A stretch of 57,690 nt of DNA. It comes from Nocardioides sp. (lineage in GTDB: Bacteria > Actinomycetota > Actinomycetes > Propionibacteriales > Nocardioidaceae). Each line of letters begins with the position of its first letter. Position 1 is the stretch's first letter. Made by a program: the position numbers and the translations under genes. Shown piece by piece: positions 1 through 57,690 of the stretch. The stretch lies in the NCBI RefSeq assembly GCF_016462705.1, contig NZ_JAEMSS010000002.1:1-57690 (forward strand), read 5' to 3'. Under the pieces are notes generated by a model. The model did not search any database. It saw only the letters and a program-made list of their open reading frames with translations, and had not been told where the DNA came from.

Positions 1-1278
1 CCACAGGCCCGCGCTCGCCGCTGCCGGGGCGGGGACGTCCGCGGAGGAGGTCAGGCGTACGTCGGTGGCCGGCCGGGCCAGCAGCGCGACGTCGGCTGGG
101 ACTGGTGCCCGTGCCTGCGGGGCGGCGGCCTGTCGAGGTGCCTGCACCGGCACCGCCTGGCCGACCGGCATCGGTCGGCGGGTCGGGGGCGGCACGGCGG
201 TCGGTTCCGCCACCCCCGTCGGCTCCTCGACGGGGGGCTCGCCCGACGGCTCCGGCGCCCTGACGGGCGCGGCGGCGTCGTAGGAGACCGACAGCGGGAG
301 GGCGAGCTTGAAGGGGTCGGTGACGGCACCGCTCGAGTACCAGAACGCCGCCGCTCCCAGCTCACCGAGATAGTCCACGAACGACTGCGGGAACGAGCCG
401 GCCGCGGCCCCGGACGTCACCTGCGGCACCCCGCTCACCAGCACCCCGGCGTAGGCCGGGGTGGACACCAAGCCGGAGACGTCGCCCAGGTCGACGCTGG
501 GCAGGTCGGCGACCACGACCCGCCGGGCCGGGACCTCCTCCCAGACACCCTGGTCGCTCTGCGAGGACCGGTAGCCGTGCAGGACCGCGGTCACGGTGCC
601 GCGGCCGGCTGCCACGTCGAGGACCGGGTCGGAGACGTGGAAGAACGACATGCCGGAGTAGTAGAGGACGGTGACGTCGGCGTCCCACGCGACGTGAGCG
701 GTGCCGGCGTCGACATCGACACTGCCCGTGCCACCGCTCATCACGAACGTGTGGTTGCTGAACCGGCCCTCCGTCGGCGAGGTGAGCGGTGCGCCCGAGC
801 TGTCGTTGCCGAGCCCGGCCCACGTCGCCGGCCGCCAGGCCGACCCGTCCCACTTCTCGACCCGGGTGTTCCCCGCGGCGGCCTGCCACTGCGCCTGCGT
901 GATGGTCACCCCGCCCCTGCCGGGGTCGGGCAGCAGGCCGGCGGAGAAGAAGTTGAAGGTGCGTGGGGCGAACGCCTTGTTGTTGGACTCGTTGTTGACG
1001 CCCCAGCGCAGCACCGCGTCGGCGACGGTCACCCCGCCGTCCGTGGGTGCCGCGGTCGGCGTCTCCGTCGGCGTCTCCGTCGGTGTCGGTGTCTCCGTCG
1101 GTGTCTCCGTCGGTGTCGGTGTCTCCGTCGGTGTCTCCGTCGGCGTCGGTGTCTCCGTCGGCGTCTCGGTCGGCGTCTCGCCCGGGCCGTCGTCCGCGGC
1201 GGCCGCCCCGGCGACCATGACCACGCCGAGGGCCGCCGCGAGCAGAGTGAGGAGCACGAGCCGGAGCCGGTCAGTCAT
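1..1278 (-). CDS. HtaA-like heme-uptake surface protein, partial (C-terminus beyond window)
   Basis: Read by hand on minus strand from ATG at 1278: MTDRLRLVLLTLLAALGVVMVAGAAAADDGPGETPTETPTETPTPTETP... signal peptide, Pro/Thr/Glu repeat, then VTVADAVLRWGVNNESNNKAF...; open to window edge; adjacent to hmuVUT. Confidence 0.6.
   Translation of the reverse strand, partial: MTDRLRLVLLTLLAAALGVVMVAGAAAADDGPGETPTETPTETPTPTETPTETPTPTETPTETPTPTETPTETPTAAPTDGGVTVADAVLRWGVNNESNNKAFAPRTFNFFSAGLLPDPGRGGVTITQAQWQAAAGNTRVEKWDGSAWRPATWAGLGNDSSGAPLTSPTEGRFSNHTFVMSGGTGSVDVDAGTAHVAWDADVTVLYYSGMSFFHVSDPVLDVAAGRGTVTAVLHGYRSSQSDQGVWEEVPARRVVVADLPSVDLGDVSGLVSTPAYAGVLVSGVPQVTSGAAAGSFPQSFVDYLGELGAAAFWYSSGAVTDPFKLALPLSVSYDAAAPVRAPEPSGEPPVEEPTGVAEPTAVPPPTRRPMPVGQAVPVQAPRQAAAPQARAPVPADVALLARPATDVRLTSSADVPAPAAASAGLW
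1056..1180. repeat. 30-bp tandem repeat (about 4 copies) encoding TETPTETPTP-type units
   Basis: Unit gtctccgtcggtgtctccgtcggtgtcggt recurs with 30-bp period at 1061, 1091, 1121, 1151 with few substitutions. Confidence 0.85.
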
Positions 1279-2356
1279 GACGCCCCCTGCGCCGGGCCAG
1301 CAGCAGCCGCCCCAGGGCGAGCAGCAGCAGCACCCCCGCCGCCGCCACGAAGAGCTGCGCCGACCGGTCGTTCGACTCGCCGACGGGTGCGGGCGTCGCG
1401 GCCGTCACCTCGACGCCCGCGGCGACCCCGAAGCTCACGGTCGGGGCACCCTCGACCCCGAACAGCCGCAGCTCGTGGGTCCCGGCATCGAGGTCCGCGG
1501 GAAGTGTCAGCACGCCGGCGACCCTGCCGTCGTCGCCGACCAGGAACGGCCCCGCGCCAGCAACGCCGTCGTCCAGGACGGTGGTCACCTGCGCCCCGGC
1601 GGGCAGCCCGGCCGCGGCGAAGGAGAGGACGTGCCCGGCCCGGGCGGCTCCGCGATCGACGGCCAGGGTCGGGGTGACCGCGACGGCACCGCCCTTGCTC
1701 TTGCCGTTGCCCGTGGGCTCGGGGCCGGTCACACCGGTGGCGGGGGTGTCCGAGCCGGCCGCCGGGGTGACGCCGACCGACCCCGGCTGCTCGCCGGCGG
1801 CGTACAGGTCCTCCACCCGCACCGGCGTGAAGCTCTCGTTGCGCGCGTTGGCGACGCCGTGCGCGCCGACCGTGATGACCCCGCAGGTGACCTGGCGGCA
1901 GTCCACCGTCCGGGAGCCGCCGGTGCGGTCGTAGGCCTCGAACGTCGCGCCGGGGACGCGCAGGGTGGTCGACCAGGCACCGGCCGCCGAGATGGTGCCG
2001 CCGTTGGCCGACCCGGCGGTGTCCGAGCCCTGGAAGGCGACGAACTTCGCGAACCCCTGGTTGTCGCGGCTCTCCCCGTCGGGCACGTAGAAGTAGTCGA
2101 CGCCGGTCTGCCCTCCCTGGCTGGGCCGCCAGCCCGCCCGGACGGTGCCGAAGAAGACGTAGATGCCGCCGTGGCCGCCGTGGATCGACTGGAAGCCGCT
2201 GCCGCGCAGGGTGAGCGAGGTGACGTAGGTCGGGTCAACGGCGGCGTCGCCGTCGTCGTTCGCCACGTCCACCCGCGGCTCCGCGTGCGCCGGACCGGCG
2301 AGGCCGAGCAGGGCGAGCGTCGTGACGAGCGCGAGGGTCCGGCTCAGGGCACGCAT
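1271..2356 (-). CDS. Secreted, C-terminally membrane-anchored protein of heme-uptake locus
   Basis: 361 aa; N-terminal signal peptide, C-terminal LLLLALGRLLLARRRGRHD anchor; 8-nt overlap with downstream HtaA-like gene. Confidence 0.6.
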   Translation of the reverse strand: MRALSRTLALVTTLALLGLAGPAHAEPRVDVANDDGDAAVDPTYVTSLTLRGSGFQSIHGGHGGIYVFFGTVRAGWRPSQGGQTGVDYFYVPDGESRDNQGFAKFVAFQGSDTAGSANGGTISAAGAWSTTLRVPGATFEAYDRTGGSRTVDCRQVTCGVITVGAHGVANARNESFTPVRVEDLYAAGEQPGSVGVTPAAGSDTPATGVTGPEPTGNGKSKGGAVAVTPTLAVDRGAARAGHVLSFAAAGLPAGAQVTTVLDDGVAGAGPFLVGDDGRVAGVLTLPADLDAGTHELRLFGVEGAPTVSFGVAAGVEVTAATPAPVGESNDRSAQLFVAAAGVLLLLALGRLLLARRRGRHD

Positions 2357-3147
2357 GCGTCCTCCTTCTCACCCGCACCCGCGCGGGCCCGGACCGGGAC
2401 GACGACCAGCGAGCCGTCGACCCGGGTCACCGAGATCGGGTGCTCGTAGACCGCGCCCAGCCGCTGCGCGGTGAGCACGTCGTCGGGCGTCCCGTCGGCC
2501 GCGACCCGGCCCGCGTCCAGCAGGCAGACGCGGTCGGCGTACGCCGCCGCGAGGGACAGGTCGTGCAGCACGACGACGACCGCCGACCCGGCCCTGGCCG
2601 TGGCCCGGGCGACACCGAGGACGGCCTCCTGGTGCCGGATGTCGAGCGCGGCGGTCGGCTCGTCGAGCAGCAGGACGGGAGCCTCCTGGGCGAGCACGCG
2701 GGCGAACGAGGTGCGGGCCTGCTCGCCGCCGGACAGGGTCGGGAAGACCCGGTCGGCCAGCGCGTCGACGTCGGCCACGGTCATGACCGAGGCGACGACC
2801 TCGTCGTCGCGCTCGGCCTGCGGGGTCCGGTGCCACGGCGACCGGCCCATCCGGACGACCTCGGACACCCGGAACCCGAACGACAGGCCCTGGTGCTGGA
2901 GCAGGACGGCCCGGCGCCGGGCGAGCGCGGCCGCCCCCAGGTGCCGGACCGGGTGCCCGTCCAGGGTGACCTCGCCGGAGTCGGGCTCCACGTCCCCGGC
3001 GAGCACGCCGAGCAGCGTCGACTTGCCGGCGCCGTTGGGCCCGACCAGCGCGACGAGCTCGCCGCCGGAGATCTCGAGGTCGACCCCGCGCAGAACCGGC
3101 GCACCGCCGAGGTGGACCGAGACCGAGGCCGCGCTGAGGACGCTCAT
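2344..3147 (-). CDS. hmuV: Heme ABC transporter ATP-binding protein
   Basis: Walker A GPNGAGKST, LSGGEQAR signature, LLLDEPTAALD; start at MSVLSAASVSV overlapping hmuU stop. Confidence 0.85.
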   Translation of the reverse strand: MSVLSAASVSVHLGGAPVLRGVDLEISGGELVALVGPNGAGKSTLLGVLAGDVEPDSGEVTLDGHPVRHLGAAALARRRAVLLQHQGLSFGFRVSEVVRMGRSPWHRTPQAERDDEVVASVMTVADVDALADRVFPTLSGGEQARTSFARVLAQEAPVLLLDEPTAALDIRHQEAVLGVARATARAGSAVVVVLHDLSLAAAYADRVCLLDAGRVAADGTPDDVLTAQRLGAVYEHPISVTRVDGSLVVVPVRARAGAGEKEDACVP

Positions 3148-4232
3148 GCCCAGCCTCCGGCGGTGCGCCGGGCCCGGCGGATGAGCCAGAAGAAGAACGG
3201 GCCGCCGACCAGGGCGGTGAGCATGCCGAGCGGCAGGTCCGCGTAGTCGACCGCGGTGCGCGCCCACAGGTCGGCCAGCACGAGCAGCACCGCACCGCCC
3301 AGCGCACTGGCCGGGACCAGGAGCCGGTGCCCTGGACCGGCGACCAGCCGGACCAGGTGCGGCACGACCAGGCCGACGAACGCGATGATGCCGCAGAAGG
3401 ACACCGCCGCCGCGGTGAGCAGCGCGACCACGACGATGACCCGAAGCCGCAGCCGCTCGACGTCCACGCCGACGTGCCGGGCGGCGCGGTCCCCGAGCGC
3501 GAGCAGGTCGAGCTGGCGCGCCATGAGCAGCGCCGCGACCAGACCGACCGCGGCGATCGGACCGCTGACCGCGACGTACGCCCAGCGCGAGCCGTTGAGG
3601 CTGCCCAGGGTCCAGAAGACGATCTCCTCGCGGGCCTGCTGGTCACCGACGAACATGAGGAACGCGAGCCCGGCGCTGGTCATGGCGTTGAGGGCGACGC
3701 CCGTGAGGACCAGCGTGACCACCTCGGTGCGACCACCGTCCCGGGCGGTGGTGTAGACGAGCAACGTGGTCAGCAGGCCCCCGACGAAGGCGGCGAGGGC
3801 GATGGTCCAGGTGCCCGCGAAGGTCCAGCCGGTCACGATCACGGTGGCCGCGGCCAGCGCCGCACCCGACGAGACGCCCACGACGCCCGGCTCGGCGAGC
3901 GGGTTGCCGAAGACGCCCTGCATCAGGGCCCCCGCGGCCGCGAGCGCGGCACCGGCCAGCGCGGCCATCGCCACCCGGGGGAAGCGGACCTGCCACAGCG
4001 TCGTCTCGCCCTGCGGGTGGCTCGGCAGCGGTCCGAGGTCCAGCCCCAGCCGGTGCAGGACCGACCCGACGACCTCGGCCGGTGACACGTCCAGCTGCCC
4101 GTGGCCCGCGGCGACCACGACCGCGACGACCAGGGCGGCACCCAGCCCGCCGAGCAGCCCGACCCGGGCCAGTCCCCGGCGTACGCCGAGCCGAGGCGTG
4201 ACCCGCGCGCCCACCGGAGCTGCCAGCGTCAC
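3144..4232 (-). CDS. hmuU: Heme ABC transporter permease (FecCD family)
   Basis: 362 aa multi-TM, FRFPR-type QVRFPRVAMAALAGAALAAAGALMQGVFGNPLAEPGVVGVSSGA motif of FecCD permeases. Confidence 0.88.
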   Translation of the reverse strand: MTLAAPVGARVTPRLGVRRGLARVGLLGGLGAALVVAVVVAAGHGQLDVSPAEVVGSVLHRLGLDLGPLPSHPQGETTLWQVRFPRVAMAALAGAALAAAGALMQGVFGNPLAEPGVVGVSSGAALAAATVIVTGWTFAGTWTIALAAFVGGLLTTLLVYTTARDGGRTEVVTLVLTGVALNAMTSAGLAFLMFVGDQQAREEIVFWTLGSLNGSRWAYVAVSGPIAAVGLVAALLMARQLDLLALGDRAARHVGVDVERLRLRVIVVVALLTAAAVSFCGIIAFVGLVVPHLVRLVAGPGHRLLVPASALGGAVLLVLADLWARTAVDYADLPLGMLTALVGGPFFFWLIRRARRTAGGWA

Positions 4233-5323
4233 GACACCGCCTCCGGCGCGTAGATGGCCACGGCCAGGGCGTCCAGGACCGCGGCCGTGGTCGGGCCGAA
4301 CCCGAGGACCTGGGCGTCGTCCATGTCGACGAACCGCCGGTTCTGTCCCGCGGGCGTGGTGGCCAGGGCCGGCAGCCGCTCCAGCAGGCCGTCGACGCCG
4401 CCCGCCGACTCGAGGCCCTTGGTCATGAGCAGCACCAGCTCGGGCGCCGCGGCGACGATGCCCTCGTCCGTGACCGGGCGCATGCCCTTCCAGCCGATCT
4501 CCTCGGCGACGTCGTAGCCGCCGACGCCCTCGATCAGCTGGTCCGCGCCGGACCCGTTCCCGAAGAGGTAGTAGACGCCGGACTGCCCGCGGACGTAGAG
4601 GAAGACGGTGCGCAGCCGGTCACCCGGGTCGGTGGGAGCCACCGCCTCGACCTGGGCACGCACCTCGGCGACCTCGGTCTCGATCCGCTCGGCCAGCATC
4701 CGGCCCGCCTCCTCGACCCCGAGGGCGGCGGCCACCTCCTCGGTCAGGGAGCCGAGGTTGTCGAGCCCGCGGTGCGAGTCGGTGACGACGACGGGGATGC
4801 CCGCGTCCCGCATCTGCAGCACGACGTCCCAGGGGCCGAGCGAGGTGTCGGTCAGGATCACCGTGGGGTCGAGCTCGAGAATGGCCTCGGCCGCCAGGTC
4901 GTGGCCGACGGGGGTGACCAGGGGCAGGTCCGCGGCCTCCGCGAACTGGGTCGAGATGTCGCGGCCGACGACGTGCTGGCCCAGACCCAGCTCGAAGACG
5001 GTGCGAGCCAGGGTCCCGTGCACGTCCAGGGCGAGGATCCGGCTGGTGTCGGTGACGGTGACCCTCGTGCCCTGGGCGTCGGTCACCGTCACCGGGAGCC
5101 GCTGGTCGCCGACCGCGACCGGGTCGACGGGGGTGTCCGGGAGGACCGCCGTGGAGGGGCCCGTCCAGTCGCGCGGGTCCGCCAGCGGGGTCGCCTCCGC
5201 CAGCGAGACCGCGGCCGGCCGATCCGGGTCTCCTCCTTCCGGCGTCGCGGCGGAGGGTCCCTCCAGGCCACAGCCGGTCGTCAGCGTGACGACGAGCAGC
5301 GCGGCGAGCACCAGGCGGTTCAT
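4229..5323 (-). CDS. hmuT: Hemin-binding lipoprotein, ABC substrate-binding protein
   Basis: Lipobox VTLTTGC; periplasmic-binding fold motifs (RILALDVHGTLARTVFELGLGQHVVGRDIST, EIGWKGMRPVTDEGI). Confidence 0.85.
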   Translation of the reverse strand: MNRLVLAALLVVTLTTGCGLEGPSAATPEGGDPDRPAAVSLAEATPLADPRDWTGPSTAVLPDTPVDPVAVGDQRLPVTVTDAQGTRVTVTDTSRILALDVHGTLARTVFELGLGQHVVGRDISTQFAEAADLPLVTPVGHDLAAEAILELDPTVILTDTSLGPWDVVLQMRDAGIPVVVTDSHRGLDNLGSLTEEVAAALGVEEAGRMLAERIETEVAEVRAQVEAVAPTDPGDRLRTVFLYVRGQSGVYYLFGNGSGADQLIEGVGGYDVAEEIGWKGMRPVTDEGIVAAAPELVLLMTKGLESAGGVDGLLERLPALATTPAGQNRRFVDMDDAQVLGFGPTTAAVLDALAVAIYAPEAVS

Positions 5324-5350
5324 GACCCTCCATCGGGTTCGGGAGCGACA

Positions 5351-5369
5351 GTAGGTTAGCCTAGCCTTA
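5351..5369. promoter_or_regulatory. Candidate IdeR/DtxR iron box
   Basis: gtaggttagcctagcctta matches TTAGGTTAGCCTAACCTAA at 16 of 19 positions; lies between divergent hmuT and heme oxygenase. Confidence 0.75.
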
Positions 5370-5413
5370 CTAAGGCTCGCCTCACCGCCTCTCCCTCAGC
5401 CCCAAGGAGCACC

Positions 5414-6079
5414 ATGACCGCCGTGGCCTCACACCTCGACGTGCCGCTGTCGACCGCCATGCGCACCGGTTCGCAGGCCGAGCACGAAGCCGCCGAGGGT
5501 TCCCGGTTCATGACCGAGCTGCTCGCCGGACGGATCAACGAGGTCGGCTACGCGACCTACCTGCTGCGGCTGCGGCAGGTGTACGCCGCCCTGGAGTCGG
5601 TGCCCCGGCTGATGGGTGACGACCCCTACGTCGCCGCCGTCCACGACGACGCCCTCGCCCGGCTGGCCGCGATCGACTCGGACCTCGAGGCCTGGGCGTC
5701 GGGCGCGACGTTGCAGGCCCACTCCCCCGCCGCGACGGCGTACTGCGAGCGGATCCTCGACGCCCGCGCGTGGGGCGGTCTCTACGCCGCCCACCACTAC
5801 ACCCGCTACCTGGGCGACCTGTCCGGAGGCCAGGCGATCGGGCGCATCCTCGACCGGGAGTTCGGCCTGTCCGGCCGCGGGACGGCGTTCTACGACTTCG
5901 CCGGGGTGGGCAAGCCCAAGCCCTACAAGGACGCCTACCGGGCGCGGCTCGACGCCCTCGGAGCGAACGCGGAGGAGAAGCGACGGGTCGTGGAGGAGGT
6001 GAAGGTAGCGTTCCGCCTGAACCAGGCCCTCTTCACCGAGCTGGGACAGGAGATCGATGCCTTCCGCCGCGTCACCTGA
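5414..6079 (+). CDS. hmuO: Heme oxygenase (biliverdin-producing)
   Basis: 221 aa; RTGSQAEHEAAE proximal His region and GDLSGGQAIGRIL motif of heme oxygenases. Confidence 0.9.
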   Translation: MTAVASHLDVPLSTAMRTGSQAEHEAAEGSRFMTELLAGRINEVGYATYLLRLRQVYAALESVPRLMGDDPYVAAVHDDALARLAAIDSDLEAWASGATLQAHSPAATAYCERILDARAWGGLYAAHHYTRYLGDLSGGQAIGRILDREFGLSGRGTAFYDFAGVGKPKPYKDAYRARLDALGANAEEKRRVVEEVKVAFRLNQALFTELGQEIDAFRRVT

Positions 6080-6109
6080 CCGCACCCACCGTTCCGGCGG
6101 CCCGCGCCC

Positions 6110-6913
6110 ATGAGGGTGCTGGTCACCGGCGCCGCCGGCAGCATCGGGCAGGTCGTCACCGTGGGCCTCGTGGACCGCGGCCACGACGTCGTCGCCTTCG
6201 ACCGGGTCCCGGCACCCGACGGCATCGACCTCGCCTGGCACACCGGTGACTGCGCGGACGCCGACGCCGTCGCCGCCGTGTTCGCAACCGGTCCGCTGGA
6301 CGGGGTCGTCCACCTGGCGGGACTCCCGGACGAGGCCTCGCTACCGGACTCGCTCACCTCGCACACCGTCACCACCGGGGCGCTGCTCGACGCGATGGTC
6401 GACCACGGCGTCCGCCGGTTCGTCTACGCCGGCTCCAACCACGCGGTCGGGCGGACGCCCCGCCCCCGGGACACCGAGCTCACCGTCGAGCACCGACCGA
6501 GGCCCGACACCTTCTACGGGGTCGCCAAGGTCGCCGCGGAGGCCCTGATGAGCCTCTACGCCGACCGCTACGGGCTCGACGTCGTCTCCTGCCGGATCGG
6601 CTCGTTCGGTCCCGAGCCCACGACCGTGCGGCAGCTCTCGACGTGGCTGTCCCCCGACGACTGCGTGCGGATGTTCGAGGCGGCGCTCACGGCGCCGGCA
6701 CCCGGCTACGCCGTGCTCTACGGGATCTCACGCAACACCCGTGCCTGGTGGGACCTCGCCCCGGGCCGGGCGCTGGGCTACGACCCTCAGGACGACGCGG
6801 AGACGTTCTCGTCGAGGATCCCCACCCGGGCCGAGGACGAGGTCGAGTCGGCGTTCGTCGGCGGGCCGTTCGTCACCGAGGAGTTCTTCCGCCCCGCGCT
6901 CGACCGGTCGTAG
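6110..6913 (+). CDS. NAD-dependent epimerase/dehydratase (uronate dehydrogenase-like)
   Basis: MRVLVTGAAGSIGQVV Rossmann motif; YGVAK catalytic motif. Confidence 0.8.
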   Translation: MRVLVTGAAGSIGQVVTVGLVDRGHDVVAFDRVPAPDGIDLAWHTGDCADADAVAAVFATGPLDGVVHLAGLPDEASLPDSLTSHTVTTGALLDAMVDHGVRRFVYAGSNHAVGRTPRPRDTELTVEHRPRPDTFYGVAKVAAEALMSLYADRYGLDVVSCRIGSFGPEPTTVRQLSTWLSPDDCVRMFEAALTAPAPGYAVLYGISRNTRAWWDLAPGRALGYDPQDDAETFSSRIPTRAEDEVESAFVGGPFVTEEFFRPALDRS

Positions 6914-8109
6914 ACCAGGGCGGCGAGGCCGACACCGACGAGGACCATCGCCCCACCGATGACGAGCGTCCAGCGGGCGCCGAGCTCCTCGCCGATCAGC
7001 CCGATCAACGGCGCCCCCAGCGGGGTGCCGCCCATCACGACGGTCATGTAGAGGGCCATCACCCGGCCGCGGTAGGCCGGGTCGGCGGCCAGCTGCATGG
7101 TCGCGTTGGCGGAGTTGAGCAGGGTGATCACGAAGAAGCCGATCACCGGCGCGAACAGCGCGAAGGTCAGATAGCTCGGCAGCAGCCCCGCGACGATCTC
7201 GGCGACCCCGAAGCCGGTGGCCGCGAACAGGAGCAGCCGCAGCCGGATCCTCGGACGCCGGGCCGCGAGCAGGGCGCCGGTCAGGGACCCGACCGCGACG
7301 GCGGACCCGAGGACCCCGAACTCGCCGGCGCCCTTGTCGAAGACCTGGGTCGCCATCAGCGCGGAGGTGATCTGGAAGTTCATCCCGAACGTGCCGGCGA
7401 AGAACACGAGGACCAGCACCATCAGCATCGTCGGCTGCGTCCGCACGTAGCGGACGCCGTCGAGGAGCATGCCGGGGGCGCGTGGCTGGATGTCGGCCGG
7501 ATGGAGCTGCGACGCGTCCATCCGGCGCAGCTGCCAGATCACGGCGAAGTAGGAGATCCCGTTGAGCGCGATCACCCAGCCGGCCGCCTCGGCGCCGCTG
7601 CCCAGCAGCGCGATCAGCAGGCCGGCGGACGCCGGGCCGAGGAGCCGGGCCAGGTTGAACGCCGCGCCGTTGAGCCCGACCGCGTTGGTGAGGTCGTCGC
7701 GGTCGACCATCTCGGAGGTGAAGCTCTGCCGGGCGGGCCCGTCGAAGGCGGTGCCGATCCCGAACACGAACGCCAGCACGTAGACCATCCACACCTCGGC
7801 GTGGCCGGACACCGCCAGGGCCCCCAGCATGAGCGAGGAGATCGCCATGCTCAGCTGGGTCAGCTGGAGCAGCGCCCGCTTGGGGAACCGGTCGGCGATC
7901 ACGCCGGCGTACGGCGAGAGCAGCAGGATCGGCAGGAACTGCAGCCCGGTCGTGATGCCGAGCTCCGTGCCGCCGGTCCCCGGGAGGCTCAGGACCAGCC
8001 AGTCCTGGGCGACCCGCTGCATCCAGGTGCCGGTGTTGGAGACGACGCTCCCGGCGAAGTAGAGGCGGAAGTTGTGGTTGCGCTCGAGGGTGCGGAACAT
8101 CTGTGACAT
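6787..8109 (-). CDS. MFS transporter (enterobactin-exporter/DHA3-like)
   Basis: 440 aa multi-TM; FRLYFAGSVVSNTGTWMQRVAQDWLVL motif typical of this MFS subfamily. Confidence 0.85.
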   Translation of the reverse strand: MSQMFRTLERNHNFRLYFAGSVVSNTGTWMQRVAQDWLVLSLPGTGGTELGITTGLQFLPILLLSPYAGVIADRFPKRALLQLTQLSMAISSLMLGALAVSGHAEVWMVYVLAFVFGIGTAFDGPARQSFTSEMVDRDDLTNAVGLNGAAFNLARLLGPASAGLLIALLGSGAEAAGWVIALNGISYFAVIWQLRRMDASQLHPADIQPRAPGMLLDGVRYVRTQPTMLMVLVLVFFAGTFGMNFQITSALMATQVFDKGAGEFGVLGSAVAVGSLTGALLAARRPRIRLRLLLFAATGFGVAEIVAGLLPSYLTFALFAPVIGFFVITLLNSANATMQLAADPAYRGRVMALYMTVVMGGTPLGAPLIGLIGEELGARWTLVIGGAMVLVGVGLAALVYDRSSAGRKNSSVTNGPPTNADSTSSSARVGILDENVSASS

Positions 8110-8119
8110 ACGGTTTGGC

Positions 8120-8569
8120 TCAGGCCTCCTCGGCGAGTCGTTGGAGCAGGGGCGCCGCGGCGCGGAGCACGTCGCGCTCCTCCGCGGTGAGGTCGCGCAG
8201 CTGCCGGGACAGCCACTCGTCGCGGCGGCGGCGGTCGGCCAGCACCCGCTCGCGGCCGCGGTCGGTCAGCTCGACCACCACGACCCGGCCGTCGGTCGCA
8301 TGCGCCTTGCGCGCGACGTAGCCGCCCTCCTCGAGGGCGTTGATGTGCCGGGTCATGCTCGGCGGCTGCACCCGCTCGAGGCCGGCCAGCTCGCCGACCG
8401 TGAGGTCCCCGTGCCGGAACAGGTAGCCGAGCACGCTCATCGAGGCGATGCTCAGCTCGTTGCCCGGCTCCCGCTCGTTGGCGAGCCGACGGCGCAGGCG
8501 CATGACCGACAGCCGCAGCTCGGCGGCCAGGCCGGCGTCGGTGCGGGCAGCGCGTTGGACGGTAGGCAT
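8120..8569 (-). CDS. MarR family transcriptional regulator
   Basis: 149 aa winged helix: LTVGELAGLERVQPPSMTRHINALEEGGYVARKAHATDGRVVVVELTDRG. Confidence 0.88.
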   Translation of the reverse strand: MPTVQRAARTDAGLAAELRLSVMRLRRRLANEREPGNELSIASMSVLGYLFRHGDLTVGELAGLERVQPPSMTRHINALEEGGYVARKAHATDGRVVVVELTDRGRERVLADRRRRDEWLSRQLRDLTAEERDVLRAAAPLLQRLAEEA

Positions 8570-8572
8570 ATC

Positions 8573-8604
8573 GTTAGCCTAACTCATTACCTATGCTAAG
8601 TAAT
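8573..8604. promoter_or_regulatory. Candidate operator region: GTTAGCCTAAC palindrome plus ATTAC-N9-GTAAT inverted repeat
   Basis: Palindromes immediately upstream of the MarR start codon. Confidence 0.45.
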
Positions 8605-8634
8605 TCCCGATGTCAGGAAGCAGCGGTCCTCGTC

Positions 8635-8665
8635 TTGACCTGGAGCCCACTCCAGGCCTGACACT
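8635..8665 (+). promoter_or_regulatory. MerR-type promoter of merR-like gene (19-nt spacer)
   Basis: TTGACC-N19-GACACT with dyad CCTGGAG-ccca-CTCCAGG inside the spacer. Confidence 0.7.
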
Positions 8666-8671
8666 GGGCGG

Positions 8672-9064
8672 ATGGACCGCACCGGACTGACCATCGCCGA
8701 GGCCGCGGCCGAGACCGGCCTGACCGCGGACACGCTTCGCTACTACGAGCGCGGTGGGCTGATGCTGCGCCCGATCCCCCGCGCGGCGTCCGGCCACCGG
8801 CACTACGCCGAGAGCGACCTGACCTGGATCAGGCTCATCACCAAGCTGCGGTCCACCGGGATGCCGATCCGCGACGTACGCCGCTACACCGAGCTCTGCC
8901 GGGCCGGTGACGGCAACGAGGCCGAGCGCCTCGACCTGCTGCGCGCGCACCGCCAGGTCGTCCTGGCGCGCCTGGCCGAGGTCCAGGACCACCTCGGCGC
9001 TATCGACTACAAGATCGGGCTCTACGAGGACCGGCTCGAACGACCACTGCGGTCCACGGCTTGA
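8672..9064 (+). CDS. MerR family transcriptional regulator
   Basis: [26 protein letters not shown]...[14 protein letters not shown]. Confidence 0.92.
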
Positions 9065-9091
9065 CCTGGAGCGCACTCCAAGGCGTTCAGT
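9061..9091 (+). promoter_or_regulatory. MerR-type promoter of aldo/keto reductase gene (19-nt spacer)
   Basis: TTGACC-N19-TTCAGT with TGGAG-cgca-CTCCA dyad, same architecture as 8635-8665. Confidence 0.7.
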
Positions 9092-9098
9092 GGTCGGC

Positions 9099-10091
9099 AT
9101 GACCCTCCAACGACGCACTCTCGGCACCACGTCGGCCCTCGACGTCTCCATCCTCGGCCTCGGCTGCATGGGCATGTCCGAGTTCTACGGGACCGGCGAC
9201 GAGGCGACCGGCATCGCGACGATCCGGCGCGCCCTCGACCTGGGCGTGACCTTCCTCGACACCGCGGACATGTACGGGCCGTTCACCAACGAGCAGCTCG
9301 TCGGCAAGGCGATCGCCGGCCGGCGCGACGAGGTCCAGCTGGCCACCAAGTTCGGCAACGAGCGCAACCCCGACGGCAGCTGGGTCGGGATCAACGGCAG
9401 TCCCGACTACGTCCGATCCGCCTGCGACGCCTCGCTCGCCCGCTTGGGCGTGGACCACATCGACCTCTACTACCAGCACCGGGTCGACACGTCGGTGCCG
9501 ATCGAGGAGACCGTCGGGGCGATGAAGGAGCTGGTCGACGCCGGCAAGGTCCGCCACCTCGGGCTGTCCGAGGCCGCGGCCGACACGATCCGCCGCGCCC
9601 ACGCGGTCCACCCGATCACCGCGCTGCAGAGCGAGTGGTCGCTGTTCACCCGCGACCTGGAGGACGACGTCGTCCCAACGGTGCGTGAGCTGGGCATCGG
9701 GCTGGTCCCCTACTCGCCCCTCGGGCGAGGCATCCTCACCGGCGCCGTCTCGGCCGACACGCTCGAGGCCGGCGACTCCCGGGCGACCGGACGCTTCCCG
9801 CGCTTCGAGGGCGACGCGCTCGACGCCAACCTGCAGCTGGTCGCCAAGGTCCGCGAGCTCGCCGAGGCCAAGGGGTGCACGCCCGGGCAGCTCGCGCTGG
9901 CCTGGGTGCTGGCCCAGGGCGACGACGTGGTGCCGATCCCCGGCACCAAGCGCATCCCCTACCTCGAGGAGAACGTCGGAGCCGCCGACGTCACCCTCTC
10001 CGACGCCGACCTCAAGGCGCTCGAGGACGCGGTCCCGCGGGACGCCGTCGTCGGCGACCGGTACGGCGACATGAGCACCGTCAACAAGTAG
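9099..10091 (+). CDS. Aldo/keto reductase
   Basis: [61 protein letters not shown]. Confidence 0.93.
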
Positions 10092-10100
10092 GGGCTGAGG

Positions 10101-11093
10101 TCAGCCGACCTCGGGCACGTCCGCCACGAGCTGCGGCTCGCGGTGCAGGTAGGCGGTCGTGCTGCGCTTCTGGTCGATGTCGCGGTAGACCCGCTGGACC
10201 TGCTCCACGGTCAGGTCGGTGGCGGCGGCCACCTCCTCGATCGGGACGTCGTGGTTCTTGCCGTAGAGGCACAGGTCCATCCGCTCGTAGGGCAGGGAGA
10301 AGTAGAACTCCTCCTGCGACTGCGGCAGCGAGTAGGTGTCGGTCGTCGACGGGCGGGAGCGGATCTCGGCCGGGACGCCGAGGTGCTCGGCCAGGGCGTA
10401 GACCTGCGACTTGTAGAGGTGCGCGATCGGCTTGACGTCGGCCGAGCCGTCGCCGAGCTTGACGAAGAACCCCTGGTCGTACTCCAGCCGGTTGGGCGTG
10501 CCGGACACGACGTAGTTGAGCCGGTCGGCGTGGTAGTACTCGAGCATCTTCCGCACCCGCTGCTTGAAGTTCGTGGCGGCCACGATGCCCAGGTAGGCGT
10601 CGTGGGTCAGCCGGTGCTTGGTCTCGGTGCCGTCCGGCGCCTGCACCACCACGGAGTAGAGGCGGAAGCTGTCGGAGTCGACGACGCTGGGCAGGACGAT
10701 CTTGGACAGGAACCCCGGCCCGTACTCCGGGACCACCATCCGGATGGCGTCGTCCCGGCGCTGGTAGCAGCCGGCGGCCTCGAGGACCGGCGAGATCTCC
10801 TCGAGGGTCGAGTCGATCCCGAGCGAGTCGGTGAGCTGTCGGCTCAGCGTCAGGGTGTCGGAGGACGACTCCCGCTCGGGCATGTGCAGACCGAACACCC
10901 GCTGCGGCCCGAGGGCGGCCACGCACAGCGCCGCGACCACGCTCGAGTCGATCCCGCCGGAGACGGCGACGACGACGCCCTTCCGCTTGGAGTCCGCGAG
11001 GTAGGCGGTGAGCATCTCGCTGATCCGCGCGGTCTCGGCCTCGGCGTCTATCTCGAGGTTTGCTGCGCTGAAGGGAGTTGCCGAGCTGCTCAT
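10101..11093 (-). CDS. NAD(+) synthase-like ATP pyrophosphatase (NadE family)
   Basis: VVAVSGGIDSSVVAAL PP-loop; GTPNRLEYDQGFFVKLGDGSADVKPIAHLYKSQVY; no nitrilase domain; ATG overlaps upstream gene stop. Confidence 0.85.
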   Translation of the reverse strand: MSSSATPFSAANLEIDAEAETARISEMLTAYLADSKRKGVVVAVSGGIDSSVVAALCVAALGPQRVFGLHMPERESSSDTLTLSRQLTDSLGIDSTLEEISPVLEAAGCYQRRDDAIRMVVPEYGPGFLSKIVLPSVVDSDSFRLYSVVVQAPDGTETKHRLTHDAYLGIVAATNFKQRVRKMLEYYHADRLNYVVSGTPNRLEYDQGFFVKLGDGSADVKPIAHLYKSQVYALAEHLGVPAEIRSRPSTTDTYSLPQSQEEFYFSLPYERMDLCLYGKNHDVPIEEVAAATDLTVEQVQRVYRDIDQKRSTTAYLHREPQLVADVPEVG

Positions 11094-13090
11094 CGAGTGC
11101 TCCTGTCGTGGGTGACGAGGTCGACGGCGACCTCGGGTGGTGGCAGCGCGCGCTCCGCGGCCGCCCAGTCGTGGTGGTCGTCGACGAAGCTGTCGTGGAC
11201 GAGCTGGGTGGAGACGACGGCCAGGACGCGCATGTTGTCGGTGTTGCTCATGTTCTCGCCCCGGGTCCGGTCGCCTTTGGCCATCAGTCCCGCGACCAGG
11301 GCCGGCTCGAAGACGCCCGCCGCCTCGATCGCGCGCCGCGAGGTCAGCTCGTCGACCCAGTCGGGACGGCCCGGGGTGAAGAAGCTCGCCGCGTCCGGGG
11401 CCCGGTAGGGCTGCTTGGGCCGGCGGAGGATGTCGGGCGGCACCAGGTCGCCGAACGCCTGCTTGAGCACGTACTTCTCCTCCATCCCGAACAGCTTGTG
11501 CCGCGCCGGGAGCGTGTTGGCGAGGTCGACCACGTCCCGGTCGAGGAACGGGAACCTGCCCTCCACCGAGTTGGCCATCAGCATCCGGTCTCCCTGCGAG
11601 CTGAGGATGTAGCCGGCCAGCAGCGTCTTCATCTCGAGCCACTGCGCCCGGCTCAGCGGGTCCCAGTCCTCGCTGCCGGCCGGCAGGGACGCCGCCACGT
11701 CGGGCGGGTCGCCGCGCTCGATCTCGGCACGCAGGTCCGCGGACAGGATCCCCTTGACCGTCGAGGTCGAGTCCCAGCGCGGCCGGTGTGACAGCGCGGG
11801 GTCCGCCAGGTCGAGGTTGCGGCCGAAGAACGTCCGCGCGAAGGCGGGCATCCGACCCGGGGAACGGGCCATCCACGGGTAGAGGAGCTCCGCCGCCCGG
11901 GAACGCTTCGCCGACTCGGGGTCGCGCGCCCAGAACATCCGCACCCGCGCCTCGCGGAAGATGTCGTAGCCGGCCAGGACCTCGTCGGCCCCCTCGCCGG
12001 TCACCACGACCTTGTAGCCGTTGTCGCGCACCAGCCTGGAGAGCAGGAACAGCGGTGCGGGCGCCGCCCGGAGGACCGGGGTCTCGGTGTGCCGGACCAC
12101 CTCGGGGAAGACCTCGGCGATGTCGGCGGGCGAGACGACCACGTCCTCGTGCTCGGTCCCGAGCCGCGCCGCCATCTCCTTCTGGAAGCGCCCTTCGTCG
12201 AGCTCGTCCTCGGAGAACCGGAGCGAGAACGTGTGCAGCGGGGCGTCGGTGTACTGCGAGATGACCGCCGCCGTGATCGACGAGTCCAGCCCGCCCGACA
12301 GGTAGGCGCCCACCGGGACGTCGCTGCGCAGGAACCGCAGCCTGGTCGCCTCGACCAGCCGTTCGCGCAGCGCCTCGGCGTTGGCGCGGGCGTCCTGGAC
12401 GGGCTCCCGGCCGCGCTCGGGGAACGAGATGCTCCAGTACGCCGAGGTGCGCAGCCCGTCGCGGTCGAGCACGGCGACGTGTCCTGGCTCGAGCTGCTCG
12501 ATCCCGCGGAACACCGTCCGGGGGGCGACCGTGGACCAGTACGTGAGGGTCTCGTCCAGCCCCGTGGGGTCCAGGGCCCGCTGGGCGGTCGGGTCGGCGA
12601 ACAGCGCCTTCACCTCGGAGGCGAACGCCAGCCCGCCGGGCGTCCGCCGGTAGTAGAGCGGCCGCACCCCCAGCCGGTCCCGGGACAGGACCAGTCGCTC
12701 CTCGCGGCTGTCCCACAGGGCGAGCGCCCACTGCCCGTTGAAGCGGGAGAAGCAGCCCTCGCCCCACTGCTCCCAGGCGTGCACGATCACCTCGGTGTCG
12801 CTGGCGGTGCGGAACCGGTGCCCGTGCCCGCGCAGCTCGTCACGCAGCTCGACGTAGTTGAAGATCTCGCCGTTGAAGGTGACCCACAGCGTCTCGTCCT
12901 CGTTGCACAGCGGCTGGGCTCCGCCCGCGGTGTCGATGATGGCGAGGCGGTTGTGACCGAGTGCCGCCCGCCGGTCCCGGTAGTAGCCGTTGCCGTCGGG
13001 GCCGCGGTGGCCGAGCCGGCCCATCATCCGGCGCAGGAGGTCCAGGTCCGGCGGCGCGCCGGTCGACACGATGCCGCAGATGCCGCACAT
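11090..13090 (-). CDS. asnB: Asparagine synthase (glutamine-hydrolyzing) / amidotransferase
   Basis: MCGICGIVS Ntn glutaminase N-terminus; AYLSGGLDSSITAAV synthetase PP-loop. Confidence 0.92.
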   Translation of the reverse strand: MCGICGIVSTGAPPDLDLLRRMMGRLGHRGPDGNGYYRDRRAALGHNRLAIIDTAGGAQPLCNEDETLWVTFNGEIFNYVELRDELRGHGHRFRTASDTEVIVHAWEQWGEGCFSRFNGQWALALWDSREERLVLSRDRLGVRPLYYRRTPGGLAFASEVKALFADPTAQRALDPTGLDETLTYWSTVAPRTVFRGIEQLEPGHVAVLDRDGLRTSAYWSISFPERGREPVQDARANAEALRERLVEATRLRFLRSDVPVGAYLSGGLDSSITAAVISQYTDAPLHTFSLRFSEDELDEGRFQKEMAARLGTEHEDVVVSPADIAEVFPEVVRHTETPVLRAAPAPLFLLSRLVRDNGYKVVVTGEGADEVLAGYDIFREARVRMFWARDPESAKRSRAAELLYPWMARSPGRMPAFARTFFGRNLDLADPALSHRPRWDSTSTVKGILSADLRAEIERGDPPDVAASLPAGSEDWDPLSRAQWLEMKTLLAGYILSSQGDRMLMANSVEGRFPFLDRDVVDLANTLPARHKLFGMEEKYVLKQAFGDLVPPDILRRPKQPYRAPDAASFFTPGRPDWVDELTSRRAIEAAGVFEPALVAGLMAKGDRTRGENMSNTDNMRVLAVVSTQLVHDSFVDDHHDWAAAERALPPPEVAVDLVTHDRSTR

Positions 13091-13308
13091 CAGGCGTGGC
13101 CCCGCCGCTCGACGAGGTCGGCCACGGAGTCCGGGTCGCCCAGGACGTCGGCCGTGATGTCGTCGTCGGTCAGCACGATGCCGAGGGCGTCCTCGAGCAG
13201 GATGGCGGTCTTGACCGCCTCCAGGTCCGGGTCGGCGCCCGGGTCGCGCAGCTCCTCGGCCTCGCGGAGGACCTGCGCGACCAGGCCGGGCTCCAGGTCA
13301 CCGCTCAC
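13090..13308 (-). CDS. Acyl carrier protein (stand-alone)
   Basis: 72 aa; LEAVKTAILLEDALGIVLTDDDITADVLGDPDSVADLVERR helical ACP-like pattern; my call relies partly on neighbouring AcpS. Confidence 0.6.
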   Translation of the reverse strand: MSGDLEPGLVAQVLREAEELRDPGADPDLEAVKTAILLEDALGIVLTDDDITADVLGDPDSVADLVERRGHA

Positions 13309-13709
13309 GAGGCGCCGCCGTCCGACCAGGTCGCGAGCGCGACGGCGGTGGCGTACTCGTCGCAGTGCGACAGGGAGACCTTGACCGAGCGCACGCCGGC
13401 CCCCTCGGCAGCCAGCCGCAGCGCACCGGACAGGGTCACCGACGGGGTGCCGTCAGGGCCGTTCACGATCTCGATCGACCGCCACGGCAACGGTCCCTCC
13501 CAGGACACCGGCAGCGCCTTCGAGACCGCCTCCTTGGCCGCCATCCGGGCGGCGAAGTGCCGGCTGGGCTCGGCCATCCGGGTGCAGTAGTCGACCTCCA
13601 GCGGGGTGAACCAGCGGTCGAGGAACGCCGCGCCGCGCGCCTCCACCAGCGCCGCGATCCGGGCCACGGACACGATGTCGGTCCCGATGTCGGTCTCGGT
13701 GGCGCCCAC
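13305..13709 (-). CDS. Holo-ACP synthase (4'-phosphopantetheinyl transferase, AcpS type)
   Basis: GTDIVSVARI, RMAAKEAVSKAL, VSLSHCDEYATAVAL motifs. Confidence 0.88.
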   Translation of the reverse strand: MGATETDIGTDIVSVARIAALVEARGAAFLDRWFTPLEVDYCTRMAEPSRHFAARMAAKEAVSKALPVSWEGPLPWRSIEIVNGPDGTPSVTLSGALRLAAEGAGVRSVKVSLSHCDEYATAVALATWSDGGAS

Positions 13710-13712
13710 GGG

Positions 13713-14408
13713 CTAGCGCTCCCCGCCGGGCGCGGTCGAGGCGGCTCGGGCTACGGCTCGGAGCCAGGCCGCGGCCGCGACCTCGGCACCGGCGTCGTTG
13801 AGGTGCCCGAGGTCGGACGCGTAGCCGTCGTGGAGGGCGAAGTAGTCCGCTCCGCCGTGCCGGCCGGTCACCCGGCTGCCGTCGGGCCTGGTCGACTCGG
13901 CCGCGGCGAGGTCGAAGACGTGCCCCCCGGCGTACGCGTCGCGGATCAGGGCGTTCAGCCGCTCGCGGGCGGCGTTCTCGTCCGGACCGTAGCGGTCGTT
14001 GCCGGTGAGCCTCGCCCTGAGCCTCGACAGACCGCCGCGCTCCGTCGTGAGCGGCACGGTCACGTGCACGAAGGTGACCTCGGGGTAGTCCCGCTCCAGG
14101 GCCGCCAGGGTGGCCCGGTAGGTGCCGAACAGCGCCTCGACGTCGGTCCGGGCGGTGACGTCGATGTAGCAGAGCTTCATCATCGCCACGTCGACCCGGT
14201 CGCCGAGGCCGCCGCGCACCCTGGCGTCGAAGTCCTCGATCTTCAGCAGCGGCTGCTCGTTCGCGCCGATGAGGGCGTCCTCGACGACCGGCACCGGTTC
14301 GCCCCGCCCCGCCAGGCGGCGTACGCCGTCGAGCACGTTCTGGCCCACGGACTGGTGGCCGAAGAACACCCGGGGCTCCGGCCGGTGCCCGCTCATGTCC
14401 TCAGCCAA
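13713..14408 (-). CDS. SGNH/GDSL-like hydrolase-type protein (function unknown)
   Basis: 231 aa; VFFGHQSVGQNVLDG start and terminal DLGHLNDAGAEVAAAAW resembling SGNH block V. Confidence 0.5.
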   Translation of the reverse strand: MAEDMSGHRPEPRVFFGHQSVGQNVLDGVRRLAGRGEPVPVVEDALIGANEQPLLKIEDFDARVRGGLGDRVDVAMMKLCYIDVTARTDVEALFGTYRATLAALERDYPEVTFVHVTVPLTTERGGLSRLRARLTGNDRYGPDENAARERLNALIRDAYAGGHVFDLAAAESTRPDGSRVTGRHGGADYFALHDGYASDLGHLNDAGAEVAAAAWLRAVARAASTAPGGER

Positions 14409-15912
14409 CGCCGTGCCCCACCGGGTCGGGCGCCGACGCGAGCTCGCGCAGGCTGGCCTTGGCCGTCTTGCCGTTGGCCGTGAGGGGCAGCGCGTCCAGG
14501 ATCACGACCGTGCTCGGCACCATGTGCTTCGGCAGCTGGGCGCGCATGAAGGACCGGATCTCCTCGGGGCCCACGTCCGCCCCGGGCGCCAGGGTGACGA
14601 ACAGGGCGACCGCCTCACCCGCCTCCTCGTCGGGGACGCCGACCGCGGCGGCCGACACCAGGCCGTCGAGCCGCAGCGCGCAGGCCTCGACCTCCTGGCT
14701 CGAGACCCGGTGGCCCCACGTCTTGATGAAGTCGGCGACCCGGTCGACGATGAAGATGAAGCCCTCGTCGTCGACCACCGCCACGTCGCCGGTCCGCAAC
14801 CCGTCGGGGGTGAACTTGGCGGCGGTCGCCTCCGGGGCGTCGAGATAGCCCGGGCTGATGTTGTCGCCGCGCGCGTAGATCTCGCCGCGCTCGCCCGGCG
14901 CCACCCGTCGGCCCTGCTCGTCGAGGACCCTCAGCTCCACACCGGGGATGCCACGCCCGATCGAGCCGAGCTTGTCGCCCAGCCGCTCGGGTGGCAGGTA
15001 GGACAGCCTGGCGGTCGCCTCGGTCGCGCCGTACATCACGAACAGCTCCGCCTGCGGCTGGGCGGCCCGCAGCTCCTCGATGAGCACCGGCGAGAGCTTG
15101 CCCCCCGCCTGCTGGACGAGCCGGAGCGACGGCAACCTGCGCGAGGCGAAGGTGCTGGCCCGCAGCAGGAGCTGGAACGACGACGGGACACCCGCGAGCA
15201 CGGTGCACCCTTCCTTGTCCAGCAGCTCGATGGCGGTCTCGGGGTAGACGAAGGAGTGGCAGAGCACGACCCGGGCCCCGGCGCGCAGGTGCGTGTGCAG
15301 GATCGACGCGCCGTAGCAGTAGGAGAACGGGAGGATGACCAAGGCCCGGTCGTCGCGGCGCAGGCCGAGGTAGTCGACGATCGAGTCCGTGTTCGCCCGC
15401 ATGTTGCGGTGCGTCACCCGCACCGCCCGCGGGGTCGCCGTCGTACCGGACGTGAACATCAGCACGGCGTCCCCGTCGGGATCCGTGGTGCTGTCCGGCC
15501 AGAACGGGTCACGCGGGGCGGTCAGTGCCTCGTCGGTCAGGACCGGGACCTCGGCCCCGAACGCCGAGTCGAACCTGCGCAGCGTGCGCCGGTCGGCGAG
15601 CACGACGTCGAGCCGCACCAGCCGCGCGTTGCGGCTCACGTCGGCGGGGGTGAGCTTGTCGGAGAACGGGACGGCGACCAGGTCGAGCTTGATGGCCGCG
15701 AGGTAGGCGGCCACCCAGAACAGGGAGTTGGAGCCGAGCACGCCCACCCGAGCTCCCGCTGGCAGCCCGAGGGCCGCCAGCTCGGCCGCGAGCACCCCGG
15801 ACGCGGCGCGCAGCTCGCCGTAGGTGTGGTGCCGGCCGCCGTCGACGAGGGCGACGTCGCCCTCGGATCCCTGCTCGAGCAGGTAGTCGGCGGCGTTGGC
15901 GCCGGCGTTCAC
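14401..15912 (-). CDS. AMP-dependent acyl-CoA/acyl-ACP ligase
   Basis: MFTSGTTATPRAVRVTHRN, VMYGATEATARLSYLPP, LRTGDVAVVDDEGFIFIVDRVADFIKTWGHRVSSQEVE, NGKTAK; GTG start overlapping upstream ACP stop. Confidence 0.9.
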   Translation of the reverse strand: MNAGANAADYLLEQGSEGDVALVDGGRHHTYGELRAASGVLAAELAALGLPAGARVGVLGSNSLFWVAAYLAAIKLDLVAVPFSDKLTPADVSRNARLVRLDVVLADRRTLRRFDSAFGAEVPVLTDEALTAPRDPFWPDSTTDPDGDAVLMFTSGTTATPRAVRVTHRNMRANTDSIVDYLGLRRDDRALVILPFSYCYGASILHTHLRAGARVVLCHSFVYPETAIELLDKEGCTVLAGVPSSFQLLLRASTFASRRLPSLRLVQQAGGKLSPVLIEELRAAQPQAELFVMYGATEATARLSYLPPERLGDKLGSIGRGIPGVELRVLDEQGRRVAPGERGEIYARGDNISPGYLDAPEATAAKFTPDGLRTGDVAVVDDEGFIFIVDRVADFIKTWGHRVSSQEVEACALRLDGLVSAAAVGVPDEEAGEAVALFVTLAPGADVGPEEIRSFMRAQLPKHMVPSTVVILDALPLTANGKTAKASLRELASAPDPVGHGVG

Positions 15913-16205
15913 CCCGGGAGCCGTTCCCCGGTCTCTGCCGGAGTGGCCGGGGCGTGGCCCTGCTTGTGCAGCACGAACCGGGTCAGGTTGCCGACGGTGT
16001 CGAGGTTGCTGGGCACGGTGTCCTCGTCGGCGACCTCGATCTCGAACTGGGACTCCAGGAACTCGATCAGCTCCATCAGGCCGGTGGAGTCGATGATGCC
16101 GCCCTCGACCAGCGAGTCGTCCTCCTGCGGCGCCCGGGACTCGTCCCCGAAGAGGTAGTTGGTGACCACGAAGTCGACCAGCTGCCGCCTGACCTGTGTT
16201 TCCAC
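15909..16205 (-). CDS. Acyl carrier protein
   Basis: DDSLVEGGIIDSTGLMELIEFLESQFEIEV phosphopantetheine motif (DST in place of DSL); GTG start. Confidence 0.85.
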   Translation of the reverse strand: METQVRRQLVDFVVTNYLFGDESRAPQEDDSLVEGGIIDSTGLMELIEFLESQFEIEVADEDTVPSNLDTVGNLTRFVLHKQGHAPATPAETGERLPG

Positions 16206-16392
16206 GCCATCTCCCGTGATTCGTCGTGACCACCGGTCACGACGAGCTCTCCAGGGCAGCCCGCTGCCACCCCCCTGTGACGACTCTAGGCGGCTACCTG
16301 CACGGGTGTGCGGCGAATCGGTCGGGTCGTGGACGACAATGACGGGGGCTCGCCGAGAAATCATCTGACTGGTGAGGCCCGAAGGGGGAGAC

Positions 16393-17085
16393 ATGCCGGC
16401 CACCTGCGTCTGCGAGGGCGCGAGCCTGCGTGACGCGATCAGCGAGGACATCGACCGGTACGTTGCCGCCGCCGAGCGCGACGGGCTGTCGCGCGTCCTT
16501 GCCCGGCTGCGGGTGCCCCTGTCGCTGAAGGTCGCCGCGGTGGCGAACTACCGGCTCAGCCATCTCCTCCTGACCCGGGTGCGGCCCCGTCTCGTCGGCA
16601 GGGTGCTGGGGGGCGTCTCCTTCATCGGTCAGCGGCTGTTCAGCATGGTCACGGGCGTCGAGATCGACCCGCACGCCCACATCGGGCCCGGCCTGATGAT
16701 CCCCCACGACGGCCACATCGTGATCGGTCCGGCCCGCATCGGCCGCAACTGCACCATCTCCCACAGCGTGACGCTCGGCCAGGGGCTGCAGGGCGACGGT
16801 CCCGCCCACGACGACACCCCGATCCTGGGCGACCGGGTGTGGGTCGGCCCGGGTGCGGTCATCGCGGGACCGATCCACGTCGGCTCGGACGCGTCCGTCG
16901 GCGCCAACAGCGTGCTGCTGCGCGACGTGCCGCCCCGGGGCGTCGTGCTCGGCGTGCCCGCCCGGCTCCTGTCCCGCAAGGGCAGCTTCACCCAGATCTA
17001 CTACCGCGGCATGGCCGACGACCCCGATCGGCGCGTGGCCCTGGCCCTGGAAGAGCAGGCCCCCGGCACCGACCCGGGCGCCTAG
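16393..17085 (+). CDS. Serine O-acetyltransferase-like left-handed beta-helix acyltransferase
   Basis: GVEIDPHAHIGPGLMIPHDGHIVIGPARIGRNCTISHSVTLGQG hexapeptide repeats; RBS gggggag before ATG. Confidence 0.85.
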   Translation: MPATCVCEGASLRDAISEDIDRYVAAAERDGLSRVLARLRVPLSLKVAAVANYRLSHLLLTRVRPRLVGRVLGGVSFIGQRLFSMVTGVEIDPHAHIGPGLMIPHDGHIVIGPARIGRNCTISHSVTLGQGLQGDGPAHDDTPILGDRVWVGPGAVIAGPIHVGSDASVGANSVLLRDVPPRGVVLGVPARLLSRKGSFTQIYYRGMADDPDRRVALALEEQAPGTDPGA

Positions 17086-17102
17086 CCCGGCTGGCTCTCA
17101 GC

Positions 17103-17471
17103 GTGCTCGACCTCGAGCTCGACGACGGCGTCGCCGCTGCCCCGCCGTACGAGCAGATCCGCTCGCAGATCGCCGGGCACGTCGACTCCGGTGCCCTGCA
17201 GCCCGGCGACCGGTTGCCGACCGTACGCCGGCTGGCCGAGGACCTGGCGGTGGCGCCGGGCACGGTGGCACGCGCCTATCGCGAGCTCGAGCAGTCCGGC
17301 GTGATCGAGACCCGGGGCCGGAACGGCAGCTTCGTCACGGGCGACGAGGTCGTCAGCAGGGCCAAGGCGGCCGCGGTCGCCTACCTGGCCGAGACCAAGG
17401 CCCTCGGACTCACCGCGGCCGAGGCCCTGGAGCTGGTGCGGACGCTGGGTGAGCGACCACCGCACTCCTGA
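17103..17471 (+). CDS. GntR family transcriptional regulator (YtrA-type short)
   Basis: PPYEQIRSQIAGHVDSGALQPGDRLPTVRRLAEDLAVAPGTVARAYRELEQSGVIETRGRNGSFV; GTG start. Confidence 0.9.
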   Translation: MLDLELDDGVAAAPPYEQIRSQIAGHVDSGALQPGDRLPTVRRLAEDLAVAPGTVARAYRELEQSGVIETRGRNGSFVTGDEVVSRAKAAAVAYLAETKALGLTAAEALELVRTLGERPPHS

Positions 17472-17489
17472 CCCCGAGGCCCGCCGTGA

Positions 17490-18221
17490 TCAGGCTGGCG
17501 TGCGCCACACCGACACGTGGCTCTCGCTGTCGTTCGTGAAAGGGCTCCCGACCCAGTCGGCGAACCGGCTCTCGAGCACCATGCCCGCGAGCTGCGCCAT
17601 CAGGTCGCACTCCGCGGGCCAGATGTAGCGGAAGTTGCTCGCGCCGTACTCCACGAAGCCGTCCGCCTGCCGGGTGTAATGGTGGGACGTCCCCTGCTGG
17701 GTGGTCATGTCGTAGGTGTCGAAGCCCACGTGGCGCTCGCCGACGTGGAACGGCACGGCCTCCTGCCCGGGTGGGAACCGCCGGATCGCCGGGACGCCGA
17801 GCTCGACCACGAAGCGACCGCCGGGAGCGAGGTGGCGTGCGGAGTTGGCGAAGCAGGCGACCTGCTCGGCCTGCGTCCGGAGGTTGCCGATGCTGTTCCA
17901 GACGACGTACACGAGCGAGAATTCGCCCGGCGCGCGGCTGGTGGCCATGTCGCCGACGACCACCGGGATGTCCGCGCGCTTCCTGTGCAGCTCGTCGACC
18001 ATGGGCTGCGAGAGCTCGATGCCGGTCACGGGCACCCCGCGGTCGGTCAGCGGGATGGCGACCCGGCCGGTGCCGATGGCGAGCTCCAGCGCCGGTCCGT
18101 CGCCGGCCAACCTGGCGAGGAGGTCGACGGCCGGGTCGAGGACGTCCGGCGCGAACATGAACGCCGAGCTCTCGTCGTAGTGCGCCGCCGTCTCGGCGTC
18201 CCAGTAGTCGCTGCTCGGCAC
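17490..18221 (-). CDS. Class I SAM-dependent methyltransferase
   Basis: ALELAIGTGRVAIPLTDRGVPVTGIELSQPMVDEL. Confidence 0.85.
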   Translation of the reverse strand: MPSSDYWDAETAAHYDESSAFMFAPDVLDPAVDLLARLAGDGPALELAIGTGRVAIPLTDRGVPVTGIELSQPMVDELHRKRADIPVVVGDMATSRAPGEFSLVYVVWNSIGNLRTQAEQVACFANSARHLAPGGRFVVELGVPAIRRFPPGQEAVPFHVGERHVGFDTYDMTTQQGTSHHYTRQADGFVEYGASNFRYIWPAECDLMAQLAGMVLESRFADWVGSPFTNDSESHVSVWRTPA

Positions 18222-18278
18222 CGGACCAGCGTGACCTCCCGGCCACTGCCGGTGCCAGCGGTTTAGCTCTCCTGCGGC

Positions 18279-19598
18279 CTACGCGGCCCACTCGATCTCG
18301 GGGAGGTCGCGGTAGATCTCGACGACGAGGGGGAGGTCGTTGGGGCGGCCGGTGAGTGCTCGGGTGCCGGTGTGGTCGACCAGGTAGTAGCCGCCGTAGG
18401 GGTCGCGCCACAGGTAGATCCCGGGGAAGGGTTGCTTGACGTCCCAGCCGCCGTGGGTCTTGATCCGGTGGTGGCTACGGGTCATCGGCCCGTAGTTCCC
18501 CAGCCCTGACTGGCCCGGTGGACCCTCGGGGTCCCAGGCGCTGGTGTGGTCGAGGTCCATGCCTCGCGACAGGCTGGACCCGTGGGGGAAGGTGTCGGCC
18601 GGCGTCATCAGATGCGCGGCCTGTCGATGTCGGTCCGGGACCTCGTAGGCATCGACCGGTGCCATCCCGGCCAGGTCCAGGACCGGGGTCACCGTGAACC
18701 GGCACGAGGGGCCCAGGACGTCACGGACCCAGTCCTCGGTCACCGGGCCGTGGCCCTCCACCCGGGCGATCCCGGTTGCGTCCGGGCCGGCGTAGTAGTG
18801 GACGTAGAGGTTCACCACCGGCGCACGGTCGGCCAGCGTGCTGGGGTCCTGGTCGGCGCCCGGGGTGAGCAGCATCAACACGGCCTGGACGGCGCGTTGG
18901 TCGTCGCTCAGGTCGGGGAAGTCCTCGGCGATCGCGGCGCTGTAGGAGTCCACCGCGGCGGCGATCTGCTCGATCACCGGCACCGGCCCACGGATGAGGT
19001 ACGACGCCATCCCGTGCGCCTCGCCGCGCAGCTTCTTGGCGAACGTCGCCCTCGCGGCGCGTTCCTCCTGCTCCCGCGCCACCGCAGGGTTGGCCTTCGC
19101 GACCGCCGCTTCGACCAGTGCCTCGAACCGGGTCCACGGGACCCGGCCGTCAGCAGACTCCGCGACCGCGACGTCGACATAGGCCGCCTCCTGCGCCGGC
19201 AGCCCCCGGGTCTGCTTGACCACGAACCGGGCATACGACGCCTTGACCTCACCGGCCTGCACCCGCGCCCACAACCGCGGCGACCGGTGCGCCAGGTCCA
19301 ACGCGTCGGCCATCAGCTGACCCGCCGCGAACGTCGTCAACCCCATCCGGGCACCCAGCGCCGCGGCCGCGAACTCGGTCACCTCCGGAGTCTCCTCACC
19401 GCCATAAGCCCGGGCCCGCTCCCGCCCCGGGCGGTCAGCCTGGTCCGGGTCCAGCCGGCCCGGGGAGTGCAGGATCGCCCACTGGTAGGCACCCCTGAGC
19501 TGGTCGGCCTGAGCGGCCCGCTCCCGCGCAGCAGCGTCACCGGCAAAGGCAAGGACATCGTCCTCACCCATCCCCTCCAACACCGCCGTCTCAGCCAT
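18279..19598 (-). CDS. DUF222/13E12-repeat protein with C-terminal HNH endonuclease domain
   Basis: C-terminal MDLDHTSAWDPEGPPGQSGLGNYGPMTRSHHRIKTHGGW HNH signature with DUF222-like N-terminal helical region. Confidence 0.82.
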   Translation of the reverse strand: MAETAVLEGMGEDDVLAFAGDAAARERAAQADQLRGAYQWAILHSPGRLDPDQADRPGRERARAYGGEETPEVTEFAAAALGARMGLTTFAAGQLMADALDLAHRSPRLWARVQAGEVKASYARFVVKQTRGLPAQEAAYVDVAVAESADGRVPWTRFEALVEAAVAKANPAVAREQEERAARATFAKKLRGEAHGMASYLIRGPVPVIEQIAAAVDSYSAAIAEDFPDLSDDQRAVQAVLMLLTPGADQDPSTLADRAPVVNLYVHYYAGPDATGIARVEGHGPVTEDWVRDVLGPSCRFTVTPVLDLAGMAPVDAYEVPDRHRQAAHLMTPADTFPHGSSLSRGMDLDHTSAWDPEGPPGQSGLGNYGPMTRSHHRIKTHGGWDVKQPFPGIYLWRDPYGGYYLVDHTGTRALTGRPNDLPLVVEIYRDLPEIEWAA

Positions 19599-19731
19599 GA
19601 GTCGAGCCAACCAGCCACCACCGACAGCTCGCGGACCTCCAACGAGGACGAGCCCGTGCGGCAGGACCAGCAGGGGACAGGTCACCCGAACGGGCCATGG
19701 CGGAGTCACGCCAGGCGATCTTGACTGGATC

Positions 19732-20220
19732 ATGCACATCGACATCTCGAAGCCTGCGCTGGTCGTCGCCGCCGCGTGCCTGGTCCTCGGCACCACCAGC
19801 GGAGCGGTCGCTGGAGCCCTCGTCACCGGCGAGGACATCAAGGACGGCACCGTCACCACCAAGGACGTCAAGGACAAGTCCCTCAAGACCTCCGACCTGA
19901 GCACCAAGACGGTCGAGTCACTGACCGGGCCCGCCGGAGCCCCAGGAGCGGCCGGACCGCCGGGAGCTCCGGGCCTGAACGGCTACCAGCACGTCACCGG
20001 CTCCCCCGCGGTTCTGAGCTCCGGCGGTTCGGCGACCCTCACCGTGGACTGCCCGGCCGGCACGACGGCCCTGGGAGGTTCGTTCACGTCCGACCCCGCC
20101 GGCACGGCGAACCTGGTGGCGGGCGGTCCCGCCGACTTCGACGCCTGGCAGGTCCGGGTGGCCAACCCCACGGACTTCCAGGTCACCGTCACCCCGCACG
20201 CCGTCTGCACCCGGCCATGA
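19732..20220 (+). CDS. Secreted collagen-like small protein (paralog A)
   Basis: Signal peptide, KDGTVTTKDVKDKSLKTSDL repeats, GPAGAPGAAGPPGAPG collagen-like stretch, CPAGTTALGG. Confidence 0.65.
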   Translation: MHIDISKPALVVAAACLVLGTTSGAVAGALVTGEDIKDGTVTTKDVKDKSLKTSDLSTKTVESLTGPAGAPGAAGPPGAPGLNGYQHVTGSPAVLSSGGSATLTVDCPAGTTALGGSFTSDPAGTANLVAGGPADFDAWQVRVANPTDFQVTVTPHAVCTRP

Positions 20221-20726
20221 GCACCCGGACAGCAGCCACGCTCGTGGCCGCAGCATGCCTGGTCCTGGGGGCGGCGGGCGGATCCGTCGCCGCCGCCCAG
20301 ATCACGGGAGACCTCATCCAGGACGGCACGGTCACGGCGAAGGACCTGAAGAACCGGACGCTGAAGCCGGGTGACTTCGCCGGGAACGTCCGTGGGGACC
20401 GCGGCGGGCCGGGCCCGTCCGGCACCGTGGGTCCGCGCGGCTCGGACACCGGTGCCGGCTACTCGTGGGTGTTCAACCCGTCGGTCGCGCCCGTGCCCGC
20501 GATGTCGACCTCCCACGAGGTCACCGTCACGTGCCCCGCGGGCACGACCGTGCTCGGCGGCAGCGGGTTCTGGGAGAAGCCGCTCGACGTCCTCGACAGC
20601 AGCAAGGTGCCGGGCCAGGAGCGGTGGCGGCTGCTCCTGGGGAACTCGAGCGGCAACACCCCGGTCCCGGTCACCGTGTATGCGTGGTGCGCGGGACTGA
20701 CGTCGCCGGCGATCGGCACGAGCTGA
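20217..20726 (+). CDS. Secreted collagen-like small protein (paralog B)
   Basis: ATGA overlap with preceding gene; QDGTVTAKDLKNRTLKPGDF, GGPGPSGTVGPRG, CPAGTTVLGGSGFW. Confidence 0.65.
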   Translation: MSTRTAATLVAAACLVLGAAGGSVAAAQITGDLIQDGTVTAKDLKNRTLKPGDFAGNVRGDRGGPGPSGTVGPRGSDTGAGYSWVFNPSVAPVPAMSTSHEVTVTCPAGTTVLGGSGFWEKPLDVLDSSKVPGQERWRLLLGNSSGNTPVPVTVYAWCAGLTSPAIGTS

Positions 20727-20753
20727 GCCGCGACCCGGGGTTCCGCGAGGACC

Positions 20754-22616
20754 TCATCGGGGAGCCGGTGGAGCCGGCCCGGCACCCCCGGACGAGCCGG
20801 GCAGTCCGCGCTCCTCGAGGGCGAGGGAGCGGACGACGGCGATGGCAGTGACGGCCGCGGCCAGCTCGTCGGCGAGACGTCGACGCGCTTGGAGGAGCTC
20901 GTCACCCCCGGGGCCCAGGAGCCCGCGGTTGCCGGCGAGCTTGAGGGCGCCGCCCATGAGGTCCTTGGAGATCGACTCCGGCGAGTGCAGGTCCTGCTGC
21001 AGCCACCGCTGGTGGGCCACGCCGAGGCTCTCGGCGATCAGGGCGTCGCTGTCCAGGGGCGCGGCGGGCTCGCGGGTGACCAGCCGGTCGGCCACCACCG
21101 AGTAGGCCTCCAGGAACGGCCCGATCACCCGGTGCGCCAGGAGCAGGTGGGAATCGGCCAGCAGCCCGGTGATCTCGCCCGGTGTGGCCCGCTCCTCGGC
21201 CCAGCCGGGACGCACCAGGTCGGTCTCGTAGCGCAGCCGGGCGTCGAACTCGGCCTTGGTCGCGAAGAAGAACTCGTACTTGAGCAGGTCGCGCAGGGCC
21301 AGGGCGCGCGTCCAGGTGGCCGCCACGACGTCGATGCCCGAGGCCGGGTCCTCGTCCGTGGCCTGGACCAGCGCCACCTCGAGGATCGCCCGGTCGATGA
21401 AGTAGTGGGTGACGGTGTTGCGGTAGAACGCCGCCTCGTGCTGCCGGTCGGGGGCGATCGCGTAGACGGGCTCGAGCCCGCCGGCGTACTCCACGACGAC
21501 GCCCTCGCGCACGAGGGTCGCCAGCGCCCGGCGCAGGCCCTCGGGGCGCCCCAGGTCGACGTCGGCGGTCAGCGGCAGCCGGCGGCGGCGTACGTAGGCG
21601 ACCAGCGGCTCGAGCACGCCGAGCGTCTCGGCCAGCGTCATCGCACGACCGTCGTTGTCGAGCAGGCCGAAGGTCACCAGCGCCGCCGGGGTGATCGGCG
21701 TGGCGGCGTTGATGCGGTGGGCCACCTCGAACGCGACCCGCGGCACCACCTCGGTGAGGTCGTCGCTCTCGGCGCGCGACCCGGCGTCGGTCAGGGCCTC
21801 GCGCAGCGACAGCGGCGGGCCGAACCGGACGTGCACGCGACCGCGGCGTCGCCCCTGGGCGCGGGCGAACCGGTAGAGCCAGGTCAGGCTCTCGGGCGCC
21901 TTCTTCCCACCGCTCTCCTCCAGGGACAGCGCCGAGACCTCGTGCTGCTGGTCGTAGACGATGGAGACCGGCACGAGGTAGGCGTCGTCGGACCCCTCGC
22001 CGTTGGCGCGGAAGGCGTCGACCAGGTAGCGCAGCACCCCCATCCGCGGCGGTCGCAGCTTGCCGGTCCGGGTCCGACCGCCCTCGAAGTACCACTCGAG
22101 GTTGGCGTGCTGGCGCAGCAGGAACCCCAGGTAGAGGCGCAGCATGGCCGGGTAGACCGGGTCGTCGCGGGTGGAGCGGCGGATGAAGATCAGCCCGCTC
22201 CGCTTCCCGAGCTCCGAGAGCGGCCACATGGCGAGGTTGATCCCGCCGAGGGTGTAGTTGCTGGGGAAGCCGTGCCCGGCCGTGGCCGCCCGCAGGACCA
22301 GCGGGTCGAGGTAGGAGCGGTGGTTGGGAAGGAACACCAGCGAGTGTCGGCGTCCCAGCTCGGCGAGGTCGCTCAGCCCACTGGCGTCGACGTCGACCTC
22401 GTAGGAGCGCGTCAGCCACCGACCCATCCGGTCCCAGACGCGCGAGGCCGACTCGTCGACGTACGCCGCCATCTCCGTCAGCGCGGCCTGCGAGTCGGCG
22501 CGCAGGTCGGCCGGCGTGCGACCGGTCCTCTCGACCAGGGCGTCCAGTGTCTCGGCGTACTGCGGCGAACCCATCACGAGCTCCACGGCCCGGCGTTCGT
22601 GATCGGCGTCACCCAT
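20754..22616 (-). CDS. plsB: Glycerol-3-phosphate 1-O-acyltransferase (PlsB-like)
   Basis: FLPNHRSYLDPLVLR (HX4D), LIFIRRSTRDDPVY, YFEGGRTRTGKL, VPVSIVYDQ motifs. Confidence 0.85.
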   Translation of the reverse strand: MGDADHERRAVELVMGSPQYAETLDALVERTGRTPADLRADSQAALTEMAAYVDESASRVWDRMGRWLTRSYEVDVDASGLSDLAELGRRHSLVFLPNHRSYLDPLVLRAATAGHGFPSNYTLGGINLAMWPLSELGKRSGLIFIRRSTRDDPVYPAMLRLYLGFLLRQHANLEWYFEGGRTRTGKLRPPRMGVLRYLVDAFRANGEGSDDAYLVPVSIVYDQQHEVSALSLEESGGKKAPESLTWLYRFARAQGRRRGRVHVRFGPPLSLREALTDAGSRAESDDLTEVVPRVAFEVAHRINAATPITPAALVTFGLLDNDGRAMTLAETLGVLEPLVAYVRRRRLPLTADVDLGRPEGLRRALATLVREGVVVEYAGGLEPVYAIAPDRQHEAAFYRNTVTHYFIDRAILEVALVQATDEDPASGIDVVAATWTRALALRDLLKYEFFFATKAEFDARLRYETDLVRPGWAEERATPGEITGLLADSHLLLAHRVIGPFLEAYSVVADRLVTREPAAPLDSDALIAESLGVAHQRWLQQDLHSPESISKDLMGGALKLAGNRGLLGPGGDELLQARRRLADELAAAVTAIAVVRSLALEERGLPGSSGGAGPAPPAPR

Positions 22617-22657
22617 CCGCGCAGCCTAGTTCGGCGCTGCCGTCCTGGGATGACGCA

Positions 22658-22696
22658 CGAAGGGCCCCGACCGCAGACTGCGGTCGGGGCCCTTCG
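22658..22696 (-). terminator. 17-bp perfect stem hairpin downstream of csp gene
   Basis: cgaagggccccgaccgc-agact-gcggtcggggcccttcg; no obvious U-tract. Confidence 0.75.
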
Positions 22697-22703
22697 CGGT
22701 GAG

Positions 22704-22910
22704 TCAGGAAGAGACGCGGACGTTCTCGGCCTGCGGGCCCTTGGGGCCGGCGGCGAGGTCGAACTCGACCTTCTGGTTCTCGTCGAGCGACTTGTAGCCG
22801 CTGGTCTGGATCGCGGAGAAGTGGACGAAGACGTCCTCGCCGCCGTCGTCCTGGGCGATGAAGCCGAAGCCCTTCTCGGCGTTGAACCACTTGACGGTTC
22901 CCTGAGCCAT
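22704..22910 (-). CDS. cspA: Cold shock protein
   Basis: [45 protein letters not shown]1/RNP2 motifs. Confidence 0.97.
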
Positions 22911-23135
22911 GGTCGTTTCCTTTGTTCGGTGCCGAGGACGGTGTGCCCTCCGGCTGCTGAAGACATCCACCTGTGCTGCTGATGTCCAGCGAACCGAAAA
23001 CCAGGAAGTACGAGACACGAGCCGCGACTCTTGCGCGGCCAGGACGACTCGGGAGCCGTCCCTTCAACAGGACCCAGCCTAGGGCACGGGTGGGCTATTC
23101 GGGGTTTCCGCGCTCACCTGCCGCCCCGACGCCGT

Positions 23136-24005
23136 TCAGGCGGCCTCGATCGGCAGCCACAGCTCGCACGTCGCCGTGCTGAAGTCGTCGGCCCGCTCGA
23201 GCACCGCCACGACCGAGGGACCTGGCCTCAGCCGCCACGGGTTGGAGGGGAACCACTCGGTCGCGGTCGCCGCCCAGGTCTCCTGCAGGGCGGCCGGGTA
23301 GGACCCTTCGGTGCGGAACACCGCCCACGTACCGGCCACGACCTCGATCTCGTCGAGGCCGTCGGGCACCGGGGTGTCCCCGGTGACCGCGACGCCGTGC
23401 AGGTAGGTCAGCTCGGTGCCCTCGACGGCGTCGGGGTCGACACCGTCGCTCACCTGGAGCAGACCCTGGGGGGCGGTGTTGCCCAGCTGCTTCAGCCGCT
23501 GGTGCTCCTCCGCCGGGATGGCGGCGACGTGCTGCTGGATGTGCGGGTTGACGCCCTCGTGGACCAGCGGCACGCGCGCGGCGTGCCCCACGAGCCGGAA
23601 GGCCGGGCGTTCGACGATGTGGGTGTCCATGGTGGTGCTCCCTTCGACGGTCAGGCGGAACCTGAGCTGTGGTTGTGTGCGGAGGGGGCCACCGTCACGA
23701 CGGACGTCGCCGGGCGAGGTGCCGTGGACGGACCGGAACGCGCGTCCGAACGCCTCGGTCGAGCCGTAGCCGTAGCGCACCGCGATCTCGAGCAGGTCGT
23801 CCTCGCCGGCGATCACCTCGGCCGCCGCCACCGTCATCCGGCGGCGGCGGACGTACTCCGAGACCGGCAGGCCCGCCAGCGACGAGAACATCCGGCGCAG
23901 GTGGTACTCGGTCGTGCCCAGGCCGGTCGCCAGCCCGCCGAGGTCGATCTCGTCGGTGAGGCGCTCCTCGACCAGGTCGACCAGCCGGTTGAGCACGTCG
24001 ATCAT
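23136..24005 (-). CDS. AraC family regulator with GyrI-like effector-binding domain
   Basis: HTH GLATGLGTTEYHLRRMFSSLAGLPVSEYVRRRRMTVAA; C-terminal GyrI-like region. Confidence 0.88.
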   Translation of the reverse strand: MIDVLNRLVDLVEERLTDEIDLGGLATGLGTTEYHLRRMFSSLAGLPVSEYVRRRRMTVAAAEVIAGEDDLLEIAVRYGYGSTEAFGRAFRSVHGTSPGDVRRDGGPLRTQPQLRFRLTVEGSTTMDTHIVERPAFRLVGHAARVPLVHEGVNPHIQQHVAAIPAEEHQRLKQLGNTAPQGLLQVSDGVDPDAVEGTELTYLHGVAVTGDTPVPDGLDEIEVVAGTWAVFRTEGSYPAALQETWAATATEWFPSNPWRLRPGPSVVAVLERADDFSTATCELWLPIEAA

Positions 24006-24121
24006 GGGGTCCCCCTTCCACGCTCGAGCCTGGCCGCCGACGGCCCGACCGCGCCCGATGATCGCGGTCCGATCCGATCAGCCGACGGTGACGGTGACGC
24101 TGACCACGAGGGGGGAAGGGG

Positions 24122-26089
24122 CTACCAGATCCGGACCCGGTCGCCGGGGTCGAGCCAGAGCCCGTCGCCCTCGGCGGTGCCGAACACCTCGTGGAACTCG
24201 TCGAGGTTGCGCACGATGTTGGCGCGGAACTCCGGCGGGCTGTGCGGGTCGACGGTGAGCAGCTGCCGCTCCTGCTCCTCGCGGCGCTTGGTGCGCCAGC
24301 AGTAGGCCCAGTTCATGAAGACCTTCTGCCGGTCCTCGACGGTCGCGGTCCCGTCGGTGGCGATGACGTAGGCCGTGTGCCCGATCGTCAGCCCGCCGAG
24401 GTCACCGATGTTCTCGCCGACGGTGAGCTGTCCGTTGACGTGCTCGCCGGGGAGGTTGCGCGGCTCGAACGCGTCGTACTGCGTGACCAGCGCCTGGGAC
24501 TTGACCTCGAACGCCGCCTTGTCGTCGGCGGTCCACCAGTCGTTGAGGTTGCCGTGGCCGTCGTACTGCGCACCCTGGTCGTCGAAGCCGTGGCCGATCT
24601 CGTGGCCGATGACCGCGCCGATGCCACCGTAGTTCTCGGCGGGGTGGGCGTCGGGGGAGAAGAACGGCTTCTGAAGGATCCCGGCCGGGAAGCAGATCTC
24701 GTTGGTGCCCGGGTTGTAGTAGGCGTTGACCGTCTGCGGCAGCATGAACCACTCGTCGCGGTCGACGGGCGAGCCGATCTTGTTGAGCTGGCGGTCGGTC
24801 TCGAACGCCGAGGCGGCGGCGACGTTGCCCATCAGGTCGTTGGGCCGGACCTGCAGCGCCGAGTAGTCGCGGAACTTCTCCGGGTACCCGATCTTGGGCC
24901 GGAACGTGTCGAGCTTCTCGTAGGCCTTCGCCTTGGTCTCGTCGGTCATCCAGTCGAGCCGCGAGATGGACTGCCGGTAGGCGGCCAGCAGGTTGGCGAC
25001 CAGGTCGTCCATCAGCGCCTTGGACGTCGGCGGGAAGTGCCGGGCGACGTACTCCTTGCCCACGGCCTCGCCGAGCGCGCCCTCGACCAGCGCGACGCCG
25101 CGCTTCCAGCGGGCCCGCAGCTCGGGGGTGCCGTTGAGGGTGCGGCCGTAGAAGTCGAAGTTGGCCTCGACGAAGGGGGTCGAGAGGTAGGGCGCCGCGG
25201 AGCGCAGCACGTGGGTCAGCAGCCAGGCGCGCCAGTCGTCGATCGACACCTCGTGCAGCACCGTCGCCAGGTGGGAGTAGTAGGACGGCTGCCGGACGCA
25301 CACCTCGAACAGCAGCTCGTCGGCCTCGAACGCCGAGGCGCTGAGGTTGCGCACGTAGGCGTCCCAGTCGAAGGCCGGGCAGAGCTCGCGCAGCCCGTCG
25401 ACGGTGTAGAGGTTGTAGGTCTTCTGCACGTCGCGGGTCTCGGCGCGCTCCCAGTGGCCCTCGGCCAGCCGGGTGTCGATCCGCAGCACCGTCGCGGCCG
25501 CGTCCTCGGGGTCGGGGTGCTCGGCGAGCCGGAGCAGCGTCGCCAGGTAGGCGGCGTACTTCTCCCGGATCTCGGCGAACTTGTCGTCGCGGTAGTAGGA
25601 CTCGTCGGGCAGCCCGAGACCGCCCTGGACGAAGTGGAAGATGTAGCGGTCGGAGTCCCGGTCGTCGTTGTTGACGTAGGACCCGAACAGCCCGTGCCCG
25701 CCGATCCGCTCGAACTCGCCGAGGAACGCCGCCAGGTCGCGCACGTCGCGCAGGCCCGCGACCGCCTCGACCAGCGGCCGCACCGGACGGATGCCGAGCT
25801 TCTCGATCCGCCCCTCGTCCATGAACGACGCGAACAGGTCGCCGATCTTCTGGGCGTCGGGGTTGAGGTCGCCGTCGGTGTCGTCGGTCGCCTTCGCGGC
25901 GAGGTCCTCGATGATCCGGTGCACCTGCTCCTCGGCGACGTCGGCCAGCTGCACGAACGGCCCCCAGCTCGACCGGTCGGAGGGGATCTCGGTCTCGGCC
26001 AGCCACCGGCCGTTGACGTGGCCGAAGAGGTCGTCCTGGGGACGGACGTCGAGGTCCATCCCCTCCCGGGCGTCGTCGAGGATGCTCAC
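24122..26089 (-). CDS. pepO: M13 family metallopeptidase (PepO/neprilysin-like)
   Basis: VIGHEIGHGFDDQGAQYDGHGNLNDWW (HEXXH) and GENIGDLGGL. Confidence 0.95.
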   Translation of the reverse strand: MSILDDAREGMDLDVRPQDDLFGHVNGRWLAETEIPSDRSSWGPFVQLADVAEEQVHRIIEDLAAKATDDTDGDLNPDAQKIGDLFASFMDEGRIEKLGIRPVRPLVEAVAGLRDVRDLAAFLGEFERIGGHGLFGSYVNNDDRDSDRYIFHFVQGGLGLPDESYYRDDKFAEIREKYAAYLATLLRLAEHPDPEDAAATVLRIDTRLAEGHWERAETRDVQKTYNLYTVDGLRELCPAFDWDAYVRNLSASAFEADELLFEVCVRQPSYYSHLATVLHEVSIDDWRAWLLTHVLRSAAPYLSTPFVEANFDFYGRTLNGTPELRARWKRGVALVEGALGEAVGKEYVARHFPPTSKALMDDLVANLLAAYRQSISRLDWMTDETKAKAYEKLDTFRPKIGYPEKFRDYSALQVRPNDLMGNVAAASAFETDRQLNKIGSPVDRDEWFMLPQTVNAYYNPGTNEICFPAGILQKPFFSPDAHPAENYGGIGAVIGHEIGHGFDDQGAQYDGHGNLNDWWTADDKAAFEVKSQALVTQYDAFEPRNLPGEHVNGQLTVGENIGDLGGLTIGHTAYVIATDGTATVEDRQKVFMNWAYCWRTKRREEQERQLLTVDPHSPPEFRANIVRNLDEFHEVFGTAEGDGLWLDPGDRVRIW

Positions 26090-26103
26090 GCGCCGAGCCT
26101 ATG

Positions 26104-26856
26104 TCAGCCGGGGGTGAAGGCGCCGTCGTGATCCAGCACCGGCACCACGTCCGAGACGTCGACGGCAGCGGCCACCTCGACGTCGGCGGCGAACCCGATC
26201 CCGGCGAGCTCGAGTCCCCCGGCGCACGCGGCCAGCGCGGCGGGCAGCCCGTCCCGGACCGCCCCGTAGGCGTCGGCCGCGACCCGCGCCTCGGGGCTGA
26301 AGTCCTTGACGCCGAGGCCGGCGAGGGCCGCGAGCACGGCCCCCGCGCCCCACAGGTCCTCGACGCACGGGCGCAGCGACCCGTCGGGCCAGCGCTCGCC
26401 GGCGGCGACCACGGCGATGCTCCCGGCATCGCGCAGGTGGCGCGCCACGGCCGACCGGTTGCGGAGACAGGCGCCCACCACGGTGGCACCACCGGACGCC
26501 AGGCCGAAGGAGATCGACGACCCGTTGGGCGAGGGCAGCACGAGCCGCTCGACGCCGGTCACCGACGCCAGGTCCGCGGGGCTCAGGCTGACCGCGGAAC
26601 CGGACAGCTGCCGGGCCTCGAGCCGGCCGACCGCGAGAGTGGCGTCGCGCTCGGCGGCGTACGCCGCGGCACGCTCGTCCTTCCAGCGGAAGGGCAGGAC
26701 CGTGATGCCGCGCTCGACGGCGACCGACAGCGTGGTGGTGAACGACAGCACGTCGACGACCACTGCGACGTCCGCCCCGGGCGCGATCGCCTCGGCGCCG
26801 GTCGGGCCCCAGTCGAAGCGGACCCGGTGCGGGGTCTGGCGATGAGCCGGGTTCAC
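26104..26856 (-). CDS. 2-phosphosulfolactate phosphatase family protein (ComB-like)
   Basis: VAVVVDVLSFTTTLSVAVERG, LPSPNGSSISF, VVAAGERWPDGSLRPCVEDLWGAGAV; GTG start inferred. Confidence 0.8.
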   Translation of the reverse strand: MNPAHRQTPHRVRFDWGPTGAEAIAPGADVAVVVDVLSFTTTLSVAVERGITVLPFRWKDERAAAYAAERDATLAVGRLEARQLSGSAVSLSPADLASVTGVERLVLPSPNGSSISFGLASGGATVVGACLRNRSAVARHLRDAGSIAVVAAGERWPDGSLRPCVEDLWGAGAVLAALAGLGVKDFSPEARVAADAYGAVRDGLPAALAACAGGLELAGIGFAADVEVAAAVDVSDVVPVLDHDGAFTPG

Positions 26857-26863
26857 GGGAGCG

Positions 26864-27832
26864 TCAGCGCACGCGGACGACGGACTTGCCCAGGGTGAGC
26901 CGGTCGTCCATGTCCTGCAACGCGCGGCCGAAGTCCTCGAGCTCGTACGTCGCACCGATCGGCGGCTTCACGAAGCCGGCCTCGATCATCGGCACGAGCT
27001 CGGCCCACTGCTGCTGCATGTACTCGGTGCGGGCCATCGCGTAGGCACCCCAGCCGACGCCGCGGACGTCGATGTTGTTGAGCAGGAGCCGGTTGACCTT
27101 GACCTCGGGGATCCCCTGGCCGGCCGCGAAGCCGACGACGAGCAGGCGTCCCTGGGGGCCCAGGACCCGGAGCGAGTCCATGAAGACGTCGCCGCCCACG
27201 ACGTCCACGACGACGTCCACGCCCCGGCCTCCGGTCAGGCCGCCGACGGAGTCCTTGAACCCCTCGAGCAGCACCACGTCGTCGGCGCCGGCGGCCCGCG
27301 CGACCTCGGCCTTGGTCTCGTTGCTCACCACGCCGATGGTGCGGGCGCCCATCGCCTTGGCGACCTGGATCGCCGCCGTGCCGACGCCTCCGGCGGCCCC
27401 GTGCACCAGGACCGTCTCGCCCTCGCGGAGGTCCCCGCGCTCGGCGAGCGCGAAGTGCGCGGTGAGGTAGTTCATCGGCAGCGCCGCGCCCTCGTCGTAC
27501 GACATCGCGTCCGGCAGCGGGAACGTGAACGCCGCGGGGTTGGCGACCAGCTCCGCCGCACCTCCCCAGCCCCCGACGCCGGCCACCCGGTCGCCGACCG
27601 CGAGGTCGCTCGAGCCGGGGTCGGCCACGGTGCCCGCGAAGTCGACGCCCAGCGTGAACGGCGGCTCCGGCTTGAGCTGGTACTCGCCCTTGGAGAGCAG
27701 CAGGTCGGGGAACGAGATCCCCACGCTGTGCACCTCGACGAGGACGTCGCCGGGGCCCGGCGTCGGATCGGCGACCTCGGTCACGACGACGTCAGCGGGG
27801 CCGGTGGTGGTCAGGACCTGGGCAGCGCGCAC
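26864..27832 (-). CDS. NADPH:quinone oxidoreductase (zinc-binding dehydrogenase family)
   Basis: GDVLVEVHSVGISFPDLLL, VLVHGAAGGVGTAAIQVAKAMGA. Confidence 0.9.
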   Translation of the reverse strand: MRAAQVLTTTGPADVVVTEVADPTPGPGDVLVEVHSVGISFPDLLLSKGEYQLKPEPPFTLGVDFAGTVADPGSSDLAVGDRVAGVGGWGGAAELVANPAAFTFPLPDAMSYDEGAALPMNYLTAHFALAERGDLREGETVLVHGAAGGVGTAAIQVAKAMGARTIGVVSNETKAEVARAAGADDVVLLEGFKDSVGGLTGGRGVDVVVDVVGGDVFMDSLRVLGPQGRLLVVGFAAGQGIPEVKVNRLLLNNIDVRGVGWGAYAMARTEYMQQQWAELVPMIEAGFVKPPIGATYELEDFGRALQDMDDRLTLGKSVVRVR

Positions 27833-27841
27833 CCGGAGAAC

Positions 27842-30169
27842 CTACCCATCCGTCGGGGGCAGCAGGCTGAAGGCGGTCTCGTTCTCCTGGGCGTTGTGGA
27901 GGCGCAGCACCCCGTAGAGGCCGTACAGCAGCCGGCGGAGCTCGACGACGTCCTCGGGCTGGACGTCCGCGTCCGGGATGTCCGCCAGCAGCCGCCCCAG
28001 ACGAGCCACCTGGTGCTCGATCTCGGCGTGCGTCCTGGTCAGGGAGTACGTCGCCGACGGGCCCAGTGCTCGGGCCACGAGCGGCACCAGGTGCTCCTGG
28101 TCGGCGCGCTCGTGGGTGAGCAGGTCCGAGCGCAGGCGCCCCAGCAGCCGGCGCGCCGGTGCGAGCTGGGGCTGGTCGGTGCTGAGCCGGTCGGCGACGG
28201 CACGGATCTCCTCCACCACGGGGAGGGCCGCCTCGTGCTGGGCGTGCAGCTCGCGACCGAGGGCCACGTCGGCCGGGGTCATCGTCACCGTGTGGGTCCG
28301 CCCCGGAAGCACCGCCCGCAGGGCCAGTCCGATCGCCAGGACGTCGATGCCCTCCTGCAGCACCGCGCCCGCAGCCGGTGGGAGCAGGCCGGCCGCGGCG
28401 GCGACCATCGCGACCAGGGACAGACCCATCCCCGTGCCGACGGCCTGCCGGGCGATCCGCCGGGATCGCTGGGCGATGAGGATGGCATCGGCGAGGGCGT
28501 CGACCCGGTCGACGGTGAGGACGACGTCGGCGGCCTCGGACGACGCCGTCGCTCCCCTCGCGGCGAGGGCGACGCCGACGTCGGCGGCGGCCAGCGCCGG
28601 GGCGTCGTTCACCCCGTCACCCACCATCATCGTGGTGCCGCCCTCGCGCTCGGCGGTGATCACCGCGAGCTTCTCGCCGGGGTCGCACTCGGCCCGGACG
28701 GCGTCGGTCCCGACGATCCGGCCCACGGTCTCGGCGGTGTCGGCGCGGTCCCCGGTGAGCAGGACGACGCGGCGGATCCCGGCATCGCGCAGGCCGTGGA
28801 CCATCCGCGGAGCGTCCGGACGGATGACGTCCTCGAGGAGGAACGCGCCGGCCGCGGTGCCGTCGACGGCGACGAACACCACCATCGAGTCGTCCAGGCT
28901 GGCCCGGCGCCGTGCCCGCAGCACCCAGTCGGGCACCGGGTCGGGGACGATCCAGGACTGCTTGCCGAGCGCGACCCGGTGCTGCCCGACCAGGCCGCTG
29001 AGGCCGTACCCGTGCTCCTCGGCCACCTGCTCGGGCATCTCCAGGGTCAGCCCGCGGGCGCTCGCAGCGGACACGATCGCGGTCGCGAGGACGTGCGGCG
29101 ACATCTGGTCCAGCGACGCGGCCAGCTGCAGCAGCCGGTCCGTGGGGAAGTCGTCCCCTCCCGGGATGACCTCGACGACCTGGGGCTGGCCCCGGGTCAG
29201 GGTGCCGGTCTTGTCGAAGACGATGACGCGGGCGTCGGCGAGCCGCTCGAGCGCGCCGCCACCCTTGATGACCACCCCGACCCGCGTGGCCCGTGACAGA
29301 CCAGAGATGTAGGCGATGGGTGCCGCCAGGAGGAGGGGGCAGGGGGTCGCGACGACGAGCACGGCGACGGCCCGGACGCGGTCCGCGCTCACCGCCCAGG
29401 CGCCGCCGGCGAGCACCAGGGTCACGGGGACGAACAGGAGAGCCAGCCGGTCGGCCAGGCGGACGAAGGGAGCCGACGACGCCTGGGCCTGCTCCACCAG
29501 ACGCACGAGACCGGCGTACGTGGAGTCCGCGGCGCTCGCGTTGGCCAGCAGGTCGAAGGGCGCGCCGGCGTTCACCGCTCCGCTGCGAGCCGTCTCGCCC
29601 ACCAGGCGCTCCACCGGGAGCGGCTCGCCGGTCAGCGCCGACTCGTCCAGGGTCGCCGCGGTGAGCAGCCGGCCGTCCACCGGCACCACCTCGCCGGTGC
29701 GGACCACCAGGCGGTCCCCCGGGGTGACCGCACCGACGTCGACCTCCTCGACGCCCTCGGCCACCCGGCGCCGAGCGGTGCGCGGCGCGCGCTCGAGGAG
29801 CAGCCGCAGCTCGCGACGGGCCCGGGCCTCGGCCCGAGCCTCGAGCAGCTGCCCGCTGGCCAGCATCACGGTGATCACCGCGCCCGCGAAGTACTCCCCC
29901 ACCACGAGCGCGCCGACCAGGGCGAGCAGGGCGATCACGTCGACGGTGGGACGCCGGCGGCGAACCGCCGTGGCCGTCTCGGCGACCGAGGCCACCAGAC
30001 CCACCACGGTCCCCATGAGCCACAGGACCTCGGCGGCATCGGCTCCGCCGCCCAGCCGAAGGCCGCCTCCCACGGCGAGGAGCACCGAGGACACCACGAA
30101 CAGCGGCAGCGCGACCCGGCTGCGGACCTCCTCCACCACCCCAGACCACCCGACCGGGCGACGGGTCAC
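27842..30169 (-). CDS. P1B-type heavy-metal ATPase (TPCP motif, P1B-5-like) with C-terminal hemerythrin-like domain
   Basis: VATPCPLLLAAP, VFDKTGTLTRG, MVGDGVNDAPALAAADVGVAL; C-terminal H-x3-HE / HERADQEH / THAEIEH / HNAQENE pattern. Start uncertain (GTG 30169, alternative ATG 30220). Confidence 0.85.
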   Translation of the reverse strand: MTRRPVGWSGVVEEVRSRVALPLFVVSSVLLAVGGGLRLGGGADAAEVLWLMGTVVGLVASVAETATAVRRRRPTVDVIALLALVGALVVGEYFAGAVITVMLASGQLLEARAEARARRELRLLLERAPRTARRRVAEGVEEVDVGAVTPGDRLVVRTGEVVPVDGRLLTAATLDESALTGEPLPVERLVGETARSGAVNAGAPFDLLANASAADSTYAGLVRLVEQAQASSAPFVRLADRLALLFVPVTLVLAGGAWAVSADRVRAVAVLVVATPCPLLLAAPIAYISGLSRATRVGVVIKGGGALERLADARVIVFDKTGTLTRGQPQVVEVIPGGDDFPTDRLLQLAASLDQMSPHVLATAIVSAASARGLTLEMPEQVAEEHGYGLSGLVGQHRVALGKQSWIVPDPVPDWVLRARRRASLDDSMVVFVAVDGTAAGAFLLEDVIRPDAPRMVHGLRDAGIRRVVLLTGDRADTAETVGRIVGTDAVRAECDPGEKLAVITAEREGGTTMMVGDGVNDAPALAAADVGVALAARGATASSEAADVVLTVDRVDALADAILIAQRSRRIARQAVGTGMGLSLVAMVAAAAGLLPPAAGAVLQEGIDVLAIGLALRAVLPGRTHTVTMTPADVALGRELHAQHEAALPVVEEIRAVADRLSTDQPQLAPARRLLGRLRSDLLTHERADQEHLVPLVARALGPSATYSLTRTHAEIEHQVARLGRLLADIPDADVQPEDVVELRRLLYGLYGVLRLHNAQENETAFSLLPPTDG

Positions 30170-30218
30170 CAGAGGCCTTCGTCCCACCGCGACCCGCCCA
30201 GCCGTGATGATGAGGACC

Positions 30219-31232
30219 ATGCAGGTCGTCGCGAGGCTCCACGCCGTGGGCGACCTCCGGGTCGAGGAGTCCGCCGGCCCGCCCGCGCCCCTGGCGGGTT
30301 GGTCCACCGTCGCCGTCACGTCGGTCGGGCTGTGCGGCTCGGACCTGCACTGGTTCGCCGACGGCGGCACCGGCGAGGTCTCGATCGACGCGCCGGTGGT
30401 GCCGGGGCACGAGCTCGCCGGCGTGGCGCTGGACGGGCCGTACGCCGGACGGCGGGTGGCGGTCGACCCGGCCATCCCGTGCGGACGGTGCGAGTCGTGC
30501 CGCGCGGGGCACGCGAACCTCTGCCCGGAGGTGCGGTTCGCCGGCCACCAGGACCTCGACGGGGGTCTCCAGGAGCGCCTGCTCTGGCCGGACGAGCTGC
30601 TGGTCCCCCTGCCGGACAGCCTCAGCGACGACGCCGGGGCCCTGCTCGAGCCACTGGGCGTCGCGATCCACGCCGTCAAGCACGCGCACGTCCGGCCGGG
30701 CCACGACGTGCTCGTGGTCGGGGCCGGTCCGCTCGGCGTGCTGGCGGGCGCGGTCGCCCGCCGCGCGGGCGCGGCACGGGTCCTCGTGTCCGAGCCACTC
30801 GAGCACCGCCGCCTGACCGCGCTGCGCTTCGGCGCGGACGCGGCCTGGGCGCCGGACTCGGTCCAGGACGAGGTCATGAGGGCGACGGCGGGGCGCGGTG
30901 TCGACGTCGTCGTCGAGATGGCCGGGACGGACGACGCGATCGCCACCGCCGTGATGTGCGCGCGGCCCGGCGCCCGGGTCGCGCTGGGCGGGATCCCGTC
31001 CACGCCGCAGTCCGCCTTCCCGGCCGCTGCGGCTCGCCGCAAGGGCCTGACCTTCGCGATGGTCAGGCGGATGCACGACACCTACGCGCAGGCGGTCGAG
31101 CTCGCGACGACGGGCATCGACCTCGACGGGCTGGTCAGCGACCGCTTCCCGCTCGGCCGGTCGCCCGAGGCGTTCGAGCACGCCGTCGGCCGCACCGGTG
31201 ACAAGACGGTCATCGTCGTGTCGCGGTCCTGA
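30219..31232 (+). CDS. Zinc-dependent alcohol dehydrogenase (idonate/sorbitol dehydrogenase-like)
   Basis: GLCGSDLHWFADGG, PGHELAG, CGRCESCRAGHANLC, VVGAGPLGVL. Confidence 0.9.
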   Translation: MQVVARLHAVGDLRVEESAGPPAPLAGWSTVAVTSVGLCGSDLHWFADGGTGEVSIDAPVVPGHELAGVALDGPYAGRRVAVDPAIPCGRCESCRAGHANLCPEVRFAGHQDLDGGLQERLLWPDELLVPLPDSLSDDAGALLEPLGVAIHAVKHAHVRPGHDVLVVGAGPLGVLAGAVARRAGAARVLVSEPLEHRRLTALRFGADAAWAPDSVQDEVMRATAGRGVDVVVEMAGTDDAIATAVMCARPGARVALGGIPSTPQSAFPAAAARRKGLTFAMVRRMHDTYAQAVELATTGIDLDGLVSDRFPLGRSPEAFEHAVGRTGDKTVIVVSRS

Positions 31233-31238
31233 TCCCGG

Positions 31239-32438
31239 TCAGGGGTTCTGCGGGTCGACGAGCCGGGCCATCTCGAAGTGCATGGGGTCGGTGTAGCTCC
31301 AGTCGCCGCCCCACCCGAAGCCCCAGGACTTGAAGATCGCCACGACGCCGCGGTCCATCTCCCCCACGGTCCCGCGCTGGTTGCCCGGGACGTTGAAGTC
31401 GAGCGCGAGACCGAAGGAGTGGTTGGACAGCTTGGTCGACCCGGCGATGAACCGCGGGTAGTAGCACCCGGCGTACTCCTCTGGGTGGATCTCGTCGGCC
31501 AGGCCCGAGGCCACCACCTCGTTGAGCGCCGCGATGAGCTGCGGGAAGAGGTACTTGTTGCAGGTGACCTCGCCCAGGATCGGGACGGTCCGGGTCTCGA
31601 TGTGGCTGGCGACCCAGGACGGCTCGGGGGCGATCCGGCCGCCGCCGATCACGGTGTAGCGGAACACCCCGACGACGTCGGCGACGGTGCCGGTGGTGAC
31701 CGCGACCTGCTTGACGTCCGGGTCGAGGCCGTTGAGCGCGATGGCGTCGATCATGGACACCACGCCCGCATCGCCGACGAGATCCTCGATCGGCTCGCGG
31801 AGCGTCTGGGGAGCTTTGATCCCGGTGCGGATCAGCACGGCGTTGTCCGGCACCATGCCGAGGTCGTCGACCCAGGTCTCGTTGACGACGCCGTCCACCT
31901 CGACGACCGTGTCCGCGACGGCGCCGATGTGCACGGCCCGCGCGTCGTCGGTGCTGCCGAGCGTGACGAACTGGTTCTCGTCCTGCGGGATCTTCTTGGC
32001 GACCTTCTCCCGCAGCCCGAGCTCACCGCCGGCGATCCGGTCCCAGACCTCCTGCGTCTCGGCCACCTCGCGCAGGGTGTAGTTCCGGTACGTCGCGGGG
32101 TCGACGGCCGCGATGTTGTAGGACTCGTTCTCGATCAGGACCTTGGTCAGCGAGAAGGTCTCGACCCCCCGCACCCCGTCCAACGCGCGGATCGCGTCGA
32201 TGGTGGACTGGCTGATCGAGCTCGAGCTCTGGATCAGGATGTCGGGGTTGGCCACCTCGCCGGTGCGCGGCCCGATGGGCGGCATCACGTGCTCGGGGTC
32301 GATCGACGGGGTCCCGCTGCTGTCGGCGGCCGGCGTCTCGGACGGCGACGGTGCTGCGTCGGGCGGCGCCGCGCCCTCGGCACCGCAGGCGGTCAGCGTC
32401 AGCACCAACGCCGTCACCACCAGTGCGCGTGCCCGCAT
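31239..32438 (-). CDS. M15-type D-Ala-D-Ala carboxypeptidase-like lipoprotein
   Basis: Lipobox LTLTACG; TKLSNHSFGLALDFN...DPMHFEM zinc-ligand motifs of M15. Confidence 0.78.
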   Translation of the reverse strand: MRARALVVTALVLTLTACGAEGAAPPDAAPSPSETPAADSSGTPSIDPEHVMPPIGPRTGEVANPDILIQSSSSISQSTIDAIRALDGVRGVETFSLTKVLIENESYNIAAVDPATYRNYTLREVAETQEVWDRIAGGELGLREKVAKKIPQDENQFVTLGSTDDARAVHIGAVADTVVEVDGVVNETWVDDLGMVPDNAVLIRTGIKAPQTLREPIEDLVGDAGVVSMIDAIALNGLDPDVKQVAVTTGTVADVVGVFRYTVIGGGRIAPEPSWVASHIETRTVPILGEVTCNKYLFPQLIAALNEVVASGLADEIHPEEYAGCYYPRFIAGSTKLSNHSFGLALDFNVPGNQRGTVGEMDRGVVAIFKSWGFGWGGDWSYTDPMHFEMARLVDPQNP

Positions 32439-32441
32439 CCG

Positions 32442-33875
32442 TCAGCCCTCCCCGGACTCCCCCGCGTCAAGGGTAGGCGAGGCGTCCAGCACGTGGTTGC
32501 GGATCGTCAGCCAGGAGAGCAGGCCCCCGGCGAAGAGAAGGACCGCGCAGGCCAGCATCGCGGTGCCGTACGCCGGGTCGAAGACCGACGGGTCGCCGTA
32601 GTCCCCGCCGCCCAGCCCGACGGCCACGGGCAGGGCGGCGACCGCGATCAGCGTGCCGGACCGGGCGACCGCGTTGTTGACCCCGCTGGCGATGCCGGCA
32701 TGCTCGTCCGGAGCGGCCGCGAGGACCGTGGCGGTCAGCGGGGCGACCATGACCGAGAGCCCCAGCCCGAAGAGCGTGGCCCCGGGGAACACGTCGAGCC
32801 AGTAGCCGCTCTCGGCGTCGACCCGCATGAGCAGCAGCGTCGCCGCGCCCATCACCACCGGGCCGACGGTCATCGGGAGCCGCGGCCCGATCCGGGTCGC
32901 GAGGCGGCCGCCGGCCGAGGCGAGGAACAGCATGCAGATGGTCATGGGCAGGAAGGCGACGCCGGCCGCCAGCGCGCCGTACCCCACCACCGTCTGGAGC
33001 TGGAGGGTGACGAAGAAGCCCATGGCGCCCAGCGCGCCGTAGACCAGGAAGGTCATCGCGTTCGAGGCCGAGAAGGTCCGGTCCCTGAAGACGCCGAGCT
33101 CCAGCATCGGCTCCGCCACCCGTCCCTCCACCAGCACGAACCCGATCGCGGTGACCACGGCGACGACCGCCGCGACGACCGCCGACGGTCCGCCCCACTC
33201 GATCAGGGCGTACGTCGTCCCGCCGAGCGCGAGCGACGCGAGGACGGCCCCCCACCAGTCGAAGTGGCTCGACGCGTGCGGGTCGCGGGTCTCCGGGACG
33301 TACCGCACCGCGATGAGCACCGTGATCGCGGCGAGGGGCAGGTTGATGAGGAAGATCCACCGCCAGCTGGCGTAGTCGACCAGCCCGCCGCCGACGAACG
33401 GCCCGATGGCGGCGGAGATCCCCCCGAGGCCCGACCAGGCGCCGATCGCCGGTGCCCGGTCCTCGGAGGCGAACGCGCCCTGGATCATCGCCAGGCTGCC
33501 CGGGGTGAGCAGGGCCCCGCCGATCCCCTGCAGGACACGGGCGGCGATGAGCACCTCGGGGGTGGGCGCGAGCCCGCAGAGCGCGGAGGCCGCGGCGAAC
33601 CAGACGACGCCGACCACGAACACCCGGCGCCGCCCGAACCTGTCCCCCAGCGAGCCGCCGAGCAGGATCAGGCTGGCCAGCGAGAGCAGGTAGCCGTTGG
33701 TCACCCACTGCAGCTGGGCGAAGCTCGCGTCGAGGTCGGTGCCGATGGTCTTGAGGGCGACGTTGACGACCGTGCCGTCGAGGAACGCCATCCCGGATCC
33801 GAGCACCGCCGCGGCGATGACCGCCCGGCCTGGCGGCGTACCCATCCGGACAGCCTGCGAATCCGAACGAGCCAC
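32442..33875 (-). CDS. MFS transporter, DHA2 (14-TM) family
   Basis: FLDGTVVNVALKTIGTDLDASFAQLQWVTNGYLLSLASLILLGGSLGDRFGRRRVF. Confidence 0.93.
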   Translation of the reverse strand: MARSDSQAVRMGTPPGRAVIAAAVLGSGMAFLDGTVVNVALKTIGTDLDASFAQLQWVTNGYLLSLASLILLGGSLGDRFGRRRVFVVGVVWFAAASALCGLAPTPEVLIAARVLQGIGGALLTPGSLAMIQGAFASEDRAPAIGAWSGLGGISAAIGPFVGGGLVDYASWRWIFLINLPLAAITVLIAVRYVPETRDPHASSHFDWWGAVLASLALGGTTYALIEWGGPSAVVAAVVAVVTAIGFVLVEGRVAEPMLELGVFRDRTFSASNAMTFLVYGALGAMGFFVTLQLQTVVGYGALAAGVAFLPMTICMLFLASAGGRLATRIGPRLPMTVGPVVMGAATLLLMRVDAESGYWLDVFPGATLFGLGLSVMVAPLTATVLAAAPDEHAGIASGVNNAVARSGTLIAVAALPVAVGLGGGDYGDPSVFDPAYGTAMLACAVLLFAGGLLSWLTIRNHVLDASPTLDAGESGEG

Positions 33876-33899
33876 TGACGAAAGGTAACCTTCACTGTC

Positions 33900-34781
33900 A
33901 TGTCCACGTCGATCGCTGCCCGCTCAGCGGCCGAGCGACGGCTCGTCGAGCACGTCGACCGGCTGGCGGTCGAGCACCCCCCGATCGACCTGGCCTCGGT
34001 CGACTACAGCGTGCGCAACCCGGTCGAGTTCGAGGCGCGGTTCGGGCACGTCCTCGACTACATGGCGCGGGTCGAGCTCGAGGTCGACCGCAACGTCCTC
34101 GAGCTCACCACGATGCTCCCCGACCCACCCGAGATCGACCGGGTCTTCTACGCCGACGTGTGGCAGCCGCAGGAGATCCGGCACGGTCTGATCCTCGACT
34201 CGCTCCAGGTCCACCTCGGGCGTCAGCCGGCCGACGCCGACCTCGACTCCCTCGGCCTCAAGCTCAAGGTGCTCGGCGCCCTCGCCCACCTCGGCGCCTT
34301 CCAGGACGTCTGCCGGATGCTCTACTACCTGACCGGCATGGCCACCGAGCGGTCAGCCGTCCTGGCCTACAACTTCCTGCACGACGGCGTCATGGAGATG
34401 GGCGAGACCGGGATCGCCAAGACGGTGATCGGCCCGATCCGCCGCCAGGAGCCCGGGCACTACGCGTTCTACCAGCTGTCCGCGAGGGCCCTGTGGGGCG
34501 AGCTGGCCGCCTGGCAGAAGTGGATGGTCCGGCTCATGCGCCGGATGTCCTTCGCCCCCGTCGGCGCCAACAACGAGAAGCAGAAGGCCGACTTCGGCGA
34601 CGTGATGACGACCCTCGGCATCACCGACCGGTTCGAGGACTTCGCCGAGCAGATCTCCCGGGTCGAGCGCGAGCTGCTCTGGGCCCGCACCCGCGGCCTC
34701 AAGGTCCCCGACTACGTCGCGCGCGCCTTCCGCGAGGCCGTCGAGCTGGCCCGGGCGCGGACGCCGGAGCGGGCGGCGTAG
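33900..34781 (+). CDS. Ferritin-like di-iron protein resembling acyl-ACP desaturases
   Basis: Two E-x-x-H motifs: ADVWQPQEIRHGLILDSLQVHLG and RRQEPGHYAFYQLSA. Confidence 0.55.
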   Translation: MSTSIAARSAAERRLVEHVDRLAVEHPPIDLASVDYSVRNPVEFEARFGHVLDYMARVELEVDRNVLELTTMLPDPPEIDRVFYADVWQPQEIRHGLILDSLQVHLGRQPADADLDSLGLKLKVLGALAHLGAFQDVCRMLYYLTGMATERSAVLAYNFLHDGVMEMGETGIAKTVIGPIRRQEPGHYAFYQLSARALWGELAAWQKWMVRLMRRMSFAPVGANNEKQKADFGDVMTTLGITDRFEDFAEQISRVERELLWARTRGLKVPDYVARAFREAVELARARTPERAA

Positions 34782-34918
34782 CGGGCGGCGTAGCGGGCGG
34801 AGTCACCGGATATCCGGTGACCCTGCCGCTTCTGCACCGAGATCTGGGTGCAGAAGTGCAGGACTCGGCTCAGGAGTCTGCCCCGGGCCGTCGGAGTCAC
34901 CGGATATCCGGGGACTCC
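34769..34918. repeat. 12-bp tandem repeat followed by array of three palindromes
   Basis: gcgggcggcgta x ~2.7; perfect 20-bp palindrome gtcaccggatatccggtgac (34802-34821); hairpin cttctgcacc-N8-ggtgcagaag (34829-34856); near-palindrome ggagtcaccggatatccggggactcc (34893-34918). Confidence 0.9.
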
Positions 34919-34934
34919 GCCGCCGCCGCCGCAC

Positions 34935-35513
34935 CTACCGCAGCACCCGCTCGGCGATCCAGGCGATGTCCGCCGCAGTGGCCGCCGGGGTGTCCGAGGG
35001 CTGCATGACGTGGCTGAGCACCACCCGGACGACCATGTCGATGGCGGCGTCGAGGAGCTCCGGCGACAGCCGGAGGTCGTACGGCGCCACGCGGGCGGCC
35101 ACGACGGTCTTGGCGGCCGTGAGCAGCGACTCGGCGTGGGTGGTCAGCAGCGGCAGCAGCTCGGTGTCCGCGCCGTGGGTGGCGGAGACGACCGCGTGCA
35201 GCAGCCGGTTGTCCTGCGCGTTCAGCAGCACCTGCTCGGAGGCCGCCCGGATCGCGGCGACGAGGTCGGCCGGGTGCTCGTCGAACGCCACGGTCACGAT
35301 GGCCAGGAAGCGGTCCAGCTCGCGCAGGATCATCGCCTCGGCCAGCCGCGGCTTGGAGCCGATCTCGTTGTAGACCGTCTGCCGGCTGACGCCGACCTCG
35401 TCGGCGAGCCGGGCCATGGTGACCGCGGACCAGCCGACGTCCGACGTGAGCACGACGGCCGCGTCGATGACGCGCTCGCGCATCGTCGGCGGCCGGGTGC
35501 TCACGACGGTCAC
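34935..35513 (-). CDS. TetR family regulator
   Basis: MRERVIDAAVVLTSDVGWSAVTMARLADEVGVSRQTVYNEIGSKPRLAEAMI. Confidence 0.92.
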   Translation of the reverse strand: MTVVSTRPPTMRERVIDAAVVLTSDVGWSAVTMARLADEVGVSRQTVYNEIGSKPRLAEAMILRELDRFLAIVTVAFDEHPADLVAAIRAASEQVLLNAQDNRLLHAVVSATHGADTELLPLLTTHAESLLTAAKTVVAARVAPYDLRLSPELLDAAIDMVVRVVLSHVMQPSDTPAATAADIAWIAERVLR

Positions 35514-35519
35514 GGTATG

Positions 35520-35711
35520 TCAGCCCGTGAGCGTCAGCGCCATCACCGGGCAGGCCTCGACGGCCGCGTGCACGGTGGCGCGGTGCTCCTCCCCCGGCGA
35601 CTCGTCGAGGACGTGCATGACCTCGTCGTCGTCCACCTCGAAGAACTGGTGCGCCATCGCCTCGCACATCCCGAGCCCCTCGCAGCGGTCCCGGTCGACG
35701 GTGATCTTCAT
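35520..35711 (-). CDS. Ferredoxin (3Fe-4S-type)
   Basis: MKITVDRDRCEGLGMCEAMAHQFFEV...AVEACPVMALTL. Confidence 0.9.
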   Translation of the reverse strand: MKITVDRDRCEGLGMCEAMAHQFFEVDDDEVMHVLDESPGEEHRATVHAAVEACPVMALTLTG

Positions 35712-35721
35712 CGGGAGATCC

Positions 35722-37176
35722 TCACGAGACCGACTCCCGGTCGACCGGGACGAAGTCGACCTTCTCGCGGACGCCGCAGTCCGGGCAGCACCACGTGTCG
35801 GGGATGTCGGCCCACGCCGTCCCGGCCGCGAACCCCTCGTGCTCGTCGCCGGTGTCGACCGAGTAGGTGTAGCCGCAGCCGGGGCAACGTGCGGCCAGCA
35901 CCTCGACCGCGGCGGCCTGCGCCGCCGACAGCTCCTCGGTCGACACCAGCTCCTGACTGGCGGGTGGGGGGTACGCCGCCAGCAGCCGGTCCCGCTTGCG
36001 CGGGGCGAGGTTGGCCAGCCGCAGGTCGCCCCGGTAGTGGGCGAGCACCCGCGGGTCCATGACCCGCCGGTAGAGCGGCGGGACCAGGGCCAGGACGATC
36101 ATCCCGGCGTACCCCGTCGGGAGGACCGGCGACTCCTCGAAGTCACGCAGTGCCTGGTAGCGCCGGGTCGGGTTCGCGTGGTGGTCGCTGTGCCGCTGCA
36201 GGTGGTAGAGCAGCACGTTGGTCGCGATGTTGTTGGAGTTCCACGAGTGGGTCGGGTCGACGCGCTCGTAGCGCTGCCGCTCCCCGACGCCGACCTTCTG
36301 GCGCAGCATCCCGTAGTGCTCCATGAAGTTGACGATCTCCAGCAACGAGAAGCCGACCACCGCCTGCAGCACGAGGAAGGGCAGCACGCCGACTCCGAGC
36401 CAGGCGACCAGCGCGCCCCACAGCACGACCGACATCAGCCAGGCGTTGAGCACGTCGTTGCCGATCCGGAACGGGTGCTGCTGCTTGCGGGCGTACCGCT
36501 TCCGCTCGACCCGCCAGGCGCTCCGGAGCGACCCGGCGACGGTGCGCGGCCAGAACTGGTAGAAGTTCTCGCCCATCCGGGCGCTGGCCGGGTCGTCGGG
36601 GGTGGCGACGCGGACGTGGTGGCCCCGGTTGTGCTCGATGTAGAAGTGGCCGTAGAAGACCTGCGCCAGCGCGATCTTGGAGAGCCAGCGCTCGTGGCTC
36701 TCCTTCTTGTGGCCGAGCTCGTGGGCGGTGTTGATGCCGATCCCGCCGATCACGCCGATCGAGATGGCCAGGCCGACCTTCTCCCAGAGCGCGAGCTCGC
36801 CGCCCCCGAAGAAGGGGTCGCCCTCCACGATGAGGTACATCGCGGCCGGGAAGGCGACGTACTGGATCGGCAGGAACAGGTAGGTGATCCAGCGGTAGTA
36901 CCGGTCGTTCTCCAGCGCCTCGATCACGTCGTCGGGCGGGTTGGAGCGGTCGAGGCCGGCGACCAGGTCGATCAGCGGCACGACGACCAGGACGACCACC
37001 GGGCCGACCCAGAACCACAGCCCCGACCACTGCTGCGCGCCGGTGGCCAGCCACCCGCCGTAGCCGACGAAGAACAGGGACGGCACCACGAGGCCGATCA
37101 GCCACAGGTAGCGCTTGGGGTCGGTCCAGTTCTCCGTGGAGCTGGCCGAGACGGTGCTGTTCGCGATCGTGTCCAT
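35722..37176 (-). CDS. alkB: Alkane 1-monooxygenase fused to C-terminal rubredoxin
   Basis: HELGHKKESHE, EHNRGHH, HSDHHANPTRRYQ His boxes; C-terminal CPGCGYTYSVDTGDEHEGFAAGTAWADIPDTWCCPDCGVREKVDF rubredoxin. Confidence 0.95.
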   Translation of the reverse strand: MDTIANSTVSASSTENWTDPKRYLWLIGLVVPSLFFVGYGGWLATGAQQWSGLWFWVGPVVVLVVVPLIDLVAGLDRSNPPDDVIEALENDRYYRWITYLFLPIQYVAFPAAMYLIVEGDPFFGGGELALWEKVGLAISIGVIGGIGINTAHELGHKKESHERWLSKIALAQVFYGHFYIEHNRGHHVRVATPDDPASARMGENFYQFWPRTVAGSLRSAWRVERKRYARKQQHPFRIGNDVLNAWLMSVVLWGALVAWLGVGVLPFLVLQAVVGFSLLEIVNFMEHYGMLRQKVGVGERQRYERVDPTHSWNSNNIATNVLLYHLQRHSDHHANPTRRYQALRDFEESPVLPTGYAGMIVLALVPPLYRRVMDPRVLAHYRGDLRLANLAPRKRDRLLAAYPPPASQELVSTEELSAAQAAAVEVLAARCPGCGYTYSVDTGDEHEGFAAGTAWADIPDTWCCPDCGVREKVDFVPVDRESVS

Positions 37177-37192
37177 GGGGGTCCTCCAACTG

Positions 37193-37251
37193 GGTTGACA
37201 GAACCCTGCCAGATGTAAAGTTGGTTGACAACCCCCCGACTTTTGTCAACC
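37193..37251 (-). promoter_or_regulatory. Candidate alkB operator/promoter: repeated GGTTGACA with inverted TGTCAACC
   Basis: ggttgaca at 37193-37200 and 37223-37230; ttgtcaacc at 37243-37251 forms inverted repeat with ggttgacaa 37223-37231. Confidence 0.55.
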
Positions 37252-38847
37252 GCGAGCGATCGCCCGGATCCGCTCGAGCAGCTCCTCGGCCCCGGGGACT
37301 CTCGCTTGCGCCAGCGCCTCGGCGCGGTCGGTCAGGTCGGCGAGCGCGACCCCCCGCTCCGCCACCGGGTCGCCACCCTTGAGGAGCTCCGCGGTGTCGG
37401 CCACGGTGGCCGCCAGGTCGAACGACGCGCTCGGTGAGCCGTGGCCCGACGCCGAGGTGACGTCCACCTGCGCCTGCTGCTCTTCGCCGTCCCCGGCCGA
37501 GAGCCAAGCCAGCTGCGCGGTGCCGATGGTCGAGCCGGACGGGACGCCGTCGGCCAGCCGCACCTCGTAGAGCGCGGTGGCGCGATGACCGGGGCCGAGC
37601 TCACCGGCGTCGACCGAGAGGTCGTCGAAGTCCTCGTCGGCCAGCGTCCGGTTGTCGTAGCCGACCAGCCGGTACGACTCGACCAGCTCCGGGTCGAAGG
37701 ACACCTGCGCCCGGGCCTCGGCCGCGACGGGGACCATCGTCGTGACGAGCTCTGTGCCGAAGAGGCTCTCGGCCTCCTCGAAGGTGTCGACGTAGGAGTA
37801 GAAGCCGTCGCCGAGGTCGGCGAGCTGCTCCATCAGGTGGTCGTTGTAGTTGCCCATGCCGTAGCCGACCGTGACCAGGTGGATCCCGTCGGCGCCCTCG
37901 TCCTGGATCTTGTCGACGATCGACCCCGGGCCGGTCCGGCCGACGTTGGCCACCCCGTCCGAGCAGAGCACGACCACGTTGGCACCGTCCTCGATGAAGG
38001 ACTCCCGCGCCTGCTCGTAGCCGAGCCGGAGGCCGGCCTCGAGGTTGGTGCTGCCACCGGGCCGCAGCTCGTCGATCGCGTCCAGGACGGCGTCGGTGTC
38101 CTCGACCGGGGTCGGCTCCAGGATCGGCCGGGCCTGGTCCTCGAACGACACCACCGACACCACGTCGTCGTCGCGCAGGCCGTTGGCGAGGAGGGCCAGC
38201 GAGGACTTCACGAGACCCAGGCGCTCACGGATGTCCATGCTGCCGGACCGGTCGACGACCAGAGCCACGTTGAGACGCGGCCGCTCGGCCTGCGACAGCT
38301 CGCGCGAGGTGACGGCGACGCGGACCAGCTGGGTGCCGTCGTCCAGGCTCGGCGCAGTGCCGGTCTCGGCCGTGACTGCCAGGTCGGCGTCGGTGGGCGC
38401 CTCGTCGCCGTAGCCGAACGCGTTGACCCACTCCTCGACGCGGATGGAGGCCGGCGGCGGGCGACGGCCCTGGTCGAGCAGGGTGCGGGCGACGGAGTAC
38501 GAGCCCGTGTCGACGTCGAGCGCGAAGGTCGACCTGGCGTCCTCGTCGGCGTCGACGAAGCCGCTGGCGCCGTGGTCCACGAAGACGTTGTCGTCGAGAA
38601 GGCCGGGCTCGGCGCTCTCTCCCTCGCCTGCCGTCGGTGCTGAGGCGCTGTACTGGGTGGAGTCGCTGCCGGACTGGTCCTCGAACTCGGCCTGCTCGTA
38701 GTCCTCGACATACTCCCTGGCGTCGATACCGCGGTCGACGACCGGCCCGGGTTGCTCGTCCTTGTAGTCCGGCGAGCAGCCGCCGAGGACGAGTGCGCCC
38801 GTGAGCGCGAGGGTGGTCAGGCTGGTCGTCCGGAGGAGGCGGGTCAC
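37246..38847 (-). CDS. von Willebrand factor type A domain lipoprotein (YfbK-like)
   Basis: Lipobox ALVLGGC; NVALVVDRSGSMDIRERLGLVKSSLALLANGL MIDAS; GTG start inferred. Confidence 0.85.
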   Translation of the reverse strand: MTRLLRTTSLTTLALTGALVLGGCSPDYKDEQPGPVVDRGIDAREYVEDYEQAEFEDQSGSDSTQYSASAPTAGEGESAEPGLLDDNVFVDHGASGFVDADEDARSTFALDVDTGSYSVARTLLDQGRRPPPASIRVEEWVNAFGYGDEAPTDADLAVTAETGTAPSLDDGTQLVRVAVTSRELSQAERPRLNVALVVDRSGSMDIRERLGLVKSSLALLANGLRDDDVVSVVSFEDQARPILEPTPVEDTDAVLDAIDELRPGGSTNLEAGLRLGYEQARESFIEDGANVVVLCSDGVANVGRTGPGSIVDKIQDEGADGIHLVTVGYGMGNYNDHLMEQLADLGDGFYSYVDTFEEAESLFGTELVTTMVPVAAEARAQVSFDPELVESYRLVGYDNRTLADEDFDDLSVDAGELGPGHRATALYEVRLADGVPSGSTIGTAQLAWLSAGDGEEQQAQVDVTSASGHGSPSASFDLAATVADTAELLKGGDPVAERGVALADLTDRAEALAQARVPGAEELLERIRAIARG

Positions 38848-38908
38848 GGCGCTGGGACGCGGCTCCGCGGGACCGCGTTCCCCCAGTTGCCCAATCGTGA
38901 CCTCGAGG

Positions 38909-39670
38909 TCAGGCGTTCTCCTTGCGGAAGACCGAGGTGCCCCACCACATGGCCAGCGCGAACAGGACGACCGCCCAGCCGGTGCCCCACACGACCGAGC
39001 CACCGCCGAAGTCGCCGGCGAAGACGTCCCGGACCGCGTCGACGATGTAGCGGAACGGCATGAAGTCGCTGATCCGCTTCAGCCAGTCGGCGCCGATCGT
39101 CATCGGCAGCAGGATCCCGCTGAGCAGCAGGACGGGCATCATCACGACGTTGATGACCGGGGCCATCACGTCCTCGCTCTTGGTGGTCAGCGCCAGGGCG
39201 TTGGACGCGGCCGCGCAGGCCCCGCCGACGAGCAGCGTGATCGCGATGCCCAGGACGACACCGCCGACCGAGCCGCGCAGGCCCATCACGTAGCCGAGGC
39301 CGACCAGGATCAGGGCCTGCACCAGCAGCTGCAGCAGGTCGCGGGCCAGCCGCCCGACGAGGAGGGCGGACCGGTTGGCCGGCGTCACCCGCTCCGCCTC
39401 GATGACGCCCTCGCGCCACTCGCCGATCAGGCTGAACCCGGCGAAGAACGCCCCGAACATCCCGAGCTGCACCAGCAGGCCGGGCACCAGGAACGTGTAC
39501 GCGTTGTCCGTCCCGGTGCCGAACTGGTCGACCAGCGGCTCGAGCAGCGGCCCGAACAGCACCAGGTAGAGCACCGGCTGCATGACCCCGATGAGGACCC
39601 ACGCCGGGTTGCGCAGGTTCATCCGGATCTGGCGGCGGAAGACGACGGACGTCTCGCGGAGGAAGGTCAT
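38909..39670 (-). CDS. ABC-2 type transporter permease (DrrB-like)
   Basis: 253 aa; NPAWVLIGVMQPVLYLVLFGPLLEPLV, REGVIEAERVTPANRSALLVGR. Confidence 0.9.
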   Translation of the reverse strand: MTFLRETSVVFRRQIRMNLRNPAWVLIGVMQPVLYLVLFGPLLEPLVDQFGTGTDNAYTFLVPGLLVQLGMFGAFFAGFSLIGEWREGVIEAERVTPANRSALLVGRLARDLLQLLVQALILVGLGYVMGLRGSVGGVVLGIAITLLVGGACAAASNALALTTKSEDVMAPVINVVMMPVLLLSGILLPMTIGADWLKRISDFMPFRYIVDAVRDVFAGDFGGGSVVWGTGWAVVLFALAMWWGTSVFRKENA

Positions 39671-39671
39671 G

Positions 39672-39834
39672 AGTGCCTCGCATCAGGTGTCAGTGAGCAC
39701 TTGGCGTGCTCAGAGCGTGTGCATCGGAAGGCGCCGGAGCGACGACGCTGTTGGCTCATCATCGAGCGACGGCAACGCACCAGGTGCGTGCTATGTGTGC
39801 GCGAAGCGCACGCTGACACCTGATGTGAGGCACT
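39672..39834. repeat. Long terminal-inverted-repeat element (MITE-like) between two ABC transporter genes
   Basis: agtgcctcgcatcaggtgtcag (39672-39693) versus ctgacacctgatgtgaggcact (39813-39834): 21/22 complementary, plus weaker inward complementarity. Confidence 0.8.
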
Positions 39835-39843
39835 TGACGCCTC

Positions 39844-40887
39844 TCAGGCCGTCGGGGTGGTGTCGTACGCCGGCTGGCCGGGCTCGGCCTCGGGCGGGGT
39901 GGCCGTCTCGTCGGCGTCCCGCAGCGACCGGCCGGTCAGGGTGAGGAAGACGTCGTCGAGGGAGGGCCGGATCACCTCGATCGAGTCCAGCGCCACACCG
40001 GCGGCGTCCAGGTCGCGGAGGAGTCCGGGCACGGCCTTGCCGGCCCGGGCCACCCGGCCGCGGACGTGGTGTCCCTCGACCTCGACCGAGTCCGAGATGC
40101 TGGCGAGCTTGTCGCGGGCGACCGCCACCTGCTCGTCCCCGGCGACCTCGAGGTCGACCAGGTCGCCGGAGACGTTGGCCTTGAGGTTGTCGGCGGTGTC
40201 GCTGGCCACGATGGTGCCCTTGTCGATGATCAGGATCCGGTCGGCCAGCGCGTCGGCCTCGTCGAGGTAGTGCGTGGTGAGGAAGACGGTCATCCCCTGC
40301 TGGGCGCGCAGGTCGCGGATGTGCTCCCACAGGTTGGCCCGGGCCTGCGGGTCCAGGCCGGTCGTGGGCTCGTCGAGGAACACCAGCGACGGCGAGTGGA
40401 TCAGGCCCATCGCGATGTCGAGCCGGCGCTTCTGGCCGCCGGACATGTTCTTGGGCATCCGCCGCCACAGCCCGTCGAGCTGGAGCCGGTCGAACAGCTC
40501 GTGCCCCTTGGCCACCGCCTCCGTGCGGGACATCCCGTAGAGCATCCCGTGGTCGACGACCTCGTCACCGGCGTACGCCCCGGAGAAGGTGGAGCCGACC
40601 TGCGAGCAGTAGCCGATGCTCCGCCGGACCTGCACCGACTCGCGGACGACGTCGTACCCGGCGACGGTCGCGGTCCCGGCGGTCGGCCGGAGCAGCGTCA
40701 CCAACATCCGCAGGGTGGTGGTCTTGCCGGCGCCGTTGGGGCCCAGGAAGCCCACCACCTCGCCCTCGGCGACGTCGAGGTCCACACCGGCGACGGCGTG
40801 CACGGCGGTCTGCTTCTTGCCCCTCCCGGTGTGGAACGTCTGGGTGAGGCCTCGGGCCTCGATCATCTTGCCGTTGCTCATCCGCAC
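39844..40887 (-). CDS. Daunorubicin-resistance-type ABC transporter ATP-binding protein (DrrA-like)
   Basis: GFLGPNGAGKTTTLRMLVTLLRPTAGTATVAGYDV, NMSGGQKRRLDIAMGL, FLDEPTTGLDPQAR. Confidence 0.93.
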   Translation of the reverse strand: MRMSNGKMIEARGLTQTFHTGRGKKQTAVHAVAGVDLDVAEGEVVGFLGPNGAGKTTTLRMLVTLLRPTAGTATVAGYDVVRESVQVRRSIGYCSQVGSTFSGAYAGDEVVDHGMLYGMSRTEAVAKGHELFDRLQLDGLWRRMPKNMSGGQKRRLDIAMGLIHSPSLVFLDEPTTGLDPQARANLWEHIRDLRAQQGMTVFLTTHYLDEADALADRILIIDKGTIVASDTADNLKANVSGDLVDLEVAGDEQVAVARDKLASISDSVEVEGHHVRGRVARAGKAVPGLLRDLDAAGVALDSIEVIRPSLDDVFLTLTGRSLRDADETATPPEAEPGQPAYDTTPTA

Positions 40888-40961
40888 AGCTCCTCCGACC
40901 GGCTCCGGCCGGTCAACTCATCGGTCATCTCATCGGTCGCTGGATCGGGTCACGGGATCGG

Positions 40962-41735
40962 TCACGACCAGCGCACGGCCGTCAGGTGGCGCCAGTCCTC
41001 GTCGACGGGATCGGCCGGGTCGGTTCGGTTCCACAGCCGCAGGTAGAGCTCGACCGCGGACCCGGTCACCTCCCAGTCCGGATCGGCCGCGCCGTCGTAC
41101 GGCGTCCGGTGCCTGGTCACCACGGCCGGCCGCGGACCGAGGGCGACCTCCCACCAGTCGGTCGCCCCCTCCGGTACGACGACCAGCAGGGCGTCCTCCT
41201 CGCAGCGCAGCCGCGACCGCGGCCGGGTCAGGAACCCGCCGAGCAGCTCGTCGATGCCGTCGAGCGCGAGGGCCGGGTCGACCCAGGTCTCGTCGGCGCG
41301 CGGGGGCCGCCCCAGCGAGGCCGAGAGCGCGTCGACGGCGTGGATCGTCGTCTCGTGGCACTGGCGCCGGGCCCAGAACCGCCGCGGGGCCGGCGCGTCG
41401 TGGAGGAACACCGGGGCGGCCCGGTCCTCCGGAGCCTCGGCGACCGCGCGGGTCACCTCGAGCGCGCCGTCGCGCAGCCACCCGACCAGGTCTGGGCCGG
41501 CCCGGCCTTGCGCCTCGAACGCCGCCACGGCCTCGTCGTCCGGCCGCTCGCCGCGCACCAGGGCGGCCGCCCAGCGGTGCACCATGCCCTGGTGGGCGAC
41601 CAGGTCGAGCACGGTCCAGTCCGGGCAGGTCGGCACCGCAGCGGCCGGCCCGGCCCGGTCGACGTACCGGACGAAGGCGACCACGGCGTCGCGCAGGCCG
41701 GCGAGGTGCTCCTCGGGCGTCAGGTGGGTGGGCAC
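40962..41735 (-). CDS. Maleylpyruvate isomerase-type mycothiol-dependent/DinB-like protein
   Basis: CPDWTVLDLVAHQGMVHRWAAALV and RRFWARRQCHETTIHAVDA typical of this actinobacterial family. Confidence 0.75.
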   Translation of the reverse strand: MPTHLTPEEHLAGLRDAVVAFVRYVDRAGPAAAVPTCPDWTVLDLVAHQGMVHRWAAALVRGERPDDEAVAAFEAQGRAGPDLVGWLRDGALEVTRAVAEAPEDRAAPVFLHDAPAPRRFWARRQCHETTIHAVDALSASLGRPPRADETWVDPALALDGIDELLGGFLTRPRSRLRCEEDALLVVVPEGATDWWEVALGPRPAVVTRHRTPYDGAADPDWEVTGSAVELYLRLWNRTDPADPVDEDWRHLTAVRWS

Positions 41736-41794
41736 CCGGCGAGCGTGTCACCCGCGGGGCCGGCGGAGCGACCGGTTATCGCTCGGCGCCTGGG

Positions 41795-42361
41795 TCAGAA
41801 CTTGGGGAGGTAGGACCTGACGTCGACCGGCAGCTCGTCGGTGTCCCAGGGCAGCAGGATCCGGTCCGGCCGGTCGTGGTGGTACGGCTCGGTGGGGAAG
41901 TTGATGAGCTGGGCGTCCTCGTCGCGCAGGTTGATGATCATGTGCCAGACCCCGACCGGGATCACGACCTGTCGGTCGGCGTCCGGGGCGAGCATCACCC
42001 GCATCGTCACGCCGCGCGTCGGCGAGCCGTCGCGGTCGTCGTGCAGGAGCACCATCAGCTCCCCGCTGGTGAGGCAGTAGCGGTCGACCTTGACCTCGTG
42101 CCGGGCCCAGCCCTTGATCTGTCTCGGGCGGACCGAGGTCTGGTAGCACCAGACGATCGGCTCGCTCCACTGCAGCGGGTCGCCGTTGGCGATCTCGAAC
42201 AAGGTGCCGCGGTGGTCGTGGTGGTGGACGGGCCGGTGCATCACCACCCCGGCGATGGTGGGACCCACGGGGATCCCGTCGGAGGTCACGGTCGCCACGT
42301 CCCGGAAGCCGAGGCCACCGTCCTGGGCAGGGAGGTCGCTGATGGCCACGGGGTCGGTCAC
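41795..42361 (-). CDS. dTDP-4-dehydrorhamnose 3,5-epimerase-like cupin protein
   Basis: DHRGTLFEIANGDPLQW, QTSVRPRQIKGWARHEVKVDRYCLTSGELMVLLHDDR; GTG start. Confidence 0.65.
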   Translation of the reverse strand: MTDPVAISDLPAQDGGLGFRDVATVTSDGIPVGPTIAGVVMHRPVHHHDHRGTLFEIANGDPLQWSEPIVWCYQTSVRPRQIKGWARHEVKVDRYCLTSGELMVLLHDDRDGSPTRGVTMRVMLAPDADRQVVIPVGVWHMIINLRDEDAQLINFPTEPYHHDRPDRILLPWDTDELPVDVRSYLPKF

Positions 42362-42368
42362 CGGCCGA

Positions 42369-43499
42369 TCATCGCAAACGGGCGAGCCGCTGTCCCAGCC
42401 GCGCCGCCAGTCCGGGACGCGGCTGGGGCTGCTGGCGCAGCCGGCGCCGGAGCCGTCGGGCCCGCCGACGGCTGCGCTCGAGCCGCTCGGTCGCCTCGTG
42501 GAGCCGCCCGACCGCCTCCTCGATGCCCTGCTCCAGGTCGGCGACCCGGGCCTCGAACGCCTGGACCACCGCCTCGTGGTGCTCCTCGAACGCCTTCCGG
42601 CTCGACGACTCGAGGCGCGCGAACGGCACGAGCATCCGGGTGGCCCCCTGACCGGCGGCGGCCTCGACGGCGTCGACCCGCAGGTCGCGCCATTCCGCGC
42701 AGGGGTGGTCGACCTCGGCCGAGGTCCGGCCGTGGAGCGCCGTGGCCGTGGCGCCCCACCTGGCGTCGAACCACCCGTCCCGCCACTCGTTGAGGAAGCC
42801 ACGGAACGAGGACGGCGCGCTCTGGCTGCCGAGGTGCAGCAGCCTCGCCTGCGGGACCAGCGCCACGTCCCAGCCGTGCGCCCGCAGGTGGGTGCAGTAG
42901 TCCTTGTCCACGTGGTTGAGCGGCCACAGCCTCGGGTCCGGGCCGCTGACGTCGTCGAAGGCGGCGGCCCGGGTGAGGCACCCCTTGCTGGTCACCCAGT
43001 CGAGCGTCGTGACCTCGGTCGGTCGCTGCTCCGCGGTGGTGTCGGTGTCGTTCCAGGGCCGCACCCGGTCCGGTGGCTCCGCCCGGCCGCCGTTGTGGAG
43101 CAGCACCCGGTCCTCCTCGTCGACCCTGAGGGCGCCGAAGCAGCCGACCCGGGGGTGGGCGTCGGCCGCAGCGACCAGGGCGTCCAGCCACCCCGCCACG
43201 GGAACCATGTCGTCCTGGACCCAGACGAAGAGCTCACCGTCCCAGAGCCCTCGCAGCCGCTGCAGCCCGCCGGGCCAGCCGAGGTTGGAGCCCGGTCGCT
43301 CGACGTGCACGCCGGCCGGCAGCGGCACGTCCAGCGGGGCGTCGTCCGGCGTCACCGGGTTGACCAGGCAGCTCACGGCGAAGTCGTGCGCTGACTCGTG
43401 GGCGACGAGGGCCTCGAGACAGTCCCGCAGCCGGGCGTGGGCCCCGAGCGCGACGACACCCAGGTGGACACGGACCCGCCGGTCGAAGGCAACGAACAC
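42369..43499 (-). CDS. Glycosyltransferase family 2
   Basis: [31 protein letters not shown] (rhamnosyltransferase-like) with C-terminal basic coiled region. Confidence 0.75.
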
Positions 43500-43521
43500 G
43501 TGCGGAAGTTACCGTGCGGAC

Positions 43522-44277
43522 ATGGACCTGCCCTTCGGCATCGACTTCGGTGGCTCAGGCATCAAGGGCGCGCCCGTGGACCTGGCCGCGGGCGAGTTCG
43601 CGATGGAGCGCCAACGGGTCGCGACCCCGCAGCCGGCGACTCCGGACGCCGTCGCGGCCGTGCTCGTCGACCTGCTCTCGCGATTCCCCCACTCCTCGGC
43701 CGCCGTGGGCATCACCGTGCCGGCCGTCGTCCGGCACGGGGTGGTGAGCTCGGCGGCCAACATCGACGACAGCTGGGTCGGCACCGACGCCGACGCACTG
43801 TTCACCGACGCCACCGGCCGCGACGTGCACATCGTCAACGACGCCGACGCCGCCGGGCTGGCGGAGGTCAGGTACGGCGCCGCGCGCGGCCGCCGGGGTC
43901 TGGTCATCGTGACCACGCTCGGCACGGGCATCGGCTCGGCCCTCGTGCACGACGGCGTCCTGGTGCCCAACTCCGAGCTCGGGCACCTGGAGATCGAGGG
44001 ACACGACGCCGAGTCGCGGGCCGCCAACAGCGCCCGGGAGCGCGAGGGACTGTCGATGGAGGAGTGGGCCGGACGGCTGCGGACCTACTACCGGCACCTG
44101 GAGATGCTGTTCTCGCCGGAGCTCTTCGTCGTCGGGGGCGGCATCAGCAAGCAGGCCGACGAGTTCCTGCCGCTGCTCGGCCTCGACACAGAGATCGTCC
44201 CGGCACGCCTGCTCAACAAGGCGGGGATCGTCGGAGCCGCGCTCTACGCCTCGCTCTCCGAGGGCTCCTCCGGCTGA
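43522..44277 (+). CDS. ppgK: Polyphosphate glucokinase (ROK family)
   Basis: [49 protein letters not shown]. Confidence 0.93.
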
Positions 44278-44735
44278 CGCAGCGGCACCGGTCCGGCCAC
44301 CGCCTCGAAGGCGGCCTCGGCGCCGCGCAGGTAGCGGGCCACGACCGCCCGCTCGTCGTCGTCGAACGTCTCGTCGAGCGACTGGAGGGCCGCGAACATC
44401 GGCAGCAGCAGCTGCACCACCTCGGCACGCCCGGACTCGGTCAGCCGCACCTCGGTACGCCGACGGTCATCGGCGCGGGGTACCCGGTCCGCATGGCCGT
44501 GCGAGACCAGCCGGTCGACGACCCCGGTGGCCGCCGCGGTCGTGAGCTCGAGCAGCCGGGCCAGCTCGCCCGGGCCGAGGGGGCCGCGGCTGAGGTGGTC
44601 GAGGGCCAGCAGCTCGGAATGGCTGAGGCCCGCCCGCCGGGCGACGACGGGGGAGACGCGCTGCGCGGCCGACATGGCGGACCGCAGGGCCACCAGGCTC
44701 TCGGTCTCGCTCCAGCTCGGCCGGAGATCGTCCAT
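44244..44735 (-). CDS. MarR family transcriptional regulator
   Basis: [50 protein letters not shown]. Confidence 0.88.
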
Positions 44736-44774
44736 TTTGTTTCACCAACTTAATGACTAATCTGTCTAACTATT

Positions 44775-46808
44775 ATGACAGGAACCGAGATGATCACGAG
44801 CCGACGCACCGCCTGGCTGGTGGCGTTGCTGCCGATGCTGCTGGCGATGGCCTTCATCGTGCTGGCCGGCGAGGCCGAGCGACAGGCTTCGGCCACCGAC
44901 ACCCTCCCCGCGGGGCTGGACAGCACCGAGGGCGCCGAGCTGCGGGACCGGCTCCCGGACGAGCAGGGCACCACCGCGGTGGTCCTGTGGACCGTCGACG
45001 ACGGCACCATCGACGAGGCGGGCGTCGAGGCTCTCGGGCAGGTCGCCACCGACCTGGGCGCGGTCGAGCGCGGGGAGGAGGGCGCCGTCACGCTCTCCGA
45101 GGACGGCACCGCGGCGATCGCGGTGGTCCCGGTGGCCGCGACCGACTCCCAGGAGGTCGCCGACGCCGTGACCGAGCTCCGCGACGAGCTCGCCGCCGCC
45201 GCGCCCGACGGAGTCCGGACCCAGGTCACCGGCCCGGCGGGCGTGACCGCCGACCTGTGCGCCGTCTTCGACGGCGCCAACACCCGCCTGCTCGCCGCGA
45301 CCGCGGGCATCGTGGCGATCCTGCTGATCCTCACCTACCGCAGCCCCGTGCTGTGGCTGGTCCCGTTGGTCGTCGTGGGCATCGCCGACCGGCTCGCCGC
45401 GGTCTCGGCGACCCAGGTGATGGCCCTGCTCGACGTCGCCTGGGACGACTCCACCATCGGCATCCTCTCGGTGCTGGTCTTCGGCGCCGGCACCGACTAC
45501 GCGCTGCTCCTGATCTCCCGCTACCGCGACGAGCTGCGGACCCACGAGTCGCGCTACGACGCGATGGCGGTCGCGCTGCGTCGGACCGCCGAGGCCATCC
45601 TGGCCAGCGCCACCACCGTCGTCCTCGGCGTGCTGACCCTCACCCTCTCGCTGGTGCCCACGACGCGCGGCCTCGGGGTCGCGTGCGCCGTGGGCATCGT
45701 GATCGCCGCCGCGTTCGCGCTCGTTGTGCTCCCCGCTGCGCTCGTGCTGTTCGGCCGCTGGGTGTTCTGGCCCCGGGTGCCGCACACCGGTGAGCCGGAG
45801 CTCGCCGACAGCGGCTCCTTCTGGGGGCGGGTGGGTGCCCTGGTCGCCCTCCGACCCGCGCAGTTCGTCGCGGGGGCCGTCGTCGTGCTCGCGGTGATGT
45901 CGGTGGGCGTCCTCCGGCTGGACCTCGGTCTCGACCAGGACGACCAGTTCCTCGACGAACCGGAGGCCATCGCCGCCGCCACGCGGCTCGGCGAGTCGTT
46001 CCCCGCCGGTCTCACCGACCCGGCCCGGGTCGTCACCCGGGCCGACCCCGACCAGGTCCTCGCCGCCGTGGAGGGGACCTCCGGCGTAGACCGGGCGACG
46101 CTCGCCGACCAGGCCGACGGCATCGCGGTGATCGAGGCGGTGCTGGAGGGCGACCCCGGCTCGGCGGGGGCACGCTCGGCGATCGAGGACCTGCGCGCAG
46201 CGCTGGCGTCGTACGACGACACCCACGTGACCGGCACCGAGGCGGAGTCGGTCGACGAGGCAGCCGGGGCGGCGCGCGACCGGAAGCTGATCCTGCCGCT
46301 GATCCTCGCCCTGGTGCTCGGTGCGCTGCTGCTGCTCCTGCGCGCGGTGGTCGCGCCGATCCTGCTCGTGGCCACCGTGCTGGCGACGTACGCCGCCAGC
46401 CTGGGGGTGTCCTGGTGGGTGTTCACGGGCCCGCTGGGCTTCGAGTCGCTGGACTCGTCCGTCCCGCTGCTGTCGTTCCTGTTCCTCGTCGCGCTCGGTG
46501 TCGACTACAACATCTTCCTGGTCACCCGGGCAGCGCAGGAGTCCGCCGAGCACGGGTCCCGGCGCGGGATGCTGCGCGCGCTGACCGCGACCGGCGGGGT
46601 CATCACCAGCGCCGGCATCGTCCTCGCCGCGGTGTTCCTCGTGCTCGGGGTGCTGCCCCTCGTGGTGCTCGCCCAGCTCGGCACGGTCATCTGCATCGGG
46701 GTCCTGCTCGACACGCTGCTGGTCCGGACCGTGCTGGTCCCGGCACTGGCGCTGCTGCTCGGAGACCGGTTCTGGTGGCCGCGCCGGGTGTCGACGAACC
46801 AGGTCTAG
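44775..46808 (+). CDS. MMPL family (RND-type) transporter
   Basis: 677 aa, two TM blocks; GAGTDYALLLISRYRDELR and ALGVDYNIFLVTRAAQES motifs. Confidence 0.93.
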   Translation: MTGTEMITSRRTAWLVALLPMLLAMAFIVLAGEAERQASATDTLPAGLDSTEGAELRDRLPDEQGTTAVVLWTVDDGTIDEAGVEALGQVATDLGAVERGEEGAVTLSEDGTAAIAVVPVAATDSQEVADAVTELRDELAAAAPDGVRTQVTGPAGVTADLCAVFDGANTRLLAATAGIVAILLILTYRSPVLWLVPLVVVGIADRLAAVSATQVMALLDVAWDDSTIGILSVLVFGAGTDYALLLISRYRDELRTHESRYDAMAVALRRTAEAILASATTVVLGVLTLTLSLVPTTRGLGVACAVGIVIAAAFALVVLPAALVLFGRWVFWPRVPHTGEPELADSGSFWGRVGALVALRPAQFVAGAVVVLAVMSVGVLRLDLGLDQDDQFLDEPEAIAAATRLGESFPAGLTDPARVVTRADPDQVLAAVEGTSGVDRATLADQADGIAVIEAVLEGDPGSAGARSAIEDLRAALASYDDTHVTGTEAESVDEAAGAARDRKLILPLILALVLGALLLLLRAVVAPILLVATVLATYAASLGVSWWVFTGPLGFESLDSSVPLLSFLFLVALGVDYNIFLVTRAAQESAEHGSRRGMLRALTATGGVITSAGIVLAAVFLVLGVLPLVVLAQLGTVICIGVLLDTLLVRTVLVPALALLLGDRFWWPRRVSTNQV

Positions 46809-48181
46809 GCGGGCCCGCGCACGGCCGCCGCCACGGCCTTGGGCACGTCGGGGTGGAAGACGGTCGGGATGATGAAGCTCGGGTTGAGCTCCTCGTCCCG
46901 CACCACGTGCGCGATCGCGTCCGCGGCCCGCAGCAGCATGTCGATGGTGACGTCGCGGGCGCGGGCGTCGAGCAGCCCGCGGAAGACCCCGGGGAACGCC
47001 AGCACGTTGTTGATCTGGTTGGGGTAGTCGGAGCGGCCGCTGGCGACGACGGCGGCGTACCTCTCCGCCTCCACCGGGTCGACCTCGGGGTCGGGGTTGG
47101 CGAGCGCGAACACCACCGCCCGGTCGGCCATGTCCCTGATCCACTCAGCGTCGAGCACGCCGGGCGCGCTGACGCCGATGAAGACGTCAGCCCCGCGCAG
47201 CGCGGTGTGCAGGTCCCCGCGCACCTGCCGCGGGTTGGTCACCTCGGCCAGCTGCCGGTGCGCGCTCGAGAGGGTCTCGTCGCCGGCGCAGATCGCACCA
47301 GCCCGGTCGCAGACGACCACGTCGGTGACGCCTGCCGCCAGCAGCAGCGTCACGATGGCGGTGCCGGCGGCACCACCGCCGGAGACGACGATGCGCACCT
47401 CGGCGATGTCCTTCTTCACCACGCGCAGCGCGTTGGTCAGCGCGGCGAGGACGACGATCGCCGTGCCGTGCTGGTCGTCGTGGAAGACCGGGATGTCCAG
47501 GCTCTCGCGCAGCCGCCGTTCGATCTCGAAGCAGCGTGGCGCCGCGATGTCCTCGAGGTTGATGCCTCCGAACCCCGGGGCGATCATCTCGACGGCCTTC
47601 ACGATCTCGTCGGTGTCCTGGCTGGCCAGGCAGATCGGCCAGGCGTCGATGTCGGCGAACCGCTTGAAGAGCGCGGCCTTGCCCTCCATGACGGGCAGCG
47701 CGGCGCCCGGCCCGATGTTGCCGAGACCCAGCACCGCCGAGCCGTCGGTCACGACCGCCACGGAGTTGCCCTTGATGGTGAGGCGGCGGACGTCGTCGGG
47801 GTTCTTGGCCAGCGCCATGCTCACCCGGCCGACGCCCGGGGTGTAGGCCATGGAGAGGTCGTCGCGGTTCTTCAGCGGGACCTTCGAGCTGACCTCGATC
47901 TTGCCGCCGATGTGCAGCAGGAAGGTCCGGTCGCTGACCTTGTAGACCTCGACACCCGCGACGGCGTCGACGGCGGTCTCGAGCTGCGCGGCGTGCTCGG
48001 CGTCGCTGGCCGAGCAGGTGACGTCGACGACGAGGCGCTCGCGGGTCGACTCGGCGACGTCGATGGCGGTGACCACGCCGCCCGCGGTCGCGATCGCGGT
48101 GGCCACCTGCCCGACGACCCCATGGTCGGGCAGCGTGTGCAGGCGCATGGTGATGGAGTACGACGAGGGGGTGACGGACAC
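46805..48181 (-). CDS. NAD-dependent malic enzyme with N-terminal ACT-like domain
   Basis: MAYTPGVGRVSMALAKNPDDVRRLTIKGNSVAVVTDGSAVLGLGNIGPGAALPVMEGKAALFKRFADIDAWPICL; EDIAAPRCFEIERRLRE. Confidence 0.95.
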   Translation of the reverse strand: MSVTPSSYSITMRLHTLPDHGVVGQVATAIATAGGVVTAIDVAESTRERLVVDVTCSASDAEHAAQLETAVDAVAGVEVYKVSDRTFLLHIGGKIEVSSKVPLKNRDDLSMAYTPGVGRVSMALAKNPDDVRRLTIKGNSVAVVTDGSAVLGLGNIGPGAALPVMEGKAALFKRFADIDAWPICLASQDTDEIVKAVEMIAPGFGGINLEDIAAPRCFEIERRLRESLDIPVFHDDQHGTAIVVLAALTNALRVVKKDIAEVRIVVSGGGAAGTAIVTLLLAAGVTDVVVCDRAGAICAGDETLSSAHRQLAEVTNPRQVRGDLHTALRGADVFIGVSAPGVLDAEWIRDMADRAVVFALANPDPEVDPVEAERYAAVVASGRSDYPNQINNVLAFPGVFRGLLDARARDVTIDMLLRAADAIAHVVRDEELNPSFIIPTVFHPDVPKAVAAAVRGPA

Positions 48182-48224
48182 GTCTTCACCTTCGCACGCG
48201 CGCTCCCCCGCATCTACCGCCGGA

Positions 48225-48710
48225 CTACCGCTGCGTGGTTCCCAGGTGCACGAGGAGGTTGGCGGAGAAGCGGTCGCCCATGGTGTCGATGACCTTGCCC
48301 ATCGTGGCCTTCACCGCCGACCGGGCGACGCCGGGCAGTGGGAGGTCCAGGGAGATGGTGAGGTCGGTGACCAGAGCGGTCCCGCCTCCCTCGTCCTCGG
48401 GCACGGGCGACAGGTCGTACCAGCCCTCGACCCACGACTTCTCCTTCGCACCCTGCGGGGGGTCGTGGTGGAACTCGATCCGGTCCGGCTCCTTGAAGAC
48501 CATCCGCTCGGTGAACGCCGGCGCCACGCTCCTGCCGAGCACCTCGAGCCCGCCCATCTCCCAGCGCCAGTGCTCGCCGTCCGCGGTGATCCGCTTCACG
48601 AACGGCGTGAACCGGGCGATCAGGTCGGGGTCGACGAGCACGTCCCAGATGTCCTGCTGGGGCGCGAGGACGACGGCCTCGGCGTGGGTGCTGGCGTGGA
48701 AGACGGTCAC
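48225..48710 (-). CDS. SRPBCC family protein
   Basis: APQQDIWDVLVDPDLIARFTPFVKRI; conserved SRPBCC pattern; GTG start. Confidence 0.75.
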   Translation of the reverse strand: MTVFHASTHAEAVVLAPQQDIWDVLVDPDLIARFTPFVKRITADGEHWRWEMGGLEVLGRSVAPAFTERMVFKEPDRIEFHHDPPQGAKEKSWVEGWYDLSPVPEDEGGGTALVTDLTISLDLPLPGVARSAVKATMGKVIDTMGDRFSANLLVHLGTTQR

Positions 48711-48726
48711 GGGCGAGGCGGTACCC

Positions 48727-49209
48727 CTAGGAGGCCAGGGCCTTCTCGATGTCGCCTGTGATCTTCGACGGGGGGGTGGTGGGCGCGTAGCGGCCGATGA
48801 CGGTGCCGTCCCTGCCCACCAGGAACTTGGTGAAGTTCCAGCGGATCTTGTCGCCCAGCAGTCCGCCCTTCTGTTTCCGCAGCCACTGGAAGACCGGGTG
48901 GGCCTGGGCCCCGTTGACGTCGACCTTGGAGAACATCGGGAACGTGACCCCGAAGTTCTTCTCGCAGAAGCCCGCGATCTCCGCGTCCTCGCTGAACTCC
49001 TGGTTGCCGAACTGGTCGCACGGGAAGCCGAGGACGTCGAACCCCTGAGGGGCGAAGGTGTCGTGGAGCTCCTGCAGCCCCTTGTACTGCGGGGTGAACC
49101 CACACTGGGAGGCGGTGTTGACGATCAGCACGACCTTGTCGTCGTAGGCGGACAGGTCGACGTCGTGGCCGTCGAGCGAGCGCGCGGTGAAGTCCCCCAG
49201 GGTGGTCAC
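48727..49209 (-). CDS. Glutathione peroxidase family thiol peroxidase (Cys form)
   Basis: VLIVNTASQCGFTPQYKGLQELH, LGFPCDQFGNQE, WNFTKFLVGRDG. Confidence 0.95.
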   Translation of the reverse strand: MTTLGDFTARSLDGHDVDLSAYDDKVVLIVNTASQCGFTPQYKGLQELHDTFAPQGFDVLGFPCDQFGNQEFSEDAEIAGFCEKNFGVTFPMFSKVDVNGAQAHPVFQWLRKQKGGLLGDKIRWNFTKFLVGRDGTVIGRYAPTTPPSKITGDIEKALAS

Positions 49210-49245
49210 ATGACGATCTTCGCAGTCAGGCCCTGACCGGATGGG

Positions 49246-49896
49246 TCAGGCGACCATGTAGCCGGTCGCGCGGACCGGCTGCTGGTAGCCCGCCGGGTTG
49301 GCGTAGCCGTCGAGCAGGACCCGCACCCGCCGGTCACCGAGGTCCAGCACGACCTCGTCGTCCCCCAGCTCGGCGACCTCGCCGCTGACGACGTAGCGCA
49401 TCCCCGAGATCCGGTCGAGCCGGGACCCCGGCGGGCAGCGCTCCAGGTCCTCCGTGGCGCGCAGCACCAGCTCGACCCGCATGACGGCCCGGAAGCGCAC
49501 CATCAGCACGACCATCGCGACCAGGAAGAGGTCGGCCAGCAGGGTGATGACCAGCCCGAGCCTGCTGGTGACCTGGCCCTCGACGGTGAACGCGCCGCCG
49601 TCGTCCGGCAGGACGCGGACGGCGAGCTGCCCGGTCTCGCGCGCCTCGGCGTACGTCGCGGCGTCGACCTCGGCGACCGCGTTCTCGAACGGCTCGCGAC
49701 GCCCGTCTCCCGGCACCGTGAACTCGACGAGCAGGTCGTCGCCCACCTCCCGGGTGTCGGTGACCTCGGCGGCCACGTCAACGCCGGACCGGTCCACCTG
49801 CCACCGCAGGTAGGTGCTGTGCGCCATCGGGAAGTTGACGACGAACGCGACGAAGCCGATGAGCACGATGCTGAGCCAGCGGCGCGCCCCGCTCAC
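49246..49896 (-). CDS. Membrane protein, DUF3592-like
   Basis: Two TM segments flanking a short beta domain (VDVAAEVTDTREVGDDLLVEFTV); GTG start overlaps upstream gene. Confidence 0.5.
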   Translation of the reverse strand: MSGARRWLSIVLIGFVAFVVNFPMAHSTYLRWQVDRSGVDVAAEVTDTREVGDDLLVEFTVPGDGRREPFENAVAEVDAATYAEARETGQLAVRVLPDDGGAFTVEGQVTSRLGLVITLLADLFLVAMVVLMVRFRAVMRVELVLRATEDLERCPPGSRLDRISGMRYVVSGEVAELGDDEVVLDLGDRRVRVLLDGYANPAGYQQPVRATGYMVA

Positions 49897-50525
49897 GGCT
49901 CGAGCCCCTGCCACGGCGTTCCCCAGCGGTCGCCGTGCGCCCGTGCCGACAGCGGCACCCGGCGGCGGACCCGCTCGTCCCGCTCGGCGTCCCGGTCGGG
50001 GACGTCGGCCGGGTCGCCCCGGACGCCGACGGCGATGCCGGCCAGCAGCCGGACGTACGCCGGGACGCCGAGCTCGGCGGCGACGGCCTCCTGGTCGAAG
50101 CCGGCGAACTGGTGCGCCTCGAGCCCCATCGCCCGGGCCTGGAGCGTGACGTGCGCGGCCGCCTGGCCGGTGTCGTAGTCGGCGTACCGCGGCTTGTAGC
50201 CGCCCTCGCCCCGCTCGTCGGGTGCGTGCTGCGCGCCCACCACCAGCACGAGGGACGCCCGCGGCACCCAGCGCGCGTTGCCGCGGGAGAGGTGCCGGAC
50301 CAGCACCTCGTGGCTCGGGCTGCCGCGTTCGGCGACCACGAGGTGCGCCGGCTGCGCGTTGCCGCAGCTGGGTGCCCAGCGGGCCGCGGTGAGCAGCCGC
50401 ACGACCTGGTCGCGGTCGAGCACGTGCGAGTCGTCGAAGACACTGGGGCTCCACCGCGTGCGCAGCGGCTCGGCGAGCGTCTCCTGCGCGCCCTGCCCGG
50501 GCAGGTCGGGCCCCGCGTCGGTCAC
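49893..50525 (-). CDS. Nitroreductase family protein
   Basis: RTRWSPSVFDDSHVLDRDQVVRLLTAARWAPSCGNAQPAHLVV. Confidence 0.92.
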   Translation of the reverse strand: MTDAGPDLPGQGAQETLAEPLRTRWSPSVFDDSHVLDRDQVVRLLTAARWAPSCGNAQPAHLVVAERGSPSHEVLVRHLSRGNARWVPRASLVLVVGAQHAPDERGEGGYKPRYADYDTGQAAAHVTLQARAMGLEAHQFAGFDQEAVAAELGVPAYVRLLAGIAVGVRGDPADVPDRDAERDERVRRRVPLSARAHGDRWGTPWQGLEP

Positions 50526-50538
50526 GGCCGCCAGTGTG

Positions 50539-51513
50539 TCACCAGGTCGCGGGGGTGCTGGTCGTCTCGCTGACCCACAGGAGGAAGCGGCGGACGTCCA
50601 CGGGGTCCGGCCCGCCGCGCCGTCCCATGGTCACCGGGCGCTGCGCCCGGTCGTGCCAGAAGTGCGGCGGCTCAGAGGAGGGGCGTGTGGCGACCAGCCA
50701 CACCGCGGTGTCGGCGCCGTCCTCGGAGTCGCGCAGCACCGGCTTGGTGATCATGTTGAACGTCGGCAGGTGCGTCGCCACTCCGGGCGTCCCCACCCAG
50801 CCCGGGTGCATGGACTCGACCCGCACGTCCTGAGCGGCCAGCCGCCGCGCCCAGGCGTCGGCGATGACCACCTGCATCCGCTTGGTGCGGGCGTAGGCGC
50901 GGACGCCGTTGTAGCCGCCCTTGTCGACGCCACGGGACTCGTAGCCGTCCACGTCCGCGGGGAGCCGGGCGCTGTACATGCCGCCGCTGCTCATCCAGAC
51001 CACGCTCGCGCCTCCCGCCGCGGCCAGCGGGTTGTGCAGCAGCTCGCTCATCACGTGCGGACCGAGCACGTGCACGGCCAGCCCGAGCTCGTGGCCCTGC
51101 GGGCTCTCCTCGCGCTTCTCGGTCATCGTCCCGGCGTTGTGCACGAGTCCGTGCAGCGCGGGCACCCGGCCGGTGAAGTCGGCGGCCCAGCCGCGCACGG
51201 CGTCCAGGTCGCCGACGTCACAGACCTCCTCGACGACCTCGGTCGCCGGCTTGTCGAGCCGCAGCTGCCGGGCGACCTCGGCCAGCTTGTCGCCGTTGCG
51301 GCCCAGGACGTGCACGGAGGCCCCGAGGTCGGCGAACGAGCGGGCCATCGCCTCGCCGATGCCGGAGGTCGCCCCGGTGACCAGCACCCGCTTGCCCGCC
51401 AGCGCCCCCGGCTCCGGGTCGGCCGGCCACCACCGGCGGCGCAGGGCCGAACCGACCTTGCTGTAGCCGAGCACCACGGAGCGGTCGAGCGCACGGTCGA
51501 GGAGTCGCGTCAT
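50539..51513 (-). CDS. Short-chain dehydrogenase/reductase
   Basis: VLVTGATSGIGEAMARSFADLGASVHVLGRN, LVHNAGTM, GVRAYARTKRMQ. Confidence 0.93.
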   Translation of the reverse strand: MTRLLDRALDRSVVLGYSKVGSALRRRWWPADPEPGALAGKRVLVTGATSGIGEAMARSFADLGASVHVLGRNGDKLAEVARQLRLDKPATEVVEEVCDVGDLDAVRGWAADFTGRVPALHGLVHNAGTMTEKREESPQGHELGLAVHVLGPHVMSELLHNPLAAAGGASVVWMSSGGMYSARLPADVDGYESRGVDKGGYNGVRAYARTKRMQVVIADAWARRLAAQDVRVESMHPGWVGTPGVATHLPTFNMITKPVLRDSEDGADTAVWLVATRPSSEPPHFWHDRAQRPVTMGRRGGPDPVDVRRFLLWVSETTSTPATW

Positions 51514-51630
51514 GCCCCCAACAGTGGCCGAGCGTGCCAAGGCCCGCCGCGGGTGGAGCGGTGAGGCAGCGCCCGTTGTGGGCAACGGAACAGGCCCACA
51601 CCCACCGCTTCCCGGTCGCAACCTGGGACG

Positions 51631-51978
51631 ATGGTCGTCGTGGAGCAAGCCCCTACGAAGCGTGCCCGGCACCTGATGGACCCGGCCAACCCGGTCCGGC
51701 AGGTCAACGACCGGTCGCTGACCCGGGTCCAGCGCACCGTGGCCTCGGTCCTGGCCACCACGACGATCCTGCACCTCTCGGCCGGCCTGATCATCGCCGC
51801 GGTGTTCATCGACGACGAGTTCGTCGCGGCCCGGGTGGGCCTCAACCTGATCGCGGGCGCCTTCGCGGTGATCGCCGTCGGCGTCGGCTTCGCGATCCAC
51901 GGTCGCAAGCCGTTGTCACCGTGGCTCCTGCTGGGGCTCGCCGTCGCCGCGATCGGCCTGGCGTTCACGTTCTCCTGA
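51631..51978 (+). CDS. Small membrane protein of unknown function
   Basis: 115 aa with three hydrophobic helices; no recognised family. Confidence 0.6.
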   Translation: MVVVEQAPTKRARHLMDPANPVRQVNDRSLTRVQRTVASVLATTTILHLSAGLIIAAVFIDDEFVAARVGLNLIAGAFAVIAVGVGFAIHGRKPLSPWLLLGLAVAAIGLAFTFS

Positions 51979-52023
51979 CGGCGCCTTGCCGTTGCTGTCG
52001 ATCTCCTGTGAGCCCGACCGTCG

Positions 52024-52665
52024 TCAGTAGGCGGCGCGGAACGTGATGCCCTCGAGGCTCACGAACGCGTTGCTGCCGCCGTTCTGCACGTAGGCCGTGC
52101 CGTTCCTGAAGACGAAGAAGCACGCCGGGACGATGTTGCCGGAGCCGCCAGCGCCGTCGGTCGACAGCACCGTGAACAGCGCGACGCCGACCGGCCGGTA
52201 GCCCTCGGGCAGCGTGAACGCTGTCCCGCGGAGCGTCCCACCCGACATTCCGCCGGAGAGGTGCACGATGCCGAGCGGGTCCTTGTAGAACCGGGCCGGG
52301 TTGTAGGCGAGGCCGTAGTCGTGCCAGCCGTTCTGGAAGGTGATCGGCTGCGGCGCCTCGGGCGCGGCGAGCTGCGGGCTCGGGTAGTGGCCGGTGAGCG
52401 CGCCACCCGCAGCGACGTCGGTGAGGCTGGCGTCGCTTCCCGCAGGGCCGGCGGGACCGACCGGGCCTGGGTTGCCTGCGAGGGCGGTGATCGTCTTCTT
52501 GCTGAGCTTCGCCTTGGTCACCGCTCGGTTCTTGAGCTGGGCGGTGCCGACGCTGTCCTTGGGCAGCACCACCGCGGCATAGCTGGTGCCGACCAGGGCG
52601 ACGACCAACGCCAACAGTGCGACGACCAGGGCCAGCGAGGGGCGATAGCGGGGTGGCATCAGCAT
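52024..52665 (-). CDS. Secreted/anchored collagen-like protein (paralog C)
   Basis: N-terminal TM, GTAQLKNRAVTKAKLSKKTI repeat region, GNPGPVGPAGPAG. Confidence 0.6.
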   Translation of the reverse strand: MLMPPRYRPSLALVVALLALVVALVGTSYAAVVLPKDSVGTAQLKNRAVTKAKLSKKTITALAGNPGPVGPAGPAGSDASLTDVAAGGALTGHYPSPQLAAPEAPQPITFQNGWHDYGLAYNPARFYKDPLGIVHLSGGMSGGTLRGTAFTLPEGYRPVGVALFTVLSTDGAGGSGNIVPACFFVFRNGTAYVQNGGSNAFVSLEGITFRAAY

Positions 52666-52826
52666 GGCGAAACCTCCATCGGGGTCTCATGCACTGCCGA
52701 GCTGCCGCACGGTGCTGCGCGGTCCCACCACCATCTCGCTCCGCCTGCCAGCCGGGTAGGGGAGGACGTCACGTCCGGGCGGCCCTCGAGTCCCGAGCGA
52801 CGCGGGGATGGGCGAGGCCCGTCCGG

Positions 52827-53840
52827 TCACTCCTCGGACAGGCTGATGAGCACCTTCCCGACCGCGCCGCTCTCGACCGCGTCGTGCGCGGCAGCCGCCT
52901 GCTCCAAGGTGAAGTGGTGCAGGGGGATCCCGGCGGCCTCGCCCACTCGGAGAGCGCCGGCGGCGACCGCCGCCGTGACGTCCTCGGTCGCCGCACGCAG
53001 CAGTGCGGCGTCGAGGGTGTAGAGGATCAGGAACTGGAAGCGCAGGTTCTTCGAGAAGACCGACCGGAGCTGGACCGTCATCTCGTCGCCACCGTTGTTG
53101 GCGTAGATCGCGACCGTGCCGTGCACCTTGGTGACGGCGACGTCGAGGCCGATGTTCTCGGCCGGAGCGACCTCGACGACGAGGTCGACTCCGTCCGGTG
53201 ACACCTCCCGGATCGCCGCTTCTGGCTCGCCGGCCCGGTAGTTCACGACGTGATGGGCGCCGGCGGCCGCCGCGAGCGACGCCTTCTCCTGGCTGCTCAC
53301 GGTCGCCACCACCGTGGCGCCCGACCAGCGGGCCAGCTGGATCGCCGCGTTGCCGACCGCGCCCGCGCCACCCGCCACCAGGACCGTCATCCCGGACATC
53401 GAGCCGGGGCCGAGCCTGGACGGCCCGAGCTCGGCAGAGGTCAGCGCCCGGTGCGCGGTGACGGCGGGCACACCCAGCGACGCGCCGAGGTCGTACGACG
53501 CGTCGTCCGGCAGTGGGATGACCTGCGAGGACGTCTGCACCGTGTAGTCGGCCGCGGTGCCGTACGCCCGGTCGTTCTGGGCCAGCACCAGCCACACGCG
53601 GTCACCGACGGCCAGGCCCTCGACCCCGGGCCCGAGCGCGTCCACCACGCCGGCGCCGTCCTGACCGGGCGTGACCTCGGCGTGGACCAGCGGGCCCTGG
53701 CGACGTTTCCAGTCGGTCGGGTTGACGCCGGCCCGGACCAGGCGCACCCTGACCTCGCCCGGCCCCGGCTCGGGGAGGTCGCGCTCGACCAGCCTCAGGA
53801 CGGAGGAGGGACCGGGCTCGGAGAAGACGACGGCGCGCAT
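52827..53840 (-). CDS. NADPH:quinone reductase / zeta-crystallin-like
   Basis: VLVAGGAGAVGNAAIQLARWSGATVVATVSS; GVNPTDWKRRQG. Confidence 0.92.
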   Translation of the reverse strand: MRAVVFSEPGPSSVLRLVERDLPEPGPGEVRVRLVRAGVNPTDWKRRQGPLVHAEVTPGQDGAGVVDALGPGVEGLAVGDRVWLVLAQNDRAYGTAADYTVQTSSQVIPLPDDASYDLGASLGVPAVTAHRALTSAELGPSRLGPGSMSGMTVLVAGGAGAVGNAAIQLARWSGATVVATVSSQEKASLAAAAGAHHVVNYRAGEPEAAIREVSPDGVDLVVEVAPAENIGLDVAVTKVHGTVAIYANNGGDEMTVQLRSVFSKNLRFQFLILYTLDAALLRAATEDVTAAVAAGALRVGEAAGIPLHHFTLEQAAAAHDAVESGAVGKVLISLSEE

Positions 53841-53922
53841 ACGGCTAGCAAGCCTGGGGGCCGCCCGGCCATTCCCTGGTCGAGATGCTCCGCGTTCTTG
53901 CGCCTGTGGTGAACACCGACGG

Positions 53923-54207
53923 CTACCGCCCGTCCGACACGAGGTCCAAGAACTCCCCGAGGGTCACGTCCGCCTCGAGGTGGTGCCGGAAGTGCGCCCG
54001 CCGGACCACGGCGTACCGGTTCCGTCGGCCGACCTTCTCCTTGATCAGGTAGCCGTGTTCCACCAGGTCGCTCACGATCTGCTGGACGGCCCGTTCGGTG
54101 ATCCCGACGGCCTCGGCGACGTCTCGCGTCCGGAAGCCGGGGTTCTTGGCCAGGCACACGAGCACGTGCCCGTGGTTGGACAGGAACGTCCAGCCGTCCC
54201 GCGTCAT
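53923..54207 (-). CDS. Winged-helix transcriptional regulator
   Basis: LVCLAKNPGFRTRDVAEAVGITERAVQQIVSDLVEHGYLIKEKVGRRNRYAV. Confidence 0.85.
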   Translation of the reverse strand: MTRDGWTFLSNHGHVLVCLAKNPGFRTRDVAEAVGITERAVQQIVSDLVEHGYLIKEKVGRRNRYAVVRRAHFRHHLEADVTLGEFLDLVSDGR

Positions 54208-54272
54208 ACGAAGAAGACTACGTGAGTTCGAGTTCACTGTCTCCGGTCGAGCGCGCCGATCGCCTGCCGGGG

Positions 54273-55328
54273 TCAGGGCCTCAGGACCGCGATGCCGCCG
54301 AACTCGTGCAGCTGCCCGTCCTCGACGAACGCGATCAGGTTGCCGTTCTCGAGTGCCAGCTCGAGGAGGTCGTCGATGAGGTCGTGGGACGCCGGGGCGG
54401 TTCCGGTCTCCGCGCGCGGGTGGACGTAGCCGTGCTCGACGACCAGGGTTCCTGGCGTGTAGCCGGCGATGGCGGCCTCGCAGTCGTCGAGTCCGGCGAT
54501 CACTCGTCCGGGCGTGTCGGCTGCCGCCTCGCGGAGGGCGTCGAGGGTCTGCTGCCCGCGCCGGTGCAGGTAGTCCTCGAGGCGCAGTGCGGCGGCGGGG
54601 AAGAGGGTCGCCGGCTCGGCGGCCTCAGCCCCGACGACCTCGCCGGCGAGCCGCTGCAACGACCGGGCACGCCCCTTCAGCTCGGTCACGAGGTCGAGGT
54701 CACCGGCGAGGACCAGCGGGGCCGTATGCTCCGACCTCAACCGCGTCAGCCGGGCATCGACGCGGGCCACGAAGTCGCGCCGCTCCTCGGCCACCGCCTC
54801 CCGCCTGGCGGCCACGCCCGAACCGCCGCCGCTCCTCGGGATCCGCTCCACGGCATCGAGCACCGTGACCCGGTCGGACACCCAGAAAGCCCGGGCGCCG
54901 AACCCGTCCAGGCGGAGGACCAGGTGCGGTGGTGTGCGGTGCAGCGCCCGCAGCAGGTCACGGGTGGCGAACGTCGACTCGACGACGGCCTTCGCGTTGA
55001 CCGGCACCGGCAGGGTCCAGGCTCTCGTCAGGCTGAGGTTGACGAAGAGGCCGAGGCCGCTGTCGGTGCGGGACTCCCTCGCCACGAGCGCCAGGCCCTC
55101 GAGCTCACTCAGGAGCTTGTCGCGACTGGTCACCTGACTGTCCTCCAGCTGCTGCTTGACCTGGTGCAGCAGTCTGCTGAGGAGACCCGCGTCCGCGTCG
55201 AGCATCCGCCGGGACGGTGTGGTGGGCAGCAGCACCGAGATGCACGGGTACCCGCGGGAGACCGTCAGGTGCGCCACGGACCGCGGGTCGACAGCGCTGA
55301 TCGCGGTGCGCGTCGGTGCGGCGGTCAT
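54273..55328 (-). CDS. baeRF-family protein (bacterial/archaeal-type eRF1-like release factor domain)
   Basis: C-terminal DDLLELALENGNLIAFVEDGQLHEFGGIAVLRP resembling eRF1 domain 3; central ADLDLVTEL / LVVEHGYVHP region. Confidence 0.65.
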   Translation of the reverse strand: MTAAPTRTAISAVDPRSVAHLTVSRGYPCISVLLPTTPSRRMLDADAGLLSRLLHQVKQQLEDSQVTSRDKLLSELEGLALVARESRTDSGLGLFVNLSLTRAWTLPVPVNAKAVVESTFATRDLLRALHRTPPHLVLRLDGFGARAFWVSDRVTVLDAVERIPRSGGGSGVAARREAVAEERRDFVARVDARLTRLRSEHTAPLVLAGDLDLVTELKGRARSLQRLAGEVVGAEAAEPATLFPAAALRLEDYLHRRGQQTLDALREAAADTPGRVIAGLDDCEAAIAGYTPGTLVVEHGYVHPRAETGTAPASHDLIDDLLELALENGNLIAFVEDGQLHEFGGIAVLRP

Positions 55329-56314
55329 CGGCGACCCGCCGTCGTCGGCTCCAGGCCGTCCTCGGTGTCCGCCTCCGGCTGGTCAGCCGGCTCGGAGACG
55401 GAGGGGCGGCCCCGGGTGCGGTACAGGCTGAGGCCGACCGAGACCGCCAGGGCGAGCGCGATCGCGCTCAGGGAGAGCCAGATCGGGACCTTGTAGACGT
55501 CGAGCAGCAGCATCTTGACGCCGACGAAGACCAGGATCGCGGCCAGGCCCGCCTTGAGGTAGATGAACCGGTCGATCAGGTCGGCGAGCAGGAAGTACAT
55601 GGCTCGCAGCCCGAGGATCGCGAAGGCGTTGCTGGTGAAGACCAGGAACGGCTCCTGGGTCACCGCGAAGATCGCGGGAATGGAGTCGACGGCGAAGATG
55701 ATGTCGGTCGTCTCGACCATGACCAGGACGAAGAACAACGGTGTGGCGACCCACGTGCCGGCCTTCCTCACCCAGAACTTCTGGCCGTGGTACTCCTCGG
55801 TGGAGGGGACGCGTCTCCTGGCCCAGGCCAGGACCTTGTTGCGGGACAGGTCCATCTCGTCGTTGCGATGGGTGAACATCTTCCAGCCCGTGTAGACCAG
55901 GAACGCGCCGAAGATGTAGAGGATCCAGGCGAAGCTGCTGATCAGCACCGAGCCGCCGGCGATGAAGATCGCCCGGAACACCAGGGCACCGAGCACGCCG
56001 TAGAACAGCACCCGGTGCTGGTACTCCCGCGGCACCGCGAAGTAGGTGAAGATCAGCGCGAAGACGAAGACGTTGTCGACGGCCAGCGACTTCTCGATCA
56101 AATAGCCGGCGTAGTACTCGCCGCCGGCCTGGGCGCCGTACGCCCACCAGACGACGCCGCCGAAACCGAGGCCGAGCGCGACCCACACCGCGGACCAGGC
56201 CGCCGCCTCCCGGACACCGACCACGTGGGCGGTGCGATGGGCGAACAGGTCGATCGCGAGCATCGCGAGAATGACGGCCAGGACCGCGGCCCAGGCCCAC
56301 AGGGGGACATCCAT
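55325..56314 (-). CDS. TerC family integral membrane protein (putative Mn exporter)
   Basis: NVFVFALIFTYFAVPREYQHRVLFYGVLGALVFRAIFI and VDSIPAIFAVTQEPFLVFTSNAFAILGLRAMYFLLADLIDRFIYLKAGLA; start taken as ATG 56314 with SD ggagg. Confidence 0.93.
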   Translation of the reverse strand: MDVPLWAWAAVLAVILAMLAIDLFAHRTAHVVGVREAAAWSAVWVALGLGFGGVVWWAYGAQAGGEYYAGYLIEKSLAVDNVFVFALIFTYFAVPREYQHRVLFYGVLGALVFRAIFIAGGSVLISSFAWILYIFGAFLVYTGWKMFTHRNDEMDLSRNKVLAWARRRVPSTEEYHGQKFWVRKAGTWVATPLFFVLVMVETTDIIFAVDSIPAIFAVTQEPFLVFTSNAFAILGLRAMYFLLADLIDRFIYLKAGLAAILVFVGVKMLLLDVYKVPIWLSLSAIALALAVSVGLSLYRTRGRPSVSEPADQPEADTEDGLEPTTAGRR

Positions 56315-56344
56315 CGTCGGAACCTCCAACCGGCCCGCGCACGG

Positions 56345-56455
56345 GCTCCATTGGAGGTCTCCCCCGCCGCGACGAGCTGCGGCCGGTGCTCCGGGTTGGA
56401 ACCGTCCAACCGAACTGACGAAGTCACCGTGGGTGGGGTACTCCCCTCGTGCGTT
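56345..56455 (-). ncRNA. Probable yybP-ykoY (Mn2+) riboswitch upstream of terC
   Basis: Minus strand GCACGAGGGGAGTA ... TGACttcGTCA ... GGTTGGacggttCCAACC ... GGGGGAGACCTCC; GGGGAGUA and terminal AGACCU-type strand are hallmarks; TerC is the classic regulon gene. Confidence 0.7.
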
Positions 56456-56527
56456 CCAGTATTCACGAAGAGCGCTTCGTACGTCAAGTCGCTGACCGGC
56501 GCACGTCGATGCGCTCCGAAAAGGACG

Positions 56528-56555
56528 AGGCCCCGGATCCGAGGACCCGGGGCCT
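56528..56555 (-). terminator. Hairpin terminator downstream of tRNA-Leu
   Basis: aggccccgg-N10-ccggggcct. Confidence 0.6.
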
Positions 56556-56565
56556 GTCGCTCACG

Positions 56566-56649
56566 TGCGCGAGGGGGGAGTTGAACCCCCACGTCCTTTC
56601 GGACACACGGACCTGAACCGTGCGCGTCTGCCTATTCCGCCACTCGCGC
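56566..56649 (-). tRNA. tRNA-Leu (anticodon CAG)
   Basis: GCGCGAGTGGCGGAATAGGCAGACGCGCACGGTTCAGGTCCGTGTGTCCGAAAGGACGTGGGGGTTCAACTCCCCCCTCGCGCA folds as class II tRNA with long variable arm. Confidence 0.95.
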
Positions 56650-56847
56650 GTGAAGCCAGGCAAGGTTAGCCCAGGGCCCGGACGGGCAACAAAAGACGGC
56701 CGAACCCCCGATCGCCGTGGTCTGCGTCATGCCTGCGGCCACGGGTACAGGGTTGGACGGGCCCGCCCCGATACAGTCGGGACGTTCCCGCCACCGTGCG
56801 GCGCTCAGGCCTGCCATCACCACCACCGACCCGGGGAAGGAGGCGAC

Positions 56848-57594
56848 GTGGGCGGACTCCAACGATTCGAGCAGCGGCTCGAGAGCATGATCTCCGGCGC
56901 GTTCGCCCGTGCCTTCCGCTCGGCGGTCCAGCCCGTCGAGATCGCCGCCGCCCTCCAGCGCGAGTGCGACAACAACGCGCAGATCCTGTCCCGCGAGCGC
57001 CGGATGGTGCCCAACGACTTCCACGTCGAGCTCAGCACCAGCGACCTCGAGCGGCTGGCGCCGTACGACACCGCGCTGGCCGACGAGCTGACCCACCAGG
57101 TGCAGGACCACGCCGACGCCCAGGGCTACGTGTTCCCCGGTCCGATCGCGATCGAGTTCGAGCCGGCCGAGGACCTGGTGACCGGGCGGTTCCGGATCCG
57201 CAGCCGGGCCCAGGCCCGGGTGCAGAGCAACGCCACGCACACCCAGGTACGCCGCGCGCGGGCCGTGCTCGAGATCAACAACACCAAGCACCCGCTCACG
57301 CCGCCCGGCCTGGTGGTCGGCCGGGGCACCGAGGCCGACGTCCGGATCAACGACCCCGGCGTCAGCCGCCGGCACGTCGAGTTCGAGGTCCACAGCGTCA
57401 CGACGGCCTCCGGCGCCCGCGACCTGCGCATCGAGGCCAAGGACCTCGGGTCGACCAACGGGATCCTCATCGACGGCCACAAGGTCACCCGGGCCGGAGT
57501 CCGCGACGGCAGCGTGGTCCGGGTCGGCAACACCACCATGACGGTCCGGATGGGCGAGGACGTGGACGACGGCCTGGGGGATGCCGATGTCTGA
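56848..57594 (+). CDS. fhaA: DUF3662 + FHA domain protein FhaA
   Basis: GGLQRFEQRLESMISGAFARAFRSAVQPVEIAAALQRE; FHA GRGTEADVRINDPGVSRRHVEFEV, DLGSTNGILIDG; GTG start. Confidence 0.94.
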   Translation: MGGLQRFEQRLESMISGAFARAFRSAVQPVEIAAALQRECDNNAQILSRERRMVPNDFHVELSTSDLERLAPYDTALADELTHQVQDHADAQGYVFPGPIAIEFEPAEDLVTGRFRIRSRAQARVQSNATHTQVRRARAVLEINNTKHPLTPPGLVVGRGTEADVRINDPGVSRRHVEFEVHSVTTASGARDLRIEAKDLGSTNGILIDGHKVTRAGVRDGSVVRVGNTTMTVRMGEDVDDGLGDADV

Positions 57595-57690
57595 GCTGAC
57601 CCTGTTCCTGATCCGGATCGCCTACCTCGCCATCCTCTGGATCTTCGTGCTGTCGGCGATCTCGGTCATCCGCTCGGACATGTTCGGTGC
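57587..57690 (+). CDS. fhaB: FhaB-like FHA/TM protein, N-terminal fragment (continues beyond window)
   Basis: MSELTLFLIRIAYLAILWIFVLSAISVIRSDMFG, overlapping the 3' end of fhaA. Confidence 0.8.
   Translation, partial: MSELTLFLIRIAYLAILWIFVLSAISVIRSDMFG

Follow-up and report, generated by a model that had tools for sequence, protein, structure and literature searches.

Our preferred reading of a seven-gene Nocardioides operon, to which we give a little less than an even chance, is that it is a mobile accessory pathway in which a nitrogen-bearing acyl group is built on a dedicated carrier and passed to an acceptor, mostly a sugar of a surface polysaccharide. The seven open genes lie on the minus strand of the 57,690 nt stretch of DNA analysed (the window), from 16205 to 10101, with gaps of no more than 3 nt and overlaps at five of the six junctions. 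The initial annotation had described these genes as tightly coupled, divergent from a hexapeptide acyltransferase and devoted to amidation on a carrier protein. The layout bore this out, with a CysE-like gene found at 16372 to 17085, and a carrier-protein and amidation set fits all findings. Taken together with the points below, the observations of that annotation are partly confirmed and its interpretation partly supported.

Gene neighbourhoods were surveyed around the NadE type found in the module. Among 81 such loci, from at least 10 phyla, 76 had AsnB, 68 the ligase, 66 ACP1, 48 the SGNH protein and 42 AcpS. Under identical thresholds, no module family was detected at the 12 control loci centred on ordinary NadE genes. 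The set is therefore co-conserved more than expected by chance and, in the survey that had been proposed at the outset, far outside the genome of the window, which supports the preferred reading. This NadE type was found on hundreds of contigs in genomes of distant phyla, including Sinorhizobium meliloti, and the distribution is patchy (14 of 101 members of the genus). The gene order of the window is common to eight relatives (Mycobacteriaceae, Micromonosporaceae and an uncultured actinomycete), one of which is without a detectable ligase. In the AsnB tree the window and these eight collinear relatives form a single clade (SH-aLRT 98), a grouping that also favours the preferred reading. There is no support for a recent acquisition of DNA with foreign composition, as the GC content of the module (0.719) is close to that of the remaining window (0.723); the AsnB tree nonetheless groups the window copy with other families. 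No published account of the gene set or its product was found in the open-access part of the literature, nor any characterised pathway with the same set, in line with the initial annotation.

The operon begins with ACP1 (15909 to 16205, minus strand), a free-standing carrier protein that is the only one of the two ACP-type proteins to contain the phosphopantetheine serine (GIIDST). The motif [IV][IV]DST was seen in 52 module ACP1 sequences, the window form being IIDST. The score against PF00550 falls slightly below the cut-off (17.0 bits, cut-off 20.8), and there are weak matches (5e-6) to two peptidyl carrier proteins of solved structure, 2my5 and PigG. With both the attachment serine and a family match, ACP1 is, judged by sequence, an acyl or peptidyl carrier protein. 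It shares a GTGA overlap with the AMP-forming ligase (about 503 residues, 14401 to 15912, minus strand; PF00501, 1.9e-72, and PF13193), whose clade has the signature Y[CVI][FY]G.SLLHTHL; across module loci there are two ligase subtypes, YCYG and FDYG. In an alignment with LgrA, FSYC replaces FSFD, such that the Asp at the alpha-amino-binding site of NRPS adenylation domains is missing; this position is Cys, Val or Ile across most of the ligase clade. The window subtype probably uses an acid other than an ordinary alpha-amino acid. An AcpS-type phosphopantetheinyl transferase is encoded at 13305 to 13709 (minus strand; PF01648, 9.6e-17; TIGR00516, 83.7 bits, over the cut-off). The family calls first made for the ligase, AcpS, AsnB, NadE and the hexapeptide gene all hold in Pfam and NCBIfam scans.

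Two ACPs had been annotated, and only ACP1 stood as one. The second is a serine-less ACP-like domain (13090 to 13308, minus strand, directly upstream of AsnB) with no match in Pfam or NCBIfam. It is carrier-type by iterated profile, with profile matches in 37 of the 81 loci, again directly upstream of AsnB. Its AlphaFold model is a four-helix, ACP-like structure (pLDDT 86.6), and the best Foldseek matches are carrier proteins, all at E > 0.1. All 20 aligned sequences lack serine in the attachment column and, because this residue is missing, it is predicted that the domain cannot be loaded with phosphopantetheine. In some loci the domain is fused to AcpS (L035, L038) or to the hexapeptide protein (L046–L049).

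The AsnB-type glutamine-dependent amidotransferase (666 residues, 11090 to 13090, minus strand; TIGR01536, 507 bits) has the conserved sites Cys2, SGGLDSS, E336 and K559, and the intact catalytic motifs lend support to the preferred reading. Its best PDB match is the hydroxyamidotransferase 7ylz. The adjacent NadE-fold ATP pyrophosphatase (330 residues, without a glutaminase domain, 10101 to 11093, minus strand) passes NF002048 (PRK00876; 516 bits, cut-off 313), a subfamily that NCBI labels NAD(+) synthase. On the strength of this label AsnB and NadE could be viewed as spare housekeeping enzymes, for asparagine and NAD supply, that lie by chance beside an ACP system. However, the host genome contains a complete glutamine-dependent NAD synthetase outside the module, and the module NadE has a family-specific insert at approximately residues 107–170, without close similarity to solved NAD synthetases, and its own conserved motif (TTDTYS..Q.Q.EFYF). 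Moreover, AsnB and NadE are co-conserved with the ACP and ligase across phyla. The housekeeping explanation was already disfavoured and is very improbable, and we reject such a role for either enzyme on the grounds of the separate synthetase and the co-conservation with the module. Since the genome holds that separate synthetase, the module NadE is predicted to be specialised and non-housekeeping; the original call of a NadE-like enzyme stands as a family assignment, yet the subfamily name sits in a genome with its own NAD synthetase.

Between the ligase and AcpS lies an SGNH-type hydrolase or esterase (231 residues, 13713 to 14408, minus strand). It has no Pfam match, but the residues S20, N50, D199 and H202 are invariant in 25 relatives and the AlphaFold model (pLDDT 93) has Foldseek matches to PAF-acetylhydrolase, sialate O-acetylesterase and PatB. 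With the Ser, Gly-x-Asn and Asp-x-x-His blocks and the predicted fold, it is placed among the SGNH hydrolases, as initially annotated. A loop of approximately 22 residues and an N-terminal segment of membrane or lipoprotein type, both present in most relatives, are absent from the window copy, which looks cytosolic, in contrast to its relatives; this counts against polysaccharide decoration. The N-terminal segment in most relatives, together with a fold of carbohydrate O-acyl esterases and transferases, argues for it. The divergent CysE-like hexapeptide acyltransferase (plus strand; PF00132) shares 54% identity with its divergently placed counterpart in L042, the closest relative. In other loci the hexapeptide gene is a neighbour of ACP1 or forms a fusion with the ACP-like domain, which again supports the preferred reading. 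From the gene layout, the intergenic region (16206 to 16371) likely holds putative promoters for both divergent genes. No ketosynthase or condensation domain was matched by Pfam and NCBIfam models among the eight proteins, as the initial annotation had held, and those adjoining genes that were scanned encode unrelated enzymes, so the module is not placed among NRPS or PKS clusters.

Polysaccharide genes (Wzx-type flippase, Wzz/Wzc-like, O-antigen ligase, glycosyltransferase or exosortase) were found near the module in 46–56 of 80 relatives, a census of sequence clusters in which representatives only were scanned against Pfam or NCBIfam. A copy in Azospirillum comes right after genes for sugar transferase, O-antigen ligase and glycosyltransferase. 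These neighbours support the preferred reading, and the exopolysaccharide link that the initial annotation set aside proved to be common in relatives, including exosortase loci of Planctomycetota. For the window itself the absence of an adjacent exosortase or glycosyltransferase was upheld. No glycosyltransferase, flippase or exporter was found near the module in the window or in L042, which counts against a polysaccharide acceptor. An exosortase role in the window genome is rejected, as the bin (88% complete) has no match to TIGR02602. On another contig of this genome, a sugar transferase gene is accompanied by probable rhamnose-sugar genes, which are consistent with, and lend support to, a polysaccharide acceptor.

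On pSymB of Sinorhizobium, and on plasmids of Mesorhizobium and Shinella, the four-gene core (asnB-ACP-ligase-nadE) occurs by itself, which also counts against polysaccharide decoration. In S. meliloti 1021, nadE of the pSymB operon lies at 1450588–1451553 on the minus strand of NC_003078.1. The S. meliloti operon has the same four core families, contiguous, with AsnB and ACP1 49% and 42% identical to those of the window; it differs in its FDYG-type ligase and in being without AcpS, SGNH and ACP-like genes. Such solitary operons, in Rhizobiaceae and relatives as in the window, would suit a free small molecule built on the carrier, whether an acyl amide metabolite, an osmolyte or a signal, with no polysaccharide involved and the neighbours elsewhere incidental. 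The patchy spread is as expected of accessory metabolism, and AsnB reaches 372 bits with TIGR03104, the model for the NAGGN osmolyte amidotransferase, though below its cut-off of 570. However, that account, which we consider possible but unlikely, leaves the frequent polysaccharide neighbours, exosortase loci included, as coincidence; the SGNH enzyme of most relatives is predicted from its N-terminal segment to be exported, and neither an exporter nor a release enzyme is conserved.

The XrtA/PEP-CTERM set (TIGR03098 ligase, TIGR03099 decarboxylase, TIGR03108 amidotransferase) similarly has an AMP-ligase, a small ACP and an AsnB-type amidotransferase in exopolysaccharide loci. The operon might be a divergent branch of these accessory genes (ligase_PEP_1, dCO2ase_PEP1, eps_aminotran_1), given that TIGR03098 and TIGR03108 are among the best specific models for its ligase and AsnB, that ten loci, chiefly of Planctomycetota, have exosortase-like genes nearby, and that true TIGR03098 and TIGR03099 genes adjoin the module in Nocardioides L046–L049. 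We regard this as improbable. Both scores are far below cut-off (303 bits against 592 for the ligase; 445 against 816.9 for AsnB), the operon is without a PLP decarboxylase, the bin is without an exosortase, and in L046–L049 the XrtA-type ligase lies beside the AsnB-NadE core but apart from it. Moreover, the window adds the NadE-fold enzyme, AcpS, the SGNH enzyme and the serine-less domain. The 2006 PEP-CTERM paper makes no mention of any of the enzymes of the operon. WbpS-like asparagine synthases do appear in papers on EPS in Rubrivivax and Thauera, though without an ACP set.

Dlt D-alanylation (DltA ligase, DltC carrier, DltD) likewise decorates the surface by way of a ligase that charges a dedicated carrier. 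However, ACP1 matches DltC models only weakly and below cut-off (23 bits, cut-off 68; 16.7 bits, cut-off 52), no MBOAT (DltB-type) match occurs among the eight window proteins, the window ligase is without the alpha-amino-binding Asp, and AsnB and NadE are present. In butirosin biosynthesis a free-standing ACP and a ligase (BtrI/BtrJ) make a carrier-bound, nitrogen-bearing acyl side chain; the operon has AsnB and NadE in place of the PLP decarboxylase, oxygenase and aminoglycoside genes. To our knowledge, neither WbpS-type enzymes nor the hydroxyamidotransferase have been reported with a carrier protein and NadE set. Both form amides on a carboxylate that is not aspartate, as the window AsnB, of the same family, is proposed to do, though no uronate or hydroxylamine genes were recognised in the window. 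WbpS belongs to the AsnB family and acts in uronamide synthesis (PMC3684757).

In the pathway we propose, AcpS would convert ACP1 to its holo form and the ligase would adenylate a small carboxylic acid and load it onto ACP1. AsnB, with nitrogen from glutamine, and the NadE-fold enzyme, with ammonia, may then amidate free carboxylates, either on the tethered group or on the acceptor sugar. The serine-less domain would serve AsnB as a scaffold or docking partner, the hexapeptide enzyme could pass the finished group to the acceptor, and the SGNH enzyme may trim or remove acyl groups. A more specific version, which we think rather unlikely as a whole, is that AsnB and the NadE-fold ammonia ligase act on an ACP-tethered substrate while the dead ACP paralogue docks the loaded carrier at AsnB. 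The starter would vary (YCYG and FDYG ligases) with the nitrogen chemistry fixed, and the product would be an undescribed substituent of a glycan or metabolite. If true, this would be a new class of carrier-protein chemistry. The nadE member of the module is currently annotated as an ordinary NAD synthase. Should the preferred reading hold, the serine-less ACP would be a clear case of such a protein maintained by selection, probably for an adaptor role between proteins, and the biosynthetic pathway would be testable in one well-tooled organism, the model symbiont Sinorhizobium meliloti.

The operon comprises seven minus-strand genes running from 16205 to 10101, which encode, in order, a carrier protein (ACP1), an AMP-ligase, an SGNH-type hydrolase, AcpS, a 72-aa ACP-like protein, AsnB and a NadE-fold enzyme. 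Neighbouring genes overlap by 1-8 nt at five of the six junctions and are 3 nt apart at the sixth, bearing out the tight packing described in the initial annotation. The CysE-like hexapeptide acyltransferase was likewise confirmed as divergent (16372-17085, plus strand), and the ligase, AcpS, AsnB, NadE and hexapeptide families of the window proteins were upheld by Pfam and NCBIfam. Elsewhere in the window, a P-type ATPase open frame (27842-31081, minus strand) has a hemerythrin domain at its C-terminus, and at 4229-6079 a putative haemin-binding-lipoprotein-like gene, judged by eye, is divergent from a haem-oxygenase-like gene.

The genome collection was scanned with NadE, giving 370 encoding stretches, 80 of which were retained as relatives. 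The gene set is co-conserved outside the window's genome: across these loci and the window (n = 81), AsnB was found in 76, the ligase in 68, ACP1 in 66, the SGNH protein in 48, AcpS in 42, the ACP-like protein in 37 and the hexapeptide enzyme in 26, several absences being contig ends. At the same thresholds, 12 control regions, each spanning 20 kb about an ordinary NadE gene, yielded no module family. The module loci are spread over Actinomycetota, Spirochaetota, Planctomycetota, Fibrobacterota, Acidobacteriota, Nitrospirota, Thermodesulfobacteriota, Myxococcota, Verrucomicrobiota and Pseudomonadota. The module AsnB occurs in 14 of 101 genomes of the genus, and at a strict cut-off the module NadE occurs only in the window's genome and one other among 397 genomes of the phylum; the module is therefore accessory and patchily distributed. 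In the AsnB tree, the window groups (SH-aLRT 98) with eight relatives from Mycobacteriaceae, Micromonosporaceae and one uncultured actinomycete, all with the window's gene order, and other Nocardioides copies are placed elsewhere. In one of the eight (L034) the ligase is undetectable and the SGNH gene eroded. A methyltransferase neighbouring the module is widespread in the genus and, by coordinates, is unlinked from it in genome G017. The clade, the gene order shared across families and the unlinked methyltransferase fit an operon transferred as one unit, a reading to which composition added no support.

Two ACPs had been proposed. ACP1 stands, but the second (13308-13090, minus strand) was ruled out as a working ACP, since the attachment-position serine is absent from all 20 aligned copies; the window protein has Asp there. 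Pfam and NCBIfam searches gave no matches for this protein. An iterated profile connects the domain to true ACPs and places it, in its 37 loci, nearly always immediately before AsnB. Its AlphaFold model is a confident four-helix fold (pLDDT 86.6) for which Foldseek ranked carrier proteins top, yet with E-values that were not strong. Natural fusions to AcpS in two Catellatospora (e.g. L035, 7307-7978) and to the hexapeptide enzyme in four Nocardioides loci (L046-L049; e.g. L049, 7036-7944) indicate that the domain is part of the system. The SGNH protein shares an invariant serine, a GxN block and a DxxH block with 25 relatives, and its model (pLDDT 93) resembles PAF-acetylhydrolase, sialate O-acetylesterase and the peptidoglycan O-acetyltransferase PatB. 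The window copy lacks both the N-terminal membrane or lipoprotein segment of most relatives and a loop present in them.

In AsnB, Cys2 of the glutaminase and the SGGLDSS loop are retained, as are E336 and K559, which we take by position to be acyl-adenylation residues. The NadE-fold enzyme keeps the ATP loop and GDG..D motif. However, it departs from solved NAD synthetases at residues 107-170 and by a conserved motif, TTDTYS..Q.Q.EFYF; a complete glutamine-dependent NAD synthetase is encoded elsewhere in the genome. The Asp with which NRPS adenylation domains bind the alpha-amino group is missing from the window ligase, whereas S. meliloti and XrtA-type (exopolysaccharide accessory) ligases keep FD at that position. 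The ligase thus varies while ACP1, AsnB and NadE are constant, from which we infer that the acid would be variable and the nitrogen chemistry fixed. In the family tests run, the operon did not belong to the XrtA, Dlt or NAGGN families.

With neighbour clusters typed by their representative sequence, 46 of the 80 relatives have at least one conserved cluster of flippase, O-antigen ligase, Wzz/Wzc-like, glycosyltransferase or exosortase genes, rising to 56 once a mixed glycosyltransferase/sugar-transferase cluster is included. Exosortase-like genes lie near the module at 10 loci. None of these five gene types was found near the module in the window, as the initial annotation had claimed for exosortase and glycosyltransferase, or in its closest relative, L042. 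The window's genome bin contains no exosortase; two sugar transferases are encoded outside this contig, one of them next to probable rhamnose-sugar genes. Genes for an eCIS-core domain protein (211-978) and a beta-helix protein (1056-2936) flank the L042 module in place of polysaccharide genes. In L046-L049, a true XrtA-type ligase and PLP decarboxylase sit beside the module (~12700-15570), in a locus that also encodes Wzz-like and O-antigen ligase proteins. In Actinomycetota, very large proteins bearing DUF4082, DMFA2_C and Ig-like domains recur near the module (a cluster of 20 loci, e.g. L054, 1180-5943, minus strand).

A plasmid search returned 117 records, the majority from Sinorhizobium. 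On S. meliloti pSymB, asnB is followed by genes for an acyl carrier protein and a class I adenylate-forming enzyme and then by nadE, with no adjoining glycosyltransferase; the window AsnB and ACP1 share 49% and 42% identity with their S. meliloti counterparts. This core (L144, 11166-15972; CP140959.1, 279513-284319) lies ~2.5 kb upstream of minCDE, and its nadE is annotated as NAD(+) synthase. A 370-aa protein of no recognised family, putatively the same in each case, recurs within 15 kb of the module on Rhizobiales plasmids (L145, 13048-14825; L144, 26384-28326; L147, 7123-8229), with a methyltransferase partner in two of the three. The same four-gene set as on pSymB is found in Mesorhizobium and Shinella, and in Azospirillum the set comes after genes for sugar transferase, O-antigen ligase and glycosyltransferase. 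The main rival explanation, prompted by the occurrence of the core on its own both in Rhizobiaceae and in the window, is that the operon makes a free metabolite, which we consider rather unlikely. No description of the operon was found in the open-access literature, which, given that scope, is a weak sign of novelty. The best account, held tentatively, is that these genes encode a putative pathway for carrier-bound acyl/amide decoration, usually of surface polysaccharide.
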